NCBI GenBank assembly: GCA_002256485.1
Contig: NNSG01000006.1
Span: 1-64,000, forward strand
From: Fidelibacterota bacterium 408169
GTDB taxonomy: Bacteria; Fidelibacterota; Marinisomatia; Marinisomatales; TCS55
Reading direction: 5' to 3'
DNA: 64,000 bases
The first letter of the stretch is position 1. Every line of letters begins with the position of its first letter. A model generated the notes under the pieces. The model ran no database searches, had not been told where the DNA came from, and saw only the letters and a program-made list of their open reading frames with translations. The position numbers were made by a program, and so were the translations under genes. Below, in pieces: positions 1 through 64,000 of the stretch.

Positions 1-2
1 AA

Positions 3-3000
3 TATACATCTACTCTTGAGTATTCAGTATCTACGGCCGGCAATTATTACTTTGAGGTGTCAGTATCATCCTGGGCAGCCGGAGATGTTATGGATTACTC
101 GGCTGTCGTTACCAATGAAGCTGCTCCGACCTACTTTCCATCTTATACAATATATCGAGACGGTGTGTCCATTGCTACAGATGTGGACTCATCTGGATAT
201 CAAGATACAGGACTCACCAATGGAACAGAGTATTGTTATACCGTTACTCAAAATCTGGAAGACGAAACCGTTTCCGGCGCGTCTGACCAGGCATGTGCTA
301 CACCTGAAGCGCCTCCATTAGGATCAGTTTGTGAAAATCCATTTGATGGTGGCGTAGTGAACGGCGACACTATTTACGCAGCCACCACAGAAGCGGGTGA
401 TGCAGACTGGTACAGCTTTGTGGTGGACGCAGACTATGATAACCTAGTTGTCTCTCTCTGTGGATCAGGCTTCGACACCAAACTGGAAGTCTGGGGCGCT
501 TGTGATGCTGCTGCCTTCCTTGGGTACAACGATGATTTTTGTGGTTTGCAGTCTGAGGTTAATCTTACCGACCTTGCAGCCGGCACGTATTATGCCAAGG
601 TTTTAGGTTATAGCAGTTCTTTTGGTGATTACATATTAACGATTACCGCCTGGGACAACCCTACAGAGCCAGTTTTGACGGCCACAGGTGCACCTGGCGC
701 GGTTGTTCTTGATTGGGAACCTGTGCCTACGAGGGGTATTAGCTCCTCCCAGATTGATCTTAATGGAACCAATCCTATAAAGGAACAAGAATCAGATCAT
801 TCTTCAGATAGAGATCTGACAGGTTCTTCTGTAAGTGCAACAGCGGACCTTCTTGATGATGGGACAGCAAATTGTAATTTTACTGTGAGTATCGTGTCTC
901 CAGACTGGTCATATGCAGACGGACTTGAGATCACGTTGCCTGATGGTATTACCATTAACAGCGCTGCAGATGAAAGCGGTTGCGGTACGCCAACGATTGC
1001 CGGCCAGGTGGTTACCTGGGGCGGTGATCTTGATTCTGGATATGGTTGTATCAGTGGAGGTGAGACGTTCACGATAAATGTCGCTTCTTATACTGATGCT
1101 TTTGATGCTAGCTGGTTGCTCTGGGACGATGGTTATCAATCGGAAGTTGACGCATCAGGCACAGTCGCCGTGCCTGCCGCTACTCCGTCAGACGCACCTG
1201 CTAACGACTTATGCGAAAACGCTGAAGCAGTAGCCAGTCCTTACCCGGTTGCCATTACAAGCTCAAGTGAAGGCGCAACCGTTGACTGTCCGAATTTATT
1301 AGCTTGGAACGCGGTCTGGTATGAACTTGAACTTCCCTATGCCGTTAACAATGTAGATATTGTTATCCAGGCCGATGGCGCAATAAGCAACGGTGGAATT
1401 ATCCTTATGGACGATTGTGCCTGTGATGATTACATCGTCTATAGTGGATATACTTTTGATGCTGCAGGTGGTAATATAAACGTCTGGTTTGACGCAGTTT
1501 CTGGAGCTGACAATGATGGTACAATCTTATTTCCATTGTTTATTGATTCTCCGCAGGGCTATACTGTCACATTTGATGTGACAGAAGTCTATGTGCCCGC
1601 ATACAGTGTCTATCGTGACGGCGGTGAAACTCCTGTTGCCACGGGTGTTGTAGGTACAACATACACAGATGAGTGGGTTGCCGGTGGTGTTGAATATTGC
1701 TACACGGTGACACAAACAATGCCAGACGGCACAGAATCCGGTCACTCAAATCAAGCGTGCGCAACACCTGATTCTGCGGTACTCTATCCGCCTTCTGATC
1801 TTACTGCAGAAGCGGTTGATGGAGGCGTCTCCTTAAATTGGAGCGAAGGTGCAGCTGAAGGCATTTACTCCCAGTGCTTCGAAATCTGTGAAGAATCTCC
1901 TTGGGATTTAACAGTTGACCACTATGTTGATGGTGGAGTTGGTGGATGGTTTAGATCCTCAACTGGCACCGATGTCCCTTGTGGTACTGGATTCAACACC
2001 TGTGGTAGTGATGTTAATGCTGGTAATTCAGCAATTGCAGTTTGGACAATTTCTGAACATACAGAATCACGAATGGTGACTCCTCCTGTTGATTTAACAG
2101 GTAATAGTTCAGCTTCATTAAATTATTTGGGTGCATATACTTGGTCATCTGATGCAAATACGGATAATTTAATTGAAGTTTCAACTGATGGTGGTTCAAC
2201 CTGGACAACTGTTTTTACAGACTCTCCTTTCATTATTGGTGATAACACTTATGAGCAAAATGTAGATTTATCCGCTTATGCAGGTGAAATTATCAATGTA
2301 GCATTTACTTATAGGGATAATGCTTATGGAGAAGGGTGGTATGTGGATGATATTGAAATCCTGGTAGGCGCAAGAGCAAATACCACGGACAACACATATG
2401 TATGGCCGAGAACTGTGGGAGATGGAAGCGCAATTGCCAAGGACAACAATGTATATGTAGTACCGGGATCTGGTGCTGAAGATAGTTACAATCGTGAAAG
2501 CATCAATTCCCGTGAATTTCTTACATACAATGTGTACCGCGCAGAAGATGCAGGTGAGTTTGCACTCCTTGGCTCCGTCGCTGATTCAACTCATTATCTT
2601 GATGGTACTGTTGAATACGCCGAATACAGCTATTATGTAACGGCTGAATATTCCAACGGCGTATCAGATCCATCAGACACAGCTAGTGTAGATCTGACAA
2701 ATTATCCCCCAACAGCATTCACGCTGTATTCTCCAGCCGATGGAGACACAATTGTCATTGATCAAAGCAATCTGGGCTCCGACCAGGCTTTTGCTTGGGG
2801 CGCCTCAACGGATCCAAACGGAACAGCGGTAGAATATAATGTGTGTGTGACAGTAGCCGTCCCGTTTGATCAATTCTGTGAAGACAACGGTACTTCAACA
2901 GCTCAATTTGTACCATTAGCAGATATTGCAGATTATATTGATTCGCTAAACCAGGCAGCAGGAACAGGCGTTGTTCTTTCGCTCAACTGGACGGTATATG

Positions 3001-3380
3001 CAAGTGATGGCGTAAATGAAACGGAAGCCTCTAATGGACCGCTTTCTGTCACCTTTGACGCTGGTTGGGTTTTGGGTGTAGACGAAGAAATGGGCATTCC
3101 GGACGTATTTGCTTTACAGCAAAACTATCCGAACCCCTTCAACCCGGTTACAACTATCCGGTTTGATGTGCCTCAGGAAAGTCATATCCGCATGGATATT
3201 TACAACCTCCTGGGACAACGTGTACGCACGTTGGTGAACAGCGATATGCGAGCCGGTTACCACGCTATCAGTTGGAACGGCACGAACGATATGGGTAAAC
3301 CTCTATCTTCGGGTATGTATATTTATAGCCTCCATTCCAGCGAATTCACCTCTGTGAAGAAACTGGTATTAATGAAGTAG
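3..3380 (+). CDS. Secreted multidomain FN3/PPC/MAM-like protein with C-terminal sorting domain (5' truncated)
   Basis: The reading frame is open back to the window edge, so the N-terminus and any signal peptide are missing. About 1125 codons are visible. In order they hold an FN3-like module (TIYRDG ... EYCYTVTQ), a PPC-like beta-sandwich at about residues 105-215 (DADWYSFVVDAD), a second FN3 split by about 290 inserted residues, a third FN3 split by a MAM/jelly-roll-like module (GGWFR, CGTG, GEGWYVDDIEI) at about 1850-2390, and a further Ig-like domain. The last 90 residues are the FlgD-like/type A sorting tail (NYPNPFNPVTTIRF, then YNLLGQRVRTL, ending KKLVLMK). In FCB bacteria such tails send proteins through the type IX route to the surface; that is family knowledge, not seen here. 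Many Cys residues suggest disulfides. The next gene is a paralogue with the same tail. The specific function is unknown; an adhesin or surface protein is likely. Confidence 0.85.
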   Translation, partial: YTSTLEYSVSTAGNYYFEVSVSSWAAGDVMDYSAVVTNEAAPTYFPSYTIYRDGVSIATDVDSSGYQDTGLTNGTEYCYTVTQNLEDETVSGASDQACATPEAPPLGSVCENPFDGGVVNGDTIYAATTEAGDADWYSFVVDADYDNLVVSLCGSGFDTKLEVWGACDAAAFLGYNDDFCGLQSEVNLTDLAAGTYYAKVLGYSSSFGDYILTITAWDNPTEPVLTATGAPGAVVLDWEPVPTRGISSSQIDLNGTNPIKEQESDHSSDRDLTGSSVSATADLLDDGTANCNFTVSIVSPDWSYADGLEITLPDGITINSAADESGCGTPTIAGQVVTWGGDLDSGYGCISGGETFTINVASYTDAFDASWLLWDDGYQSEVDASGTVAVPAATPSDAPANDLCENAEAVASPYPVAITSSSEGATVDCPNLLAWNAVWYELELPYAVNNVDIVIQADGAISNGGIILMDDCACDDYIVYSGYTFDAAGGNINVWFDAVSGADNDGTILFPLFIDSPQGYTVTFDVTEVYVPAYSVYRDGGETPVATGVVGTTYTDEWVAGGVEYCYTVTQTMPDGTESGHSNQACATPDSAVLYPPSDLTAEAVDGGVSLNWSEGAAEGIYSQCFEICEESPWDLTVDHYVDGGVGGWFRSSTGTDVPCGTGFNTCGSDVNAGNSAIAVWTISEHTESRMVTPPVDLTGNSSASLNYLGAYTWSSDANTDNLIEVSTDGGSTWTTVFTDSPFIIGDNTYEQNVDLSAYAGEIINVAFTYRDNAYGEGWYVDDIEILVGARANTTDNTYVWPRTVGDGSAIAKDNNVYVVPGSGAEDSYNRESINSREFLTYNVYRAEDAGEFALLGSVADSTHYLDGTVEYAEYSYYVTAEYSNGVSDPSDTASVDLTNYPPTAFTLYSPADGDTIVIDQSNLGSDQAFAWGASTDPNGTAVEYNVCVTVAVPFDQFCEDNGTSTAQFVPLADIADYIDSLNQAAGTGVVLSLNWTVYASDGVNETEASNGPLSVTFDAGWVLGVDEEMGIPDVFALQQNYPNPFNPVTTIRFDVPQESHIRMDIYNLLGQRVRTLVNSDMRAGYHAISWNGTNDMGKPLSSGMYIYSLHSSEFTSVKKLVLMK

Positions 3381-3397
3381 ATAAAACTTCATTCCAT

Positions 3398-3440
3398 AAA
3401 AAAGTGCCCCACTCCATTTGTTTGGAATGGGGCACTTTTT
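3398..3440 (+). terminator. Rho-independent terminator after the first secreted protein gene
   Basis: A GC-rich stem (GCCCCACTCCA pairing with TGGAATGGGGC, one mismatch) is flanked by A and T runs and lies 18 bases after the stop codon. It separates this gene from the paralogue downstream. Confidence 0.85.
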
Positions 3441-3508
3441 ATTTAATCCTTGTTCTAATTCCACATCTGGTATTAATATTGTAAAAACAAAAACAAAGGA
3501 AGCCCGTT

Positions 3509-5662
3509 ATGATAAAACAGATCAAATATTTCTCCCTCTTCTTAATTTTCTTAACAACCGGTTTTTCTCAAACATTATGCCCGCCGGCTTTTCTGGCTGC
3601 AAGCGCAAGCAATACCGAAGTTGACTTGTCGTGGTTTTCGCCAGACACAGCTTATTATGGAGATGTTTTATTGTTTGAATGTTTCCCTAGCTGTGACAGT
3701 GCAATTACTGTTTTTAATGTATTGCATGATGTGGATAATGGTAACGGCGGTTGGTTTAGGAATACTGCCGGCGACACATCTTCGTGCGGTACAGGCATGT
3801 TACCTTGCAGCGACGGTGGAGATGATAACTATAGCGCAGTTGCGGTGTATTCAGACGAGGCAACCCCTATAGATAGTCGTTTAATTACAGAACACTTGGA
3901 TCTAACAAGTTATTCCACAGCCACACTAGAATTTGTAGAAGGATATACATATAGCGAGGATGCGTGGGATTCAAACATGGTGGAAATTTCTACAGATAGC
4001 GGCGCCACATGGAATGTTGTACATTCATCGAACCCTTGGGATATTGGTAATACAATCGTTGGCACAACCGTTGACATTTCGTCTTATGCCGGCCAATCTT
4101 TCCAAATAGCTTTTAGGTATTTTGATGCAACAGGATACGGAGAAGCATGGTTTGTTGATAATATTCGTGTTTGGGGCGGCGACGGAACAAGATCAGCAAC
4201 CCACACATCAGTTAAAGAATTGGGAAATGTATTAACGCTGGGGAAAAAAGGGAATGCTCCACAATATACAACAAGTTTCTTTTCACATATAACAAGCAAC
4301 GCACCCCATGATGCCCGAACAAGCCCCTGTGGTACCTTTCTTACATATAATCTTTATGCCAACGGAAGCTTGATAGCCAGCACAACCGAAACAGAATATA
4401 CAGCAACCGGCCTAACCAATTATACGGAGTACTGTTTTAATATTACAGCTGAGTATGCCGAAGGCGAATCAGATACATCTTTTAGCGCATGTGCAACCCC
4501 TCTTAGTTCTTTTATCGTTTCACCGGTTGATGTCAACATTAACGTTGGCGTTGATGAATATTATGAAACAACCGTTGTCGTTGCGAACCATGATACAACA
4601 ACGCTTGATTTTAGTGTTTTTAATACTGAGCTAATAAATTTAGAAGTTGCTTTAGAGCTGCATTCAGCAGATTTTGAATTGGGCACACTAGGAAATATGG
4701 TCAACTCAGACCAACTATGGCAAGTGGGAGACTCAACAAGCGCAACATCCACATCTTTAGATTATCCCGAATGGGATGGGTTTTTTGCTTTTTATAATGA
4801 CGACGAAGCTGGTGAAGGCACTGATCCGGTTGATTCTTATTTGGTTTCAAATACGGTTATTATCGGCAGCTCATACAAAGTATACTTAATGCTTGATATG
4901 TTTTACCCGCAATTTGGAGGCCCGTGCGGTGATATATCAATTGGCAACGGAGAGTGGGCTGACTACTCCGACATTCTTGTGTCAACGAATGGTGGTGGGA
5001 CATGGTCGTTGATTGATAGCAGTTTTATTAATAAGGCTGGTTGGACGAAGTTGCTTTATAATTTGACGCCATATACAGCAGGGGCCCAGTTGCTACAAAT
5101 AGCCATTCGGTATCACGACTGCAATGGAAACTGGGGTTACGGCATAGCTGTTGACAACATTGCTATCAAACAAGGCGGAGATTTTTCCTGGTTAACGGTT
5201 TCGCCTTATGAAGGTAAAATTGGAATTGGAGATACGGTTAATATGACCATTGGAGCTTATGGTGTGTATGATGGATTTAGTGCAAACGAAACAGTTGAGT
5301 TAACAGCAGCTCCACACTTAACCAATATTAACATTAATATGACAGTGGGCGACGTAGGCATTGATCTTCCCGAAGGCGTTCCAGGTTCTTTTGCTTTACA
5401 CCAGAACTATCCAAACCCATTTAACCCTGTAACGAGCATCCGATTTGATATTCCAGAATTGAGTTTTGCTAGAATGGATATTTATAATTTACTGGGTCAG
5501 CGCGTACGAACATTGTTTCACGGCGCCATAGAACCCGGTTACCATATGGTACAATGGGACGGTAAAAATGATATAGGAGAAGAATTGCCATCAGGCATGT
5601 ATATGTATAAGTTGCACGCTGGCACCTATATTGCAATGGAAAAACTGGTACTGCTTAAATAG
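3509..5662 (+). CDS. Secreted FN3/MAM-like protein with C-terminal sorting domain
   Basis: This 717-residue protein has a signal peptide (hydrophobic KYFSLFLIFLTTGFS, cleavage probably after FSQ) and an upstream AAAGGAAG ribosome site. An FN3 domain begins at about residue 27 (VDLSWF). It is interrupted by a MAM/jelly-roll-like module of about 225 residues (GGWFRN, SSCGTG, YGEAWFVDNIRVWGG) and resumes at FLTYNLYANG. An Ig-like region and a second jelly-roll-like module (GYGIAVDNIAIKQGG) follow. The last 90 residues are the NYPNPFNPVTSIRF / YNLLGQRVRTL sorting tail, ending KLVLLK. It is a paralogue of the upstream gene but is transcribed separately, with terminators on both sides. It is probably a cell-surface or released protein; the ligand is unknown. 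Confidence 0.88.
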   Translation: MIKQIKYFSLFLIFLTTGFSQTLCPPAFLAASASNTEVDLSWFSPDTAYYGDVLLFECFPSCDSAITVFNVLHDVDNGNGGWFRNTAGDTSSCGTGMLPCSDGGDDNYSAVAVYSDEATPIDSRLITEHLDLTSYSTATLEFVEGYTYSEDAWDSNMVEISTDSGATWNVVHSSNPWDIGNTIVGTTVDISSYAGQSFQIAFRYFDATGYGEAWFVDNIRVWGGDGTRSATHTSVKELGNVLTLGKKGNAPQYTTSFFSHITSNAPHDARTSPCGTFLTYNLYANGSLIASTTETEYTATGLTNYTEYCFNITAEYAEGESDTSFSACATPLSSFIVSPVDVNINVGVDEYYETTVVVANHDTTTLDFSVFNTELINLEVALELHSADFELGTLGNMVNSDQLWQVGDSTSATSTSLDYPEWDGFFAFYNDDEAGEGTDPVDSYLVSNTVIIGSSYKVYLMLDMFYPQFGGPCGDISIGNGEWADYSDILVSTNGGGTWSLIDSSFINKAGWTKLLYNLTPYTAGAQLLQIAIRYHDCNGNWGYGIAVDNIAIKQGGDFSWLTVSPYEGKIGIGDTVNMTIGAYGVYDGFSANETVELTAAPHLTNININMTVGDVGIDLPEGVPGSFALHQNYPNPFNPVTSIRFDIPELSFARMDIYNLLGQRVRTLFHGAIEPGYHMVQWDGKNDIGEELPSGMYMYKLHAGTYIAMEKLVLLK

Positions 5663-5683
5663 TATAAAAAATAATACAAAATT

Positions 5684-5711
5684 ATAGGGGCCTAAGGGCC
5701 CCTATTTTTTT
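5684..5711 (+). terminator. Rho-independent terminator after the second secreted protein gene
   Basis: A perfect 9-bp stem (ATAGGGGCC / GGCCCCTAT) with a 4-base loop is followed by a run of seven T, 21 bases after the stop codon. Confidence 0.9.
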
Positions 5712-5738
5712 AATAGACATGCAATTACAAAAAAACAC

Positions 5739-5768
5739 TTGACATGTAATCAATTCCAGTAGTAAATA
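5739..5768 (+). promoter_or_regulatory. Putative sigma-70-like promoter of ssb
   Basis: TTGACA at 5739-5744 is followed after 18 bases by TAAATA at 5763-5768, about 75 bases before the ssb start and just after the preceding terminator. The motor operon at 23.3 kb has the same layout. The call is by inspection only. Confidence 0.45.
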
Positions 5769-5841
5769 ATAATGCGCGACACAAAAAATCGCGGGTTAAG
5801 AGTATCGCTTTGAAGTATAACAAATAACGAAAGGAGTGGTT

Positions 5842-6246
5842 ATGCAAAAAGGAAGCGTAAACAAAATAGTCTTGGTTGGACATCTGGGTGCGGACCCGGA
5901 AAGCCGATTCACGCCATCGGGCGTTGCGGTAACAACCTTCAACATGGCAACCAATGAATCATGGAAAAACAGTGAAGGTGAGTTTGAAGATCATACAGAA
6001 TGGCACCGCATTGTGCTTTATGGAAAGGCAGCTGAAACAGCTAATGAGTACATGAAAAAAGGGCAATTAACATACGTAGAAGGACGTATTCGTACCCGTT
6101 CATGGGAGGATAAAGACGGAATGAAACGCTATACAACAGAAGTTATATGTGATCGTTTCACTATGCTGGGTCGTAAAAACGAAAATCAGAGCGCAGCGCC
6201 TGCAGATGCCGGCGATGCTAGTGGAGACGATGATCTTCCCTTCTAA
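5842..6246 (+). CDS. ssb: Single-stranded DNA-binding protein
   Basis: SSB protects single-stranded DNA during replication and repair and recruits partners through its acidic C-terminal tip. The 134 residues carry the OB fold (NKIVLVGHLGADPE at the start, TEWHRIVLYGKAAE, YVEGRIRTRSW), a short Gly/Ala/Asp linker and the tip DDDLPF, close to the canonical DDDIPF. The ATG at 5842 sits 6 bases after AAAGGAG, so it is preferred to the in-frame GTG at 5836. The gene has its own putative promoter and terminator, so it appears monocistronic rather than part of an rpsF-ssb-rpsR operon. Confidence 0.95.
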   Translation: MQKGSVNKIVLVGHLGADPESRFTPSGVAVTTFNMATNESWKNSEGEFEDHTEWHRIVLYGKAAETANEYMKKGQLTYVEGRIRTRSWEDKDGMKRYTTEVICDRFTMLGRKNENQSAAPADAGDASGDDDLPF

Positions 6247-6277
6247 TTCTATGTATGTTAACATAGGTTAAACAGTC

Positions 6278-6309
6278 AAAAAGGGGGTCCTTTTTGACCC
6301 CCTTTTGTT
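6278..6309 (+). terminator. Rho-independent terminator after ssb
   Basis: An 11-bp stem (AAAAGGGGGTC / GACCCCCTTTT) with a 5-6 base loop and a T-rich tail lies about 32 bases after the ssb stop codon. Confidence 0.85.
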
Positions 6310-6345
6310 TTATTTTCGTGCTCGTTTAAAACAAATAAATCAACG

Positions 6346-7059
6346 ATGAGCGCCCGAACAATACTGGATAATTATACCCCCCGTCCAAATTGGATACGAT
6401 ATTTATTGGGGTATTTTGCCCTTTTCATTGGATCTGTTTTAACCAAGATTAATGTAAAAGGGCGCCAGTTCATTCCTCAACAGGGCCCCTATATTGTTGC
6501 CGTAAATCATTTCAGTTATATTGACCCCCCATTTGTTGTGTATGCATTGCAGCGACCCATAACTTTTTTGGCTGCAAGCGACCAAGCTATTGCATGGTAT
6601 TTTAGATGGGCAGCTTGGTTGTATGGCTTTATTCCAACAAACAGAACCCGCCTCGCTCCATCGACGATTAAAAAAGCAAAACATGTTTTGCAGACAAATA
6701 ATATTTTAGGTATTTTTCCGGAAGGAACCTCTACAGACAGAAAGTTGCGCGAAGCAAAAAGAGGGATTGTTTATTTGTCAACAATAAATAACACCCCTAT
6801 TTTACCTGTAAGCATTCACGGTCTTTTGCATGTTTGGCCAAATTGGTTTAAAGGTATTAGACCGAAAGTAACAGTTAGGATAGGAAAACCTTTTTTACCA
6901 GATACAGGTGTTGAGAAAAATTTAGATAGGGTAACAAAAATAAAAACAATTGGTGAAAACACAATCTGCAGAATAGCAGCATTGCTACCTGAAGAAGCCC
7001 ACGGTATAGTGAAAGGAGATAAACGAATTGAACAATTTAAGAAAAAAAATGAGTCTTAA
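6346..7059 (+). CDS. plsC: PlsC-family 1-acyl-glycerol-3-phosphate acyltransferase
   Basis: The enzyme probably transfers an acyl chain to lysophosphatidic acid at the inner membrane in phospholipid synthesis. The 237-residue protein has a hydrophobic N-terminal segment (IRYLLGYFALFIGSVL), the catalytic NHX4D box (NHFSYIDPP, about residues 58-66), and the substrate block FPEGTSTD at about 125-132, followed by the usual P-V-S-I-H strand. Length and motif order fit the family. No clear ribosome site precedes the ATG. Related acyltransferases act on other lysolipids, so the exact substrate is inferred. Confidence 0.85.
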   Translation: MSARTILDNYTPRPNWIRYLLGYFALFIGSVLTKINVKGRQFIPQQGPYIVAVNHFSYIDPPFVVYALQRPITFLAASDQAIAWYFRWAAWLYGFIPTNRTRLAPSTIKKAKHVLQTNNILGIFPEGTSTDRKLREAKRGIVYLSTINNTPILPVSIHGLLHVWPNWFKGIRPKVTVRIGKPFLPDTGVEKNLDRVTKIKTIGENTICRIAALLPEEAHGIVKGDKRIEQFKKKNES

Positions 7060-7101
7060 AATAATTACAGGCATTATCATTATAAATAGTTTTATTTGCC
7101 A

Positions 7102-7929
7102 ATGGACAGATTAATCAAGCAACTAACTTTTATATATTTAATAATCACGTATGTATATGCAGCTGATTCGTCTTTTTCTGAAACCGTTGATCGTGTTTAT
7201 GAAGAGATACAATTAATTGCTATTGAAAAAGGAGTTCCCGATTCTTTTTTAAAGAAGACGTTTTCAAATGAAAATATTGAAATTCATTCAGTTATACCCG
7301 AACGCTTTGCCAGACCTTACGAAAAGAAAACATGGGACGAGTACAAGAAACTCTTTGTTACAACAACGCGAATAAATAATGGAGCTGTGTTTTATAACAA
7401 AAATCGAAATGAGCTCGAAAAAGTAGCTACTCATTATGGGATAGACCCATTTTTGGTTTTGAGTATTATAGGCGTAGAGAGCAATTATGGAAGTCACCAT
7501 AAAGAATTCACAGTCTTTAATTCGCTCTATACACAGATTGCTGTTATGCCAAAACGCGCTAGATGGGCAAAAACAGAAATGGTAGAGTTTTTGTCATACT
7601 GTTATCAAGACAGCGTTCCGCCCCACAGCGTGTTTGGATCTTATGCGGGGGCTTTTGGTTATGGTCAGTTCATTCCCTCCAGCTTTAATAATTTCGCTGT
7701 TGATTTTGATAAAGATGGAGTAAGGCATGCCTACACATGGCCGGACGTTATGGCCAGCATTGCGAATTATTTACTTAAAAATGGTTATCCAAAAAACGAT
7801 TATTCAAATAGCAAAAAAGTGTATAAGTCTGTATATGCTTATAATCACTCAGACAACTATGTTAAAGCTGTTTTGGAATTAAGAGACGAATTGAAAAAAG
7901 CTATAGGGTCAAAGTTTGAGGAGCAATGA
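7102..7929 (+). CDS. MltB-type lytic murein transglycosylase
   Basis: These enzymes cleave the glycan strand of peptidoglycan and leave 1,6-anhydro-muramic ends. The ATG at 7102 gives a clean signal peptide (LIKQLTFIYLIITYVYA) and is preferred to the TTG at 7096. The catalytic Glu is in IIGVESNYG (about residue 126). The family motifs YAGAFGYGQFIPSSF and the Asp-rich DFDKDGVRHAYTWPDVMASIANYL follow. At 275 residues it is shorter than E. coli MltB (about 360), like the compact SltB/MltB forms, and it has no lipobox. Its 3' end overlaps the convergent peptidase gene by 21 bases. Confidence 0.88.
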   Translation: MDRLIKQLTFIYLIITYVYAADSSFSETVDRVYEEIQLIAIEKGVPDSFLKKTFSNENIEIHSVIPERFARPYEKKTWDEYKKLFVTTTRINNGAVFYNKNRNELEKVATHYGIDPFLVLSIIGVESNYGSHHKEFTVFNSLYTQIAVMPKRARWAKTEMVEFLSYCYQDSVPPHSVFGSYAGAFGYGQFIPSSFNNFAVDFDKDGVRHAYTWPDVMASIANYLLKNGYPKNDYSNSKKVYKSVYAYNHSDNYVKAVLELRDELKKAIGSKFEEQ

Positions 7930-9684
7930 AACCAGCTTATCTCCTCTCTGTATTAAAACAGAAACCTCTTGACCTTTCTTTAATTCTCCCAATCTAGACA
8001 TATAATCATATATATCCCTCACTTCCTTACCATTAATCTCAAGAATAGCATCTCCCCCCACCATACCAGCGTTTGCCGCTGGACCATCAGGGCGCACACC
8101 GTCAATAGCGAACCCTCTTCCAGAAGAAGTATATGAAGGTATAACACCCATAGAAACTTTAAAACTTCTCCTTCCGGAAGCGCGTTCCTTCGATCCGGAT
8201 TCAGTAAAGAGAGGTTTCTCTTCTTGATTTGATAAAGTAACCACAACATCATATACGAGATCAAGCACCTGTTTTTCTCCTTCAACATTTATCTTTTCCC
8301 AATCATCGGTGGGCTTATGATAGTCTTCGTGGCTTCCAGTGAAAAAGAATAAAACAGGTGATTTTTTAGCATAGAAACTGCTGTGGTCGCTAGGCCCATA
8401 TCCACCCCTGTTATATGAAAGCTTCAAGTTATGTATAATTTTTAGAGAATCTAAAAGAGGTTCAAAAAGAGGCGACGTGCCCGTACCGCCGACAGACAAA
8501 GACGATTCCTTCATTCTACCAACCATATCCATATTTACCATTGCAGTAACATTATCAAATTCGACAGTAGGATTATTTACAAAATATTTAGACCCGATCA
8601 GCCCTTTTTCTTCCGCATCGAACGCAATAAAGAGCAAGCCTCTTTTTAGAGCACCCGGAATGCTCCCCAGTTTTTCTGCCAATTCCAATAAACCGGTTAC
8701 GCCGGAAGCGTTATCATCAGCACCATTGTGAATTGCATGTACGTCAGGTTTAAGAGAGCCGCTTTCACCCCCCCCAAAACCCAGATGATCCATATGTGCA
8801 CCAATGACCACCAGTTCTTTTGTGGATCCATCTCCGGGGAGTAACCCAACAACATTTATACCTTTTACGGATTTTTCTCTTAAACCAATTTGTGTAGAAA
8901 CAGAAAAACCAGTTTCAAAAGAAGCAGTTGTTTTATTATCATCAATTGAAATCTGCAGTTGTTTTAAAGAAACCCCGTCCGCTAATAACTGCTCTGCTAT
9001 TTCTTGCGAAATGTGTAAAGCTGCAATTCTGTCTTGGTTTGATGAACGAGAAAAATGAAGCGCTGTTAATTCGTTTTGGTCTTCATCATCAAAACGATTA
9101 ACAAACAATATTCCAATAGCACCATTGTCTCTTGCCCCAATATATTTTTTTCGCATAGCCGAATAATCAGCATAAGCAGAATGAGGACTGCTACCATCAG
9201 GGCTGCCGCGAAAAACTAGCACCCAACGATCTTTAACGTTAATATTCTTATAGTCATTCCAAGAAACACTGTCTTCGACACTAAAACCATAACCAACAAA
9301 CACGACGGAAGCATCGGTCTTACCTGTTCCTGAAAACCCTAATGGCATATAATCTTTTTTTACCCGAAACGTTTGTTTAGTTTCATTTATTTTAAACCGA
9401 TTGTACCCAGAGATTGAAATGCCATCAGCAAACTCAAATAATTGTTTATAGTGTTTATTTCCAGCAGGTAATAATCCAGATTGTTTCCAGTTCTTTTCTA
9501 TATATTGTACGGCTTTTTTATAACCAGCCGTCCCTGGGTGTCGCCCTTTTAATTTGTCTGATGATAAAAACTGAATATGGTCTCGAATTTCTTCAGCTGT
9601 AATGTTAATATTATCACTACCTGTCTTACCGGATTTTGCAGACAGGGAGGAGATTAATAAAATAATTGTTATAAGCTTAATCAT
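7909..9684 (-). CDS. Secreted M28-family aminopeptidase with PA and PDZ domains
   Basis: This 591-residue exported zinc peptidase probably trims peptides from the N-terminus in the periplasm or outside the cell. It has a signal peptide (LITIILLISSLSA) and a PA-domain insert at about 110-235. The di-zinc M28 core shows the expected ligands in order: GAHMDHLG (His), NGADDNASG (Asp), DAEEKGLIGS (Glu-Glu), MVNMDMVGR (Asp) and the late His in GSHEDYHKP. A C-terminal PDZ domain (about 510-591; DGPAANAGMVGGDAILEINGK) is a common addition in FCB members. It stands alone on the minus strand and is divergent from apaG. Confidence 0.9.
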   Translation of the reverse strand: MIKLITIILLISSLSAKSGKTGSDNINITAEEIRDHIQFLSSDKLKGRHPGTAGYKKAVQYIEKNWKQSGLLPAGNKHYKQLFEFADGISISGYNRFKINETKQTFRVKKDYMPLGFSGTGKTDASVVFVGYGFSVEDSVSWNDYKNINVKDRWVLVFRGSPDGSSPHSAYADYSAMRKKYIGARDNGAIGILFVNRFDDEDQNELTALHFSRSSNQDRIAALHISQEIAEQLLADGVSLKQLQISIDDNKTTASFETGFSVSTQIGLREKSVKGINVVGLLPGDGSTKELVVIGAHMDHLGFGGGESGSLKPDVHAIHNGADDNASGVTGLLELAEKLGSIPGALKRGLLFIAFDAEEKGLIGSKYFVNNPTVEFDNVTAMVNMDMVGRMKESSLSVGGTGTSPLFEPLLDSLKIIHNLKLSYNRGGYGPSDHSSFYAKKSPVLFFFTGSHEDYHKPTDDWEKINVEGEKQVLDLVYDVVVTLSNQEEKPLFTESGSKERASGRRSFKVSMGVIPSYTSSGRGFAIDGVRPDGPAANAGMVGGDAILEINGKEVRDIYDYMSRLGELKKGQEVSVLIQRGDKLVSLLLKL

Positions 9685-9750
9685 GTTTAACTCCGTTGGT
9701 TTGGTGGGGTAAATTAATAGTTGTTGAAATTAAAAATTTAGGAAATTATC

Positions 9751-10134
9751 GTGTCAAATTTACTTACCAAAGGAATAAATATCCAGGTGGAACCTGAATA
9801 CATCCCCCAGCGCTCTGACCCGACAAAGCCTATTTATTATTTTGCCTATCATATTACGATAACAAATGAATCTGAAAAAATAATTCAACTTATAAGTCGT
9901 TACTGGCATATCACAGATTCTAACGGGAACGTAGAAGAAATTCGTGGACCTGGAGTGGTTGGAAAACAACCAAAGTTGAAAAAGGGAGAGCTCTTCAAAT
10001 ATACAAGTTTTTGTCCCCTTCCAACAGAATTTGGAGTAATGTATGGTGCTTTTCGGATGGTGAGAGACAGCGGAGACTCCTTCAACGCGAGAATAAAACC
10101 CTTTAAACTTGCCGTTCCGTTTTCGGTTAATTAA
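9751..10134 (+). CDS. apaG: ApaG-domain protein
   Basis: The protein is 127 residues, the usual ApaG length. It has the family core: YHITITNESEK, the WHITDSNGNVEEIRGPGVVG block with its GPGVVGKQP turn, and FKYTSFCPL with GVMYGAFRMV. ApaG folds as an FN3-like beta-sandwich and has been linked to Co/Mg homeostasis; its biochemical role is not settled. The start is a GTG. The gene is 35 bases upstream of pyruvate kinase and probably co-transcribed with it. Confidence 0.93.
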   Translation: MSNLLTKGINIQVEPEYIPQRSDPTKPIYYFAYHITITNESEKIIQLISRYWHITDSNGNVEEIRGPGVVGKQPKLKKGELFKYTSFCPLPTEFGVMYGAFRMVRDSGDSFNARIKPFKLAVPFSVN

Positions 10135-10169
10135 TTACCCACAAAACAATTTAACAGAAAAAAATTAAT

Positions 10170-11579
10170 ATGATGATTCAAAACAGAACCAAAATTATTG
10201 CAACCGTTGGTCCGGCTTGCATACAAAACTCTACCTTGAAAAAAATGGTATTAGCCGGAACAAACGCTTTTAGGGTAAATATGTCTCATGGCAGCCAAAA
10301 GGATAAAAAAGAAATTATTCAACAAATTAAACAGCTGAAAACACCCAATGGAGAACGACCGTGTATTATAGCAGATTTGGCAGGGCCAAAAATTCGAGTG
10401 AGAAACATTTCCCGGGAATTTGAAATCAAAAAGAAAGACACAGTCTTCATCAGCAGCGATGAATCAGAAGCAGAAAACACAATTATTGTTTCAAATGGAA
10501 TAAAATTTTCAAAAGTCAAAAAAGGAGCAAGTATAAAAATTAATGATGGGCGTATTCAGCTAAAAGTTGAGCAAAAGCTTTCCCCAACACTTTTACAATG
10601 TATTACAGCTATTGGCGGAAAAATTGAAAAAGGGAAAGGTGTAAATTTTCCCGGGATTACGCTTCAGCTAACCGCCCTTACCAATCAAGACCATAAAGAT
10701 TTAAAATTGGCAATAAACGAAAAAGTGGATTGGATTGCTCTGTCCTTTGTTCGTTCTGCTAATGACAAAGCTGAAATAGACAGAGAATTGAAAAAACGAA
10801 ACACGAATATTCCTATTATAGCAAAAATTGAAAAATGGGAAGCGCTTCAAGATCTCGATGCTATTATAAATAAATTTGATGCAGTTATGGTTGCCCGGGG
10901 AGACTTGGGAGTTGAAACACCTCCGGAACAAGTTCCGCTTGTTCAAAAAAAGATAATTAAACAGGCTAATAAAAAAGGTAAACCGGTCATTATTGCCACA
11001 CAAATGTTGGAATCCATGATGAGCGAACCTATTCCTACACGGGCAGAAGTGAGCGACATAGCCAATGCTATTTTTGATGGAGCAGATGCATTGATGGTTA
11101 CGGGCGAGACTGCAATAGGAAGCCATCCCATTGCAGTGGTTAAAGTTCTAAAAAAAGTAATACTTGAAACGGAAAAAACAATTGATTTTAATATGGTGCG
11201 ACAATCCATAGGCCTACAAAACACAGCTGATGCGATCAGTCATGCCACATGCCAAGTTGCACAAGACCTTGCTGTGGATTGTATTATTACAATGACTCAC
11301 AGTGGAAGCACAGCGAGAATGATATCGCGGTATCGCCCTAACGGACGAGTAATGGCTCTAACTCCGATAGAACGGACGTGCCGTCAATTAGCCATCGTCT
11401 GGGGAATTTCTCCATTTAAGATAATAGAATATAAAAACACAGAGGACATCACGATGATAATAGAAGAAGAACTGCTTTCTAAAAGAATTATAAAACCGGG
11501 GAAACAATATATAATTACCGGAGGCGTTCCGGTCGGCGTACCCGGAACCACAAATTATCTTTCAATACAGAGGGCATGA
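10170..11579 (+). CDS. pyk: Pyruvate kinase
   Basis: The enzyme converts phosphoenolpyruvate and ADP to pyruvate and ATP in glycolysis. The 469-residue sequence begins with the canonical TKIIATVGPAC, has FRVNMSHG, the barrel strand IIAKIEKWEAL carrying the catalytic Lys, MVARGDLGVE, and the signature VIIATQMLESMM ... PTRAEVSDIANAIFDGADALMVTGETAIG. The C-terminal allosteric domain is present (TMTHSGSTARMISRYRP) but short. The start could be either of two adjacent ATGs. Its stop overlaps the start of pyruvate phosphate dikinase in an ATGA arrangement, which implies translational coupling. Confidence 0.96.
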   Translation: MMIQNRTKIIATVGPACIQNSTLKKMVLAGTNAFRVNMSHGSQKDKKEIIQQIKQLKTPNGERPCIIADLAGPKIRVRNISREFEIKKKDTVFISSDESEAENTIIVSNGIKFSKVKKGASIKINDGRIQLKVEQKLSPTLLQCITAIGGKIEKGKGVNFPGITLQLTALTNQDHKDLKLAINEKVDWIALSFVRSANDKAEIDRELKKRNTNIPIIAKIEKWEALQDLDAIINKFDAVMVARGDLGVETPPEQVPLVQKKIIKQANKKGKPVIIATQMLESMMSEPIPTRAEVSDIANAIFDGADALMVTGETAIGSHPIAVVKVLKKVILETEKTIDFNMVRQSIGLQNTADAISHATCQVAQDLAVDCIITMTHSGSTARMISRYRPNGRVMALTPIERTCRQLAIVWGISPFKIIEYKNTEDITMIIEEELLSKRIIKPGKQYIITGGVPVGVPGTTNYLSIQRA

Positions 11580-14272
11580 TGAAATACGTTTATCATTTTA
11601 GTAATGGGTCAGCAGATGGTTCATCAGAAATGAAGAATCTATTAGGCGGGAAAGGCGCAAATTTGGCAGAAATGGCAAAGTTAAAATTACCGGTGCCACC
11701 GGGATTTACAGTCAGCACAGATGTGTGCACACATTATTACGATCACAACCAAACATTTCCGGATGTATTGGAAGAACAAGTATTATCAGCGCTGAAGTCC
11801 GTGGAAAATGAAATGGGAAAAACGTTTGGAGACGAAGACGATCCCCTTCTTGTTTCTGTTCGCTCCGGGGCGAGGGCGTCCATGCCGGGAATGATGGAAA
11901 CGGTATTAAATCTCGGCCTAACATCTAAAACAATACCCGGTCTTATTAAACAGACGAATAACCTGCGGTTTGTGTACGATGCGTATCGTCGTTTGATTAT
12001 GATGTATTCTGATGTGGTGATGGAAAAAGCAGGAGGTATTGAACCGGAAGATGGAGGTGGAATCCGCAGGAGATTGGAAAACATTTTGGATAAACATAAA
12101 GAATCTAACGGATACACATCCGATACAGATTTAACCGGTGACGATTGGAAACTCATGTCGGAATTATTTAAAGAAGAAATTAAAAACACGTTAGGACATG
12201 ATTTTCCGGACGATCCCATGGAGCAACTTTGGGGCGGTGTAGAATCAGTGTTCAGAAGTTGGAACGGAACAAGAGCAGTCAATTATCGTCGGATAGAAAA
12301 TATCCCGGACGAATGGGGAACAGCGGTTAATGTACAAGTCATGGTTTTTGGGAACACCGGAGACAGCAGCGCAACCGGCGTCGCCTTTACGCGAAATCCT
12401 GCCACAGGTGAAAATAAGTTTTTTGGTGAATGGTTAACCAACGCCCAAGGCGAAGATGTTGTTGCAGGAACTCGGACACCCAATCCCTTAAGCGAGGAAA
12501 TTAAAACACAGGACACGGAACACCTGCCGTCGTTGGAAACATCTATGCCGACATTGTATGAGCAATTGGCGGAGATCCGCACAACGCTGGAAAATCACTA
12601 TACCGATATGCAGGACATTGAATTTACCATTCAGGAAGGTCGTCTGTGGATGCTGCAAACCAGAACGGGAAAACGCAATGGCGCTGCCGCAATCAAAATA
12701 GCTGTGGATATGGCCAATGAAGGATTGATTGACAAGAAAACGGCATTGATGAGAGTGAACCCTGAACAATTGGATGAATTGCTTCATCCTGCCCTTGATC
12801 CGGAAAGTGAAAATACGGCAACATTGCTGGCAAAAGGTCTCCCGGCAGGTCCCGGCGGCGCTTCAGGAAGAATTGTGTTTACGGCCAACGATGCGGAGCG
12901 CTGGAAAAGTGATGGTGAAAAAGTTATTCTTGTTCGCGAAGAAACATCGCCGGAAGATGTTCATGGTATGCACGCTGCTGAAGCGATTCTGACTGCTAAA
13001 GGCGGAATGACATCCCACGCTGCGCTTGTGGCTCGGGGTTGGGGAAAATGCTGTATTGTAGGATGCGGCGCACTGCAAATCGATTTGGCAAAGCGGGAAA
13101 TTCATGTAAACGGCGTTGAATTAAAAGAAGGCGATTGGATTACAATGAACGGGACGATTGGTAAAATTTATGAAGGGCAACTTAATCTTATTCCGTCTGA
13201 TCCTGAAAAACACCATGAATATAAATCACTTATGAAATGGGCTGATGAAGTACGCACATTGAAAATCCGTACCAATGCTGACAGCCCGGATGACGCTGCT
13301 CAAGCAAGAGCATTCGGTGCACAGGGAATTGGGTTATGCCGAACAGAACACATGTTTTTTGACGAAGAACGTATTCTGGCTGTTCGCAAAATGATTTTAG
13401 CAGACAACACGGATGACAAGCGCTCGGCAGTCATGGAACTTCTTCCGTTTCAGAAAAAAGACTTCAAAGGCATCTTAGCTGCCATGGAAAACCTTCCGGT
13501 AACCATACGGCTTTTAGATCCGCCTCTACATGAATTTATGACATTATCCGACGACCAAATGGCAGAGTTAGCAGAAAGCGTTGGAGTTGAAAAAAGTGAC
13601 GTTGCAAAACGAGTCGCCGAACTTCATGAACTAAACCCCATGCTTGGCCATCGCGGTTGTCGTTTGGGAGTTGCCTATCCCGAGATAACAGAAATGCAGG
13701 CAAGAGCTATTATTGAAGCAGCCGTTGAGCTTACACAAGAAGGCAAAACAGTTTATCCGGAAATTATGATTCCGCTTGTTGGAACCGTTACCGAATATCA
13801 GAACCAAGAAAAAATCATCCGTTCAGTGGCAGAATCCATATTGTCGGAAACCAATGTAGAACTTAACTATACCGTTGGAACCATGATTGAATTACCGAGA
13901 GCCTGTTTAACAGCGGATGAAATTGCGGAATATGCGGAATTCTTCAGCTTCGGCACGAATGACCTAACCCAAACAACCTATGGATTCAGCCGTGATGATA
14001 TTGGCGGTTTCTTGCCGGAATATCTGGATAATAAAATATTGGCGCACGACCCCTTCCAAAGTCTGGACATAAAAGGAGTTGGGAAATTAGTGTCAATGGC
14101 TGTTGAGCTTGGTCGAGGTGTAAACTCCGGTTTAAAAATAGGTATTTGCGGTGAACATGGCGGCGACCCTGCAAGTATAGAATTTTGCTATAGCAATGGA
14201 TTGGATTATGTAAGTTGTTCTCCATACCGTGTGCCAATTGCCCGGCTGGCAGCTGCCCAGGCGTCAGTTTAA
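11576..14272 (+). CDS. ppdK: Pyruvate, phosphate dikinase
   Basis: The enzyme interconverts pyruvate + ATP + Pi and PEP + AMP + PPi. At 898 residues it is of normal length. It has the N-terminal ATP-grasp part (LLGGKGANLAEMAKL; VSVRSGARASMPGMMETVLNLG), the phospho-His domain with GGMTSHAALVARGWG (His481 by count), and the C-terminal PEP-binding TIM barrel (GIGLCRTEHMFF, FSFGTNDLTQTTYGFSRDD, GICGEHGGDPASIEF with the catalytic Cys). It overlaps pyk by 4 bases. Making opposing PEP/pyruvate enzymes from one message suggests flux is set by metabolites rather than transcription. Confidence 0.97.
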   Translation: MMKYVYHFSNGSADGSSEMKNLLGGKGANLAEMAKLKLPVPPGFTVSTDVCTHYYDHNQTFPDVLEEQVLSALKSVENEMGKTFGDEDDPLLVSVRSGARASMPGMMETVLNLGLTSKTIPGLIKQTNNLRFVYDAYRRLIMMYSDVVMEKAGGIEPEDGGGIRRRLENILDKHKESNGYTSDTDLTGDDWKLMSELFKEEIKNTLGHDFPDDPMEQLWGGVESVFRSWNGTRAVNYRRIENIPDEWGTAVNVQVMVFGNTGDSSATGVAFTRNPATGENKFFGEWLTNAQGEDVVAGTRTPNPLSEEIKTQDTEHLPSLETSMPTLYEQLAEIRTTLENHYTDMQDIEFTIQEGRLWMLQTRTGKRNGAAAIKIAVDMANEGLIDKKTALMRVNPEQLDELLHPALDPESENTATLLAKGLPAGPGGASGRIVFTANDAERWKSDGEKVILVREETSPEDVHGMHAAEAILTAKGGMTSHAALVARGWGKCCIVGCGALQIDLAKREIHVNGVELKEGDWITMNGTIGKIYEGQLNLIPSDPEKHHEYKSLMKWADEVRTLKIRTNADSPDDAAQARAFGAQGIGLCRTEHMFFDEERILAVRKMILADNTDDKRSAVMELLPFQKKDFKGILAAMENLPVTIRLLDPPLHEFMTLSDDQMAELAESVGVEKSDVAKRVAELHELNPMLGHRGCRLGVAYPEITEMQARAIIEAAVELTQEGKTVYPEIMIPLVGTVTEYQNQEKIIRSVAESILSETNVELNYTVGTMIELPRACLTADEIAEYAEFFSFGTNDLTQTTYGFSRDDIGGFLPEYLDNKILAHDPFQSLDIKGVGKLVSMAVELGRGVNSGLKIGICGEHGGDPASIEFCYSNGLDYVSCSPYRVPIARLAAAQASV

Positions 14273-14514
14273 TTTCATTCGTTAGCGGAAGGTTGTTTTT
14301 GCTAATAGCCGGAGATTATTAATCTCTTTACAATAATGGGTGCAAGGAGATTACCCCGACCTCATATTTAGGTACAGTGACAGCAGGATTGTAAACTTTG
14401 GTTTCTGTCGAAGCGATGCAATAACCATATATGTTTTTTAATAAAAATAAAAGCAAACAAGAGATTTTTCATCGAAATATGTTCCTCCCTGGTCGTGTGA
14501 TTTCCACCAAATTA

Positions 14515-15708
14515 TTATGTTCTGAACAGGGTCTCTTCTCTGTTAAACCATCGGACGCAACCCCAGACAGCTACCCCGGCTAAGAAAAACAGGGAAAGAT
14601 AAACCTCCACCAGATGTAGCGGATTTATTGTCCCGGCTAACAGATCTTTGCTGGCAAGAGAAACATTTAAAATGGGAACTAAGGCCGTTATGGCATCCAA
14701 TTCAATTCCCGGCAACAATCCAATAATAACAGGTATTATAATAATCATATTTGCCGGTCCAATGATACTCTGCGCCTCTTTAAATGATTTCGCATAGATG
14801 GAAATACTTAAGATCGTTGCGGCAAAAAATATGGCAATCGGTATAACCAACGTCAGGATTGTAACAATTATTTTAAAACCCAACATATCCATAATCACCG
14901 CTAACATATCAGCGGGAATATCTTCAATCATCTGAATAGCCACATAAATACCAAGTATGGCAATCAATGCCGTAATAATCCCGGATAATGACACAACCCC
15001 CAGTTTGCCCAGGACAATTTGCAGGCGATTTGCCGGACTGGACAATAATGTTTCAAGTGTTCCACGTTCTTTTTCTCCCGCACCCAAATCGATTCCCGGA
15101 TACATGGTTCCCATAAAACTGAATATAATAAACATGTAAGGCAGGTATCCCCCCGCTATTTTCCCGATTCGCTCCTGTACGGAAGAAACATCATTCTCAA
15201 CGATAGCTACGGCATCGAATAAATCTTTATCCAGACCAAGCCGGGCAACCCGTTCTTCGACAATTTGTTCATTATAAGAATCGATGAGATCCGCCATCCG
15301 TTTAATGGCGCTCCCATATGCGTCTGATGATTTAAAATAGATTTCAATATTGCCTTGATGGTCGGATTCTATATTTGTGTGAAAGTCAGAGCGAACAATG
15401 ACCGCCCCATCTATTTCCTCTGATTCAATACCGGCGGCGATACTGTCTTCGGGAAAGTTGTCGATTAATACAATTTTTTCACCCTCTTCGAAAATTTGAT
15501 ATAATTGGGAAGCATTTTCTTTTCCTAAAAAAGCGACTCGAATTTCCTTGGCTTTCGCTTTTTCAATTTGAGCCCGCTGTATTTTCATAACACCTACAAT
15601 GAGCATTGGAGTCACAACCATAGGAACAATTATCATCATGATGATTGTTCTGCGATCTCTGAGAATATCTTTTAGTTCTTTTTTAAATATGGTAATAAAT
15701 TGATTCAT
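14515..15708 (-). CDS. ABC-2 type permease, NatB-like
   Basis: This 397-residue protein has one N-terminal membrane helix (IIMMIIVPMVVTPMLIVGVM), a large extracytoplasmic domain of about 150 residues (DNFPEDSIAAG ... DGAVIVRSDF) and five or six C-terminal helices, the layout of the NatB/YhaP branch of ABC-2 exporters. The phrase GERERGTLETLL-like (GEKERGTLETLLSSP) is a family hallmark. It overlaps the ATPase gene upstream by 4 bases, so the two form one exporter. NatAB exports Na+ in Bacillus; the substrate here cannot be read from sequence. Confidence 0.85.
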   Translation of the reverse strand: MNQFITIFKKELKDILRDRRTIIMMIIVPMVVTPMLIVGVMKIQRAQIEKAKAKEIRVAFLGKENASQLYQIFEEGEKIVLIDNFPEDSIAAGIESEEIDGAVIVRSDFHTNIESDHQGNIEIYFKSSDAYGSAIKRMADLIDSYNEQIVEERVARLGLDKDLFDAVAIVENDVSSVQERIGKIAGGYLPYMFIIFSFMGTMYPGIDLGAGEKERGTLETLLSSPANRLQIVLGKLGVVSLSGIITALIAILGIYVAIQMIEDIPADMLAVIMDMLGFKIIVTILTLVIPIAIFFAATILSISIYAKSFKEAQSIIGPANMIIIIPVIIGLLPGIELDAITALVPILNVSLASKDLLAGTINPLHLVEVYLSLFFLAGVAVWGCVRWFNREETLFRT

Positions 15709-16478
15709 GATGCCTCCTCCGTCATATGGATAAATTCATCTTCGAAATTGTCGTACGTCATTTGAGATTCAAACGTTTCAAGTGTTCCGCTGAAAAATAA
15801 TCGCCCCTGATGAATAATTGCAATATCATCGCACAGTAATTTGATTTCTTCCATACGGTGAGTGGAAAAGAGGATTGTTTTCCCTTCTTCCCGGCATGTG
15901 CGAATCAATTCGATAATTCTTCGTGATGTCATTACATCGAGGCCGGCTGTGGGTTCATCAAAGATGACAACATCGGGATTATGTATTATGGTTCTGGCAA
16001 TGGATGTTTTCTGTTTCATTCCGGTACTGAGTCGAGCAATGCGACGATTGGCAAAATCGTGCATATCAAGAACATCAAAAAGCTGATCCCGTCTGGATTT
16101 AAATTCATTCACACCCATTCCCTGGAGATCTGCAATGTACTGAACCATTTCATTCGGCGTAAGACGGTCATATAAAGCTGTTTGACCCGTCATAAATCCA
16201 ATTTTCTCCCGGACCTTTTGAGGATGGGTTTGTGTATCAAACCCGGAGACGGTTATATTCCCGGATGTGGGTTTTAACATAGTGGCAACCATGCGAAGGG
16301 TGGTGGTTTTTCCTGCTCCGTTGGGACCCAACAATCCGAATACGCTTCCCGGAGGACACTGAAACCCAACATCATCCACAGCTGTTATTGTCTTTGCATT
16401 TCGAAAAGCGTCGCCCATTTCATTGCGGGACTTTTTGGTCAGCTTAAACTCCTTGGATACATGAGTTAATGTTATCAT
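15705..16478 (-). CDS. ABC transporter ATP-binding protein, NatA-like
   Basis: The 257-residue nucleotide-binding subunit has Walker A GPNGAGKTT, a Q-loop (FMTGQTALYDRLT), signature LSTGMKQK, Walker B VVIFDEPTAGLD and the H-loop FSTHRMEE. The LSTGMKQK signature is typical of the NatA/CcmA-type group that pairs with ABC-2 permeases, and the permease gene follows with a 4-base overlap. It also overlaps the upstream pirin gene by 4 bases, giving a tightly packed three-gene unit. Confidence 0.92.
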   Translation of the reverse strand: MITLTHVSKEFKLTKKSRNEMGDAFRNAKTITAVDDVGFQCPPGSVFGLLGPNGAGKTTTLRMVATMLKPTSGNITVSGFDTQTHPQKVREKIGFMTGQTALYDRLTPNEMVQYIADLQGMGVNEFKSRRDQLFDVLDMHDFANRRIARLSTGMKQKTSIARTIIHNPDVVIFDEPTAGLDVMTSRRIIELIRTCREEGKTILFSTHRMEEIKLLCDDIAIIHQGRLFFSGTLETFESQMTYDNFEDEFIHMTEEAS

Positions 16479-17302
16479 GATGTAAATTTCCCTTCTTGAT
16501 AGTCTGAAAAAGCCTGTAGGACTTCACCTCGCGTATTCATCACAAAGGGTCCGCCACGAGCGACCGGTTCGTTCAGAGGTTCGCCTGCGACGACAAGGCA
16601 TTGCACACCTTCATCGCCAGCGTTCAATTTTAGTTTTCCACGTTGATTAAAGACAACCAGTTTCCCAGCAGAGATTGTTTGATCAACCACAACACTACCT
16701 TCATAAATATAAATAAATGCATTCCAGCCATCGTCTATATCCATTTCTAGCTCCGCATTGCTTGTTAAATAAATATCATAATACAACATACCTGTGTGTG
16801 GTTTTCCGGGACCTGAAACACCATTAAATTCCCCTGATATAATTTTTACGGAACCACCTTCAACATTGACGACTGGAATATCTTCTGATGGAATATCTGC
16901 GTATGCCGGTTTAATCATTTTTTTTGTTTTTGGCAGATTCAACCAAAGTTGGAATCCACGAGCCAATCCATCGGTTTGAATGGGCATTTCGCTGTGGACA
17001 ATCCCGCGACCGGCGGTCATCCATTGAACGGAACCATCCCCTAACAGCCCTTCGTTTCCGGCGGAATCTTTGTGCTGCCATTTTCCATTTAACATATACG
17101 TAATGGTTTCAAATCCACGGTGGGGATGAGGCGGAAAACCGGCGATGTAGTCATCCGGGCTATTACTGCCAAATTCATCCAATAGGAGAAATGGGTCCAG
17201 TAGGTCCAACTCTGGACCGCCGATAATGCGAGTGAGATTTACTCCTGCACCGTCTGTTGTTTTCACGCCTTGGATAATCTGCTTGATAGGACGAACAGGC
17301 AT
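16475..17302 (-). CDS. Pirin-family protein (bicupin)
   Basis: The 275-residue protein has the pirin N-domain metal-site pattern HPHRGFETITYML with a downstream His and Glu (GRGIVHSEMP), preceded by FDPFLLLDEFGS. The C-terminal cupin is present (SAGKLVVFNQRGKLKL). Bacterial pirins are iron-binding; some have quercetinase activity and others act as regulators, so the function is uncertain. The gene is coupled to the exporter genes downstream and lies 26 bases after the aldehyde dehydrogenase gene, so all may share a transcript. Confidence 0.92.
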   Translation of the reverse strand: MPVRPIKQIIQGVKTTDGAGVNLTRIIGGPELDLLDPFLLLDEFGSNSPDDYIAGFPPHPHRGFETITYMLNGKWQHKDSAGNEGLLGDGSVQWMTAGRGIVHSEMPIQTDGLARGFQLWLNLPKTKKMIKPAYADIPSEDIPVVNVEGGSVKIISGEFNGVSGPGKPHTGMLYYDIYLTSNAELEMDIDDGWNAFIYIYEGSVVVDQTISAGKLVVFNQRGKLKLNAGDEGVQCLVVAGEPLNEPVARGGPFVMNTRGEVLQAFSDYQEGKFTS

Positions 17303-17328
17303 AATAGATTAAAAGATATAAATTACAA

Positions 17329-18819
17329 TCAACCGTAAATCCAACGAGTTACTGTATGGAAAAGCTTTTTTGTTCCTGCGCTCATTGGATACCACCAAGG
17401 CTCTTTTTTTAACCCAAAGCGATCTACCAATACAGCCTGTGTTTGGCAAAAACTTTTCAATCCTTCCGGGCCGTGAACGCGGCCGATTCCGCTTATACCC
17501 ATGCCGCCAAAAGGCAGGTCAGCCGCAATATAATTGGTCATGATATCGTTTACACATACAGAACCGGCGCGGATCTTTCGAGCAATTTTCTTGCCTCGTT
17601 TTTTCTTTTTGGTAAACACAGAAGCACTTAAACCATAACCGGTGTCATTCGCTTTTTCAATGGCTTCGCGCTCATCTTTAACTCGCATAATAGAAATTTC
17701 AGGACCAAACGTTTCTTTTGACATAATGTCAGAATTATCATTGAAAACTTCAAGAACAGTTGGTTTAATAAAATATCCCCCCATAGAGGATAAATCGGTT
17801 CCTCCAGACACCACATCTGCTCCATTAGCCACGGCTTCTTTGATATGGGCCATGACTTTTTCCTGTTGGCTTTCATTTACCAGAGCACCGATATCACTAG
17901 TGACTTTATTTGGCCCCGTGTTTAATTCTTCTGTTTTTTGTTTAACAAGTGCAATAAATTGATCAGCAATACTATCCACTACATAAATGCGTTCAGCTGA
18001 AATGCATGTTTGTCCGCAATTGCTGAACCCTCCCCATACTGCAGCTCTGGCTGCTCGCTCCAGGTTAGCGTCCTCTAATATGATCATGGGGTCTTTGCCG
18101 CCCAATTCAAGAATAACAGGTTTTAATTTTTCAGCACAGGAAATCGCTATTTTTCGTCCAATTTCTACACTGCCGGTAAAACAAATCATATCTACTTGAG
18201 AACTATCTATAATAGCCGCACCCACATCACCAAAACCTTGAACAACCTGCAATATATCTTCTGGTATTCCGCCCTCGTGAAATAATTCTGTCATCCGCTG
18301 CCCGGTTAAAGGGGTCAGTTCTGATGGTTTTAATACAACTGAATTTCCTGCCATAAGCGCTTCTACAACAGGAGCTGCAGTAAGGATCAAGGGATAGTTC
18401 CAAGGACTGATAACGCCCACAACACCGTGAGGTATGTAATTCACATAACATTTTTTGTTTTGAAAAATACCGGGCGAACGTATTTCAGTTCGCAAATATT
18501 CTGGTCCATGCCGACCCACATGGCGCATATGCTCTACTGTGGTGAAGACCTCCAGGAACCCTTCCCAGTTCGTTTTACCTGTTTCAGATGCAATGAGTTC
18601 TGATAACTCATCCATATGGGCCACAAGTATTTTACGCACGAAGCGAAGAATACGAGCTCGTTGCGTTAGACGAAGATTAGCCCATTCTTCTTTAGCTTGG
18701 TGGGTACGATCGAAGACATGTGCCAGCGACTCAACTGTGTTACGTTTAACAGCTCCAATATTTTTTTTAGTTGCTGGATTGATTGAAATTATTTCTTGTG
18801 TATTCATATTAGTGATCAT
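17329..18819 (-). CDS. NAD(P)-dependent aldehyde dehydrogenase
   Basis: It oxidises an aldehyde to the carboxylic acid with NAD(P)+. The 496 residues include the oxyanion Asn region (VISPWNYPLIL), the cofactor site FTGSVEIGRKIA, the general-base Glu (VILELGGKDP) and the catalytic Cys (SNCGQTCISAER, about residue 285). The pattern is nearest to succinate-semialdehyde or coniferyl-aldehyde dehydrogenases, but the substrate is not determined. The ATG at 18819 overlaps the 3' end of the aldo/keto reductase gene by 11 bases. An in-frame ATG at 18807 is an equally plausible start; neither has a good ribosome site. The C-terminus is slightly extended with an aromatic KEPWWYPM stretch. Confidence 0.93.
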   Translation of the reverse strand: MITNMNTQEIISINPATKKNIGAVKRNTVESLAHVFDRTHQAKEEWANLRLTQRARILRFVRKILVAHMDELSELIASETGKTNWEGFLEVFTTVEHMRHVGRHGPEYLRTEIRSPGIFQNKKCYVNYIPHGVVGVISPWNYPLILTAAPVVEALMAGNSVVLKPSELTPLTGQRMTELFHEGGIPEDILQVVQGFGDVGAAIIDSSQVDMICFTGSVEIGRKIAISCAEKLKPVILELGGKDPMIILEDANLERAARAAVWGGFSNCGQTCISAERIYVVDSIADQFIALVKQKTEELNTGPNKVTSDIGALVNESQQEKVMAHIKEAVANGADVVSGGTDLSSMGGYFIKPTVLEVFNDNSDIMSKETFGPEISIMRVKDEREAIEKANDTGYGLSASVFTKKKKRGKKIARKIRAGSVCVNDIMTNYIAADLPFGGMGISGIGRVHGPEGLKSFCQTQAVLVDRFGLKKEPWWYPMSAGTKKLFHTVTRWIYG

Positions 18820-19771
18820 ACAGTTGTTTTATCCAATTTACATCATTCTCATTTATATATATACCCAAAGTGGTTGCAACGTCAACTTGAGAAATGTTCC
18901 TTTGCCCCAACAACACACAACTGTTTTCAGAATCGGAAAGAAGAGTATCAACAACACCATGCATAACCGGATGGGGATGATTGTTAAACCTGTCTGTTAA
19001 AAGATTCGCATTGGTTTTGATTTGATCAATTATTTTTTGATCTTTAAATGCATCAATGTTTTTACGAAAATCGCCAGGTTTAAATGTTGTAGGAGAGTGG
19101 TATTTTCCAGACAAAAGACCATGCATTAAAGGAGAAAAGAAACAAACCCCAAGATCATTTTCTTCAATGAATTGCTGTAAACCAGAAACAACATAACGAT
19201 CTTCCCAAACATTTCTATATGGTTGAACCACGTCAGGGTCAGCTTTTTTGATATATTTCATAATTTTATTTAAATCCCAATCAGATAATCCAAGAAACCT
19301 TGTTTTTCCTTCTTCTTGAAATTTTCTCACTTCTGCTAAAGCGCCGTCAAAGTATTCATCATTTTTCCCAAAATTACAATGATGTAAATAGAGTAGATCC
19401 ACACAGTCGGTTTTTAAATTTATTAAAGATCGCTCCATATTTGTTCGCATAGCGTCAATATTATACCAATGGTTTTTATTTCCCATATCCCAACCAACTT
19501 TTGTTGCTAGAAATATATCATTTCGAGGAACAGTGTTCCACATTGATCCAATAACTTTTTCAGAGCGGCCGTCACCATAAACATCAGCAGTGTCCCAATG
19601 GTTGATACCGTTTTCCCAACAGGATAATAAAGAGTCTTGAGAATCAGCTGTCTCTTGGTCTGCCCAGCCTACTGATGCGTTTCCTGATGAGTTTGCTCCA
19701 CCAAACGACCATGTGCCTAAGCTTATCACAGAAACGTTTTCCTCTGTTCTGCCGAGCCTTATTTGTTTCAT
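18809..19771 (-). CDS. Aldo/keto reductase
   Basis: This NADPH-dependent carbonyl reductase-like protein (320 residues) shows the family tetrad: Asp and Tyr in HWDTADVYGDGRSE, Lys in IFLATKVGW, and His in LLYLHHCN. The C-terminal cofactor motif is degenerate but present (SCVLLGQRNISQVD). The ATG at 19771 lies 5 bases after AGAGG, so it is preferred to the ATG seven codons upstream. It overlaps the following aldehyde dehydrogenase gene, suggesting a shared role in detoxifying or metabolising aldehydes; that link is inference. Confidence 0.92.
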   Translation of the reverse strand: MKQIRLGRTEENVSVISLGTWSFGGANSSGNASVGWADQETADSQDSLLSCWENGINHWDTADVYGDGRSEKVIGSMWNTVPRNDIFLATKVGWDMGNKNHWYNIDAMRTNMERSLINLKTDCVDLLYLHHCNFGKNDEYFDGALAEVRKFQEEGKTRFLGLSDWDLNKIMKYIKKADPDVVQPYRNVWEDRYVVSGLQQFIEENDLGVCFFSPLMHGLLSGKYHSPTTFKPGDFRKNIDAFKDQKIIDQIKTNANLLTDRFNNHPHPVMHGVVDTLLSDSENSCVLLGQRNISQVDVATTLGIYINENDVNWIKQLYDH

Positions 19772-19833
19772 AATACCTCTTTGAATTATCATCTAAATTA
19801 GGAAGAACAGATGTAAACTTGAGGTGAAAAATC

Positions 19834-20157
19834 ATGATGAAAACAATAGATATTGGCCACCATAATTATGCACTTGATAAGGCACTTTCTGTATTAGAAA
19901 CTGAAGTAAGCACTGCCATGCACGATGGAAATGTTCGGGCGATAAAAATTATTCACGGACACGGGGGCGGAACATTACGCAATGCTGTCCGTAGTTGGTG
20001 TACAGAACAAGAAGGGCGTTTCCGTGCTTTTATTCCTGGAGAAGAATATGACATGTTTCATCAAGACAGCGTTGATATGCGGTCAGCCTGTGAAACCCCA
20101 AAAGATTCTCACTTTGGAACCAAAAATCGATCTGTAACTTATATTTGGCTCTGGTAG
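19834..20157 (+). CDS. Small stand-alone Smr-domain protein
   Basis: The 107-residue protein matches the Smr (small MutS-related) fold: an IDIGHHNYALDKAL start in place of the usual D-L-H-G, followed by the hallmark HGHGGGTLRNAVRSW. Smr domains have nuclease or RNA/DNA-binding activity in several proteins; a lone domain this short has no assigned pathway. A GAGGTGA ribosome site lies about 9 bases upstream. The C-terminal end (SVTYIWLW) lacks the acidic tail seen in some relatives. Confidence 0.78.
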   Translation: MMKTIDIGHHNYALDKALSVLETEVSTAMHDGNVRAIKIIHGHGGGTLRNAVRSWCTEQEGRFRAFIPGEEYDMFHQDSVDMRSACETPKDSHFGTKNRSVTYIWLW

Positions 20158-20208
20158 ATTGAACCGTTATGAGTACAGGTCGTAAATTAATTTTCTTTAT
20201 GCTAGGAC

Positions 20209-21141
20209 ATGACTGAAGAACACACAAAATACGACCACCTTTTTACAAATATTATTCCAAATGCAATTAGTGGAATCAAAATTTTTGGTCGCAAAGATAC
20301 GTATAAAAAACCACAAAACTATGGAGCGGTAACGAATCATGAAAATAAAATATGGGAAGATCTTTTTGTAAACCTTGAACGACTTTTAGATCAATATGCC
20401 TCACAAGAATATTTACTTGGTATGCGGTCATTGCCGATTCCCCACGATCGTTTTCCGGAATTTGATGCCATTTCTCCGTTAATTGAAAATTCAACAGGAT
20501 GGTCTTTAATGCCTGTCATGGGGTTTTTAGATGAAGAATTATTTTTTGATTTAAATGCTAGGCGAAAATTCCCTGTTACCGACATCATTCGCAAATCTAC
20601 TCGATTTGAAAAAAAGTATGAAGGTATAAATATTCAAAACGAAGAAGGGTATACACCAGAGCCGGATATTTTTCACGATGTTCAGGCACACGTACCATTT
20701 TTGATGAATAAAGACTATGCCGATTTTATGCACGATATGGGTATCCTTGGCCATGAAATAATCACCGATGAAAAAGGGTTGGGCTCGGAATTAGTTTCAC
20801 ATAACTTGAAACGATTGCAAAACTTTGCTTGGTGGACGTATGAATTTGGTGTTGTGAAAAATACTGGCACCACAGATAAATTTCGCCATGAAGAAAATGA
20901 TATCGATTACGAAATATATGGTGCAGGAATTATTTCTTCTTACGATGAAACAAAAAGCATAGTAAACTGTGCAAAGGGAAAATCTAACAAATCAAGATTT
21001 ATAGAATTTGATATTGAAGAAGTTGTAATGACGCGTTTTGACTACAGCGAAATCCAAGATAGATATTATGTTGCTGAATCAATGCAGGATTTATACACCA
21101 GTTTTAATAATAATAAAGACCTTTTTTGGTTCAAAGGCTGA
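20209..21141 (+). CDS. phhA: Aromatic amino acid hydroxylase (phenylalanine 4-monooxygenase type)
   Basis: This iron- and pterin-dependent oxygenase probably converts phenylalanine to tyrosine using O2. The 310-residue bacterial-size enzyme has TGWSLMPVMGFLDEELFF, the FPVTDIIR block, and the iron triad His156 and His161 in EPDIFHDVQAHVP plus Glu212 in WWTYEFGVV (numbers counted from the ATG). The usual HD-x-x-G-HVP reads HDVQAHVP, with Gly replaced by Ala next to the second His; the ligands themselves are intact. It is followed after 13 bases by a TPR lipoprotein gene. Tyrosine or tryptophan hydroxylase activity cannot be excluded from sequence. Confidence 0.9.
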   Translation: MTEEHTKYDHLFTNIIPNAISGIKIFGRKDTYKKPQNYGAVTNHENKIWEDLFVNLERLLDQYASQEYLLGMRSLPIPHDRFPEFDAISPLIENSTGWSLMPVMGFLDEELFFDLNARRKFPVTDIIRKSTRFEKKYEGINIQNEEGYTPEPDIFHDVQAHVPFLMNKDYADFMHDMGILGHEIITDEKGLGSELVSHNLKRLQNFAWWTYEFGVVKNTGTTDKFRHEENDIDYEIYGAGIISSYDETKSIVNCAKGKSNKSRFIEFDIEEVVMTRFDYSEIQDRYYVAESMQDLYTSFNNNKDLFWFKG

Positions 21142-21154
21142 AGGTCTCTTCACT

Positions 21155-21721
21155 TTGCAGAAATTTACCCCATATATAATATCACTATTTATATTTGGAT
21201 GTGCGCCGACAATATCTGATTTAGCTGAATCTGATCCCGAATCCATAATTGCCAGAAAAAGTGAGCTATTAAAGGGCGACAATATTCCCATTGAAACAGT
21301 TCAGTCAGTTGTTAATGCCCATAATAATCTTGGTAGCAGATCGCTGAAAAAGGGGGATTATTCTGCTGCAGAAGCACAATTCAAATCAGCTCTTAGTCTT
21401 GATATTAAAAGCAAACAGGCGAAATTTGGTCTATCTATGATAAAAGGACATCGTTTTTATAAACAAGGAAGCAAATCAAATCTTTGGGATGCATTGGAAC
21501 AATATGGTAGAGCATCATATTATTCTCCTGAAAATGGCGAACCATATTATTGGATGGGGAGAACGTATGAGAAAAAAGATGAAGGCGATTTTGAACTCAT
21601 AATTGAAGTGTACGAAAAAGCATTAAGTGGAACACTGTCACAAACATTAAAAAAAGACACTGAACGACGTTTGTTCGATGTTAAAAAACGGAAAAATATA
21701 TATAATGATTTTTGGAAATAG
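21155..21721 (+). CDS. TPR lipoprotein
   Basis: Reading from the TTG at 21155, 13 bases after the phhA stop, gives a compact lipoprotein signal (KFTPYIISLFIFGC) with Cys as the lipid-modified residue. The longer frame starting inside phhA has no such logic. The 188-residue product has two or three TPR-like repeats (SLKKGDYSAAEAQFKSALSL; GEPYYWMGRTYEKKD). TPR lipoproteins act as scaffolds at the outer or inner membrane; no specific partner is indicated. It ends 9 bases before the carboxypeptidase gene. Confidence 0.75.
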   Translation: MQKFTPYIISLFIFGCAPTISDLAESDPESIIARKSELLKGDNIPIETVQSVVNAHNNLGSRSLKKGDYSAAEAQFKSALSLDIKSKQAKFGLSMIKGHRFYKQGSKSNLWDALEQYGRASYYSPENGEPYYWMGRTYEKKDEGDFELIIEVYEKALSGTLSQTLKKDTERRLFDVKKRKNIYNDFWK

Positions 21722-21730
21722 GATTTTTAA

Positions 21731-23242
21731 ATGGACGCACTAAAACAATTAAAAAAAGAACTAAAAACAGTTGTTGATATCTACGGAGCTGTAAACTTAA
21801 TGCATTGGGATATGGAAACATATATGCCAAAAGGAAGCGGTAGCGCCAGAGCGTCACAGATAGCCCTGTTGACATCTCTTGCACATGAACGATTTATTGG
21901 AGACGGTATCAAAGGTCCCCTGGGGGAATTAATTGATTTGGATTCTGGAGCTATAAAAAATGGGATTGATTCTGAATCAAAAAAATTGGTTAAGGAAATT
22001 TGGAAAGATTTTCATCGTGCATCAGCCCTTCCCAAAGAATTTGTAAAAGAAATGTCCAGCGCAGCTTCCCTGGGCCAACAGGCGTGGATTGAAGCACGTA
22101 AAAATAATGATTGGAATCAATTTGCTCCCCATTTGGAAAACATAATTAACCTTAAGCAAAGAGAAATAAAATATATAGGGACAAAAGAAACCCCTTATGA
22201 TACTTTACTGGACGCCTTTGAGCCTGAAATGACAACTGCAGATGTCAACGTGTTGTTTAATTCTATGAAATCCGATTTGGTAACCATGGTACAGAAAATT
22301 TCAAAATCAGGAGTTGATACCCATGAACATATTTTATATCAACATTATGATATAGACAAACAATGGGCATTCACCGAACAGGTGTTAACGGATATGGGGT
22401 TTGATTTCAACTGCGGCAGACAAGATAAATCTACACATCCTTTTACAATAAATTTTCACCCCACAGATGTTCGGATTACAACTCGAGTTGATGAAAACAA
22501 TTTTATGTATTGTTTATCCAGTTCTATCCACGAAGGAGGACACGCACTGTATGAACAAGGCATGGATCCACATTGGTACGGAACACCTTTTTGTGAAGCA
22601 ATTTCTTATGGCATACATGAAAGTCAATCACGCCTTTGGGAAAACCTGGTGGGTTTAAGCAAACCTTTCTGGGAATATTATTTCCCAAAATTGCAAAAAA
22701 TCTTCCCAGAGAATTTATCTTTAATTTCTGTAGATGAATTTTATTTAGCCGTAAATACAATTAAACCAGGGTTAATACGAACTGAAGCGGATGAAATAAC
22801 ATACAATCTTCACATTATGCTGCGATTCGAAATTGAACAATTAATCATCAATGAAGGCCTTGCAGTAAAAGAACTGCCAGCATTGTGGAATAAAAAAATG
22901 GAAGAATATTTTGATATTATACCCGAGACAGACACAAATGGCGTCTTACAGGATGTTCATTGGTCACAAGGAAGCTTTGGGTACTTCCCAACGTATGCTC
23001 TGGGGAATTTGTATAATATTATTATGTACACTAAAGCCAATGAAGATTTGCCAAATATGGAAAATAATATTCGTGAAGGAAAATTTTTACCTTTGAGAAA
23101 TTGGCTAAAAGATAATATTCACGAGGTCGGTCGCAGGCAAACAGCCAAAGAAATGATCAAATCAATATCTGGTAAAAACTTATCTGCAAAACCATTCATT
23201 GACTATTTTAAAAATAAATACTGTGAAATTTATTCTCTCTAA
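21731..23242 (+). CDS. M32-family metallocarboxypeptidase (carboxypeptidase Taq type)
   Basis: This cytoplasmic zinc carboxypeptidase of 503 residues is typical of the M32 family. The HEXXH zinc site is HEGGH (His267, Glu268, His271 by count). It is followed by the family motifs GIHESQSRLWEN, with the third zinc ligand Glu, and IRTEADEITYNLHIMLRFEIE. The N-terminal helical lid and the C-terminal WSQGSFGYFPTYALGN are also present. It probably removes C-terminal residues from peptides, broadly excluding Pro. It lies downstream of the TPR lipoprotein and before a putative promoter of the next operon. Confidence 0.95.
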   Translation: MDALKQLKKELKTVVDIYGAVNLMHWDMETYMPKGSGSARASQIALLTSLAHERFIGDGIKGPLGELIDLDSGAIKNGIDSESKKLVKEIWKDFHRASALPKEFVKEMSSAASLGQQAWIEARKNNDWNQFAPHLENIINLKQREIKYIGTKETPYDTLLDAFEPEMTTADVNVLFNSMKSDLVTMVQKISKSGVDTHEHILYQHYDIDKQWAFTEQVLTDMGFDFNCGRQDKSTHPFTINFHPTDVRITTRVDENNFMYCLSSSIHEGGHALYEQGMDPHWYGTPFCEAISYGIHESQSRLWENLVGLSKPFWEYYFPKLQKIFPENLSLISVDEFYLAVNTIKPGLIRTEADEITYNLHIMLRFEIEQLIINEGLAVKELPALWNKKMEEYFDIIPETDTNGVLQDVHWSQGSFGYFPTYALGNLYNIIMYTKANEDLPNMENNIREGKFLPLRNWLKDNIHEVGRRQTAKEMIKSISGKNLSAKPFIDYFKNKYCEIYSL

Positions 23243-23307
23243 TATTTGAAAAGATTCAATCAATCACGATTTGATTCCTCCTCGGTAAATAGACCGCACT
23301 TTTCTAC

Positions 23308-23337
23308 TTGACACTTGGTTAGAGTTGGAAGTAAACT
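23308..23337 (+). promoter_or_regulatory. Putative sigma-70-like promoter of the motor operon
   Basis: TTGACA at 23308-23313 is followed after 18 bases by TAAACT at 23332-23337, about 50 bases before the first gene of the seven-gene motor operon. The spacing and shape match the element before ssb. A GAGGTAA ribosome site lies at 23379-23385. Confidence 0.45.
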
Positions 23338-23389
23338 CATCCAGCCAAGGCAGTAGTTCGTCTTGGTCTTGCAAAACCGAGGTAAATAA

Positions 23390-24562
23390 ATGAACATAAA
23401 AGCGTTGTTTAAATACACACTTATTATACTAATTATAATAGCGTATAACCCCACCCTATTTGCAAAAGATTTCAAGATACAAGGCACAGTTTTAGATGCA
23501 GAGGGTGAAAAAGTTGGTGGAACAACAATTTTGCTGCTCACATCAGATGGTGTTGAGTCTCAACGCACGGAAACATCCAAACCACGCATGGGTATGGGCG
23601 GAGGTTCATTCAAATTCAAAGATGTACTCCCGGGCGATTATATTTTGGAAATAGATGGCGGAGCAAAAGGGGTAGTGAATATGCCCATTACAGTTTCGGA
23701 TGATGACCTAGATGATCTAGAACTAGTTTTGTCAGCAAAGGCAGAAGTTAAAAAAGAAATTGTATTGGAGAGCGACGGCAAAGAGACAAGTAAAATTGTT
23801 GAAATTCCCGACGAAGCCACTGAGGCTGGCAGTGATGCTGCTTATGTAACAACAGAATTAAGTTTTGAATTAAAAAAACTTTCTGCGGAAGTAAAACATC
23901 TTAATTCCGAGCTGGAGGACTTGAAAGCTTTAAGTAAAATGTGGGTAAACCCCTTGGCTATTTATTCTAAAGAAATTATTTTACAAAACGGGAGCACCGT
24001 ATTTGGGAAGATTGTGTATCAAGACGAAGAAACGTTAAAAGTTGAAACTCTATTAGGATATTTAATTATAGAACGTAAAAATATTGTAAGGGTTATTGAT
24101 AATGTTGTGACTGAAGAAACACAGGAATATGTACCTGAACAAATTCGTGATAGCTACTCCCCTCCGCCCATGCCAAAACTGGCAGAACCCAAATATACTT
24201 CTGCTGATCCATTAAGCCGGGAAGCCGGTAAAAGATATTCTGCAAATTGTGTTCTGGTTGGAAACATTAGTGAGCGAAAAGATAATCAGGGCGCAATTAT
24301 TTTTACAGGTGAGGTAAAAAATATTGGTGGTCGTCGAGCGGATTTTGTGAAGGTTGATTTTGTATTTCGCAAAAACTGGAGCGGCGAAACGAAGACACTC
24401 ACCACATTCGTACGCGGAACATACCACACCTTCGACTCTGGCATCACCACAGATGCCACTTTGCTCCCGGGCTCGGTTGGTGCCTTTGAATTATTTGTAC
24501 CCAATGATTTTGGGTCTTTCATCGGATATTCCTATGTTATAGACTGGGAGGAATATCAATAA
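23390..24562 (+). CDS. Exported coiled-coil protein with carboxypeptidase-regulatory-like, Sm-like and FxLYD domains
   Basis: This first gene of the motor operon encodes 390 residues with a signal peptide (ALFKYTLIILIIIAYN). Next comes a beta-sandwich resembling the carboxypeptidase regulatory/SpaA-like fold (about 26-125; QGTVLDAEGEKVGGTTILL). Then follow an acidic linker, a short coiled coil (about 155-182; LSFELKKLSAEVKHLNSEL), an Sm/SH3-like strand set (about 196-235; NGSTVFGKIVYQDEETLKVE), a Pro-rich linker and a C-terminal FxLYD-like domain (about 287-390; FTGEVKNIGGRRADFVKV). No enzymatic site is visible. It is probably a periplasmic scaffold. A GAGGTAA ribosome site precedes the ATG and the stop overlaps the next start by one base. 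Confidence 0.8.
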   Translation: MNIKALFKYTLIILIIIAYNPTLFAKDFKIQGTVLDAEGEKVGGTTILLLTSDGVESQRTETSKPRMGMGGGSFKFKDVLPGDYILEIDGGAKGVVNMPITVSDDDLDDLELVLSAKAEVKKEIVLESDGKETSKIVEIPDEATEAGSDAAYVTTELSFELKKLSAEVKHLNSELEDLKALSKMWVNPLAIYSKEIILQNGSTVFGKIVYQDEETLKVETLLGYLIIERKNIVRVIDNVVTEETQEYVPEQIRDSYSPPPMPKLAEPKYTSADPLSREAGKRYSANCVLVGNISERKDNQGAIIFTGEVKNIGGRRADFVKVDFVFRKNWSGETKTLTTFVRGTYHTFDSGITTDATLLPGSVGAFELFVPNDFGSFIGYSYVIDWEEYQ

Positions 24563-25455
24563 TGGCGGCGGAATCATTTTACCGCCGAGTTTTCTTTATC
24601 TTTGGAATAACCTCATTTCTGGTTTTTCCTATAAAGGGGCAACACCACATCGCCCACCCACCGGAGGTTTTTCTCCTAGATTTAGGTATTATTATTGAAC
24701 CATCAACAGGAAATGAATCGTATAGTCGGTTGATTACAAAACCGTCAAATGAAGTAAAAATTAGGATTAAACACATTAAAAGCGGAACGGCTGACCACTT
24801 TGCCAATCAAAAACTTTTGACTGCAATTGAACGAATAAACTCACGAATAGTTAATCTGGAAACATCGTTGCAAAGTGAATTAATAGCATTGAAATCTGAA
24901 AACATTAAATTGAAAGGATTGCTTGCTTCAGCTATACCTGTTTTAGAAAAGCCTGAGAGACCAAATGTCTCTATAAGTATGGACGAACCGCAAAGCATGG
25001 ACAATCTAACCTTTGTGGAGTTGCCGGTTGTAAAAAGCATTGCTCTGGTTCAACCCGATCCGTTTATAGAAAAATTTAATGATAATATTTATATGATGGG
25101 AATGTATGCATATCAATGCGGCAACTTTGCCACAGCGCTAAACTGCTTTAACGATCTTAATCTGCAATCAGCAAAAACAGAAAAAGCTGAAAACATTCTT
25201 TATTGGACAGCAGATATATATCTACAACTCCGAGATTATGATAATGCATTAACCGTATTAGATAAACTATTGGAATATAAAAAATCGGAAATGACAGACG
25301 ATGCCCTGGTGAAAAAAGGATTGATGTATAAAGAACTGGGCAGTATAGATTTAGCAATGAATACGTTTAAAAAAGTTGTTGTGGGACATCCGGATAGTGA
25401 ATATTACCGTTTAGCATCGCTTGAGATAAAACGAGGGGAAATGACTTTCCAGTGA
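24562..25455 (+). CDS. Exported coiled-coil TPR protein (CpoB/YbgF-like layout)
   Basis: The second gene of the motor operon encodes 297 residues. A hydrophobic N-terminal segment (VFFIFGITSFLVFPI) serves as signal or anchor. A coiled coil spans about residues 80-125 (AIERINSRIVNLETSLQSE), and three TPR-like repeats span about 175-290 (MYAYQCGNFATALNCFNDL; IYLQLRDYDNALTVLDKLL; YKELGSIDLAMNTFKKVV). The order coiled coil then TPR is that of CpoB/YbgF, a periplasmic partner of the Tol proton-driven machine; the resemblance is structural, not proof of homology. It overlaps its neighbours by 1 and 4 bases, so it is translationally coupled. Confidence 0.78.
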   Translation: MAAESFYRRVFFIFGITSFLVFPIKGQHHIAHPPEVFLLDLGIIIEPSTGNESYSRLITKPSNEVKIRIKHIKSGTADHFANQKLLTAIERINSRIVNLETSLQSELIALKSENIKLKGLLASAIPVLEKPERPNVSISMDEPQSMDNLTFVELPVVKSIALVQPDPFIEKFNDNIYMMGMYAYQCGNFATALNCFNDLNLQSAKTEKAENILYWTADIYLQLRDYDNALTVLDKLLEYKKSEMTDDALVKKGLMYKELGSIDLAMNTFKKVVVGHPDSEYYRLASLEIKRGEMTFQ

Positions 25456-26870
25456 ATAAATTTATAAACATAGTATTAGTATTTTCTTTTGTATTGATAT
25501 CAATATTAAGTGGCGCATCTCGCATAGCGTATACCCGCCCGGGATTTATGATAAAAATTCCTTCATCCAGCGTGAAGAAGGCGCCGTATTTATTCCGTAC
25601 TGGATTTGGTGTTGAACTACATCGTTTTGATCCTTTTAACTCTGCTCAAGGTATATATTTTGATATGGAGCTGGGAAAAAATTTTACTTTTGGATTTTCT
25701 TCTGTGCAAACTGCCGATAGTACAGCACCAGCGCTTTTAGGTAAAACGGGTTATACTCCTCCCGTAGAATTTGGTTTTCATTTGCAGCAACGTGTATACA
25801 CTTATAATAATGTATCCCTATCACTTGGTTTACAAGATATTGTTTTTCAAAACGCAGAAAGCAGTGGAGGCGGTTTAAGTCTGGATCCAGAACAACTATC
25901 GTTTTTTGTTGTTGTTAGCAGTGAAAAAGATTTGGGTAAATATCATTTAAACACCTTTATGGGATTTGGCTCGGGTGGTTTTGCGCCGACAGACACAATT
26001 AACACTTCAGTTGTAGAGGGTTCAACATCACCAGACACAGAGACGACGACCAATGAAGGCACTAAATCAGGTGTATTTATGGGTGTCATTATGAATACGC
26101 CATATCTTAGTAAATGGGGTGGAATAGATATTGTGGGTGAATTCGACGGGACAGGCATCAATGTGGGACTCCGCATCCCCCTTACCTCGGATTATCGCCT
26201 GAACTTAGGATTCACCCACATAGAAAAATTACCGGACTGGAAATCAAGATACTGGGAAGGCCATCCGGGCGTCACATTGGGATTTGATATGGCAGTGCCT
26301 CGCGGGTTAAAAAGCGCCTCTGGTGGTTCAGGAGGGCCATCTCCTTTCCCTGGAAGCCAACTGAAATTACCAGCTACGGGACAATTTGAATCATTATCAT
26401 CATCAATGGACTCTACACTGTCTATGGCCGATTTTGCAGTACACACTGTTCGGGATTCCATGATAATGTTAAAAAATGAAATGCGTAATCTCATGGTCCA
26501 ATTGGCTTCTATAGAACAACAGTCTCAATTTTTAGAAGATTCATTACTCTCGATGAAATTGAGTCGCAATGTTGATGAAAAAAATATGAACGAAGCCATG
26601 CGTCACTTGTCAAAATCGCTACGCTATTTTTATGCGAGTGATTATCGCACCGCTTTACAGGAAGTAGAATCAGCTCTGGACTTGAATCCGAATATGGCCT
26701 TGGCTTATGCACGGCGCGGATCGATTTATTATAAACTTGGTGACATTCAACGGGCGACAATTAACTGGAATTTAGCATTGCGAATGGATCCTGAATATGA
26801 TGATGTACGCAATATTTTAAAGGCGTTACACGAAAACCGTTTGAAGTCCACTAGCATTGTAGAGGAATAA
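25452..26870 (+). CDS. Exported protein with beta-barrel-like N-domain and C-terminal TPR
   Basis: The third gene of the motor operon starts at a GTG whose last two bases belong to the preceding TGA. The 472 residues begin with a signal peptide (NIVLVFSFVLISILSGAS). A region of about 260 residues has alternating hydrophobic strands and Gly/aromatic turns (YTYNNVSLSLGLQDIVFQN; GINVGLRIPLTSDYRLNLGF) typical of outer-membrane barrels. A Gly/Ser/Pro linker, a helical segment (about 330-375) and two TPRs (SDYRTALQEVESALDLNP; YYKLGDIQRATINWNLAL) follow. The C-terminus lacks a terminal Phe, as expected if the barrel is N-terminal and the TPR part faces the periplasm. Six bases separate it from motA, so it may link the motor to the outer membrane. 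Confidence 0.75.
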   Translation: MNKFINIVLVFSFVLISILSGASRIAYTRPGFMIKIPSSSVKKAPYLFRTGFGVELHRFDPFNSAQGIYFDMELGKNFTFGFSSVQTADSTAPALLGKTGYTPPVEFGFHLQQRVYTYNNVSLSLGLQDIVFQNAESSGGGLSLDPEQLSFFVVVSSEKDLGKYHLNTFMGFGSGGFAPTDTINTSVVEGSTSPDTETTTNEGTKSGVFMGVIMNTPYLSKWGGIDIVGEFDGTGINVGLRIPLTSDYRLNLGFTHIEKLPDWKSRYWEGHPGVTLGFDMAVPRGLKSASGGSGGPSPFPGSQLKLPATGQFESLSSSMDSTLSMADFAVHTVRDSMIMLKNEMRNLMVQLASIEQQSQFLEDSLLSMKLSRNVDEKNMNEAMRHLSKSLRYFYASDYRTALQEVESALDLNPNMALAYARRGSIYYKLGDIQRATINWNLALRMDPEYDDVRNILKALHENRLKSTSIVEE

Positions 26871-26876
26871 GAAAGT

Positions 26877-27659
26877 ATGGATATTGCAACATTAATAGGT
26901 ATTATTCTTGGTTTGGGATCAATTTTTGGTGGAATATTTATGGCAGCTTCAGCTGCTAATGCAGGCATGGGAGGATTTCTGTCTCCTTCAAGTTTTGCGA
27001 TTGTTGTTGGTGGTATGATAGCTTCAGTTTCAGTCGCATTTCCATTGTCAGATGTATTAAAACTGGGTGCAGCTATGGGAGCTGTGTTTAAAGGTGGAAA
27101 GCTTAAGCTTGGCGTGGTGGTAGATGATGCCGTAGAAGCAGCAGATGTAGGAAGAAAAGGAGCAGCTGAACTTGAAAAATCAGTAGATAACATCAAAAAT
27201 CCATTTTTCAGGGACGGTGTTCAAATGGTCGTTGATGGTTATTCGCTTGGTGAATTAACAGAAATTTTAGAAACTCGAATTGAGTATAGGGAAGTACGTG
27301 AAAAAACTCAAGCAGGATTGTTTAAATCAATGGGAACAATGGCACCCGCTTGGGGAATGATAGGAACATTGATTGGTTTAGTTATTATGTTGGCTGGTTT
27401 TGGCGGAGAGGGCGGAGCTGATTCATTAGGCCCTGGGATGTCAGCGGCATTAATCACAACATTTTATGGAGCAGTTTTAGCTAATTTGTTTTTTCTGCCT
27501 ATGAGTGAAAAACTGAATACCAGAATTAGTTTTACAAGCACAATGCAAGCCATGCTTGTTGAGGCCTCGAGGTTAATTCACCAAAAAAAGCACCCTTTGA
27601 TTGTTAGGGAAAAATTAAATTCCTTTATTCCACCAAAGGAATGGAAAAAAGAAGAATAA
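26877..27659 (+). CDS. motA: MotA-family stator subunit
   Basis: This 260-residue four-helix protein forms the ion channel with MotB and pushes against a FliG-type rotor. Helix 1 (TLIGIILGLGSIFGGIFMAA) and helix 2 (FAIVVGGMIASVSVAFPL) are followed by a cytoplasmic loop with the basic/acidic pattern RKGAAELEKSVDNIKNPFFRDGVQMVVDGY, split here only by reading; its R...E spacing resembles the charged MotA residues that contact FliG. Helix 3 carries the conserved Pro (MGTMAPAWGMIGTLIGL) and helix 4 is TTFYGAVLANLFFLPM. ExbB/TolQ is excluded by the four-helix MotA layout and the MVVDG motif. It is 4 bases before motB. Confidence 0.93.
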   Translation: MDIATLIGIILGLGSIFGGIFMAASAANAGMGGFLSPSSFAIVVGGMIASVSVAFPLSDVLKLGAAMGAVFKGGKLKLGVVVDDAVEAADVGRKGAAELEKSVDNIKNPFFRDGVQMVVDGYSLGELTEILETRIEYREVREKTQAGLFKSMGTMAPAWGMIGTLIGLVIMLAGFGGEGGADSLGPGMSAALITTFYGAVLANLFFLPMSEKLNTRISFTSTMQAMLVEASRLIHQKKHPLIVREKLNSFIPPKEWKKEE

Positions 27660-27663
27660 TTAA

Positions 27664-28467
27664 ATGCCAAAATCCTCAAAAGAAAAGAAAGCATACCAAG
27701 CCGGAATTACTAAAGGAAAAACCCTTGTTGATGAGGGACTCCCCGGTTGGTTTGGAACCTTTGCAGATATGATGACATTACTTTTTGCTTTTTTTGTTTT
27801 GTTGGCTGCTATTTCGACCATTGATCCTGTAAAATTACAGGAAATGGCCGATTCCATGGGAAAATCAGTCGGTAGTAAAATAAAAAAAGAAAGCCAGGCA
27901 ATGAACCTCGCTGATATCAAAAAAGCTGCACAGAACATGGTAAATAAAATGAAAGAAGAATCAGAATCTGGTGAAGCACCTGTAGATGTAACAACCGGTC
28001 CTAAAGGAGTTACAATTGGTATTTCATCTGATATAAGTTTTACGTCTGGTTCTGCAAAAACTAAACCGCAAATTATTAATATATTGACCAAAATTGTTCC
28101 AACAATAGACAAATCCTATTTCCAGATAGCAGTAGAAGGTCACACAGATAATGAAAAACTTCCGGAAAAACTACAGGAAAAATACCCAACTAACTGGGAA
28201 TTGTCATCAGCTAGGGCATCGGCTGTTGTAAGAGAATTGATAAAATTAGGAGTAAACCCTACAAGGTTGGAAGCAGTAGGTTATGGTGAATTTGTCCCCC
28301 GGGATAAATTATCTCATGAATTAGTTACTGGAGAAATCATAAACAAATACAATAAGACTGTTCAGCAAAAAGCACGCAACAGACGCGTTGAAATAACATT
28401 CTTAGCGCCACATTATTCCAAACAAGATTCAGGTGTAGCTGGTACTGAGACAGGAAAGACAACATAG
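27664..28467 (+). CDS. motB: MotB-family stator subunit
   Basis: This 267-residue stator partner has a short cytoplasmic N-terminus and one membrane helix with the ion-binding Asp35 in GTFADMMTLLFAFFVLLAA. A plug/linker region follows (IDPVKLQEMADSMGKSVGS), then the OmpA-like peptidoglycan-binding domain at about 145-255 (VEGHTDNEKLP, LSSARASAVVRELI, RLEAVGYGEFVP, ARNRRVEITFL). All elements needed for a wall-anchored ion-driven stator are intact. Proton versus sodium use cannot be decided from the sequence. The next gene starts 31 bases downstream with a strong AAGGAG site. Confidence 0.94.
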   Translation: MPKSSKEKKAYQAGITKGKTLVDEGLPGWFGTFADMMTLLFAFFVLLAAISTIDPVKLQEMADSMGKSVGSKIKKESQAMNLADIKKAAQNMVNKMKEESESGEAPVDVTTGPKGVTIGISSDISFTSGSAKTKPQIINILTKIVPTIDKSYFQIAVEGHTDNEKLPEKLQEKYPTNWELSSARASAVVRELIKLGVNPTRLEAVGYGEFVPRDKLSHELVTGEIINKYNKTVQQKARNRRVEITFLAPHYSKQDSGVAGTETGKTT

Positions 28468-28498
28468 AGATTTATATTTGATAAGCAAAGGAGCTATC

Positions 28499-30031
28499 AT
28501 GAGTAAATATAACATATTTCATAAACAATTTTTATTGGCAGTATTCTGTGTAAACATAGTTTGGGGACAAGGCAGTGGTTACCTTGCACAGAAATTGATG
28601 GTAGAAAATGACTTGCGACAGCGTATCACAGATGCTTTGTCCAAAATAATTGATGACCGTAAATATGTCATTGATGTGGATGCAGATATTGAAATCAGCG
28701 GAGGAAGCGAAGAACAAATAACTATCCTGGATGAAAGTCAACAAATCAGCCAACACACAGAAGATGTATCCGCTGCCCAAGATGTGCTCGATCGATCTGT
28801 GGAAAATCAAAGTGGAGGTATTACCAGTGGATTACCAATCCCCGGTTTCGAATTTGAATCAGACGCTGGTAGATCTACACCTGTTACCAACGATGTAGAG
28901 TCACCATCAACGCTCTCAGTACCAGTCCCATCTAAAAGTGGACAAGGAAAGGTTCTTTCACGGACAGTGACCAGCAAACACCCCTCTACAGCCTACGTTA
29001 AAAAACTGGAAATAAGTATCATTCTCCAAGAAGGAGCAGCTCCTGAACTTATTGAAAATATCCGACAAGTAGTAATGGTCGCTGCTCGTTTTAATCGCGC
29101 TAGGGGTGATGCGTTAAGCATAATGACTGCTACATTTAAAGAGCGACGAGACGAAAAAACAGCCGAACAGGTTTTACTAAAAAATATTGCTGAAAAACTA
29201 GAATCGTTGGAGCAACAAAAATCAAGCGATGGTTTTGTAAACTGGAAAGAGGAATTGGATAGCTATAAAGCACAAGAAGAAGAAAGACGTGCGCAAGATA
29301 AAATGTATTTTCAACAACAGTTAACCAGTTTGGAATCTGCAGCTAGAGACAGAGCGTACCAGACAGAAAAAAGAGATATTTTGCGCCGTGATTCACTAAA
29401 ACTTCAAGCCCTGAATAATGAAATTTCCAGCCTGAAATCCATGATATCATCTAATGAAATTTCTGGTGATGAAGTTGATCAAGCCCAAAGTGCTATGGGT
29501 GAAAAAATGAGTGAAAAAGAAAAATTGGACGCTCAAATAGCGGAAAAAATGGCAATGCTGGACGCAGTACAATCAGACTTAGATCGTATGAATGGTGGCA
29601 GATCATCCACTATGATGATTGTATTTGTTTCTTTATTGGGCGCATTGGTTATTGTGCTCGTTGTCGTATTGGTCATTATGATTATGGGAAATAGGCAGAA
29701 ACAACAACTTCCACCGCCTTGGATGTATCCTCCAAGACCAAGGAAAAAAAAAAGTGAAAATAACACAGTGACAACTCCTCAGCCTCCAGTTCCACCACAA
29801 ACAGTTAATCCGATAGAAGATACTGGTGTTTTACAGAGTGAGATTTCAGACATGCGTCAAGCAGTTGTTTCCATGAGCGTGAGCCAACCGAATACAGCAA
29901 CCCGAATTGTAAAAGAATGGATGGAAGATGATGCCCCACCGCCAGAACCAGAACCCGTTGTTGTAGCAGCTCCCGCAGAACAAGAAGACGAGGATGGCGG
30001 TAAAAAGAAAAAAAAGAAGAAGAAAAAATAA
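28499..30031 (+). CDS. Reduced FliF-like ring protein with coiled coil and FliG-binding tail
   Basis: The ATG at 28499 follows AAGGAG by 4 bases and is preferred to an upstream in-frame ATG. The 510-residue product has a signal peptide (FLLAVFCVNIVWG). Residues about 30-213 resemble the FliF ring-building domain RBM3 (LRQRITDALSKIIDDRKYV; VKKLEISIILQEG; ARFNRARGDALSIMTATF, compare FliF's RGD-S/T-V-x-V). A charged coiled coil (about 220-365) and one membrane helix (about 370-395; MMIVFVSLLGALVIVL) follow. The cytosolic tail contains QPNTATRIVKEWMED, which resembles the FliF C-terminal FliG-binding helix (NPxxVAxVIRxWL pattern). RBM1, RBM2 and the N-terminal membrane helix of FliF are absent. 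The protein ends in nine Lys residues. FliF homology is inferred from pattern and neighbours. Confidence 0.78.
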   Translation: MSKYNIFHKQFLLAVFCVNIVWGQGSGYLAQKLMVENDLRQRITDALSKIIDDRKYVIDVDADIEISGGSEEQITILDESQQISQHTEDVSAAQDVLDRSVENQSGGITSGLPIPGFEFESDAGRSTPVTNDVESPSTLSVPVPSKSGQGKVLSRTVTSKHPSTAYVKKLEISIILQEGAAPELIENIRQVVMVAARFNRARGDALSIMTATFKERRDEKTAEQVLLKNIAEKLESLEQQKSSDGFVNWKEELDSYKAQEEERRAQDKMYFQQQLTSLESAARDRAYQTEKRDILRRDSLKLQALNNEISSLKSMISSNEISGDEVDQAQSAMGEKMSEKEKLDAQIAEKMAMLDAVQSDLDRMNGGRSSTMMIVFVSLLGALVIVLVVVLVIMIMGNRQKQQLPPPWMYPPRPRKKKSENNTVTTPQPPVPPQTVNPIEDTGVLQSEISDMRQAVVSMSVSQPNTATRIVKEWMEDDAPPPEPEPVVVAAPAEQEDEDGGKKKKKKKKK

Positions 30032-30040
30032 GGCAAAGCC

Positions 30041-30973
30041 ATGATTACAGATATTAACAGACTTTCAGGCCTTCAAAAGGCAGCAATACTGTTCTCTGTT
30101 TTAGGAGAAGGCCTTGCGCTGACACTGGTAAAAGAATTGTCTAAAACAGATATACGCAAAGTAAGAGCCTCTATGCGCGAGTTAGATAATGTGTCTTTTG
30201 CCGTTAAGAAAAGAGTGATGGAAGAATTTTACTTCAGTTTTGTAAGTGAAAAATTCCACGAGGAAGAATCAGATGAACCTAAAAAACCTTTTAGTTTTTT
30301 AGAGGAAATAACAGATGAACAACTTATAGCTCTGGTTAAACCGGAAGCTGATTCAGTAGCAGCAATTACTTTGGCTCAAATATCGGGTGAACGGCGCAAT
30401 AATATAATGAACCGCTTATCCTCTGAATCAAAAGGCAACATCATTATGGAAATGGGTAATTTGAATGAAATCCCCTTGGAAGCAATTGTTAATGTGGCAA
30501 ACGATCTCCATAAGAAATCAAAATTTTTACCCAAAACAATTGCCTTCTCCCGTGGCGGAGGCAAAGATGTTGCAGAAATTTTAGGTGGTTTAAGTTCCGA
30601 AGAAGAAGCTCAATTTCTCGAAAATATTTCCAGGGAAAATCCAGATCTTGCTGCTGAAGTAAAAAAATATCACTTAACATGGGATGTTTTATTTGAAATT
30701 TTGCCGGACAATACAATACGTGATTTGATGAATTCTGTAGAGTTAGACACTATCGCCCTGGCCCTGAAGGGAATGACAGAAGACATTGTAAACAGAGTGA
30801 TTGAAAACTTACCAAAGAAGAAACAAGCTATGTATGAACCGGTGGAAGGTGCTGTTGCAAAGAGAGAAGTGGATGGTGCTCGTAAAGACATTGTTGCTGC
30901 TGCAAGACAATTGGAAAAAGATGGAGCCTTCAATTTGGCAGACTTGGTTGGTGGTGGAGAAATGGTAGAATAA
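30041..30973 (+). CDS. FliG-like rotor (switch) protein
   Basis: FliG is the rotor component that the stator acts on. The 310 residues keep all three FliG domains. The N-domain has LSGLQKAAILFSVLGEGLALTLVKEL. The middle domain starts FLEEITDEQLIALVKPEADS, where FliG normally has the EHPQ motif. The Gly-rich hinge GGGKDVAEILGGL (about 170-180) is kept, and the C-domain has the torque helix LPDNTIRDLMNSVELDTIALALKG (about 224-244), KGM.ED and a C-terminal RKDIVAAARQLEKDGAF helix. The length is slightly under the usual 330-345. It ends the operon, 30 bases before a terminator, and follows the FliF-like gene by 9 bases. No FliM or FliN gene is present nearby. Confidence 0.88.
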   Translation: MITDINRLSGLQKAAILFSVLGEGLALTLVKELSKTDIRKVRASMRELDNVSFAVKKRVMEEFYFSFVSEKFHEEESDEPKKPFSFLEEITDEQLIALVKPEADSVAAITLAQISGERRNNIMNRLSSESKGNIIMEMGNLNEIPLEAIVNVANDLHKKSKFLPKTIAFSRGGGKDVAEILGGLSSEEEAQFLENISRENPDLAAEVKKYHLTWDVLFEILPDNTIRDLMNSVELDTIALALKGMTEDIVNRVIENLPKKKQAMYEPVEGAVAKREVDGARKDIVAAARQLEKDGAFNLADLVGGGEMVE

Positions 30974-31002
30974 CAAAAATAACAATAGACCATTTTTATT
31001 AT

Positions 31003-31036
31003 AAACAGCCTTCGCAAATTGCGAGGGCTGTTTTAT
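31003..31036 (+). terminator. Rho-independent terminator ending the motor operon
   Basis: A 15-bp stem (AAACAGCCTTCGCAA / TTGCGAGGGCTGTTT, one G-T pair) with a very short loop and trailing T run lies 30 bases after the FliG-like stop. It marks the 3' end of the motor transcription unit. Confidence 0.88.
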
Positions 31037-31046
31037 TTTCACCGCT

Positions 31047-32579
31047 ATGTTTCGACCCATTCGAATACTTATTCTTTCATTATTGTTCCTTGGTTGTGTA
31101 AAGGAAATTAATTATGAAACACTGACCACGGCATATTCCGCTGACATCCGAGGGTTTGATCCGGCTTTTGCCACCGATATAAGAACAGGGAAAATTATAT
31201 CACTTGTTTATGATAATTTAGTGCGTTATGATAATGAAATGAATTTAGTACCAGCATTGGCTCAACGGTGGTCTGTTGATACATCTGGAAAAGAATATAC
31301 CTTTATAATTCGAAACAACGTTCATTTTCACGATGGTTCTCAATTGTCAATTTTGGATATTGCCAAATCATTTCAGAGAATTTTAGATCCAAACACAGCT
31401 TCTCCCCAAACATGGTTATTGGATCGTATTGCAGGTGCAAAAGATTTTATGACCGGTAAGGCAGATTCTTTAAAAGGGTTGATAATCTCCAACGATTCAA
31501 CAATCGTAATAAAGCTGGACAAACCTTTCGCGCCCTTTATTCAATATTTAGCTATGCCTGCAGTAGCGATAATTAATATAAAAGAGAGTAAATCATTATC
31601 TCAAGCGCCTGGCGGTTCAGGTCCTTGGAAATTGGAACAGTGGGAAAGGGACGGAGAAATAATTTTATCTCGAAATAATAAATATTGGGACAACCCTCCC
31701 AAAACAGAAAAAATACGCATACGCATTCTTTCTGAAGTCATGACTCAATCTGCAGAATTTGAAGCAGGGTCACTCGATATTCTAGAAGTACCCAAAAGTG
31801 AAATGAAATACTGGAATCAATACAACTATAACAAACTAGAAATAGATGAATTGAATATCTGGTATATTGGCATGAACTGCTCACGACCGCCTTTTAATGA
31901 TGTGCGTTTACGCCGAGCTATGAATTATGCAATTGACAGGGAAAAAATAATTCACACACTATTGGATAACTCGGTTACGATAGCCAATGGCCCTCTTCCT
32001 CCCCAGTTAGTATATGAAGTTGATAAGCCGCGCTATGAATACAATCCTAATCGAGCAATTCAATTGCTGGAAGAAGCTGGATTTGACAATGACCTACATA
32101 CAGAATTATACGTAGCTGGGGGATCGGGAATGTTTCATGTATTGGAGGCGTTACAATCCGATTGGGAAAAAGTTGGCATTACCGTTGATATTAAACGCAG
32201 CGACTGGAATGTATTCAAAACGTCCGTCCGGGAAGGGAAGCCAGATCTTTATTACTTGGACTGGTTTGCAGATTACCCCGATGGAGAGAATTTTTTATAT
32301 CCGTTGTTTCACAGCAAAGAATCCATGACAAAACGCAATCGGTTTTTCGATCCGGAAATAGATGCAATTATAGAAAAAATCCAACAATTAACGAATAGTG
32401 TCGAACGGCAACAATTAATTACAAAAGCGAACAGAATGGTTGTGGATGCAGCTCCCTGGGTGTTTTTATGGCACAGCAAAACAACATATTTGACCAGGGA
32501 ATGGATCTCTGGATTTGAACCGACTTCAATTTTTAATGCAAACCGTTACATGAATATAACCAAAAACCCTCCCAGATGA
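31047..32579 (+). CDS. Peptide/oligopeptide ABC transporter substrate-binding lipoprotein (family 5)
   Basis: This 510-residue DppA/OppA-type lipoprotein has a lipobox ending in Cys17 (LSLLFLGC). Family hallmarks include DPAFATDIRT, LVPALAQRWSVD, YTFIIRNNVHFHDGS, GSGPWKLEQWERDGEI, DVRLRRAMNYAIDREKI and WVFLWHS near the C-terminus. It captures a peptide or similar solute outside the inner membrane for the two permeases encoded next. The stop overlaps the first permease start by 4 bases. Confidence 0.93.
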   Translation: MFRPIRILILSLLFLGCVKEINYETLTTAYSADIRGFDPAFATDIRTGKIISLVYDNLVRYDNEMNLVPALAQRWSVDTSGKEYTFIIRNNVHFHDGSQLSILDIAKSFQRILDPNTASPQTWLLDRIAGAKDFMTGKADSLKGLIISNDSTIVIKLDKPFAPFIQYLAMPAVAIINIKESKSLSQAPGGSGPWKLEQWERDGEIILSRNNKYWDNPPKTEKIRIRILSEVMTQSAEFEAGSLDILEVPKSEMKYWNQYNYNKLEIDELNIWYIGMNCSRPPFNDVRLRRAMNYAIDREKIIHTLLDNSVTIANGPLPPQLVYEVDKPRYEYNPNRAIQLLEEAGFDNDLHTELYVAGGSGMFHVLEALQSDWEKVGITVDIKRSDWNVFKTSVREGKPDLYYLDWFADYPDGENFLYPLFHSKESMTKRNRFFDPEIDAIIEKIQQLTNSVERQQLITKANRMVVDAAPWVFLWHSKTTYLTREWISGFEPTSIFNANRYMNITKNPPR

Positions 32580-33511
32580 TTCAATATTTCCTAAATAGAC
32601 TCCTACAGACCATTCCGGTTTTATTCGGCGTTATTATAATTACGTTTGTCTTGATGTACATTATTCCCGGCGACCCCGTCGTTTCTATGGTTGGAGAACG
32701 ATACAACGAAGAAACCATTTTGCGCCTGCGGGAGGAAATGCATTTAGACGACCCTTTGTTTATCCAGTTTTTTCGATATGTAGGAAATGTCGTTCGAGGA
32801 AATTTTGGTAATTCGTTCATTACAGGTGAACCTGTTGTCAATCTGATAATGGAAAAATTTCCAAATACCATGATGCTGGCAGTGGGGGCCATGTTTTTTG
32901 CTGTAATAATCGGTCTCACAGCTGGAATTTTAACATCAATCCGTCCGGGCAGTTTTATTGATCGAGGTATAATGATTCTGGCTCTTGCGGGTATTTCTGC
33001 ACCGGTATTTTGGGTGGGATTGATACTCATATTGGTGGTGGGTGTGATGTTGCGCTGGTTACCGCCGACAGGTTTTGGGGGAATAGAATATCTTATTTTG
33101 CCCGCCCTGACACTCGGACTTAGATCAGCTGCTTATCTGGCCCGTTTAACACGAGCAACAATGTTGGATGTTATGAACCAGGATTATATCCGAACTGCTC
33201 GCTCAAAAAAGCTGTCGGAATGGAAAGTATATTTACAGCATGCATTTCCAAATACGTTAATTCCGGTTATTACAGTTATTGGCACAGATTTTGGCAGTTA
33301 TTTATCAGGTGCTGTGCTGACGGAATCCATCTTTGGTTGGCCGGGAATTGGTCGCTTGGCATTGGAAGCTATCATGAAAAGAGATTTTCCTGTCATTCAG
33401 GGAACAGTACTTTTTATGGCAATCATGTTTGTGCTCATGAATGTATTGGTGGATATGTTATATGGCGTTGTTGATCCAAAAATTAGACTTGAAAGATCTG
33501 GGAAATGGTAG
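32576..33511 (+). CDS. Peptide ABC transporter permease, DppB-like
   Basis: This 311-residue inner-membrane permease begins with the DppB-type helix NRLLQTIPVLFGVIIITFVLMY and PGDPV. It carries an EAA loop (LARLTRATMLDVMNQDYIRTARSKKLSE), the site that contacts the ATPase, and ends with VDMLYGVVDPKIRL. Six membrane helices are expected. It overlaps the following permease by 7 bases. Confidence 0.94.
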   Translation: MIQYFLNRLLQTIPVLFGVIIITFVLMYIIPGDPVVSMVGERYNEETILRLREEMHLDDPLFIQFFRYVGNVVRGNFGNSFITGEPVVNLIMEKFPNTMMLAVGAMFFAVIIGLTAGILTSIRPGSFIDRGIMILALAGISAPVFWVGLILILVVGVMLRWLPPTGFGGIEYLILPALTLGLRSAAYLARLTRATMLDVMNQDYIRTARSKKLSEWKVYLQHAFPNTLIPVITVIGTDFGSYLSGAVLTESIFGWPGIGRLALEAIMKRDFPVIQGTVLFMAIMFVLMNVLVDMLYGVVDPKIRLERSGKW

Positions 33512-34512
33512 TAAATAGAACATTGAAAGATCCGGGAATTATTTTAGGAATTTCATTTGTATTGATTATTGTAGTACTTGGAATTTTTGCTCCTTGGCTT
33601 TCTCCAAGAGACCCGAATGATCAAATACTGGAATTCCGACACAAACCACCGGGATTTGTAGGCAACATTATTAACTATAGACTTGCGCAAGACTTACCTG
33701 AAACGTCTATGGCTTTACAGAGTGTCTTTGTGGAAAATAATACAGCTATTATTATAGATGTCTTGAATAGAGAACACAGAATTTTGTTGAAAAACATTTC
33801 AGGAGAAAGCTTGGCTGCCGGGAAAAAAACAGTCACCTTTTGGTTGGGAACAGATCAATTTGGACGGGATATTTTATCAAGGATAATTTATGGAGCAAGA
33901 ATATCGCTAATGGTTGGTTTCACTGCCAGTTTAATTGCACTATCAATTGGTGTATTGTTAGGTGCACTGTCTGGGATCAATGGCGGGAAAATAGATACAA
34001 TTATAATGCGCTTCACCGATGTTATGTTTGGGTTTCCCACATTACTTTTTCTTATAGGGATTACTGCTGCATTGGAACCGAGTCTAAATGTTGTGTTTCT
34101 TGCTGTAGGTCTCGTTACGTGGCCGGGAATGGCACGGTTAGTCCGAGGACAAGTTTTGCAGTTGAAAGAACAGGAATACATTCAATCAGCAAAAACCTTA
34201 GGTATTAGTAAACGAACAATTCTAATACGACATATTTTACCTAATAGTTTAGCCCCTATAATTGTTACTTTTACTTTAGGAATTGCCGGTGCTATCATGG
34301 CAGAGGCCAGCTTGTCCTTTTTGGGATTAGGAGCTCAACCACCCACACCTAGTTGGGGTGCCATGATTAATAATAGTAAAGATTTTTTACGTATTGCACC
34401 ATGGTCATCTCTGGCTCCGGGGACGGCAATTGCGATTGCCGTTTTAGGATTTAATTTATTGGGCGATAGCATCAGAGATTTATTAGATCCCAAAATGAAG
34501 ACAGAAAGGTAA
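33505..34512 (+). CDS. Peptide ABC transporter permease, DppC-like, with periplasmic insertion
   Basis: This 335-residue partner permease has helix 1 (IILGISFVLIIVVLGIFAPWL), the family motif FWLGTDQFGRDILSRIIYGAR, an EAA loop (VRGQVLQLKEQEYIQSAKTLG) and the C-terminal LGDSIRDLLDPKMK. In typical DppC proteins the LGTD motif follows closely after the first Pro-rich segment. Here about 60 extra residues (33655-33837) lie between KPPG and the motif, predicted periplasmic. No ATPase (DppD/F) gene follows, so energising subunits must be encoded elsewhere. Confidence 0.92.
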   Translation: MVVNRTLKDPGIILGISFVLIIVVLGIFAPWLSPRDPNDQILEFRHKPPGFVGNIINYRLAQDLPETSMALQSVFVENNTAIIIDVLNREHRILLKNISGESLAAGKKTVTFWLGTDQFGRDILSRIIYGARISLMVGFTASLIALSIGVLLGALSGINGGKIDTIIMRFTDVMFGFPTLLFLIGITAALEPSLNVVFLAVGLVTWPGMARLVRGQVLQLKEQEYIQSAKTLGISKRTILIRHILPNSLAPIIVTFTLGIAGAIMAEASLSFLGLGAQPPTPSWGAMINNSKDFLRIAPWSSLAPGTAIAIAVLGFNLLGDSIRDLLDPKMKTER

Positions 34513-34515
34513 ATA

Positions 34516-35811
34516 TTGAATACACTTGTTGATCAAATAGAAGCGCATATTCTTTCCGGATGCACTAATAATCAGAAGCGTGCTATTGGCGCTGAAATTG
34601 AAACTATACTATATAATAGTAATGGCGAACGTATTCCTGTAGATCACGGCGCTGAATATTCAGCAGCCGATTTAATAGAGGATATAGATTCAAGATGTAA
34701 AGACATGAATACATTTGTTACCTGTTCATTGGAACCGGGCGGCCAGGTGGAATGGGCATCGCATCCTGCATTTAATATACACGAAATTCAGAATGAATGG
34801 AATGATATTCAAACCATTTTAAAAAGGGTGTGTACAGAAAATGAACTGACAGTTGTTGATTTAGCATTAGATCCAATTTATAGCCCTACCGATATAAAAC
34901 TTATTAAGCACCGAAAGTATCAATTAATGAACAACCGTTTTTTGACAACAGGAAAACACGGTCAATGGATGATGCGAAATTCTGCCAGTGTGCAGGTGAA
35001 TCTTGATCTGGTGGATAAACAGGATGCAGAAGAATGCGGATTCATTGCTGATTGTATAAGTCCACTCGCAGCTGTTTTGTTTTCTAATGCGCCTTTTATG
35101 AATAATAGCCCCCTTGGTTATGAAAATATACGGTATCGTATTTGGGAAGACACAGATCCGTCAAGATGTGGTCATTTTCTGGATCACGGCATCCAAGGGG
35201 CTGCTGGATTATTAAACCAATTTTGTCACTATATTTTGGATGTACCGGTTATTTTTACATCGCCGGATAAAAATGGTCACGTAGGGTTTTACGATGGGAC
35301 TATTAAACAATGGTTGGAAAGTACAACTGAAAATAATAAACTTAATTCAGAGGATATTAAAACAGCGCTCCATCAGATTTTTACTCATGGGCGTTATAAA
35401 ACGGTTCTCGAAATTCGTTCAACTGACCGCCCACCAAAAGGATTTGAATTGGCACCCATTGCCTTTTGGCAGGCTTTGATGGAACAAGGAAAAACGCGTG
35501 ATATATTATTAGGTGAGGTTAGTAGTTGGTCTCTTTCTGAACGAATGAAATTAAATTTGAATGCTTCCACACTGGATATGAATCATTTGGGACCGAAAAA
35601 TAAAACAATTCTTCAATGGTTTGAATGGTTAGCGGAATTAGTATTTGTCAGCTTGGATGAGCGAGCATCTATTTTGAAAATCGATTCAGAAAGGAAATAT
35701 ATAGAACCTTTTTTCGAAAGTGTTTTATCAAAAGGTGTATTTACGGTACAGTCTCAAAAACTGTTTGCAGAAAAAGAAATCTCTATTAAAGAATTTATTA
35801 TGAAAAAATAA
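34516..35811 (+). CDS. Glutamate-cysteine ligase (GCS2/plant-alphaproteobacterial type)
   Basis: The enzyme probably joins glutamate and cysteine with ATP, the first step to glutathione or another gamma-Glu-Cys thiol. The 431 residues contain GAEIETILYN (metal/ATP site), CSLEPGGQVEWASHP with its characteristic Glu-Pro-Gly-Gly-Gln, MMRNSASVQVNLD and FSNAPFMNNSPLGY. The start is TTG, supported by a GAAAGGT ribosome site 5 bases upstream and by position just after the permease stop. EgtA of ergothioneine synthesis belongs to the same superfamily and is an alternative. No gshB or egtB is nearby. Confidence 0.85.
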   Translation: MNTLVDQIEAHILSGCTNNQKRAIGAEIETILYNSNGERIPVDHGAEYSAADLIEDIDSRCKDMNTFVTCSLEPGGQVEWASHPAFNIHEIQNEWNDIQTILKRVCTENELTVVDLALDPIYSPTDIKLIKHRKYQLMNNRFLTTGKHGQWMMRNSASVQVNLDLVDKQDAEECGFIADCISPLAAVLFSNAPFMNNSPLGYENIRYRIWEDTDPSRCGHFLDHGIQGAAGLLNQFCHYILDVPVIFTSPDKNGHVGFYDGTIKQWLESTTENNKLNSEDIKTALHQIFTHGRYKTVLEIRSTDRPPKGFELAPIAFWQALMEQGKTRDILLGEVSSWSLSERMKLNLNASTLDMNHLGPKNKTILQWFEWLAELVFVSLDERASILKIDSERKYIEPFFESVLSKGVFTVQSQKLFAEKEISIKEFIMKK

Positions 35812-36227
35812 TGCAATTATTTAGTCTAGATCAAATCCATAACCAAGTTATTCATTTTCCAATTGCTTTGTTATCAGCAAGCGTATTATTTGATTTTATT
35901 GGTTATTTTTCCAACAACATAAAAATGTATTCCACTTCTTGGTATTTGTTGATACTTGGTACATTATCTGCCTTATCAGCCGTGTTAACCGGTTTTATTG
36001 CTGATGAAGCTCAAGGCCATATGTCTGAACCGTTCCCTATTTTTACAACACATGGTTCAACACAAATTTTCGCCAGTTTATTATTTCTGTCTTTGCTTAT
36101 CTGGCGTTATGTAAACAATCGAACGGAAACAAAACCATCACGCGTATATTTAAGCACAAGTATGGTGGGTATTTTAATACTGTTTTACGGTGGGCACTTG
36201 GGGGCTATCATTGCGGGCAGAATATAA
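35811..36227 (+). CDS. DUF2231-type four-helix membrane protein
   Basis: This 138-residue integral membrane protein opens with QIHNQVIHFPIALLSASVLFDF, the HNxxIHFPIA-like signature of DUF2231, and has four hydrophobic segments ending in GGHLGAIIAGRI. His residues in helix 1 and before helix 4 (YGGHLG) could bind heme or metal, but that is inference. It overlaps the glutamate-cysteine ligase gene by one base and precedes sdhC by 89 bases. Function unknown. Confidence 0.75.
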   Translation: MQLFSLDQIHNQVIHFPIALLSASVLFDFIGYFSNNIKMYSTSWYLLILGTLSALSAVLTGFIADEAQGHMSEPFPIFTTHGSTQIFASLLFLSLLIWRYVNNRTETKPSRVYLSTSMVGILILFYGGHLGAIIAGRI

Positions 36228-36316
36228 ATAACACCGATAAACCTTTCGTCGCTAAGCACACATGTTTTAATTTATATATATAATAAAATCATATTCCGAG
36301 ACCCCTTTAACCTTTC

Positions 36317-36982
36317 ATGAGTTGGTATTCTACTTTAATAAAATCTTCCGTTGGTAAAAAAGCCGTTATGGCGTTAAGCGGATTATTTTTATGCGCATAT
36401 CTTGTCATACATTTGATAGGCAATCTTATGCTTTTTGCAGGCCCTGAAATTTTTAACAGTTATGTAGAAGCATTGTCTTCCGTAAAGCCGCTAGTGCGAG
36501 CAATTGAAGTCATATTGGCCGGTTTATTTTTAACCCATATTTTATTGAGTGTTAAACTGACAAGAGATAACAGCACCTCTTCTTCCATCAAATATGACAC
36601 GAATAAAGCAGGTGAAAATTCCGGGTTCTTTTCAAGGAATATGGGTCTCTCTGGCAGCATTCTTTTTATATTTTTGGTTACACACCTGTCCACCATTTGG
36701 ACTCAGTTTCAAACTCAACACGAAGCGGGGAATTTTTATAGTATTATTGTCGGTAAAACCGTCGGTCTTGGGAATCCATATATAACAACACTGTATTGTA
36801 TCGCTATGGTATTGTTGGGTTTTCATTTACGACATGGATTCCAATCTGCTTTTCAATCCTTTGGTATTAGATATAATAAATACAGTGGTCTTATTGAGGG
36901 GATTGCTGTCTTCTTCTGGCTGATTATTCCGGCAGGTTTTTTATCAATTGCACTTTATTTTGGAATAATTGGAGCCGGATAA
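36317..36982 (+). CDS. sdhC: Succinate dehydrogenase/fumarate reductase cytochrome b subunit (B-type)
   Basis: This 221-residue membrane anchor has five helices, the B-type arrangement in which one cytochrome b replaces SdhC and SdhD. Candidate heme-ligand His residues are visible in [26 protein letters not shown] and [14 protein letters not shown]. The start [16 protein letters not shown] is typical of the family. It passes electrons between the FeS subunit and quinone at the inner membrane. The stop overlaps the sdhA start by one base. Confidence 0.93.
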
Positions 36983-38892
36983 TGCTAAATAATAAAATAC
37001 CAAGCGGACCACTTGCAGAAAAATGGACACATCATAAATTTTCTTCAAAACTGGTTAATCCATCCAATAAACGAAAATATGATATTATTATTGTTGGCAC
37101 AGGATTAGCGGGAGCATCTGCTGCTGCATCTCTTGCAGAACTTGGATATAACGTTCAGGCTTTTTCATACCACGAATCTCCCCGGAGAGCTCATAGTATT
37201 GCAGCTCAAGGCGGGATAAATGCAGCAAAGAACTACCCCAATGATGGTGACAGTATTTATAGGCTATTCTATGATACTATAAAAGGTGGGGATTATCGCT
37301 CAAGAGAAGCGAATGTCTATCGATTAGCTGAAGTGAGCAATAATATTATTGATCAATGTGTGGCTCAAGGAATTCCCTTTGCCAGAGAATATGGAGGATT
37401 ATTGGACAACCGCTCTTTTGGTGGCGCACAAGTTTCCAGAACTTTTTATGCCCGTGGACAAACGGGACAACAATTATTATTGGGTGCCTATTCTGCGTTG
37501 GTGCGTCAAATGAATACGGGCCAAGTAAAATTTCATCCCAGACATGAAATGCTCGATTTGGTAATGATTGACGGTGAAGCAAAAGGAATTGTAACTCGTA
37601 ATCTCATTACAGGCGAGATTCAATCTCATTCTGCAAACGCAGTTGTATTAGCAACCGGTGGGTACGGAAATGCATTTTTTCTTTCAACAAATGCCATGGC
37701 TAGCAACGCAACAGCAATATGGAGAGCTTATAAGAAAGGCGCCTTTTTTGCCAATCCGTGTATAACACAAATTCATCCAACATGTATACCTGTTGCGAGT
37801 GACCATCAATCTAAATTGACTTTAATGAGCGAAAGCTTAAGAAACGATGGCAGAGTTTGGGTTCCTAAAAAGAAAGGCGACAAACGTCATCCCACTGAAA
37901 TTTCCGAGGATGAGCGGGATTATTACCTAGAACGTCTTTATCCTTCGTTTGGTAATCTGGTTCCTCGTGATGTAGCGTCTCGCCGAGCAAAAGAAATGTG
38001 CGATTTGGGGCATGGAGTGGGTGAAACAGGATTAGCTGTATATCTGGATTTTGCAGATGCAATTGAACGAATGGGAAAAGATGTTGTCGTTCAAAAATAT
38101 GGAAACCTTTTTGACATGTATAAACAAATTACCGGTGAAAATCCCTATGAAATTCCTATGCGAATTTACCCGGCGGTTCATTATACCATGGGCGGTCTTT
38201 GGGTGGATTACAATCTTATGAGTACCATTCCCGGTTTATATATTCTTGGTGAAGCAAACTTTTCTGATCATGGAGCGAATCGCCTTGGAGCTTCTGCGTT
38301 GATGCAGGGACTGGCAGATGGTTATTTTATACTACCTCATACTATAGGTGATTATTTATCCGGGAAACTTGGAGAAGCTGTTTCAATAGAAAACGATGCC
38401 TTTTCAAAAACTGAAACGGATGTAAAAAATAGAATTGATAATCTTCTTTCCATAAATGGAAATAGAACAGTAGATGATATACACAAAGAGCTTGGACTTA
38501 TTCTATGGGAAAATGTTGGAATGGCTCGAAATAAATCTGGACTAGAAATGGCGATTGAATCCATACCAAAATTAAAAGATGAATTCTGGAAAAATGTTAA
38601 AATAACGGGAACGGCAGACGAATTGAATCCCGAACTGGAAAAAGCAGGGAGAGTGGCAGATTTTCTGGAGCTTGGCGAATTGATGGCTCGTGATGCTTTA
38701 AATCGTGAAGAATCATGCGGTGGGCATTTCCGCGAAGAACACCAAACAAAAGAAAATGAAGCTAAGCGAAACGATGAAGAATTTTCATATGTAGCTGCAT
38801 GGGAACACAAAGGAGAGAGTCTCCCAGCCGAACTTCATAAAGAAGAATTGATATTTGAAAACGTTGAGTTGACCACGAGGAGTTATAAGTAA
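36982..38892 (+). CDS. sdhA: Succinate dehydrogenase/fumarate reductase flavoprotein subunit
   Basis: This 636-residue catalytic subunit interconverts succinate and fumarate. It has the dinucleotide-binding [17 protein letters not shown], the flavinylation site [16 protein letters not shown] (covalent FAD on His), the substrate region HPTCIP and the active-site [12 protein letters not shown], plus [19 protein letters not shown] near the capping domain. The length and the [10 protein letters not shown] context match the B-type enzymes of Bacteroidetes-like bacteria. It overlaps sdhC and sdhB by one base each. Confidence 0.96.
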
Positions 38893-39635
38893 TGAAGGTG
38901 ATATTAAAGGTTTGGCGGCAGAATAATGCCGAATCTCAAGGAGCCTTTGAAACGTATCCTGTGGAGAATGTTTCAGGAGACATGTCCTTTTTCGAAATGA
39001 TGGATATGTTAAACGACCAACTTGTACTAGATGGAAAGACACCCATAGCGTTTGATCATGATTGTCGGGAAGGGATATGTGGAACGTGTGGTTTGTTTAT
39101 AAATGGTAGAGCTCACGGAAAGATAAGAGCCATTACGACCTGTCAACTCCATATGCGTAGCTTTGAAGACGGTGAAACAATTGTTGTAGAGCCTTGGAGA
39201 GCAAAAGCCTTCCCGGTTATTAAAGATTTAATAGTAGAAAGAACATCGTTTGATAGAATTATGCAAGCAGGTGGATATGTTTCGATTAAAACAGGCGGAA
39301 CTCCAGACGCAAATGCTATACCCATTGCAAAAAGAAACGCAGATGAATCTATGGATGCCGCATCTTGTATTGGGTGTGCTGCATGTGTAGCAACATGTAA
39401 AAATTCATCAGCAATGCTCTTTGTTGCCGCTAAAGTGTCTCAATTATCTTTATTACCTCAGGGGCAACCGGAACGAGTTGAACGCGCTATAAATATGATT
39501 GCAGCCATGGACGAAGAAGGTTTCGGAAATTGCACAAATACAGGAGCCTGTGAAATTGAATGCCCAAAGGAAATTTCAATCAGTCATATTGGTAGACTCA
39601 ATAGAGAGTTTTTAAAAGCAAGTTTAAAAGGTTGA
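38892..39635 (+). CDS. sdhB: Succinate dehydrogenase/fumarate reductase iron-sulfur subunit
   Basis: This 247-residue electron-transfer subunit shows all cluster motifs. The [2Fe-2S] ligands are in [20 protein letters not shown] and TTCQLHM, the [4Fe-4S] ligands in [13 protein letters not shown], and the last cluster motif reads [17 protein letters not shown]. It is the last gene of sdhCAB and is followed by a terminator. Confidence 0.96.
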
Positions 39636-39656
39636 ATTTTAAAAAACGTAGATTTG

Positions 39657-39683
39657 AAAAACCCTTCTAAATGGAGGGTTTTT
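39657..39683. terminator. Bidirectional terminator between sdhB and tonB
   Basis: A short hairpin (AAAAACCCTTC / GGAGGGTTTTT, imperfect) has A-rich and T-rich flanks and sits between the convergent sdhB and tonB stops, so it can serve both strands. Confidence 0.7.
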
Positions 39684-39686
39684 AGT

Positions 39687-40304
39687 TTATTTCAGTCTAA
39701 AATTCACCGGAATGGAAATCCAAACACCCACAGCTCTTTCCCTCTGTTTAGCGGGTCTAAAGCGCGTTTTGCGAATTGCAGCTATGGCTGCTTCGTCCAG
39801 TCCGGTATTTGGTATTCCTTTTAATATGGACGTTTCTTTTACTCGCCCTTTTTTATCAACAAAAACTTGTACAATAATAGTTCCTTCAATTCCTGCTTCC
39901 TGGGCAATTTCTGGATATTTTGGACGAATGGGCGTAAGGGGTTTAGGCGGATCATCATAGGGTATAAATTTTACACGAGGTCCTTCAGGGGGAGGTGGAG
40001 GAGCATCCCAAGCCTCAAAGCTTTCCAAATTCGTTTCTTCAATTGTTAAGTCATCTGCTAAATCTTCATCTTCTGATTCAATAGGTACGGATGGACGAGC
40101 AGGCGGTGGTGGTAAATCTATTTGTTGGGTAAGAGGAATATCAATTTGTTCAATAATGATTTGATCAGCATCTTCCAATACAACAACTTCAAAACTTCGG
40201 GGTATAAATAAAAATCCAAATGTAATAAGTAAAATTCCAACTAAACCGGCTATACGTACTATAACAGGATAATTGAATTTTAAGATAGGGGAATATTTGT
40301 CCAT
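39687..40304 (-). CDS. tonB: TonB-family energy transducer
   Basis: This 205-residue protein couples the inner-membrane proton motor to outer-membrane receptors. It has one N-terminal membrane helix (VIVRIAGLVGILLITFGFLF), a Pro-rich and acidic periplasmic spacer (LPPPPARPSVP, PPPPPEGPR), and a TonB C-terminal domain (YPEIAQEAGIEGTIIVQVFV, GLDEAAIAAIRKTRFRPAK). It is the last gene of an exbB-exbD-exbD-tonB operon. No TonB-dependent receptor lies in the window. Confidence 0.93.
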   Translation of the reverse strand: MDKYSPILKFNYPVIVRIAGLVGILLITFGFLFIPRSFEVVVLEDADQIIIEQIDIPLTQQIDLPPPPARPSVPIESEDEDLADDLTIEETNLESFEAWDAPPPPPEGPRVKFIPYDDPPKPLTPIRPKYPEIAQEAGIEGTIIVQVFVDKKGRVKETSILKGIPNTGLDEAAIAAIRKTRFRPAKQRERAVGVWISIPVNFRLK

Positions 40305-40308
40305 GGGA

Positions 40309-40719
40309 TTATTCTACTGCTGTTTTAGTCGAATAATTCAATTTCAGGGCATCAGCTTTTCTAAGTTCATTATGAATTTCTGATATGAGTCCCATTTTTG
40401 CAGATTTATCTGCCTTCAATGAAACGGTCAATAAAGGATCTGCAGCGCGTACTTCATACATAATGTGGCGAACATTGTCAACGCTGTGTAGTTTATCCTG
40501 AATCGAGACCATTCCTTCTTTTGAAACCCAAATATGAGAGGTGTGTCGCTTTGATTTTAGTTTTTCAATCCGTTTTGCCTTTGGGAGTTCAATAGGAAGG
40601 CCGGAATATTCCCTCAGGACAGTTGTAACCATGAAAAAAATCAACAGCATGAAAATAATATCCGGCATGGATGCAGTTGGTATATCGCTTGATATTTGAG
40701 TTTTACGCTTGAGTTTCAT
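40309..40719 (-). CDS. exbD: ExbD/TolR-family protein (second copy)
   Basis: This 136-residue single-pass protein has the family entry IPTASMPDIIFMLLIFFMVTT, where the Asp is the expected proton-carrying residue, followed by a periplasmic domain. Here the residue before the Asp is Pro, where the sister copy has Ala. It differs clearly from the other ExbD (for example a LREYSGLPIELPKAKRIEKL segment), so the two are not recent duplicates. It overlaps that gene by one base and is 4 bases before tonB. Confidence 0.9.
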   Translation of the reverse strand: MKLKRKTQISSDIPTASMPDIIFMLLIFFMVTTVLREYSGLPIELPKAKRIEKLKSKRHTSHIWVSKEGMVSIQDKLHSVDNVRHIMYEVRAADPLLTVSLKADKSAKMGLISEIHNELRKADALKLNYSTKTAVE

Positions 40720-41114
40720 TAATCACTCTCAGCAATGGAAATACGTTTAGCATTCGCCATTTTAAGCTGGTCAATAACGTTCACGTAATCACTATATTTT
40801 GTTTTTTCATGTGCCTTAACAGAAATGATCAACTTGTTATTTTCAGCAATCCTGCGACGAATTTCTTTGTTGAGGTCTCTTGTTTTTACAGGTTCCCCAC
40901 CCAGTAGAACATCTCCCCTGGAATTAATCAGACAATTTAGAATATTATCCTTTTTAATTTCTATTTCTTCTCCTTCAGCAGGTAAAACTATTCCCAACCC
41001 TTTGTCCATATCAATTGTAGTGGTAACCAGAAAAAAGATAAGAAGCAAAAAGGCAATATCTGCCATTGAAGCTGTAGGGATTTCTCCGCGTTTAAAGCGG
41101 CGTTTTTTCTTCAT
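40719..41114 (-). CDS. exbD: ExbD/TolR-family protein (first copy)
   Basis: This 131-residue protein has a basic N-terminus (KKKRRFKRGE), then IPTASMADIAFLLLIFFLVTT with the membrane Asp, and a periplasmic domain ending YVNVIDQLKMANAKRISIAE. It forms a proton channel with the upstream ExbB. Two distinct ExbD proteins per ExbB/TonB set recur in FCB bacteria and could form a mixed dimer in the channel; that is inference. Confidence 0.92.
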   Translation of the reverse strand: MKKKRRFKRGEIPTASMADIAFLLLIFFLVTTTIDMDKGLGIVLPAEGEEIEIKKDNILNCLINSRGDVLLGGEPVKTRDLNKEIRRRIAENNKLIISVKAHEKTKYSDYVNVIDQLKMANAKRISIAESD

Positions 41115-41132
41115 CAGAACAGTGTATTATTT

Positions 41133-41750
41133 CTATTTCTTTGATTCCATCTCATAGAGATGGTCGACAAGTTGTATGGAATGTTCTTCCATGTCCAACA
41201 CCAGCTTATCAATTCGTGATACAAAAACATTCTGGAAAATTTGAATAATCATAGCCACGATCAAACCAAAGGCTGTTGTTAACAGTGCTTGAGAAATACC
41301 CCCGGCTACAACTGCCGGTGATATATCATCTGCTGCAGCAATGGCATCAAATGCATTTACCATACCCGCAACTGTACCGGTAAACCCAAGCATTGGAGCA
41401 ATGGTAATGACTGCATTTAACCAAATCATATTTTTTTCCAGAAAAGACATTTCAAGTGATCCTGCATTTTGGATTGCTTTTTCTACTTCTGCTATGCCCC
41501 GATGCATTCTGGAAAGTCCAGCATGAAAAATTTCAGCAACAGGGCCGTTTGTCTTTTCACACAATTCAATTGTTGATTCTATTCCTTCGCTATCTAACGA
41601 ACTGTGTACGTCATTGTAAAACTTTTCTGCGTTTATTGATGACATAATTAGTGAATAAAATCGTTCACCAACAAATGCAAGGCCAAAAACAAGTGATATT
41701 AATATGGGCCACATAAATGGTCCGCCATTTACGAAATATTCGACTAGCAT
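41133..41750 (-). CDS. exbB: ExbB/TolQ-family proton channel protein
   Basis: This 205-residue three-helix protein has a start-anchored helix (GGPFMWPILISLVFGLAFV), a cytoplasmic loop, and the two conserved helices ITIAPMLGFTGTVAGMVNAF and GGISQALLTTAFGLIVAMI. It forms the pentameric channel driving TonB and is the first gene of the minus-strand TonB operon. The MotA family at 26.9 kb is a distant relative. Confidence 0.93.
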   Translation of the reverse strand: MLVEYFVNGGPFMWPILISLVFGLAFVGERFYSLIMSSINAEKFYNDVHSSLDSEGIESTIELCEKTNGPVAEIFHAGLSRMHRGIAEVEKAIQNAGSLEMSFLEKNMIWLNAVITIAPMLGFTGTVAGMVNAFDAIAAADDISPAVVAGGISQALLTTAFGLIVAMIIQIFQNVFVSRIDKLVLDMEEHSIQLVDHLYEMESKK

Positions 41751-41851
41751 CTAGTCCTCCGTTTTTCTTTTTTATTGATTATTTTCCTCGGTAAATCGAC
41801 GCCGAACTTATTAATTCTCATTGGAAATGTCAATAATTCCAGCTTTTTAAT

Positions 41852-43459
41852 TTACTGTGAATTATTGATGAATCCAGCAGCTTCATTAAAATAATTTAAA
41901 GCGGTCATAACTTGATTATCATAATTTAAACGAACGCCAATTGCCTCATCTTTTCCCCAATGTGCTCCGGCAATTTCTGATTTTAACATATTTAAAATAT
42001 AATCTTTGTCTATGACCAATTCATTCAGATTTAACTCAATTTCCTCGCTGGATGCATAATCTAAAAACAGTTGGAAGTCATTTCCATCCAACTCCCAGTA
42101 AGCTTTGAAATTTTCAAAGGTTTCAAATTCATCCCTGTGATTACTCGCATAATTAGACCCCCAATTAAAAAAAGGTCGTTTTATATGAGTAAGTAATTTT
42201 TGTGTATTTTTTTGAAGTTTTAAATCCCAGGTAATGTGTTGGTCTGGTGTTATACCTCCGCCCCCATATACAATTCTTCCTGCTCGTGTTTTAAATTTTG
42301 GTCTGAGTTCTTTTAACGAATCAAGAACCGTTTCACGATTTTCAATGTACAAATCTTTATAATAATCTTTAGTATCGCCGTTTAAATATGGCCGTTGTAT
42401 GAGACGACCGCTGGGTGTGTAATACCGAGTGATGGTGACTCGGATTGCCGATCCATCGTTTAATGGCAATTGTCTTTGAACCAAGCCTTTACCAAAGCTG
42501 GTTTCACCCACAACAAGTCCCCGATCAAGATCCTGAACGGATCCGGCTACAATTTCGCTGGCACTAGCAGATCCACGATTAATAAGCACAATCAGGGGAT
42601 AATCCTCCCGGCCTTGAGTGGGGTCAGCAATAAATACTTGTTCCATATTTTTGCTTTTACCCTTCGTAAAAACCAGCGTGTCTTTCCGAGCGATAAACAA
42701 ATTGCTGATCGCTGCGGCTTGTTCTAGATATCCACCGCTATTATTGCGCAGGTCCAGGATTAACTTTTTCATACCTTGGGCTTCAAGCTGGTTAAACGCC
42801 ATGCGAACTTCTTCATCTGTTGTTGCAGAAAATCGTGTTAGCCAGATATATCCTGTTTCGCTATCCAGCATTAATGATGCCCGAACACTGTAAATTGGAA
42901 TATCATCTCTAATAATTGTTACATCAAAGTGATCACCTCCCAACCGATTTATTGTGATTACAACGCTTGTTCCTTTGGGTCCGCGGAGTTTTTTAAACAC
43001 ATCTTTTTTTGTGATTTCATAAGCATCTTCACCATTGATGGCAATGATCTGATCACCCGGCATAAGTCCCGCCCGCTCTGATGGACTATCAGCCACAGGA
43101 GAGATAACCGTTATATATCCATTCAAAATATCGAACTCAATTCCAATACCTTGGAATGACCCCCGAAAAAGTTCATCAATTTCTTCCTGTTGTTTAGCGG
43201 GAATATAAATTGAATGAGGGTCTAATTTTTTAAATATGCCCTGAAAAGCCCCCTCCATCAGTTCATCCATATCAACATCTTCGAAATAAAGTTGATTTAT
43301 ATAATATAAAATTTGATTCATAACCTTAAACTTGCCTTCAATGGCGCTATAAGGATTTTTGGAATACAAAATCTGTGAAAGGGGAATTAGTACAAATAAC
43401 ACAACTGTAATAATGGTCAACGCAAAAGGAACCCGTTGGAATATTTTCTTATTTTTCAT
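41852..43459 (-). CDS. S41-family C-terminal processing protease
   Basis: This 535-residue exported serine protease has an N-terminal signal anchor (FALTIITVVLFVLIPLSQ), a PDZ domain (about 90-180; DSPSERAGLMPGDQIIAINGE) and the catalytic tail-protease core. The Ser is in RGSASASEIVAGS and the Lys in VGETSFGKGLVQRQLP. About 130 C-terminal residues form an extra helical region. CtpA/Prc enzymes trim envelope proteins from their C-termini. The outer-membrane protein gene 40 bases upstream is on the same strand. Confidence 0.94.
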   Translation of the reverse strand: MKNKKIFQRVPFALTIITVVLFVLIPLSQILYSKNPYSAIEGKFKVMNQILYYINQLYFEDVDMDELMEGAFQGIFKKLDPHSIYIPAKQQEEIDELFRGSFQGIGIEFDILNGYITVISPVADSPSERAGLMPGDQIIAINGEDAYEITKKDVFKKLRGPKGTSVVITINRLGGDHFDVTIIRDDIPIYSVRASLMLDSETGYIWLTRFSATTDEEVRMAFNQLEAQGMKKLILDLRNNSGGYLEQAAAISNLFIARKDTLVFTKGKSKNMEQVFIADPTQGREDYPLIVLINRGSASASEIVAGSVQDLDRGLVVGETSFGKGLVQRQLPLNDGSAIRVTITRYYTPSGRLIQRPYLNGDTKDYYKDLYIENRETVLDSLKELRPKFKTRAGRIVYGGGGITPDQHITWDLKLQKNTQKLLTHIKRPFFNWGSNYASNHRDEFETFENFKAYWELDGNDFQLFLDYASSEEIELNLNELVIDKDYILNMLKSEIAGAHWGKDEAIGVRLNYDNQVMTALNYFNEAAGFINNSQ

Positions 43460-43499
43460 TGATTTGATTTTTTGATAAAAAGATTTAGGTCAACGTGTA

Positions 43500-44420
43500 C
43501 TATAAACCAAAATAAAACATGGTACGTATAGTTAAGCCCTGTATTGTTGACTTCGGTGAATCGGCGATTTGTTTACGATCGTTCAAAAACCATTCCCCTG
43601 CGCCGATTGTTCCTTGATTATAACCCAGGCTCAAGCGTAATCCTACACGATCCATAATTTGCCATTTGATTGCTACATAAGGTTGAAAATTGAAAAATGT
43701 ACCACTAATGTCAGTCATCCCGCCATAGCCATTAACAGGGGAAAGCGTTGTCCCCTGCATAGCACCAATTATAGAATCTGCATCCGTATCCGAATAAGAC
43801 GAATCTATGCTGTAATACACTGCACCATTTGAAACTGTTCCGTATGAATTAGAAAACAAATCATTCCACTGTGCTTCCCCGGTATGCTGGTCGATGCTGA
43901 CATTTACCCGTCCGAGCCCCATCAATGCACCGCCTGAAATTTCCAAATCTCTGAAAACGGGAATTACATATTCTAAAATAACTGCACCAAGCGTAAATGA
44001 AAACTTAGCAGAAACAGTGGGGCGAAAACTCCCTTCGTACGCTATAATCTTATCGCCATCAGTCGCTAAAGGAGACGAATTTTCTTGAATCCCAGTTGAA
44101 TCATTCGTTTCTTGGTAAAAATAAACATCCATTATATTACTAATTCTGGATGAGCCGATGCCGGCGTAACCGCCTAGGCGCCAACGTCCTGCGATATGAG
44201 TAAACCCTTCACCACCATGAACGATAAATGGATTATCAAAATTATTTGTGTTTAATCCCAACGCTGTCATCATTTTAGCCCCGGGGATTGAATCCAATGA
44301 TATGTACATCGGGCTGTACCCAATTCCTCCACCGTAATAGTCCTGGATGGGGTATAAATCACTTTGGGCGCTTAAAGATAGCGGAATTAAGTGTAATATG
44401 AAAAATATTCGTTTCAGCAT
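43500..44420 (-). CDS. Outer-membrane beta-barrel-like protein
   Basis: This 306-residue protein has a signal peptide (IFFILHLIPLSLSAQS) and a series of amphipathic strands with Gly and aromatic residues (GRWRLGGYAGIGSSRIS; GLRLSLGYNQGTIGAGEW). Its last strand, GLTIRTMFYFGL, is typical of an outer-membrane insertion signal. The family was not recognised. It is probably co-transcribed with the S41 protease. Function unknown. Confidence 0.7.
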   Translation of the reverse strand: MLKRIFFILHLIPLSLSAQSDLYPIQDYYGGGIGYSPMYISLDSIPGAKMMTALGLNTNNFDNPFIVHGGEGFTHIAGRWRLGGYAGIGSSRISNIMDVYFYQETNDSTGIQENSSPLATDGDKIIAYEGSFRPTVSAKFSFTLGAVILEYVIPVFRDLEISGGALMGLGRVNVSIDQHTGEAQWNDLFSNSYGTVSNGAVYYSIDSSYSDTDADSIIGAMQGTTLSPVNGYGGMTDISGTFFNFQPYVAIKWQIMDRVGLRLSLGYNQGTIGAGEWFLNDRKQIADSPKSTIQGLTIRTMFYFGL

Positions 44421-44662
44421 TTTTCTGTGTAATACGATATTAAATTTATATTTGCAGATGTCAATTTGAGAAGGGAAATATTGCGCTAAATTTAGACAAT
44501 TCTATGGGTAAAACAGGCCCTTTTCCTTGTATTTTTCGAGAGGGGTAAACTATATTCCTTTTCAGTAGAGGTAAGGGAACGTCATTTAAAGGGTCTTTTG
44601 GCGACACTTTAATTTATTCCCTGTCTAATTGTCGATTCGAGGTAATACAAAACGGTTAGTAA

Positions 44663-46717
44663 ATGAACTCACATAAATTGTGTATATACGCAGTTTTTCT
44701 GCACGCAGGACTCCGCGCAGGGTCTATGAATATTAGCGGCCCCTTTGATCTCAATAACAATGCCCTAGATGAAGTTCTCTTATTTTCTGAAAATCATCTC
44801 CGTTATGTAGAGATTCAACCTGATAGTTCCCATATATTAATTTTTGAAAGCAATCCTGAAAATTATACAATTAAAGATGCCATTATTTATGATATTAATA
44901 ATGATGGTAAAACAGAATTAATCATATTGGAAGACTACTTACCGGGAGAACGGATTAGTGGAAATAAGTGGCTTCGTCTATATTCCTGGACAGATTCTCT
45001 TTTTATTCCCCAAACAATTAAAATAGATAATGGCGAATTATTACATCCAAACCATTTCGACTTTAATGAAACTAGAATATTATCAATAGCCGTTGGCAGT
45101 CCTTATAGAGCAGCCGTATTATTAGAGGTTGATTTCGAAAAGCAAGGCTTGGTTGGAAACACTGTGAATATTGATTTGCCGAATTTGCTGCACAATGGTT
45201 TTGGTCCTGTCTTTTCCAGCTTCATGAATTTGAATGGCGAAACACACTTGGCAGTATTTAGTCCAGAAAATGACACGTTGAAAACAACGTTATTTCAGGT
45301 GGATGAAAATGCAGCGGTTGTGACAGAAAATGTATTCCCCCTTAATGGCGCACTCATATTGTTAGGCTCGGCAATCCAAAAAACAGATTTAGATAACGAT
45401 CAACATGAAGAACTTCAGTTACCATTTGAAAGCGGTGAAGTTTTAACATTAGCTTTCGTTGACAGTGCGCTGGTTTTATCCGAAAGTCCTTTTAACCGAC
45501 AAAACCTTTTTGTTCTACCGGATAGCGCAGGAAGCGAAACAATAAATCAACTTCTGTCGAACAGAGAAGAAGCAGGCCTGTATGATTTGGATAATGTGCA
45601 AAAAACAGATTCCATGATCGTTATCATTCCTGATGATACATTAAGATTGGGAGACACACTTAATTACAAAGCAGCAATGGATACGGTTACAGAATTTTAT
45701 AGTTTTAATTGGTTATCAAAACCTCCTGCAAACACCTATTTTAACCCAAGCTCAGGGACAATTTCATGGATACCAAGGCGAGAGGATATTGGTGTACATG
45801 AATTAACATTTTATATAAAGCACCGATTAAAAGAAGAACTGGTATCGGATGAAGATGAGCTTGGTGATCGCCATAGAATCTTTCCTGTTCTTGAGGAGTT
45901 AGAACGGTCTTATGCGGTAATTGTAGTTGACACTACAAAACCGCCCATAATTTATACTCCGCCGCCCTATGAGCCCTACAGTGTAATGGTGAACACTCCC
46001 AGTAAAACAGCCTGGAATGATCGCTTTCTTTTTGATGGTGTGCCTCCTTTTAGCGTAACGGTTGATGAAATAGATATTCCAAAATACCCCTCTTTTTCCC
46101 ATTCAATAATTGCGAACCTTGGCCGAGTGAATGTTGATAAGCATGTGGATTTTTCTTATACATCAAATAAAGACAGCAGCGACAATATGATTACCTTAAC
46201 GCTTAATCATAACTTGGCAGAAAATGTAATCTATACAAAAATCGAACCATTTTCAGATTCGCTGAATACAACAGCGAACTTAAATCCCTCAAACTGGCGT
46301 GCGAATCTGCATCATTATCCCAAGTATGAAATCGAAGGATTCCCTGAATCCATGCGCTTGGGAGATAGCGATAATGGAATTTCGTTATACTCAAGCGAGT
46401 CCGGTGTAAAAACCAAAAATAATTCTTATATTTCCATAGAGACACCTTTGTCAGAAAATAGGCATAGAATATCCATAAGTATGAAAGCAGTCGAATTGTG
46501 GAATATTACAGGAGATGTAAAAATGGATAGCCTTGGAAACAAAACAGTTAATACCACAATTAAGTTTTCAAGTGAATTTTCTCCTTATAGTATAAATGCG
46601 GAAATGTATACGGATGAAGAGAGAGCTAATCGGTCAAAAGAAATGAAATTTAAAATTCTAGAGTTTATGGGTGTTGACAGCGTTGTTGTAGATTCTGCCC
46701 TCACAAAAATGCGATGA
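44663..46717 (+). CDS. Extracytoplasmic FG-GAP-like/Ig-like protein (tandem paralogue 1)
   Basis: This 684-residue protein has a weak N-terminal signal (LCIYAVFLHAGLRA). The first 300 residues carry FG-GAP/VCBS-like blades with DxNxDG calcium-type loops (YDINNDGKTELIILED; LDNDQHEELQLPFES). An Ig/cadherin-like domain (FNWLSKPPANTYFNPSSG, then ISWIPRREDIGVHELTF) is followed by a Pro-rich linker and a C-terminal region of about 240 residues with no recognised fold. It shares its N-terminal layout with the next gene and overlaps it by 4 bases. Probably periplasmic or surface; function unknown. Confidence 0.75.
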   Translation: MNSHKLCIYAVFLHAGLRAGSMNISGPFDLNNNALDEVLLFSENHLRYVEIQPDSSHILIFESNPENYTIKDAIIYDINNDGKTELIILEDYLPGERISGNKWLRLYSWTDSLFIPQTIKIDNGELLHPNHFDFNETRILSIAVGSPYRAAVLLEVDFEKQGLVGNTVNIDLPNLLHNGFGPVFSSFMNLNGETHLAVFSPENDTLKTTLFQVDENAAVVTENVFPLNGALILLGSAIQKTDLDNDQHEELQLPFESGEVLTLAFVDSALVLSESPFNRQNLFVLPDSAGSETINQLLSNREEAGLYDLDNVQKTDSMIVIIPDDTLRLGDTLNYKAAMDTVTEFYSFNWLSKPPANTYFNPSSGTISWIPRREDIGVHELTFYIKHRLKEELVSDEDELGDRHRIFPVLEELERSYAVIVVDTTKPPIIYTPPPYEPYSVMVNTPSKTAWNDRFLFDGVPPFSVTVDEIDIPKYPSFSHSIIANLGRVNVDKHVDFSYTSNKDSSDNMITLTLNHNLAENVIYTKIEPFSDSLNTTANLNPSNWRANLHHYPKYEIEGFPESMRLGDSDNGISLYSSESGVKTKNNSYISIETPLSENRHRISISMKAVELWNITGDVKMDSLGNKTVNTTIKFSSEFSPYSINAEMYTDEERANRSKEMKFKILEFMGVDSVVVDSALTKMR

Positions 46718-49700
46718 AGAAACTCTCCCCAATCATTTTACTGATAATTAACGTTATTTTAAGCAAAGACCTTCAGGTTATTCATATGGAAGGAACGTTT
46801 GATCTTGATCAGGACAACCTTTATGAATTTGCTGCGATTGAAGTTGGACACGATAATGGTCATTCTGTTTCCATGATCCGCTACTATGAAATTGATGGTG
46901 ATGGTTATCAGCAATTGAATTGGGAATTAGCTGCGCCAGATGGTTTGCTGGGTAATTTTGTGAATTTGAAATTGGGGGATTTGAACGGAGACGGCAATCC
47001 TGAACTGATCACAATTATGAACCTAACGGATGAAAATGAAGAGCGCATTTTACATCCAATTGTCTATTATTATTCCTGGGACGGTGAAGGCTTCAGCGAA
47101 ACACCGGTGAGCACTTTAAACTTGTCAGAGCGTAATACATTTCTCCGTTGCCACAATTTTGAATTGTTAAATCAAGACGGCGACGATGATCAGGAATTGC
47201 TTGTTTCCCTGGGCAGTCCTGTACGCGGCTTGGCCATTGTGGACGTGGATGAAGATGGACAGCTTTTCATCGTCAACCGCTTGGAGCCTGAAGCAATGCG
47301 TTTTGGGTCAGGCTTTGTATATGCGGGAGCTGTAGACTGGAATAATGATGGTTTTGATGATATTATCAGCTTCAGTCCTGAAGGGAATGTAATGAAAGCC
47401 CAGCCGTTTTTTAACAAAGATGGTTCATTTGTTCAAGGAGAAGCAAATCATATTACTGTTTCAGGAATGAATGGATTTCTTAATCGAGCAGTTACAATTA
47501 CGGACTGGGATGCTGATGGATTTTTAGATGTAATCGCTCCATTTCAAAGCGGCCATTTAATTGGATTAACATTGTCACAGGCCGGTATTGATATTGACAA
47601 TATTCCCAATGAAGCAGGCCCGCTTTCAGATGTCCAAATTGCAGATTTTGATCACGATACGTATACAGATCTTTTATTGGTTTCTGGTGAAATGAATATG
47701 ATGACAGTTTCTTTTGGTGCAGAAATCCCCGAAGAAAAAAGTGAAAGCTATTTTACACTAACGGTGGATACGGTTGACATCCAAGTTTTTTCAGCATTAC
47801 CTGTTTTGCAGCAGGGACAATACACGGGTACATCCATCGCCGCCGGTTGGGACGGGGATGAAACATCTGTTTTTCTAACAGACTTGGGTTTGCCGCCGCC
47901 CGTTGACAAACCAATTTTACAGGACACATTAACAGAACCCATAGATTTATTGGATATTTTTCCGGAAATAGTCGGACGAGACATTGGTCCTCTAGCAACC
48001 GGTGTTAAACCGATGAAATCGTTGGGACAGCCCCTGCCCCAAGGAGTTCTGCCCAGGCATGTTCTGCCGGTTGATCAATTATTTGTATATTCAATTCCAG
48101 AAGGTGAGGCAAATCAATTTTATAGTTTTCGCTGGCTTTTACCCCCTCCAAAAGGAATGTTTTTCCATTATGAAACACGCTCTATTCAATGGGTACCAAA
48201 CGGGACACAGCTTGGCGCTTATAAGTTGGCGTATCACGTAGAAATGAAAACGGGTGAAACGGTTGAGTTGGAATCTGAAGAGGTTGATTCTTTGCTCACA
48301 TACAAAGTTATTCCCCATTTGGAGGGATATGATGAGCGTCTGTGGGTTTATGTAAATGATGCTCCGGAATTTATTTCTGAACCAATCGTTACTGAATTTG
48401 TTGCCAGATCACTGTTTACCTATTCTCCTATTATTAATGATTATAACCAAGATGCCAACATTCAGTTTATGCTGGAAGTATCCCCAGATGGGATGGAAAT
48501 GGATTCCAGTGGTTCCCTGTATTGGCAAACAGACAGCAGCCATGTGAATATTTATGATGTACGCATTGTTGCTTCCGATGGATTTGATCGCGCAGCCCAG
48601 GAGTTTCAACTTTTCGCCCGAGCTGGTGTAAAAATCCTATCAGAAGCAGATTCCATTATTCGTGTAAATGAATTGTTTAAATACCAAGTGAATGTATGGC
48701 GCCCGGATTTAGATCAGGAATTGACATATAAAATGCTTTATCATCCGGAAGGTATGACATTGTCTGAATCGGGATTAATCGAATGGACGCCTGCCGTTTC
48801 TCAAATTGATTCGCAAAATTTTGCAATTGTCGCCAATCACGGCGTTGCGGCTGATACGCAAGAGGTTATGTTATTTGTCAACCATCCGCCGGTTATTGAT
48901 CGAGCGCCTCCGCCCATGAATAAGGTTAATTTGGGTTATGTTTGGGATTTCCAATTGGAGGTAACAGATCCAAATGTGAATGATGCTTTAACCTATACGG
49001 CAGTGGAAATGCCCGAAGGAATGCGCATGGATCCTTTTACAGGACGCTTACGCTGGGAGCCCACCCGGGATGAAATGGATTTTGGTCATTTGAAAATAGA
49101 AATTAATGACGGTAAAGATGTACGAACCGTTGAAGCAGATTTCTTTATCAACTCTCCCATTAAATTGGTATCAATTCCGGTCATGCAGGCAACGGTGGGG
49201 CAGCAGTATAAATATAAAATTATGACAACAGATCTGAACAAAGGTTCGCTTTTACCTTTTGATCATGTTGTAAAATTGGAAGACACAGAAAAAGCGCGAG
49301 TATATGCAGTCAATATTGCAGATGATGTGTATCGTGAAAATGTGGATCGTTATATCGGGGATTGGAACGCAACCGAAGTTATATATCTTACCAACCAGGG
49401 CGATATGGAATCGGAGGAATTTAACCGCCTGAATTTGAAGCGCTATGTTCACTCAATCTTTTGGGAAGATGATCGTCTGATAGTTATCATCGAGGAAAAA
49501 GATGATCGGTCTGTAACTGTTAAAGATGTACTATGGGAATTTTTTCAGGGATCAAAAGGAAAACCGCCCAAAGTGATTGTGGAACGCAGGAGCGCAATAC
49601 GCTATACATTAGAAGAATTCCCCGACGGTATGGAAGTGGACGAATTTACCGGAACATTGTTATGGACACCGGGCAAGGATCAATATGATAACTATGCAAT

Positions 49701-50382
49701 TAAATTGGTGGTATCTGACGGCTACACAAAAGATGAGCAGTCATTTGAGCTGTATGTGAACCATCCGGCGACGATAGTTTCCCAGGCACCGAAAGCTGCG
49801 CTCGTTGAAGAAATGTATAAATATCAAGTTCAGGTGGAAGATAAAAATGCTGATGCTGAACTCCATTATGAACTTTTGAAAGGTCCCCAAGGAATGCAGA
49901 TGTCCAATACAGGAAAGATTGTTTGGATTCCAAAATCATCCCAAGTGAATAAGCATACATTTTCCATAAAAGTATCAGATGGTTATTATGAAGATAATCA
50001 AACAGGCCGCGTCTTTGTAAATATTCCACCCTCGATCATTTCCAAACCAAAACCTGTGGGCTTAACCGGTTATGAATACCGCTATAAAGTAGTAGCAGAA
50101 GATCTTAACAATGATCGTACTACTTTCCGATCTATTCGGTTACCAAAATATGCATCATTTAATAAAAAGACAGGACTGTTCAAATGGCGTCCCAGGAACA
50201 ACCAGCGCGGACCTCACGATATAATCATTACAGCCATAGATGCTCGTGGCGCAACAACAACCCACCAATTTCAGGTTCATGTATTTGAAAACCCCGACGC
50301 CCGCCGCTTTGTGAATACCGGTTGGCCCCTCATGCTCACCTTTGTTGGCGTTATGTTTGCTTGGGGCGTTGCACAGTTCTAA
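46714..50382 (+). CDS. Large FG-GAP/cadherin-like repeat protein with C-terminal membrane helix (tandem paralogue 2)
   Basis: This 1222-residue protein starts with a signal-like segment (LSPIILLIINVILS). About 350 residues of FG-GAP-like blades follow (LGDLNGDGNPELITI; DWNNDGFDDIISFS; DWDADGFLDVIAPF). Then come at least six Ig/cadherin-like repeats with a common ending such as G.L.W.P and a following Asp-Gly (FTGRLRWEPTRDEMD; FTGTLLWTPGKDQYD; NTGKIVWIPKSSQVN; KTGLFKWRPRNNQRG). The protein ends with a hydrophobic helix (WPLMLTFVGVMFAWGVAQF) and no sorting tail, so it is probably membrane-anchored by its C-terminus and faces outward. Co-translated with its paralogue. Role unknown. Confidence 0.8.
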   Translation: MKKLSPIILLIINVILSKDLQVIHMEGTFDLDQDNLYEFAAIEVGHDNGHSVSMIRYYEIDGDGYQQLNWELAAPDGLLGNFVNLKLGDLNGDGNPELITIMNLTDENEERILHPIVYYYSWDGEGFSETPVSTLNLSERNTFLRCHNFELLNQDGDDDQELLVSLGSPVRGLAIVDVDEDGQLFIVNRLEPEAMRFGSGFVYAGAVDWNNDGFDDIISFSPEGNVMKAQPFFNKDGSFVQGEANHITVSGMNGFLNRAVTITDWDADGFLDVIAPFQSGHLIGLTLSQAGIDIDNIPNEAGPLSDVQIADFDHDTYTDLLLVSGEMNMMTVSFGAEIPEEKSESYFTLTVDTVDIQVFSALPVLQQGQYTGTSIAAGWDGDETSVFLTDLGLPPPVDKPILQDTLTEPIDLLDIFPEIVGRDIGPLATGVKPMKSLGQPLPQGVLPRHVLPVDQLFVYSIPEGEANQFYSFRWLLPPPKGMFFHYETRSIQWVPNGTQLGAYKLAYHVEMKTGETVELESEEVDSLLTYKVIPHLEGYDERLWVYVNDAPEFISEPIVTEFVARSLFTYSPIINDYNQDANIQFMLEVSPDGMEMDSSGSLYWQTDSSHVNIYDVRIVASDGFDRAAQEFQLFARAGVKILSEADSIIRVNELFKYQVNVWRPDLDQELTYKMLYHPEGMTLSESGLIEWTPAVSQIDSQNFAIVANHGVAADTQEVMLFVNHPPVIDRAPPPMNKVNLGYVWDFQLEVTDPNVNDALTYTAVEMPEGMRMDPFTGRLRWEPTRDEMDFGHLKIEINDGKDVRTVEADFFINSPIKLVSIPVMQATVGQQYKYKIMTTDLNKGSLLPFDHVVKLEDTEKARVYAVNIADDVYRENVDRYIGDWNATEVIYLTNQGDMESEEFNRLNLKRYVHSIFWEDDRLIVIIEEKDDRSVTVKDVLWEFFQGSKGKPPKVIVERRSAIRYTLEEFPDGMEVDEFTGTLLWTPGKDQYDNYAIKLVVSDGYTKDEQSFELYVNHPATIVSQAPKAALVEEMYKYQVQVEDKNADAELHYELLKGPQGMQMSNTGKIVWIPKSSQVNKHTFSIKVSDGYYEDNQTGRVFVNIPPSIISKPKPVGLTGYEYRYKVVAEDLNNDRTTFRSIRLPKYASFNKKTGLFKWRPRNNQRGPHDIIITAIDARGATTTHQFQVHVFENPDARRFVNTGWPLMLTFVGVMFAWGVAQF

Positions 50383-50419
50383 TTAGAAAAACCGTGGTAA
50401 GGATAATCGCGGCACATTC

Positions 50420-51448
50420 TTACACTAAATTTATTAACTGATTTTTATTATCAGTCTTAAGCGAAACACCCACCGGTAAAGCGTAAAGCGGCAGGCCTTT
50501 TAGATCTTCTAGTTTTGCTAAATCTTTTTCTGTCGTAATAATTGCCTGTGCTTCAGCTGATAAAAACACTTCCCGGATCACCTCCAGGTCTGTGTCTGAA
50601 TAATCTGCATGGTCATCATGGCGGAAGTGATGGACATAATCCAAACCAGCATCTTCCAGAATGACCTCAAAGCTGTCCGGATCCCCTACGCCGGACACAG
50701 CCACTACCGGCCCATTGATATCACCTAATGGTTTTGTGGTTCCATCCGGTCTAATCAATTGTGTGCTTGGTATCAATTCTGATCGAAATGTATTGTCACA
50801 TTTTTTCGAGACAGAACTTATCAACGACTCATCCGGCGGTGTCAAATTAGCCTTAGTAAAAATAACTGCATCAGCACGCTTAATATTTCTCAATGGTTCC
50901 CGGAGAAGTCCGTATGGCAGCAATTTTGGTCGGCGGTGATTGCTGTTGATGAGTACAATATCTATATCTCTGAACACTCGCCTGTGCTGAAAAGCATCAT
51001 CCATTATAATAACATCAGGATTATATTCTTTGCAGATGAATTGCCCGCCGCGATAACGGTTTTCATCCACTACAACCGAAATACCCTGCAATTTATTTGC
51101 CAGCATAAACGGTTCATCGCCGCTATTTTGCAAATTAGATTTAAGCGTATTTCCATCGCTGACGACATGTGTTCCGGTTGTCTTACGTTTATACCCCCTG
51201 CTTAATACAGCGACATTCATTCCTTTGGCTTTTAATGTATTAGCCAAAAATAAAACAAAGGGTGTTTTTCCTGTTCCCCCCACAGAAAGATTACCCACAC
51301 TTACGACTTTACAGGGTAGTTTTCGAGAAACAAAAAATCCAATATTATAGAAAAAATTCCGCCAGAAAATGAGCAGCCAATAGAAAAACCCCAAAGGCCA
51401 GAGAAGCATTCTATATTTTTTAATGGATTGTGGATCAAACTGCGGCAC
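50420..51448 (-). CDS. lpxK: Tetraacyldisaccharide 4'-kinase
   Basis: LpxK phosphorylates the lipid A disaccharide at the 4' position at the inner membrane. The 342 residues have an N-terminal membrane segment (LLWPLGFFYWLLIFW), the Walker A SVGNLSVGGTGKTPFV, and IIMDDAFQHRRVFRDIDIVLI with the catalytic Asp region, then GVGDPDSFEVILE and DHADYSDTDLE. Length is typical. It overlaps the acyltransferase gene upstream by 14 bases. The gene order lpxB, DUF374, lpxK makes a lipid A operon. Confidence 0.93.
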   Translation of the reverse strand: MPQFDPQSIKKYRMLLWPLGFFYWLLIFWRNFFYNIGFFVSRKLPCKVVSVGNLSVGGTGKTPFVLFLANTLKAKGMNVAVLSRGYKRKTTGTHVVSDGNTLKSNLQNSGDEPFMLANKLQGISVVVDENRYRGGQFICKEYNPDVIIMDDAFQHRRVFRDIDIVLINSNHRRPKLLPYGLLREPLRNIKRADAVIFTKANLTPPDESLISSVSKKCDNTFRSELIPSTQLIRPDGTTKPLGDINGPVVAVSGVGDPDSFEVILEDAGLDYVHHFRHDDHADYSDTDLEVIREVFLSAEAQAIITTEKDLAKLEDLKGLPLYALPVGVSLKTDNKNQLINLV

Positions 51449-52082
51449 GTCGCTTAGCCTCCTCCTCCAATCTGTCTAGCTCATTTTTTAATAGATTTGA
51501 ACATTCATCAAAATCGTCATTTTCAGAAAACTCTAGTGGTTCGCCTAACAACAAGTGAATTTTACCAAATGGTTTGGCGACATAAAAAGTATCCCAATTA
51601 GTGGATGACCAATGGTGAGAGGCATAACTTCCTGTTGGCAAAATTACCGCGCCGCTACGCATGGCAGCTTTAACAGTCCCAGGTTTCAGTTCTTTTGCCG
51701 GTCCTTTTGGGCCATCCGGCGTAATAAAAATGAGCGAACCTTTTTCATTTTCCAATATATCCACAATTTTCATATAGGCTTCCCTGCCGCCTTTAGTGCT
51801 GGATCCACGAATGGGTATATACCCCAGCTTAATTGCAATACGGGAAATAATTTCTGCATCACCGTGCGTACCAGCTAAACCATATGGTTGTTTATCTGAA
51901 ACATATAAGTAGCCGGGTAAAAGATTCCCGTGCCATGTGGCAAAAATAATTGACTTACCTTTGCTCCGAAGTTTTTCGATTTGCCCATCTCCTTCAATGT
52001 GCCATTCATTGGTTCCGTAAAGGAATTTCAATACCCACTTACCAAAGAACACACCCAGAAAAAATAAGATCTTCTTCTTCAT
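51435..52082 (-). CDS. DUF374-type lysophospholipid/lipid A acyltransferase
   Basis: This 215-residue membrane-associated protein has an N-terminal hydrophobic stretch (ILFFLGVFFGKWVLKFL) and the DUF374 pattern FATWHGNLLPGY, GTHGDAEIISRIAIKLGY, RGSSTKGGREA and FITPDGPKGPAKELKPG. Proteins of this group often sit in lipid A or Kdo clusters and are thought to be acyltransferases. The position between lpxB and lpxK supports a lipid A role, but the acyl acceptor is not known. Overlaps with lpxB by 4 bases and with lpxK by 14. Confidence 0.85.
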   Translation of the reverse strand: MKKKILFFLGVFFGKWVLKFLYGTNEWHIEGDGQIEKLRSKGKSIIFATWHGNLLPGYLYVSDKQPYGLAGTHGDAEIISRIAIKLGYIPIRGSSTKGGREAYMKIVDILENEKGSLIFITPDGPKGPAKELKPGTVKAAMRSGAVILPTGSYASHHWSSTNWDTFYVAKPFGKIHLLLGEPLEFSENDDFDECSNLLKNELDRLEEEAKRRAAV

Positions 52083-53200
52083 ATTGTAGTCCGGGATAAA
52101 ATAGCTTCAGCAGTACGTTCGTAAGCTCCAGGCATGCCCAATGTTCTCCGAACTTCTTCGTAACCCAAAAGCATATTTTTTCTTTCATGAGAATTATTAA
52201 GCAATGGTTTAACAGCGTTTGCGAGATTTTCCGGCGTCATTTCATTCTGCAGGAATTCTGGAACGATTTGTTTCCCGGCAATAAGATTGGTCATAGCTGC
52301 AAAAGGGACTTTTGACAAATTTTTAGCAAGGAACCAACTTCCTAAAGAAAGTTTATAGCATACAACAGCTGGAATATCTTGAACTGCAGATTGGAGGGTT
52401 GCGGTTCCTGAAGATGTTAATACAGCGGTTCCATATTCCAAACAAAGACTTGTGTCATCATCTTCTATTTTCCAGTGATTGGGAATAGGCGATAATGAAA
52501 CATTGGGTGCTTTTCCGATGATGATTTGAAGATTGTGATCATTAAGCAAAGCAACAGTTTTTATAAATATAGGAAGATGACGATCTATCTCTTGTTGTCG
52601 ACTGCCAGGGAAAAGGACAAGCAATGGTTTGTCTTTTTCCAAACGATGTTTATGGAAAAAAGCTTCTTTATTTATTGAAGGTTTGTGGAATTCTGTAAAT
52701 GGATGTCCAACAAAATGAGCATTTACTCCACGCTGCTCGAACCACTCCTGCTCAAAAGGGAAAATACATAACGCTTGATCAACACATTTACGAATTGTAT
52801 TGACACGCTTTTCTTTCCACGCCCAAACTTGAGGCATTATAAAATATGTGATAGGCAATCCTAAAGGGTGAATGTTCTTTGCCAAACGTAAATTAAACCC
52901 TGGGTAATCAATCAGGATTAAGCTATGGGGGTTTATTTCTTTGATCTTTTCCAATGTTTCCCCCATAACCTTTCTCATATAAGGAAGGTGTTTCAACACT
53001 TCTGTAAATCCCATCATAGCTAAATCATCCACGTGTTCAAGAATCTCCATTCCGGCTGCTTTCATCTTGTTTCCGCCGTGCCCAATAAAAGAAGCATTAG
53101 GGTTTTTTTCTTTCAAAGCTGAAATTAGTTTCGCCCCGTGTATATCCCCGGATTCTTCTCCGGCTACGAGAAAAAAGCGAAAGCTAGAATCAGTACTCAT
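52079..53200 (-). CDS. lpxB: Lipid A disaccharide synthase
   Basis: LpxB joins UDP-2,3-diacylglucosamine and lipid X, forming the lipid A disaccharide. The 373-residue enzyme has the N-terminal FFLVAGEESGDIHGAKLI, GHGGNKMKAAGMEIL, LILIDYPGFNLRLAK, the VWAWKEKRVNTIRK block and LLVLFPGSRQQEIDRHLP, then SSGTATLQSAVQDIPAVVCY. The ATG at 53200 is preferred to a TTG seven codons upstream. It leads the lpxB-DUF374-lpxK unit. Confidence 0.96.
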   Translation of the reverse strand: MSTDSSFRFFLVAGEESGDIHGAKLISALKEKNPNASFIGHGGNKMKAAGMEILEHVDDLAMMGFTEVLKHLPYMRKVMGETLEKIKEINPHSLILIDYPGFNLRLAKNIHPLGLPITYFIMPQVWAWKEKRVNTIRKCVDQALCIFPFEQEWFEQRGVNAHFVGHPFTEFHKPSINKEAFFHKHRLEKDKPLLVLFPGSRQQEIDRHLPIFIKTVALLNDHNLQIIIGKAPNVSLSPIPNHWKIEDDDTSLCLEYGTAVLTSSGTATLQSAVQDIPAVVCYKLSLGSWFLAKNLSKVPFAAMTNLIAGKQIVPEFLQNEMTPENLANAVKPLLNNSHERKNMLLGYEEVRRTLGMPGAYERTAEAILSRTTI

Positions 53201-53358
53201 AAATAATATTTTGGAGAGCAAACCAAATTAGAAATAAAGTTGAAAAATAGCAATCCGGATTTCCGATTGTTCCTCTCAACCTTTTTTGATTTTATTTTTT
53301 CTTTATGTTTCTGGCTCATATTATATAGAGTTTAAAATGGAAAATAATTTTACAGCTG

Positions 53359-53934
53359 TTACAAAAACTGTTGACGTACTGTAATTAAAATCAAAATGAG
53401 AAGAATATTTTGCAATGTACGTTTTTCAGTCTTAAGCGTTTTCCAAAAGGGCATCGGTGTTCGATTGTCGTCACTATTCCAGGGAGAAAGTCTGGGAAGC
53501 AGTTGAGGTACATTCGATTTATATAATTCATATTCTTCACTAAATAATCCACTTAATGTTTCTTCCTCCAAATCGATAATGAGCGCATATTGAATGATGA
53601 AAAATGCCCACGTGACAATGAGCATTACCCAAATGTTAGGTGCACCTGCCATAAGGACAATTCCGGAAAAGTCGAATAAATTTCCAATGTAAAGCGGATT
53701 TCGAACATGAGCAAATGGTCCGGAAGAACAAAGAGTTGGTGCACCTACTTTCATTGTCCTGGTAATTCCTCCGGCATAGCTCACAGCCCAGAAACGAATG
53801 AACTCTCCTACGACTAAACACCCTAACCCATACCAAAAATATGGTAGTGCCGGTTCAGAAAAATAGATAATCAATATTGCCAAAGGGATTGGGGTATAAC
53901 TGCGGTTTTCGAAAAAGAATTTTCGAATGTCCAT
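53359..53934 (-). CDS. ICMT/phospholipid methyltransferase-like membrane protein
   Basis: This 191-residue protein has four or five membrane helices and the isoprenylcysteine-carboxyl/phospholipid methyltransferase signature. A GPFAHVRNPLYIGNL motif binds AdoMet, and a later LEEETLSGLFSEEYELYKSNV precedes a Pro-rich VPQLLPRL. The ATG at 53934 is preferred to a TTG five codons upstream. The substrate may be a lipid or small molecule; it cannot be inferred. It lies between the lpx genes and the oxidoreductase, on the same strand. Confidence 0.85.
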   Translation of the reverse strand: MDIRKFFFENRSYTPIPLAILIIYFSEPALPYFWYGLGCLVVGEFIRFWAVSYAGGITRTMKVGAPTLCSSGPFAHVRNPLYIGNLFDFSGIVLMAGAPNIWVMLIVTWAFFIIQYALIIDLEEETLSGLFSEEYELYKSNVPQLLPRLSPWNSDDNRTPMPFWKTLKTEKRTLQNILLILILITVRQQFL

Positions 53935-54142
53935 TATATTAATCTGCAAAATATATTTGTAGAAATCGCAAGCAAAAAGAAGATTATAACACTATAATTT
54001 CCACCACCACCGATACCCCTCCATACCCGGTCAGACCACTGGCGGATACGAGGATGGGATTTAGGGGAGGAGTTAGATTGTGTGATGTTTAACAAATTTT
54101 CATTATTAAAAGAATATTTATTAGAATATAGTATGTTATCCA

Positions 54143-55132
54143 TCAATGAATATCCTCCAATATCATATCATGAATTTTGATGGCAACATCCAAGGCTTCC
54201 CGGCCCGCTTGGCCATCCACAATGGGCGTTTGCTCTCCCTTAATGGATGAAATAAAATTTTCCAACTCTATTTCCAGAGCATCAAACGGATTGATATCCG
54301 GTTTTTCATATACAATTTTCTTGTGTTTTCCATAAACTTCCAAGGAAGCTGTTTCCAATGCGGCGGGGTCATCTTGGTCTGCATCAATAACACGATAAAT
54401 TTCCGTAAGCCCCAAAAGGAAATCGATCGTCACATACATATCTTTTTGAAACACTTTAATCTTGCGAACTTTATCCCGGGCAATGCGACTTGATGTTATG
54501 CTGGCAACAGTACCATTTTTAAATCGGAGACGTGCATTTGCAATATCCACTGAATCGGACAAAATGGACACACCACTGGCGCGAATGTTTTTCACCGGTG
54601 AATTGACTAATGATAAAATGATATCAATATCATGAATCATCAAATCCAGAACAACAGGCACATCGGTGCCGCGCACCGTATAAGGAGCCAAGCGCTGCAC
54701 TTCAATATAGTTTGGATTCAGCTCAAAATCTTTCAAAGGCATTAATGCCGGGTTTAACCGTTCGATGTGTCCGACTTGAATCAGTACCTTTGATTCAACC
54801 GCCAACTGCAATAGTAGATCTGCTTCAGCAACTGTCTTAGTAATAGGTTTTTCAATAAATACGTGTTTTCCAGCTTTGATACATTGTTCGGCGATCTTGG
54901 CGTGGGTATGAGTTGGTGTTACAATCGACACTGCATCGCTCCCGTTTATGAAATCATCGAGCGAATCATATGAGTTGCAATTGTATTCAACAGCTATTTC
55001 CTTAGCTCGCTCAGAATCCGTATCATAGATCCCCGAAAAGGATATTGTATTATTATTGGACAAATGTTTTACATGGTGTTGACCTAAATGGCCCACGCCT
55101 ATAACGCCGATTTTCGGGAGATTGTTTTTCAT
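54143..55132 (-). CDS. Gfo/Idh/MocA-family oxidoreductase
   Basis: This 329-residue NAD(P)-dependent dehydrogenase starts at the ATG at 55132, just before the Rossmann motif PKIGVIGVGHLGQHHVKHL. It has the VSIVTPTHTH strand and the conserved EKP motif (GKHVFIEKPITKTV), with a C-terminal beta-domain (VLDLMIHDIDIILSL). Nearby lpx genes raise the possibility of GnnA, the UDP-GlcNAc 3-dehydrogenase used for 2,3-diamino lipid A, but no gnnB-like aminotransferase is adjacent. Other sugar dehydrogenase roles are equally possible. Confidence 0.9.
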   Translation of the reverse strand: MKNNLPKIGVIGVGHLGQHHVKHLSNNNTISFSGIYDTDSERAKEIAVEYNCNSYDSLDDFINGSDAVSIVTPTHTHAKIAEQCIKAGKHVFIEKPITKTVAEADLLLQLAVESKVLIQVGHIERLNPALMPLKDFELNPNYIEVQRLAPYTVRGTDVPVVLDLMIHDIDIILSLVNSPVKNIRASGVSILSDSVDIANARLRFKNGTVASITSSRIARDKVRKIKVFQKDMYVTIDFLLGLTEIYRVIDADQDDPAALETASLEVYGKHKKIVYEKPDINPFDALEIELENFISSIKGEQTPIVDGQAGREALDVAIKIHDMILEDIH

Positions 55133-55326
55133 ATTTATTAAAGAAATTACATTGTTTATTGTACAGTTAACCAATTTTATACAGGTTTCTAACCTCTTGG
55201 TAAGAGTGGAATACCATCGTTAATCAATTCACCAATTTTCCCTTGCTTTTCCTTCAGAAAACATCCAATTTTCATCCATCATTCGAGGTAAGAGAATCTA
55301 AATGAACCGAGGTAAAAGCATTTTTC

Positions 55327-55890
55327 ATGGCGTCTAACGTTAAAACTGGCATTGGTTTTATAATTCCATTCGGAGCCCTTATTGGGTTTGTTCTGTCACT
55401 TATTGCAGAAAATTTTGTACTGGGAATTTTCTTTGCCGTGGCCGGTATTTTGATCTGGCTTCTTTATCTGGCGGTTATGGAGACAGCAGCGCCGGATACT
55501 ATGGGTAATTTTATTATTCTCTTTGGCGTTTTGTTAGCCTTAGCTGTTTTTATGAATTTCGGCTGGGAGCAAAATATTTGGGGTGGAATCGAATTTAAAG
55601 CTGAAGGATCTGTCATGGCCCTTTTGGTTCTTTTTTTTGGAACATTGAGCGGTGTACTTTATCGTCAACATATTACAGTTAGCGATAAAACCCTAACTGC
55701 AAGGGAACAAGAATTAGTGGATAAAGCGTTGCAAGGGGACGATGATCCACGAGTTATTGTGGTCAAGCAGGAAGCTGAAACGAAAGACGATGAAGAAGAT
55801 GACTACGACGAATATGACGAATATGATTATGCTTATCCCTATTATTTTGATGAGGATGACGATTATGAATACGCTGACGATGATGACTAA
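55327..55890 (+). CDS. Small membrane protein with Asp/Glu/Tyr-rich tail
   Basis: This 187-residue protein was not recognised. Four hydrophobic helices are visible (FIIPFGALIGFVLSLIA; LGIFFAVAGILIWLLYLAV; FIILFGVLLALAVFM; SVMALLVLFFGTLSGVLY). A cytosolic linker (LTAREQELVDKALQGDDDPR) follows, then a tail of about 38 residues made almost only of Asp, Glu and Tyr. A GAGGTAA ribosome-like site lies 12 bases upstream and a terminator follows. The tail could bind metal or a basic partner; that is speculation. Confidence 0.8.
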   Translation: MASNVKTGIGFIIPFGALIGFVLSLIAENFVLGIFFAVAGILIWLLYLAVMETAAPDTMGNFIILFGVLLALAVFMNFGWEQNIWGGIEFKAEGSVMALLVLFFGTLSGVLYRQHITVSDKTLTAREQELVDKALQGDDDPRVIVVKQEAETKDDEEDDYDEYDEYDYAYPYYFDEDDDYEYADDDD

Positions 55891-55917
55891 ACATCGTCAA
55901 TATAAAGAACAAATTGC

Positions 55918-55948
55918 AAAAGGGCTGATTTTCAGCCCTTTTTTTATT
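55918..55948. terminator. Bidirectional terminator between convergent genes
   Basis: A hairpin (AAAAGGGCTGA / TCAGCCCTTTT, loop of 2-4 bases) with a following T tract lies between the acidic-tail protein gene and the convergent membrane protein gene; it slightly overlaps the latter's 3' end. Confidence 0.85.
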
Positions 55949-56420
55949 TCCGATCAGCTCCCGTCATAGCCAGAACAATATTCGTACTGCCAATAAAGGC
56001 TTTATGCTGGGCCAGAGTCGCTTTTATATAATAATATAGAGTAAGCCAATAAAGAATGTGAAACCACCATTCACTTACCTTATTTAGAAAAAATGCACCG
56101 TCAAAAATAACTGTTGCCATAAACAGAATGGTCACCATCATTGTCGGCGGATAAAGTTTTCGTTTGATTCCTAAAACACCATTATAAAATTTATCTCCTA
56201 TCTCGGGATGGGCTTGGGTGTATTCTTTAATGTTGACACCTGTTCCCACGAAGAAGAACATGACCAGAGTTTGAGTTGCAATGAAGATAATACTCACCAA
56301 AAGATCCAAAGTGATGTGGGTTGTAGGCCAGATATTCATATAGTGGTTCAGACCAACCATCGCCAACCCTGTCCCCGCCAGAGCGACCATTATATAAGAT
56401 AGAATCATGAAAAACCACAT
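55944..56420 (-). CDS. Four-helix membrane protein of unknown function
   Basis: This 158-residue integral membrane protein was not recognised. Its four hydrophobic segments are MILSYIMVALAGTGLAMVGL, LLVSIIFIATQTLVMFFFVG, MMVTILFMATVIFDGAFFL and FHILYWLTLYYYIKATLA. The ATG at 56420 is preferred to a TTG at 56456 that would overlap ychF. His residues in or near helices (LNHYMNIWPTTH, WWFHILYW) are notable, as in small quinone or heme membrane proteins, but no known motif is complete. It follows ychF by 8 bases. Confidence 0.75.
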   Translation of the reverse strand: MWFFMILSYIMVALAGTGLAMVGLNHYMNIWPTTHITLDLLVSIIFIATQTLVMFFFVGTGVNIKEYTQAHPEIGDKFYNGVLGIKRKLYPPTMMVTILFMATVIFDGAFFLNKVSEWWFHILYWLTLYYYIKATLAQHKAFIGSTNIVLAMTGADRK

Positions 56421-56428
56421 ATTAGAAA

Positions 56429-57529
56429 CTACACATTGAAATGGAAATATATACAATCACCATCAGCCACTAAATACTCTTTACCTTGAAGTTTTGCTAA
56501 TCCTGCGTCTTTCACCACTTTTTCTGACCCCAGCCTTATCAGGTCATCGTATTTGATTACTTCAGCTTTGATGAAACCGCGCTGAAAATCGGTATGAATT
56601 TCTCCCGCTGCTTCCGTCGCAGTGGCGCCTTGTTTGATTGTCCAGGCTCGAACTTCCACGTCACCCCCGGTAAAAAATGTTTCTAGCTCCAGCAACCGAA
56701 ATCCAGCGTGAATGAGTTTATTTAACCCTGGTTCCGGAAGATTGAATTCTTCCAGAAACATTATTTTTTCATCATCAGGTAATACAGCAATTTCCTGTTC
56801 CAATTTCCCACAGAGACGTATAGCCAGATTTCCTTCTTTTTCAGCGAATTCTACAAGTTGCTGTTCCAGCACACCCCGTTTATCATGTGTTATTTCAGTT
56901 TCATCTACATTGGCTACATATAAAATGGGTTTGCGTGTAAGCAAGTGTAATGATCGAACGATGGTTACTTCTTCTTCATCCGCTTTAAACGTCCGAGCTC
57001 GATGACCGGCATTACAATGTTCCAAAAGACGTTTGATAACATCAAATTCTTTGTGTTCTTTTTTAACTCCGGATTTCAAACCTTTTTCAGCTTTTATATA
57101 ACGTCTTTCAAGTGTTTCTAAATCCGCCAAGAGAAGTTCTGTTTCAATAAGTTCAGCATCACGAACGGGATCGACCTCTCCTTCAACATGTGTTACATTT
57201 TTATCATCAAAACAACGCACCACATGAATAATAGCCGCTACTTGCCGGATTTGACCCAAAAATTGATTTCCTAAACCTTCGCCCTTACTGGCGCCTCGAA
57301 CCAGACCAGCAATATCTATAAATTCAACAGTAGCCGAAGTAACTTTTTCAGGTTTAAATATTTCAGCTAATTTAATCAGTCGAGAATCGGGAAGCTCAAC
57401 GATACCCACATGGGGATCGATTGTACAAAATGGATAATTTTCCGCAGGGACAGACGAAGCTGTTAAAGCGTTAAAAATGGTAGACTTGCCTACATTGGGC
57501 AGGCCGACAATACCACAGCGTAAGGCCAT
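56429..57529 (-). CDS. ychF: YchF/Ola1-family P-loop ATPase/GTPase
   Basis: This 366-residue translation-associated P-loop protein binds ribosomes and prefers ATP in characterised members. It has the G1 motif GIVGLPNVGKSTIFNALT, the YchF-specific NYPFCTIDPHVGIV switch region, DIAGLVRGASKGEGLGNQFL, the altered NKxD region (YVANVDE), and the C-terminal TGS-like domain (WTIKQGATATEAAGEIHTDF). Length is canonical. Confidence 0.97.
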   Translation of the reverse strand: MALRCGIVGLPNVGKSTIFNALTASSVPAENYPFCTIDPHVGIVELPDSRLIKLAEIFKPEKVTSATVEFIDIAGLVRGASKGEGLGNQFLGQIRQVAAIIHVVRCFDDKNVTHVEGEVDPVRDAELIETELLLADLETLERRYIKAEKGLKSGVKKEHKEFDVIKRLLEHCNAGHRARTFKADEEEVTIVRSLHLLTRKPILYVANVDETEITHDKRGVLEQQLVEFAEKEGNLAIRLCGKLEQEIAVLPDDEKIMFLEEFNLPEPGLNKLIHAGFRLLELETFFTGGDVEVRAWTIKQGATATEAAGEIHTDFQRGFIKAEVIKYDDLIRLGSEKVVKDAGLAKLQGKEYLVADGDCIYFHFNV

Positions 57530-57548
57530 ATTATTTGTATACAGTTAT

Positions 57549-58094
57549 TTAAAAGGGGTCGAGAGCGGGATCCATGCCGGTATCCCATACAAGTTTTTCA
57601 AATAAACCAACTTGAAGATCTTTGGCAAAATAAATGGCTTTATCTTTCACCTGTAATACCGCATCTCCCCAAGCCATAAACATTGGACGGGTGATAAATT
57701 TTCGAATATCAACCTGATAGGTTATTTTATCGTGGTAAGGTCTAACCTGCCCTTTAAACTTTACTTCTTTTACACCCAATGCTCGGCCGCGTCCTTTCCC
57801 TCCGGCCCAGGAAAGAAAAAACCCAACCAATTGCCAAAAACCGTCTAATCCTAAACAACCGGGCATAACCGGATCATTTACAAAGTGGCAATCAAAAAAC
57901 CAATTCTCCGGATCTATATCCAATTCCGCCTTAATAAATCCATTGCCGTATTTGCCGCCGGAATTTGAAATTTCCAAAATGCGGTCCATCATCAGCATGG
58001 GCGGTGTAGGTAATTTTCCATTGGCTTTACCGAACATTTTACCTGAACCAATATCAAGTAAATCTTGTTTTGTAAATGAAGACTTTTTATTCAT
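57549..58094 (-). CDS. fabA: FabA-type 3-hydroxyacyl-ACP dehydratase
   Basis: FabA removes water from 3-hydroxyacyl-ACP and can isomerise the trans-2 to the cis-3 decenoyl chain, starting unsaturated fatty acid synthesis. The ATG at 58094 has an AAGGAT ribosome site and gives 181 residues, near the usual 172. The active-site blocks are FFDCHFVNDPVMPGCLGLDG (His and Asp) and LGVKEVKFKGQVRP. The gene is divergent from an enoyl-ACP-reductase-like gene, which supports a fatty-acid role. FabB, needed to extend the unsaturated chain, is not in the window. Confidence 0.92.
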   Translation of the reverse strand: MNKKSSFTKQDLLDIGSGKMFGKANGKLPTPPMLMMDRILEISNSGGKYGNGFIKAELDIDPENWFFDCHFVNDPVMPGCLGLDGFWQLVGFFLSWAGGKGRGRALGVKEVKFKGQVRPYHDKITYQVDIRKFITRPMFMAWGDAVLQVKDKAIYFAKDLQVGLFEKLVWDTGMDPALDPF

Positions 58095-58109
58095 TATATT
58101 ATCCTTTAT

Positions 58110-58177
58110 AAGCAAAGAAGTTAAACACAATGCTTGTTTGTCTATTATTCTTTTGTGTTCTTGGTTTGGCTTTGCTT
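58110..58177. promoter_or_regulatory. Imperfect inverted repeat in the fabA divergent promoter region
   Basis: Outer arms AAGCAAAG (58110-58117) and CTTTGCTT (58170-58177) and inner arms AACACAA (58124-58130) and TTGTGTT (58153-58159) are mutually inverted within the 124-base gap between fabA and the divergent SDR gene. An operator serving both genes is plausible but not shown. Confidence 0.35.
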
Positions 58178-58218
58178 AAGTCTTACCTAAATTCCTACTT
58201 TAATTCTCGGAGAAAAAT

Positions 58219-59001
58219 ATGTCTGAATGGGTATTAATACTTGGTGGTTCAACAGGCCATGGCGCCGCAACAGCTAAACGATTAGCAAAAGATGGCTATG
58301 GTGTAATCGCATTTCACTTTGACCGCGGCGAGGCGAAAAAAATTGCAGGCGAAACCATTGAGGAAGTAAACAAAATAACAAACGGTAATTGCCACTATTT
58401 TAACACCAATGCAGCTGCACCGGAAACCATGGATAAGTATATACCGAAGATTGCAGATATAACCGGGGGACAACCCTTGAAGTTGATGCTGCACTCTATT
58501 GCCTTTGGTACAACCACAAACTTTTTCGGAGAAAAACCGGTGAACCAAAAACAAATGGATATGACTGTACATGTTATGGGTAATTCGTTATTGTATTGGA
58601 CCCAAAAATTATATGATGTAAAACTTTTGTCTAAAGGATCACGCATTCTGGGACTCACCAGCGAAGGAAATTATGTTGCTATGGAAGGATATGGTCCGGT
58701 GAGTGTAGCCAAGGTAGCTATGGAAGCCATTATTCGCCAGATTGGTTGGGAACTTGGACAGTTTGGAATTACAGCGAATTCAGTTCAAGCCGGAATTACT
58801 CCAACCCGGGCATTAACAAAAATTACAGACAACTGGGAGGCTTGGGTGGAAAATACAAAAAAGCGTAATCCCATGCGCCGTACAACCACACCGGAAGATG
58901 TAGCCAATACAATTTCCCTATTGCTAAAGCCGGAAGCAGACTTTATAAATTGTTCTATTATTTATTGTGATGGCGGCGAAAGCCGATCGGGGTCTTTTTA
59001 A
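58219..59001 (+). CDS. Enoyl-ACP reductase-like short-chain dehydrogenase
   Basis: This 260-residue NAD(P)H-dependent SDR starts with a GGSTGHGAATAKRLA cofactor loop and ends with YCDGGESRSGSF. Its catalytic residues have the spacing Tyr-x6-Lys (EGYGPVSVAKVAMEA), typical of enoyl-ACP reductases (FabI/FabL), rather than the Tyr-x3-Lys of classical ketoreductases. HSIAFGTTTNFF matches the FabI/FabL H-S-I-A block. It therefore probably completes the elongation cycle. A GGAG ribosome site lies 6 bases upstream, and fabA is divergent. Confidence 0.85.
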   Translation: MSEWVLILGGSTGHGAATAKRLAKDGYGVIAFHFDRGEAKKIAGETIEEVNKITNGNCHYFNTNAAAPETMDKYIPKIADITGGQPLKLMLHSIAFGTTTNFFGEKPVNQKQMDMTVHVMGNSLLYWTQKLYDVKLLSKGSRILGLTSEGNYVAMEGYGPVSVAKVAMEAIIRQIGWELGQFGITANSVQAGITPTRALTKITDNWEAWVENTKKRNPMRRTTTPEDVANTISLLLKPEADFINCSIIYCDGGESRSGSF

Positions 59002-59024
59002 AACCGATAGAAATTAGATAATAA

Positions 59025-59399
59025 TCAGGATCCTGTATCCTGCAAGCCAACCCGCTTTCTTAACAGCGTGACAATATCATAATGTTCTCTGGTGGGTAAT
59101 AATTCAAAGCTTGTTTCAGCCTCTTCCAGCGCATAATCCCACCAATCTTTTTTTGTATACATAAGCGCTAACCGGTAATGTGCATCAGCCAGCAATTCGT
59201 AATCCCCCCTGCTTAACGCTCTAACGTCTGCAGGCAGAAGCCGTGTCACTTCACGATATTCCAAAATTGCTTCATCAATAAGTCCCTTTTGAGAATACCA
59301 TTGCGCCAATTGTAAATGGCGTTTAGGATCATCTTTGCAGCCGGTTAATGCCAATACAACAAGAAGGAGTAATAATATGTTTTTCAGGTGTTTAATCAT
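59025..59399 (-). CDS. Small TPR lipoprotein
   Basis: This 124-residue lipoprotein has signal sequence ILLLLLVVLALTGC with Cys as the acylated residue, followed by two TPR-like helical pairs (LQLAQWYSQKGLIDEAILEY; ADAHYRLALMYTKKDWWDYAL). The partner and function are unknown. It is convergent with the SDR gene and has no same-strand neighbour within 100 bases. Confidence 0.8.
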   Translation of the reverse strand: MIKHLKNILLLLLVVLALTGCKDDPKRHLQLAQWYSQKGLIDEAILEYREVTRLLPADVRALSRGDYELLADAHYRLALMYTKKDWWDYALEEAETSFELLPTREHYDIVTLLRKRVGLQDTGS

Positions 59400-59514
59400 C
59401 CTCGGAATCCGTATAGAATTTCATTGCATACCGTCAGTAAAACAAGAGAAAAGTTTGTTATTTGCTCATCAATAACTTACTATTCACTAGTTTTCAAAAC
59501 ACTAACCCCACCAA

Positions 59515-60771
59515 TTAACCAGATGTTTTGTGGGGATGAAAGCGAGGCTCTTTAACCTGGAATACTAATTGTAATAGACCTATAAAAATCAACCCCCCCA
59601 ACATTATGAATAAATTGCGAGTGCCAATGAGCGGATTCAGAATACTAGCCCCCACAATCATTAGTAAAACAAAGGGAGCCAGAAAGGTATCAATAAGCGC
59701 TATGTATGTTTTACTGTCTCGTGATTCTGCAAATTCGTAAACCATATTCATGGCGGATGGCATGAATCCTCCCTGCCCTAATCCCAATGAAAGGAAAATG
59801 GCATATACATGAAACATGGACGTGGCAAAAACAGTAAAAGCAATTGCCAATAAATAACCACAAAAAGAAAGCGTAATAGCTAATTTATGTCCCCAGCGAT
59901 CACCAATTTTACCGGATACAACACTTCCTATACCAAATGTAATAACTTGTAATACAACAAAGACTCCTGCTTCACTGATATCAAACCCAAACAAATCATG
60001 AGCGTAAACAGCATAAAGGCTCATGGCAGGAAAGTGAGCAGTAATAAAAATTCGGCTGTATAAATAACGCTTGAAATTTTCATGTGTACGTATGATCTTA
60101 TTTGTATCCCGCCAAAATTCAGTTAGCGTTTTATTGGGAGTTTTGTTTGATTTAGTATCCACATTATAGAATACATAGGCAAAAATCCCCAGCCCTAAAG
60201 AAATTCCCATAATGATGAATCCCCAACCAAAATTGTTTGGAAAAGGGACTGAACTGTTCAGCAGTATTTTAACAATAATACCACCGATAAAACCGCCGAT
60301 GCTATTAAATGCAAATGAAATACCTAAATAGTGACCCCGGGATTTTCGTGGAAAAACATGAGAGAGAAAATCTGTCCAAATGGGGATAATAAATCCCACT
60401 GCTAAACAATAAAGAATAAAGCATATATAATAATATATCCATGCCTTAGGCCCTGTCGGTGCAAAAAAAGCAAATAGAAATCCTGTAAAAAATATGGGAG
60501 GCAACACAACACTATGTGTCCAAAAAACAGCCTTTTTAATATTTCGAATATTGCGTCCCAAGATCGCAGAAAATAACATAGGGAATGCGATCAGTATACT
60601 GAACAAGCCCGCAACGGAAATAATCACCGCATCGGGAGCACCCAGTTTTTTTAAAAATAAAGGTATAATGGCATAGGTGGTATGAAACGCAATCCCAAAT
60701 CCCCAGCTAAACTCATGAATACAGTTTAAAAATAAATTACGTGAAAGATTTTTTTGTGTTAATTCAACCAT
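59515..60771 (-). CDS. Major facilitator superfamily transporter
   Basis: This 418-residue protein has about 12 membrane helices, with the MFS loop-2/3 motif in degenerate form and SGKIGDRWGHKLAITLSFCG in the second half, which is the clearest MFS signature. FLSHVFPRKSRGHYLGISFAFN follows the central pattern of drug or solute transporters. The substrate is not predictable. It overlaps the downstream end of the DMT transporter gene by 8 bases, so the two are co-transcribed. Confidence 0.88.
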   Translation of the reverse strand: MVELTQKNLSRNLFLNCIHEFSWGFGIAFHTTYAIIPLFLKKLGAPDAVIISVAGLFSILIAFPMLFSAILGRNIRNIKKAVFWTHSVVLPPIFFTGFLFAFFAPTGPKAWIYYYICFILYCLAVGFIIPIWTDFLSHVFPRKSRGHYLGISFAFNSIGGFIGGIIVKILLNSSVPFPNNFGWGFIIMGISLGLGIFAYVFYNVDTKSNKTPNKTLTEFWRDTNKIIRTHENFKRYLYSRIFITAHFPAMSLYAVYAHDLFGFDISEAGVFVVLQVITFGIGSVVSGKIGDRWGHKLAITLSFCGYLLAIAFTVFATSMFHVYAIFLSLGLGQGGFMPSAMNMVYEFAESRDSKTYIALIDTFLAPFVLLMIVGASILNPLIGTRNLFIMLGGLIFIGLLQLVFQVKEPRFHPHKTSG

Positions 60772-61666
60772 TATTATTTTGCCGTTCCTGGGTCAATAAC
60801 ACAATTGCAGTCAGCAGGATAATCGCACCGGCTACTTGGGCAGGTGACATGGCTCGGCCGCGAATAAACCAATCAAAGCAGATAGCTGAAAAGGGCCAGA
60901 ATAATTCATAAATAGTTGTATGGGAAGCAGGCAAATGGTTCAAGCCGTAATAATATATGAATAGAGCAACGGCACCGGTGGAAATTACAATTGTTGCCAA
61001 AACTATCCATTGGGAGGCATTTAATGACACAATTTCAGAAGATCCTCCCATGCCAATCAGTACAATTCCTGCTAATAAAGCTGTAATTGTAAGTCTCAAA
61101 GATGTTACTAACTGAACAGGCAATTTATTCAACGCATGTTTCCCTAATACAGTTGAACTCCCCCAACTGAATGCAGCCAACAATGCAAGTAAAGATGCAA
61201 TCATGGTTTTATCATCCCATCCAGCCATGGGTTTATTCCCGAATGTGACCAAGTAGCCGCCAATTAACGCAGTGATTGCCAGTAATAAAAAGCGATTAGA
61301 CAGTTTTTCCTTTAATATAACTGCTGCGAGTATAATAGCAAAAATGGGCTGAAATTTTTGGAGCAGCACAACAACGGAAAGATCAATATAATTGATGTAA
61401 CTCAATGCTTTTGTGTAAAAAAATGTTCCTAAAATTCCACCACAAATGCTGATCCACATTATAGAACCCCAACCTCGTTGGTCCAATCTTTTTATGTTAT
61501 CCCAGCCTTTGATAAGGAAGGGTAAAAACAGTATAGCCCCTAAAGCATGTTCCAGTGTAATGATTAAAAAAGACGAAACACTGAATAATTGCTGGCGCAG
61601 AAAACCATCGAGGCTCCACAAAAAAGCAGCTGTTACAACAGCCAGGGGTGGAAGATATCTTTTCAC
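60764..61666 (-). CDS. EamA/DMT-family transporter
   Basis: This 300-residue protein has ten predicted membrane helices in two EamA repeats (LAVVTAAFLWSLDGFLRQQL at the start; LALLAAFSWGSSTVLGKHAL in the middle), the drug/metabolite transporter layout. YLVTFGNKP ends repeat 1. The substrate is unknown. It is the first gene of a two-transporter unit with the MFS gene. Confidence 0.9.
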   Translation of the reverse strand: MKRYLPPLAVVTAAFLWSLDGFLRQQLFSVSSFLIITLEHALGAILFLPFLIKGWDNIKRLDQRGWGSIMWISICGGILGTFFYTKALSYINYIDLSVVVLLQKFQPIFAIILAAVILKEKLSNRFLLLAITALIGGYLVTFGNKPMAGWDDKTMIASLLALLAAFSWGSSTVLGKHALNKLPVQLVTSLRLTITALLAGIVLIGMGGSSEIVSLNASQWIVLATIVISTGAVALFIYYYGLNHLPASHTTIYELFWPFSAICFDWFIRGRAMSPAQVAGAIILLTAIVLLTQERQNNNG

Positions 61667-61776
61667 GGGCGGGAAATTAAGCTATCTTGAGCTGGATGGA
61701 ACAGTCGATTTATGTTAAACTAATTTTTTCATATTTATAATCTGTTTTTGTTTTACCAAATTTAACCCTTCAGAAG

Positions 61777-61827
61777 TACGACAGGCTTTCTTGCCTGTCG
61801 TAGTGCAAACAGGAATGTTTGCACTAC
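61777..61827. repeat. Two adjacent near-perfect inverted repeats
   Basis: A 10-bp stem (TACGACAGGC / GCCTGTCGTA, 6-base loop, 61777-61802) abuts a 12-bp stem (GTAGTGCAAACA / TGTTTGCACTAC, 4-base loop, 61800-61827), sharing 3 bases. It lies in a gene-free stretch between the EamA gene and a broken lipoprotein gene. No T tract marks it as a terminator. A small REP- or MITE-like element is likely. Confidence 0.6.
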
Positions 61828-61923
61828 TTTAATAGGATGTAAATCACTATTATTGAATTTTTTTTTCACGCAAATAGTCTAAGGCCGAACGCTCTACCTG
61901 CCTAAATAGCGGTGGATAAAAAA

Positions 61924-62277
61924 TTAATGTTGACTAAACCCGAACTCTAAAAGGAAATCCACCTCTCCTTCATCTACTTGACAATATATCCGTTGTCCTG
62001 TTGGGCAGAAACACGCATCGCAAACAGCATCATATACCCATTCTGTATATACATGATACATTTTTACACCCTGCGCTTCATAGTAATCTGTAAATATCTT
62101 TAATTGTTCGTCTTCATCATGGGGATAGTCTTCATAATCGTGCGTTTCAAGCCATGCTGCGTCCTACGGGTTACCAAGGCATTGGATAGGCTCAATGTAA
62201 ACAATGTCTTTTTCAGTCCCATTATTACAGGACACAATTATCAGCAACGAGATAATAATGAATGAAATATTATTCAT
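61924..62277 (-). pseudogene. Small Cys-rich lipoprotein gene interrupted by an in-frame TAG
   Basis: An ATG at 62277 opens a frame with lipoprotein signal FIIISLLIIVSC (Cys17). A TAG at 62164-62166 stops it at codon 38, after QCLGNP. Beyond it the same frame continues for 79 codons without a further stop until TAA at 61924. The downstream part is clearly protein-like (VYTEWVYDAVCDACFCPTGQ, several Cys). A TGG (Trp) to TAG change would explain it. It may be a recent pseudogene, a strain variant, a sequencing error or a readthrough site. The family was not recognised. Confidence 0.65.
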
Positions 62278-62343
62278 AAAAACAGCATTTTTGTTAGCTT
62301 CAGTGAAAATTAAAATAAAATACTAAATAATCAAAATCAAGAA

Positions 62344-62901
62344 TCAAGCCGAACCGCCCAATCCGGAAAATTCAGACATGTCTATGCCAAAGGATTTAGT
62401 CGCCAAATCCCACATAAATTTTTCATCAGAATTAAATATAAAGTCCTGAGTTGTATGCTGCAAAAGCCAGTCGCCATTTTCAATTTCTGCTTCCAACTGG
62501 TATTGTGCCCAGCCGGCATGGCCCAATAAAAGTTTAGAATGTTTAGGACCTTTCTTTTCTGCTATTTCCGTAATAATAGTTTTATTGCTGGTTAATGAAA
62601 AATCTTCCCCGATTGCTATAGTGCTTTCTGTTTCATAATCAGCTGAATGCAAAACGATACCACGCTCTACAAGAACCGGACCACCAAAATAAACATCAGG
62701 AACCAATTTCAATATATCATCATCTTCCGGGAAAAAATCAGAGAACAAATCTTGAAGTTCCGGGGTTTCAAAAGGTTTGTTAACTATAAAGCCCAAAGCG
62801 CCGTCTTTATTATGTTCACAAATAAACACAACAGCACGGCCGAAATAAGGATCCTGCATGTGAGGCATGGATATAATGATTTGATTTTTTAATGACGCCA
62901 T
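62344..62901 (-). CDS. yqgE: YqgE/AlgH-family protein
   Basis: This 185-residue protein has the family blocks ISMPHMQDPYFGRAVVFICEHN, GALGFIVNKP, YFGGPVLVERGIVLH and LLGHAGWAQYQLEAEIENGDWL. The biochemical function of the family is unsettled; some members are linked to regulation of alginate or virulence genes. It lies between the broken lipoprotein gene and divergent uvrA. Confidence 0.94.
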   Translation of the reverse strand: MASLKNQIIISMPHMQDPYFGRAVVFICEHNKDGALGFIVNKPFETPELQDLFSDFFPEDDDILKLVPDVYFGGPVLVERGIVLHSADYETESTIAIGEDFSLTSNKTIITEIAEKKGPKHSKLLLGHAGWAQYQLEAEIENGDWLLQHTTQDFIFNSDEKFMWDLATKSFGIDMSEFSGLGGSA

Positions 62902-63042
62902 TGATTAAATGTAAGGTTTTTGAGATATTGAAACAAGTTGGTTATTGGTTGCTGGTCTATTTGGACAGCCACCCACCAACTCCCAGTAAGATAAATGTAA
63001 ATCGTTTTATGAAAACGGCTGAATAGTATGTAAATTCTAGGC

Positions 63043-63060
63043 TGTCATTTCGAAATGACA
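63043..63060. promoter_or_regulatory. Perfect 18-bp palindrome upstream of uvrA
   Basis: TGTCATTTCGAAATGACA is a perfect palindrome ending 11 bases before the uvrA ATG. It might be a LexA/SOS-type operator in this lineage, or a remnant of the CTGTCATTTCGA-type repeat common in Bacteroidetes-like genomes. No clear promoter core was seen next to it. Confidence 0.35.
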
Positions 63061-63071
63061 AAAACGGTATT

Positions 63072-64000
63072 ATGAAGCAAGATAAAATCATCATAAAGGG
63101 TGCCCGCCAGCACAATCTCAAGAATATTGACCTAGAGATACCACGCAATAAATTAGTGGTCATTACTGGTTTGTCCGGCTCGGGGAAATCATCTCTGGCC
63201 TTTGACACCATCTATGCTGAAGGACAACGGCGGTATGTGGAATCACTGTCATCCTACGCCCGCCAATTTCTTGGGCTAATGGAAAAGCCGGATATGGATA
63301 CAATTGAAGGATTATCTCCCGCTATCTCCATCGAACAAAAAGCTTCAGCGCGCAATCCAAGATCTACGGTAGGAACCGTTACAGAAATTCATGATTATTT
63401 ACGATTACTTTATGCACATATTGGTAAACCCCATTGCTGGATATGCAGCCGTCCTATTCAAAAACAAACAGTTCAGCAGATTGTTGATGCCATTTGCAAA
63501 TTTAAAATTGGGACCAAGTTTTTTGTATTGGCTCCGGTTGTACGTGGACGCAAAGGTCTTCATAAAGGCGTATTTGAAGAAATTAAAAAAGAAGGCTTTC
63601 TCCGTACCCGAGTCGATGGAAAAGTGTATGGTATCGATGACAAGATTGAACTAGAGAAAAATAAGAAACATACCATCGAAGTGGTGGTTGATCGACTCAT
63701 TATTGAAGGAGATTACAGAGAGCGATTAACCGAATCCATAGAACTTGCACTAAAGATTGGTTCCGGGTTAGTCATCATTCAAGAATTGCCTAAAACGGAT
63801 CATTTATTCAGCGAACATTTTGCCTGTCCACACTGTGAAGTATCATTGGAAGAATTGTCTCCCCGTATGTTTTCTTTCAATTCACCCTACGGTGCCTGTC
63901 CCCATTGCGACGGCTTGGGTTCCCACATGGAAATTGACCCGGAACTTATTGTCCCGGACAAAACCAAGTCCATTATTCAAGGAGCTGTTGCCCCCTTGGG
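63072..64000 (+). CDS. uvrA: Excinuclease ABC subunit A (3' truncated by window end)
   Basis: UvrA recognises DNA damage in nucleotide excision repair and loads UvrB. About 309 codons are present before the window ends, with no stop. The N-terminus is canonical: [20 protein letters not shown], Walker [34 protein letters not shown] and [13 protein letters not shown]. The first zinc-binding region is visible as [17 protein letters not shown] with a second CPHC after SPYGA. No ribosome site is clear. A perfect palindrome lies just upstream. Confidence 0.97.

Follow-up and report, generated by a model that had tools for sequence, protein, structure and literature searches.

The window, by which we mean the whole 64,000-nucleotide stretch of DNA that was analyzed, corresponds to contig 45 of a 2.47-Mb source genome that is 95% complete. 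Its plus strand carries a set of seven genes that overlap or lie 4 to 31 bases apart, in the order CPdreg, TPRb, OMP-TPR, MotA, MotB, FliF′, and FliG′. CPdreg (23390..24562) comprises a signal peptide, a carboxypeptidase-regulatory-like (Ig-type) domain, a coil, and a C-terminal FxLYD-like region. It is followed by TPRb (24562..25455), an exported coil and TPR protein that is closest to YbgF/CpoB (TIGR02795, E 2e-12, below the cut-off), and by OMP-TPR (25452..26870), which is exported and has a C-terminal TPR region. The beta-rich, strand-like sequence of the N-terminal part of OMP-TPR, for which Pfam returned no match, suggests a barrel-like structure. All three proteins have signal-peptide-like starts, and no known adhesin was found among the operon genes. 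Next come a MotA/PomA-type stator subunit (26877..27659) and a MotB/PomB-type subunit (27664..28467), the latter with a plug and an OmpA peptidoglycan-binding domain by Pfam. The sixth gene encodes FliF′, a reduced FliF of 510 amino acids (28499..30031; ATG at 28499, stop at 30029-30031), and the seventh encodes FliG′, a protein of 310 amino acids (30041..30973).

A terminator-like hairpin of 14 pairs (31003..31033, plus strand) stands directly 3′ of FliG′, the last gene, and a promoter-like site (23308-23337) stands before CPdreg, the first; the number of such sites is not above chance. Elsewhere in the window, a TonB-like gene, two ExbD-like genes, and an ExbB/MotA-family gene lie in a row on the minus strand (39687-41750), forming a second ion-channel energizer near the operon. 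At 20209-21141 there is an aromatic amino acid hydroxylase gene (phenylalanine 4-monooxygenase-like, E 5e-53), which is found near the operon in many relatives too.

The gene order, on one strand, is conserved across the phylum, as read in loci L001 to L026 and L048 to L092 as far as the contigs reach, with TPRb usually present in one or two copies. There are exceptions: TPRb was not recognized in L014, L015, L081, and L087 among the loci read, OMP-TPR is split in L070, and in L073 an opposite-strand ORF was picked over MotA/MotB, where MotB is nevertheless present by Pfam.

Stator and rotor proteins

The residues on which a flagellar stator depends are conserved in this set. The equivalent of MotB Asp32 is kept in 57 of 57 sequences, and the MotA equivalents of E98, P173, P222, and T209, together with the torque-loop Arg, are invariant (55/55), including the torque-loop charges and channel prolines of the window protein. 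By sequence, MotA and MotB are recognizable as a stator of the flagellar type that carries a peptidoglycan-binding domain.

FliG′ is a FliG both by sequence and by fold matches to FliG structures, and FliG_N, FliG_M, and FliG_C all score above their Pfam cut-offs. Its domain content (D1, middle, and C-terminal torque domain) indicates that it keeps the torque-helix domain and the predicted FliF-binding domain. Within the torque region, K264 is kept in 61/61 proteins and position 281 is always K or R; D288/D289 are kept in only 13 of the 61, and R297 is replaced, with K or R at the following position in all. In the EHPQ sequence of FliG, which we take to be the FliM-binding motif, E is kept in FliG′ (61/61), H and Q are lost, and roughly half of the proteins have P. 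A deletion has removed the counterpart of D2 (Salmonella residues 73-99). In the Salmonella ring, each next D1 is completed by an intercalating D2 (PMC11087270), and a FliG′ ring without D2 must therefore close differently from that of Salmonella.

FliF′: ring domain, linker, and tail

The first-pass annotation had read FliF′ as a FliF cut down to one ring-building domain with a single C-terminal membrane helix, and the follow-up supports both points. First, the Pfam family YscJ_FliF_C (PF08345) matches FliF′ residues 47-213 over the whole profile (1-147 of 147), scoring 28.3 bits where the cut-off is 23.8, and the same family is matched by 23 of 24 FliF′ orthologues. In the AlphaFold model, RBM3 with its collar insertion (residues 34-213; 28598..29137) is predicted as a helix at 34-50, strands at 56-67/71-76 and 152-158/164-177, a helix at 182-195, and a strand at 205-211, which is the alpha-beta-beta-alpha-beta order of the RBM fold interrupted by a collar. 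The ring domain has a pLDDT of ~73 to 90 within a model whose overall pLDDT is 64 and whose pTM is low (0.27). In the fold comparison that had been suggested, each of the 18 PDB structures that Foldseek matched at E<1e-3 is a FliF MS ring (18/18), with 8z5v as the best (E 2e-6, TM 0.61 by target) and the first match beyond the FliF set at E=0.098. A whole-protein profile alignment between FliF′ and flagellar FliF (hhalign) matched the RBM3 stretch at E 2.4e-6, and the FliF′ profile searched against PDB sequences gave a weak match to FliF alone (E 0.011).

Second, FliF′ has just one strong membrane helix, the C-terminal one at residues 371-397 (29609..29689). Only ~33 residues precede RBM3, and these include a hydrophobic stretch followed by a conserved GQ, which reads as a signal peptide (28499..28570) that probably replaces membrane helix 1. 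RBM1/RBM2 (PF01514) had no match anywhere in the source genome. Taken together, the sequence features of FliF′ show that it has kept the RBM3/collar that forms rings, a single membrane helix, and a tail of the FliG-binding type. Within the collar insertion, the FliF′ proteins of relatives share a conserved PIPGF-like motif (window 28835-28849); the collar of E. coli FliF has YPGGVPG, and the three Marinimicrobia flagellar FliF proteins checked have no such motif.

Between RBM3 and the membrane helix lies a highly charged, helical linker (residues 219-366; 29153..29596) whose length varies by clade. AlphaFold places helices at 219-243, 249-317, and 323-366, mostly with pLDDT ~80 to 90 except at the breaks. 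Because no heptad or hydropathy periodicity rose above shuffles, either in the single sequence or in the family average, the linker is unproven as a coiled coil. The spacing between RBM3 and the membrane helix is stepped by clade, at ~44, 119-131, 144-166, 171-179, and 193-210 residues, and is not correlated with MotB, TPRb, OMP-TPR, CPdreg, or FliG′ length. In one family (f18; loci L053 and L062) the linker is ~44 residues, a natural version of the protein without the long linker, and the stretch of E. coli FliF that matches it is ~20 residues. The proposal that a ~145-residue coiled coil raises the ring toward the wall finds no support here: the segment is predicted to be helical, is without detectable heptads, spans 44 to 210 residues, and in one family has almost disappeared. 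The FliF′ family can thus do without a long linker, and a role as a spacer is possible.

The cytoplasmic tail (two helices, residues 442-476; 29822..29926) contains VVSMSVxQPxTATRIVKEWM. FliF′ proteins end in RQSVVSMSVGQPxTATxIVKxWL followed by a variable acidic or lysine-rich stretch, and canonical flagellar FliF proteins of the same phylum end in MTxEVxxYAKENPEDAAKLIRSWL. In the whole-protein alignment, the tail is matched at E 0.005, with RBM3 followed by the tail in the order found in flagellar FliF. When the cytoplasmic parts were aligned alone (hhalign), FliF′ and flagellar FliF scored 34.5 (E 1.5e-5), compared with a mean of 9.5 and a maximum of 16.9 in 150 column shuffles and 18.5 for the reversed profile. 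This margin bears out the annotated FliG-binding-type tail, which lies on the cytoplasmic side and is encoded next to a FliG-like gene; the FliF′ tail is, by profile comparison, homologous to flagellar FliF tails, and FliG binding is predicted.

Since FliF′ and FliG′ are in frame and 9 bases apart, reading through the stop yields a single-chain tail-FliG′ fusion that can be modeled with AlphaFold. In this fusion, the tail helices have pLDDT values of 69 to 80 as opposed to 54 to 64 in FliF′ alone, a rise that comes from runs on different alignments and is no contact map, and the flexible stretch between the tail and FliG′ falls below 40. The rise is compatible with, and only suggestive of, docking of the tail onto FliG′. 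In most close relatives, FliG′ also starts exactly 9 bases past the FliF′ stop in the same frame, a spacing that possibly reflects translational coupling. The poly-Lys tract of FliF′ is encoded by A/G-rich DNA (window 30002-30040). The Lys-9 end (30002..30028), singled out earlier as unusual, is present in the window protein, and a Lys tract occurs in only part of the phylum.

Distribution and history in Marinimicrobia

We surveyed 149 Marinimicrobia (SAR406) genomes, using OMP-TPR as the marker of the set. OMP-TPR is strongly present in 104/149, and only 26 of those 104 have FlhA. PF08345 was found in 102/149 genomes, where strong matches represent flagellar FliF and a weaker class represents FliF′; FlhA is above the cut-off in 33 genomes and FliM/FliN in 31. 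FliF′ occurs in 90 genomes, of which 89 also have OMP-TPR (Fisher p 1e-23), and the set and FlhA occur together in 26 genomes, the set only in 78, FlhA only in 7, and neither in 38 (p=0.28), both p-values being descriptive because genomes are not independent samples and the presence lists were compiled by hand. Across the 149 genomes, the presence of the set is unrelated to that of FlhA. Seven loci were read from genomes that have the marker without a Pfam match for FliF′; in 6 of them FliF′ lies between MotB and FliG′, and the seventh ends at a contig edge. MotB_plug is missing mainly in genomes that lack the set as well as FlhA. FlhA and FliM/FliN were not found in the source genome.

A search of contigs for FliG′, which reaches close relatives only, returned only Marinimicrobia/Neomarinimicrobiota matches, including "bacterium TMED144." A maximum-likelihood tree built from 58 FliG proteins splits FliG′ from flagellar FliG with 100/100 support. 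Groups within FliG′ correspond to taxonomic families, with one exception, L050, which is listed in the family of the window and sits with family f8. Because a single FliG′ clade follows taxonomy, the gene appears to be old and vertically inherited rather than a flagellar remnant; its phylogeny fits descent from before the radiation of the phylum, followed by losses in some lineages, those with small genomes among them. That the set is under selection is indicated by its open frames, its conserved key residues, and the fixed order of its genes, and its kit of stator, rotor, and ring is complete and separate from the flagellum. Searches of open-licence papers on Marinimicrobia and FliG, flagella, gliding, or type IX secretion turned up no description of the seven-gene set.

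Proposed function and comparison with known machines

We propose, with a probability of roughly 70%, that the seven genes together specify a non-flagellar rotary motor, dedicated and driven by ions, which is coupled to the outer envelope. Ion flow would turn a MotA pentamer, which would push a ring of FliG′, and FliG′ would turn FliF′ via the FliF′ tail. The RBM3 ring, situated in the periplasm at the end of the clade-specific helical linker, would then pass on its rotation, or a force, to the operon's TPR and barrel-like proteins at the outer envelope. Such a motor would do without FliM/FliN, the export apparatus, rod, hook, and filament. Counting against a motor are the partly changed torque-helix charges of FliG′ (D288/D289 and R297), its loss of D2, and the low AlphaFold pTM values (0.27 and 0.35). 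We lean slightly toward the broader claim that this is a new class of machine, a FliG-driven, MotAB-powered non-flagellar ring that is ancestral to Marinimicrobia and carries rotation through the periplasm to an assembly in the outer membrane. The leading guess for its output, doubtful though not far-fetched, is that it moves outer-membrane or surface structures and so drives surface (gliding-like) motility.

The alternative that survives best, albeit as an unlikely one, is envelope maintenance resembling that of Tol-Pal/CpoB, in which ion flow pulls or organizes the outer membrane and peptidoglycan at division and FliF′/FliG′ serve as a force coupler rather than as a rotor. The kinship of TPRb with YbgF/CpoB and the peptidoglycan-binding OmpA domain of MotB would suit such a role, as would the failure to find TolB_N in the source genome (borderline matches only, in 14/61 relatives). 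Nevertheless, many relatives lack the set and TolB alike, MotP/PomA profiles and torque-loop charges mark the stator as a flagellar torque type, and FliG′ has kept its torque domain.

It is improbable that the set powers type IX secretion in place of the GldL/GldM motor. In favor of it, SprA is present in 144/149 genomes with GldM in 0 and GldL in 0 above the cut-off, in searches for GldM/GldL that had no positive control. However, SprA and dozens of sorting-domain proteins persist where the set is missing (42 to 74 such proteins in several genomes). Because type IX genes are near-universal and the cargo is as rich in several genomes without the set, the set is not a general type IX motor, and this candidate is weakened accordingly. 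SprA, the type IX secretion translocon, is encoded in the source genome at C12:66787-67986, and the survey counted up to 128 sorting-domain proteins per Marinimicrobia genome.

RBM3 alone can form rings and is homologous to SpoIIIAG (PMC8786727), and so the operon might encode a static envelope-spanning scaffold or secretion channel built on an RBM3 pore ring, as in SpoIIIAG, with the stator only gating it. We consider this very improbable; it leaves the FliG torque-helix charges beside a torque-type MotA unexplained, and the operon contains no SpoIIIAH or secretin-like partner. A decaying flagellar remnant, which the absence of flagellar export genes from most carriers might suggest, is rejected on the strength of the 26 genomes that carry a flagellum (FlhA) and the set together and of the separate FliG′ clade.

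FliG and FliF are generally regarded as flagellar parts. If the rotary motor proposed here is real, the core of the flagellar motor can serve another machine, in an abundant uncultured ocean phylum, which has a bearing on the way flagella were put together during evolution. A fliG gene in a metagenome survey would then be no proof of swimming; one such survey used fliG among three marker genes (PMC10359470). The conserved residues of the set are defined targets for testing rotation. The larger picture, absent from the first-pass annotation, is that FliF′ belongs to a phylum-wide operon, one that occurs independently of flagella.

Among the closest known systems, Tol-Pal with CpoB/YbgF shares with the set an ion-channel pair and an exported TPR protein; however, it has no rotor and uses another channel family, and TolA/TolB/Pal are absent from the FliF′ operon. 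The Agl-Glt gliding machine of Myxococcus (see PMC9120999) resembles the set in having a stator-like ion channel, periplasmic and outer-membrane partners, and no flagellum, and differs in its TolQR-type stator and lack of a FliF/FliG rotor. The GldLM gliding/type IX secretion motor of Bacteroidota is also an ion-driven rotary motor acting on outer-membrane partners, yet it has no FliF or FliG, and GldL/GldM were not found in Marinimicrobia (searches without a positive control). The sporulation channel protein SpoIIIAG also forms a ring from an RBM3-like domain and has no RBM1/2 (see PMC8786727); it lacks a FliG-binding tail, a FliG, and a stator, and the significant Foldseek matches of FliF′ are to FliF only. 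Every part of the motor is homologous to a flagellar part, and the set shares with the flagellar FliF-FliG-MotAB core the RBM3/collar, a FliG-binding-type tail, the FliG torque domain, and MotA/MotB with the same key residues. In contrast to that core, FliF′ lacks RBM1, RBM2, and membrane helix 1, FliG′ has no D2 or FliM motif, most carriers have no FliM/FliN or export gate, and the operon adds TPR and barrel-like partners for the outer envelope.
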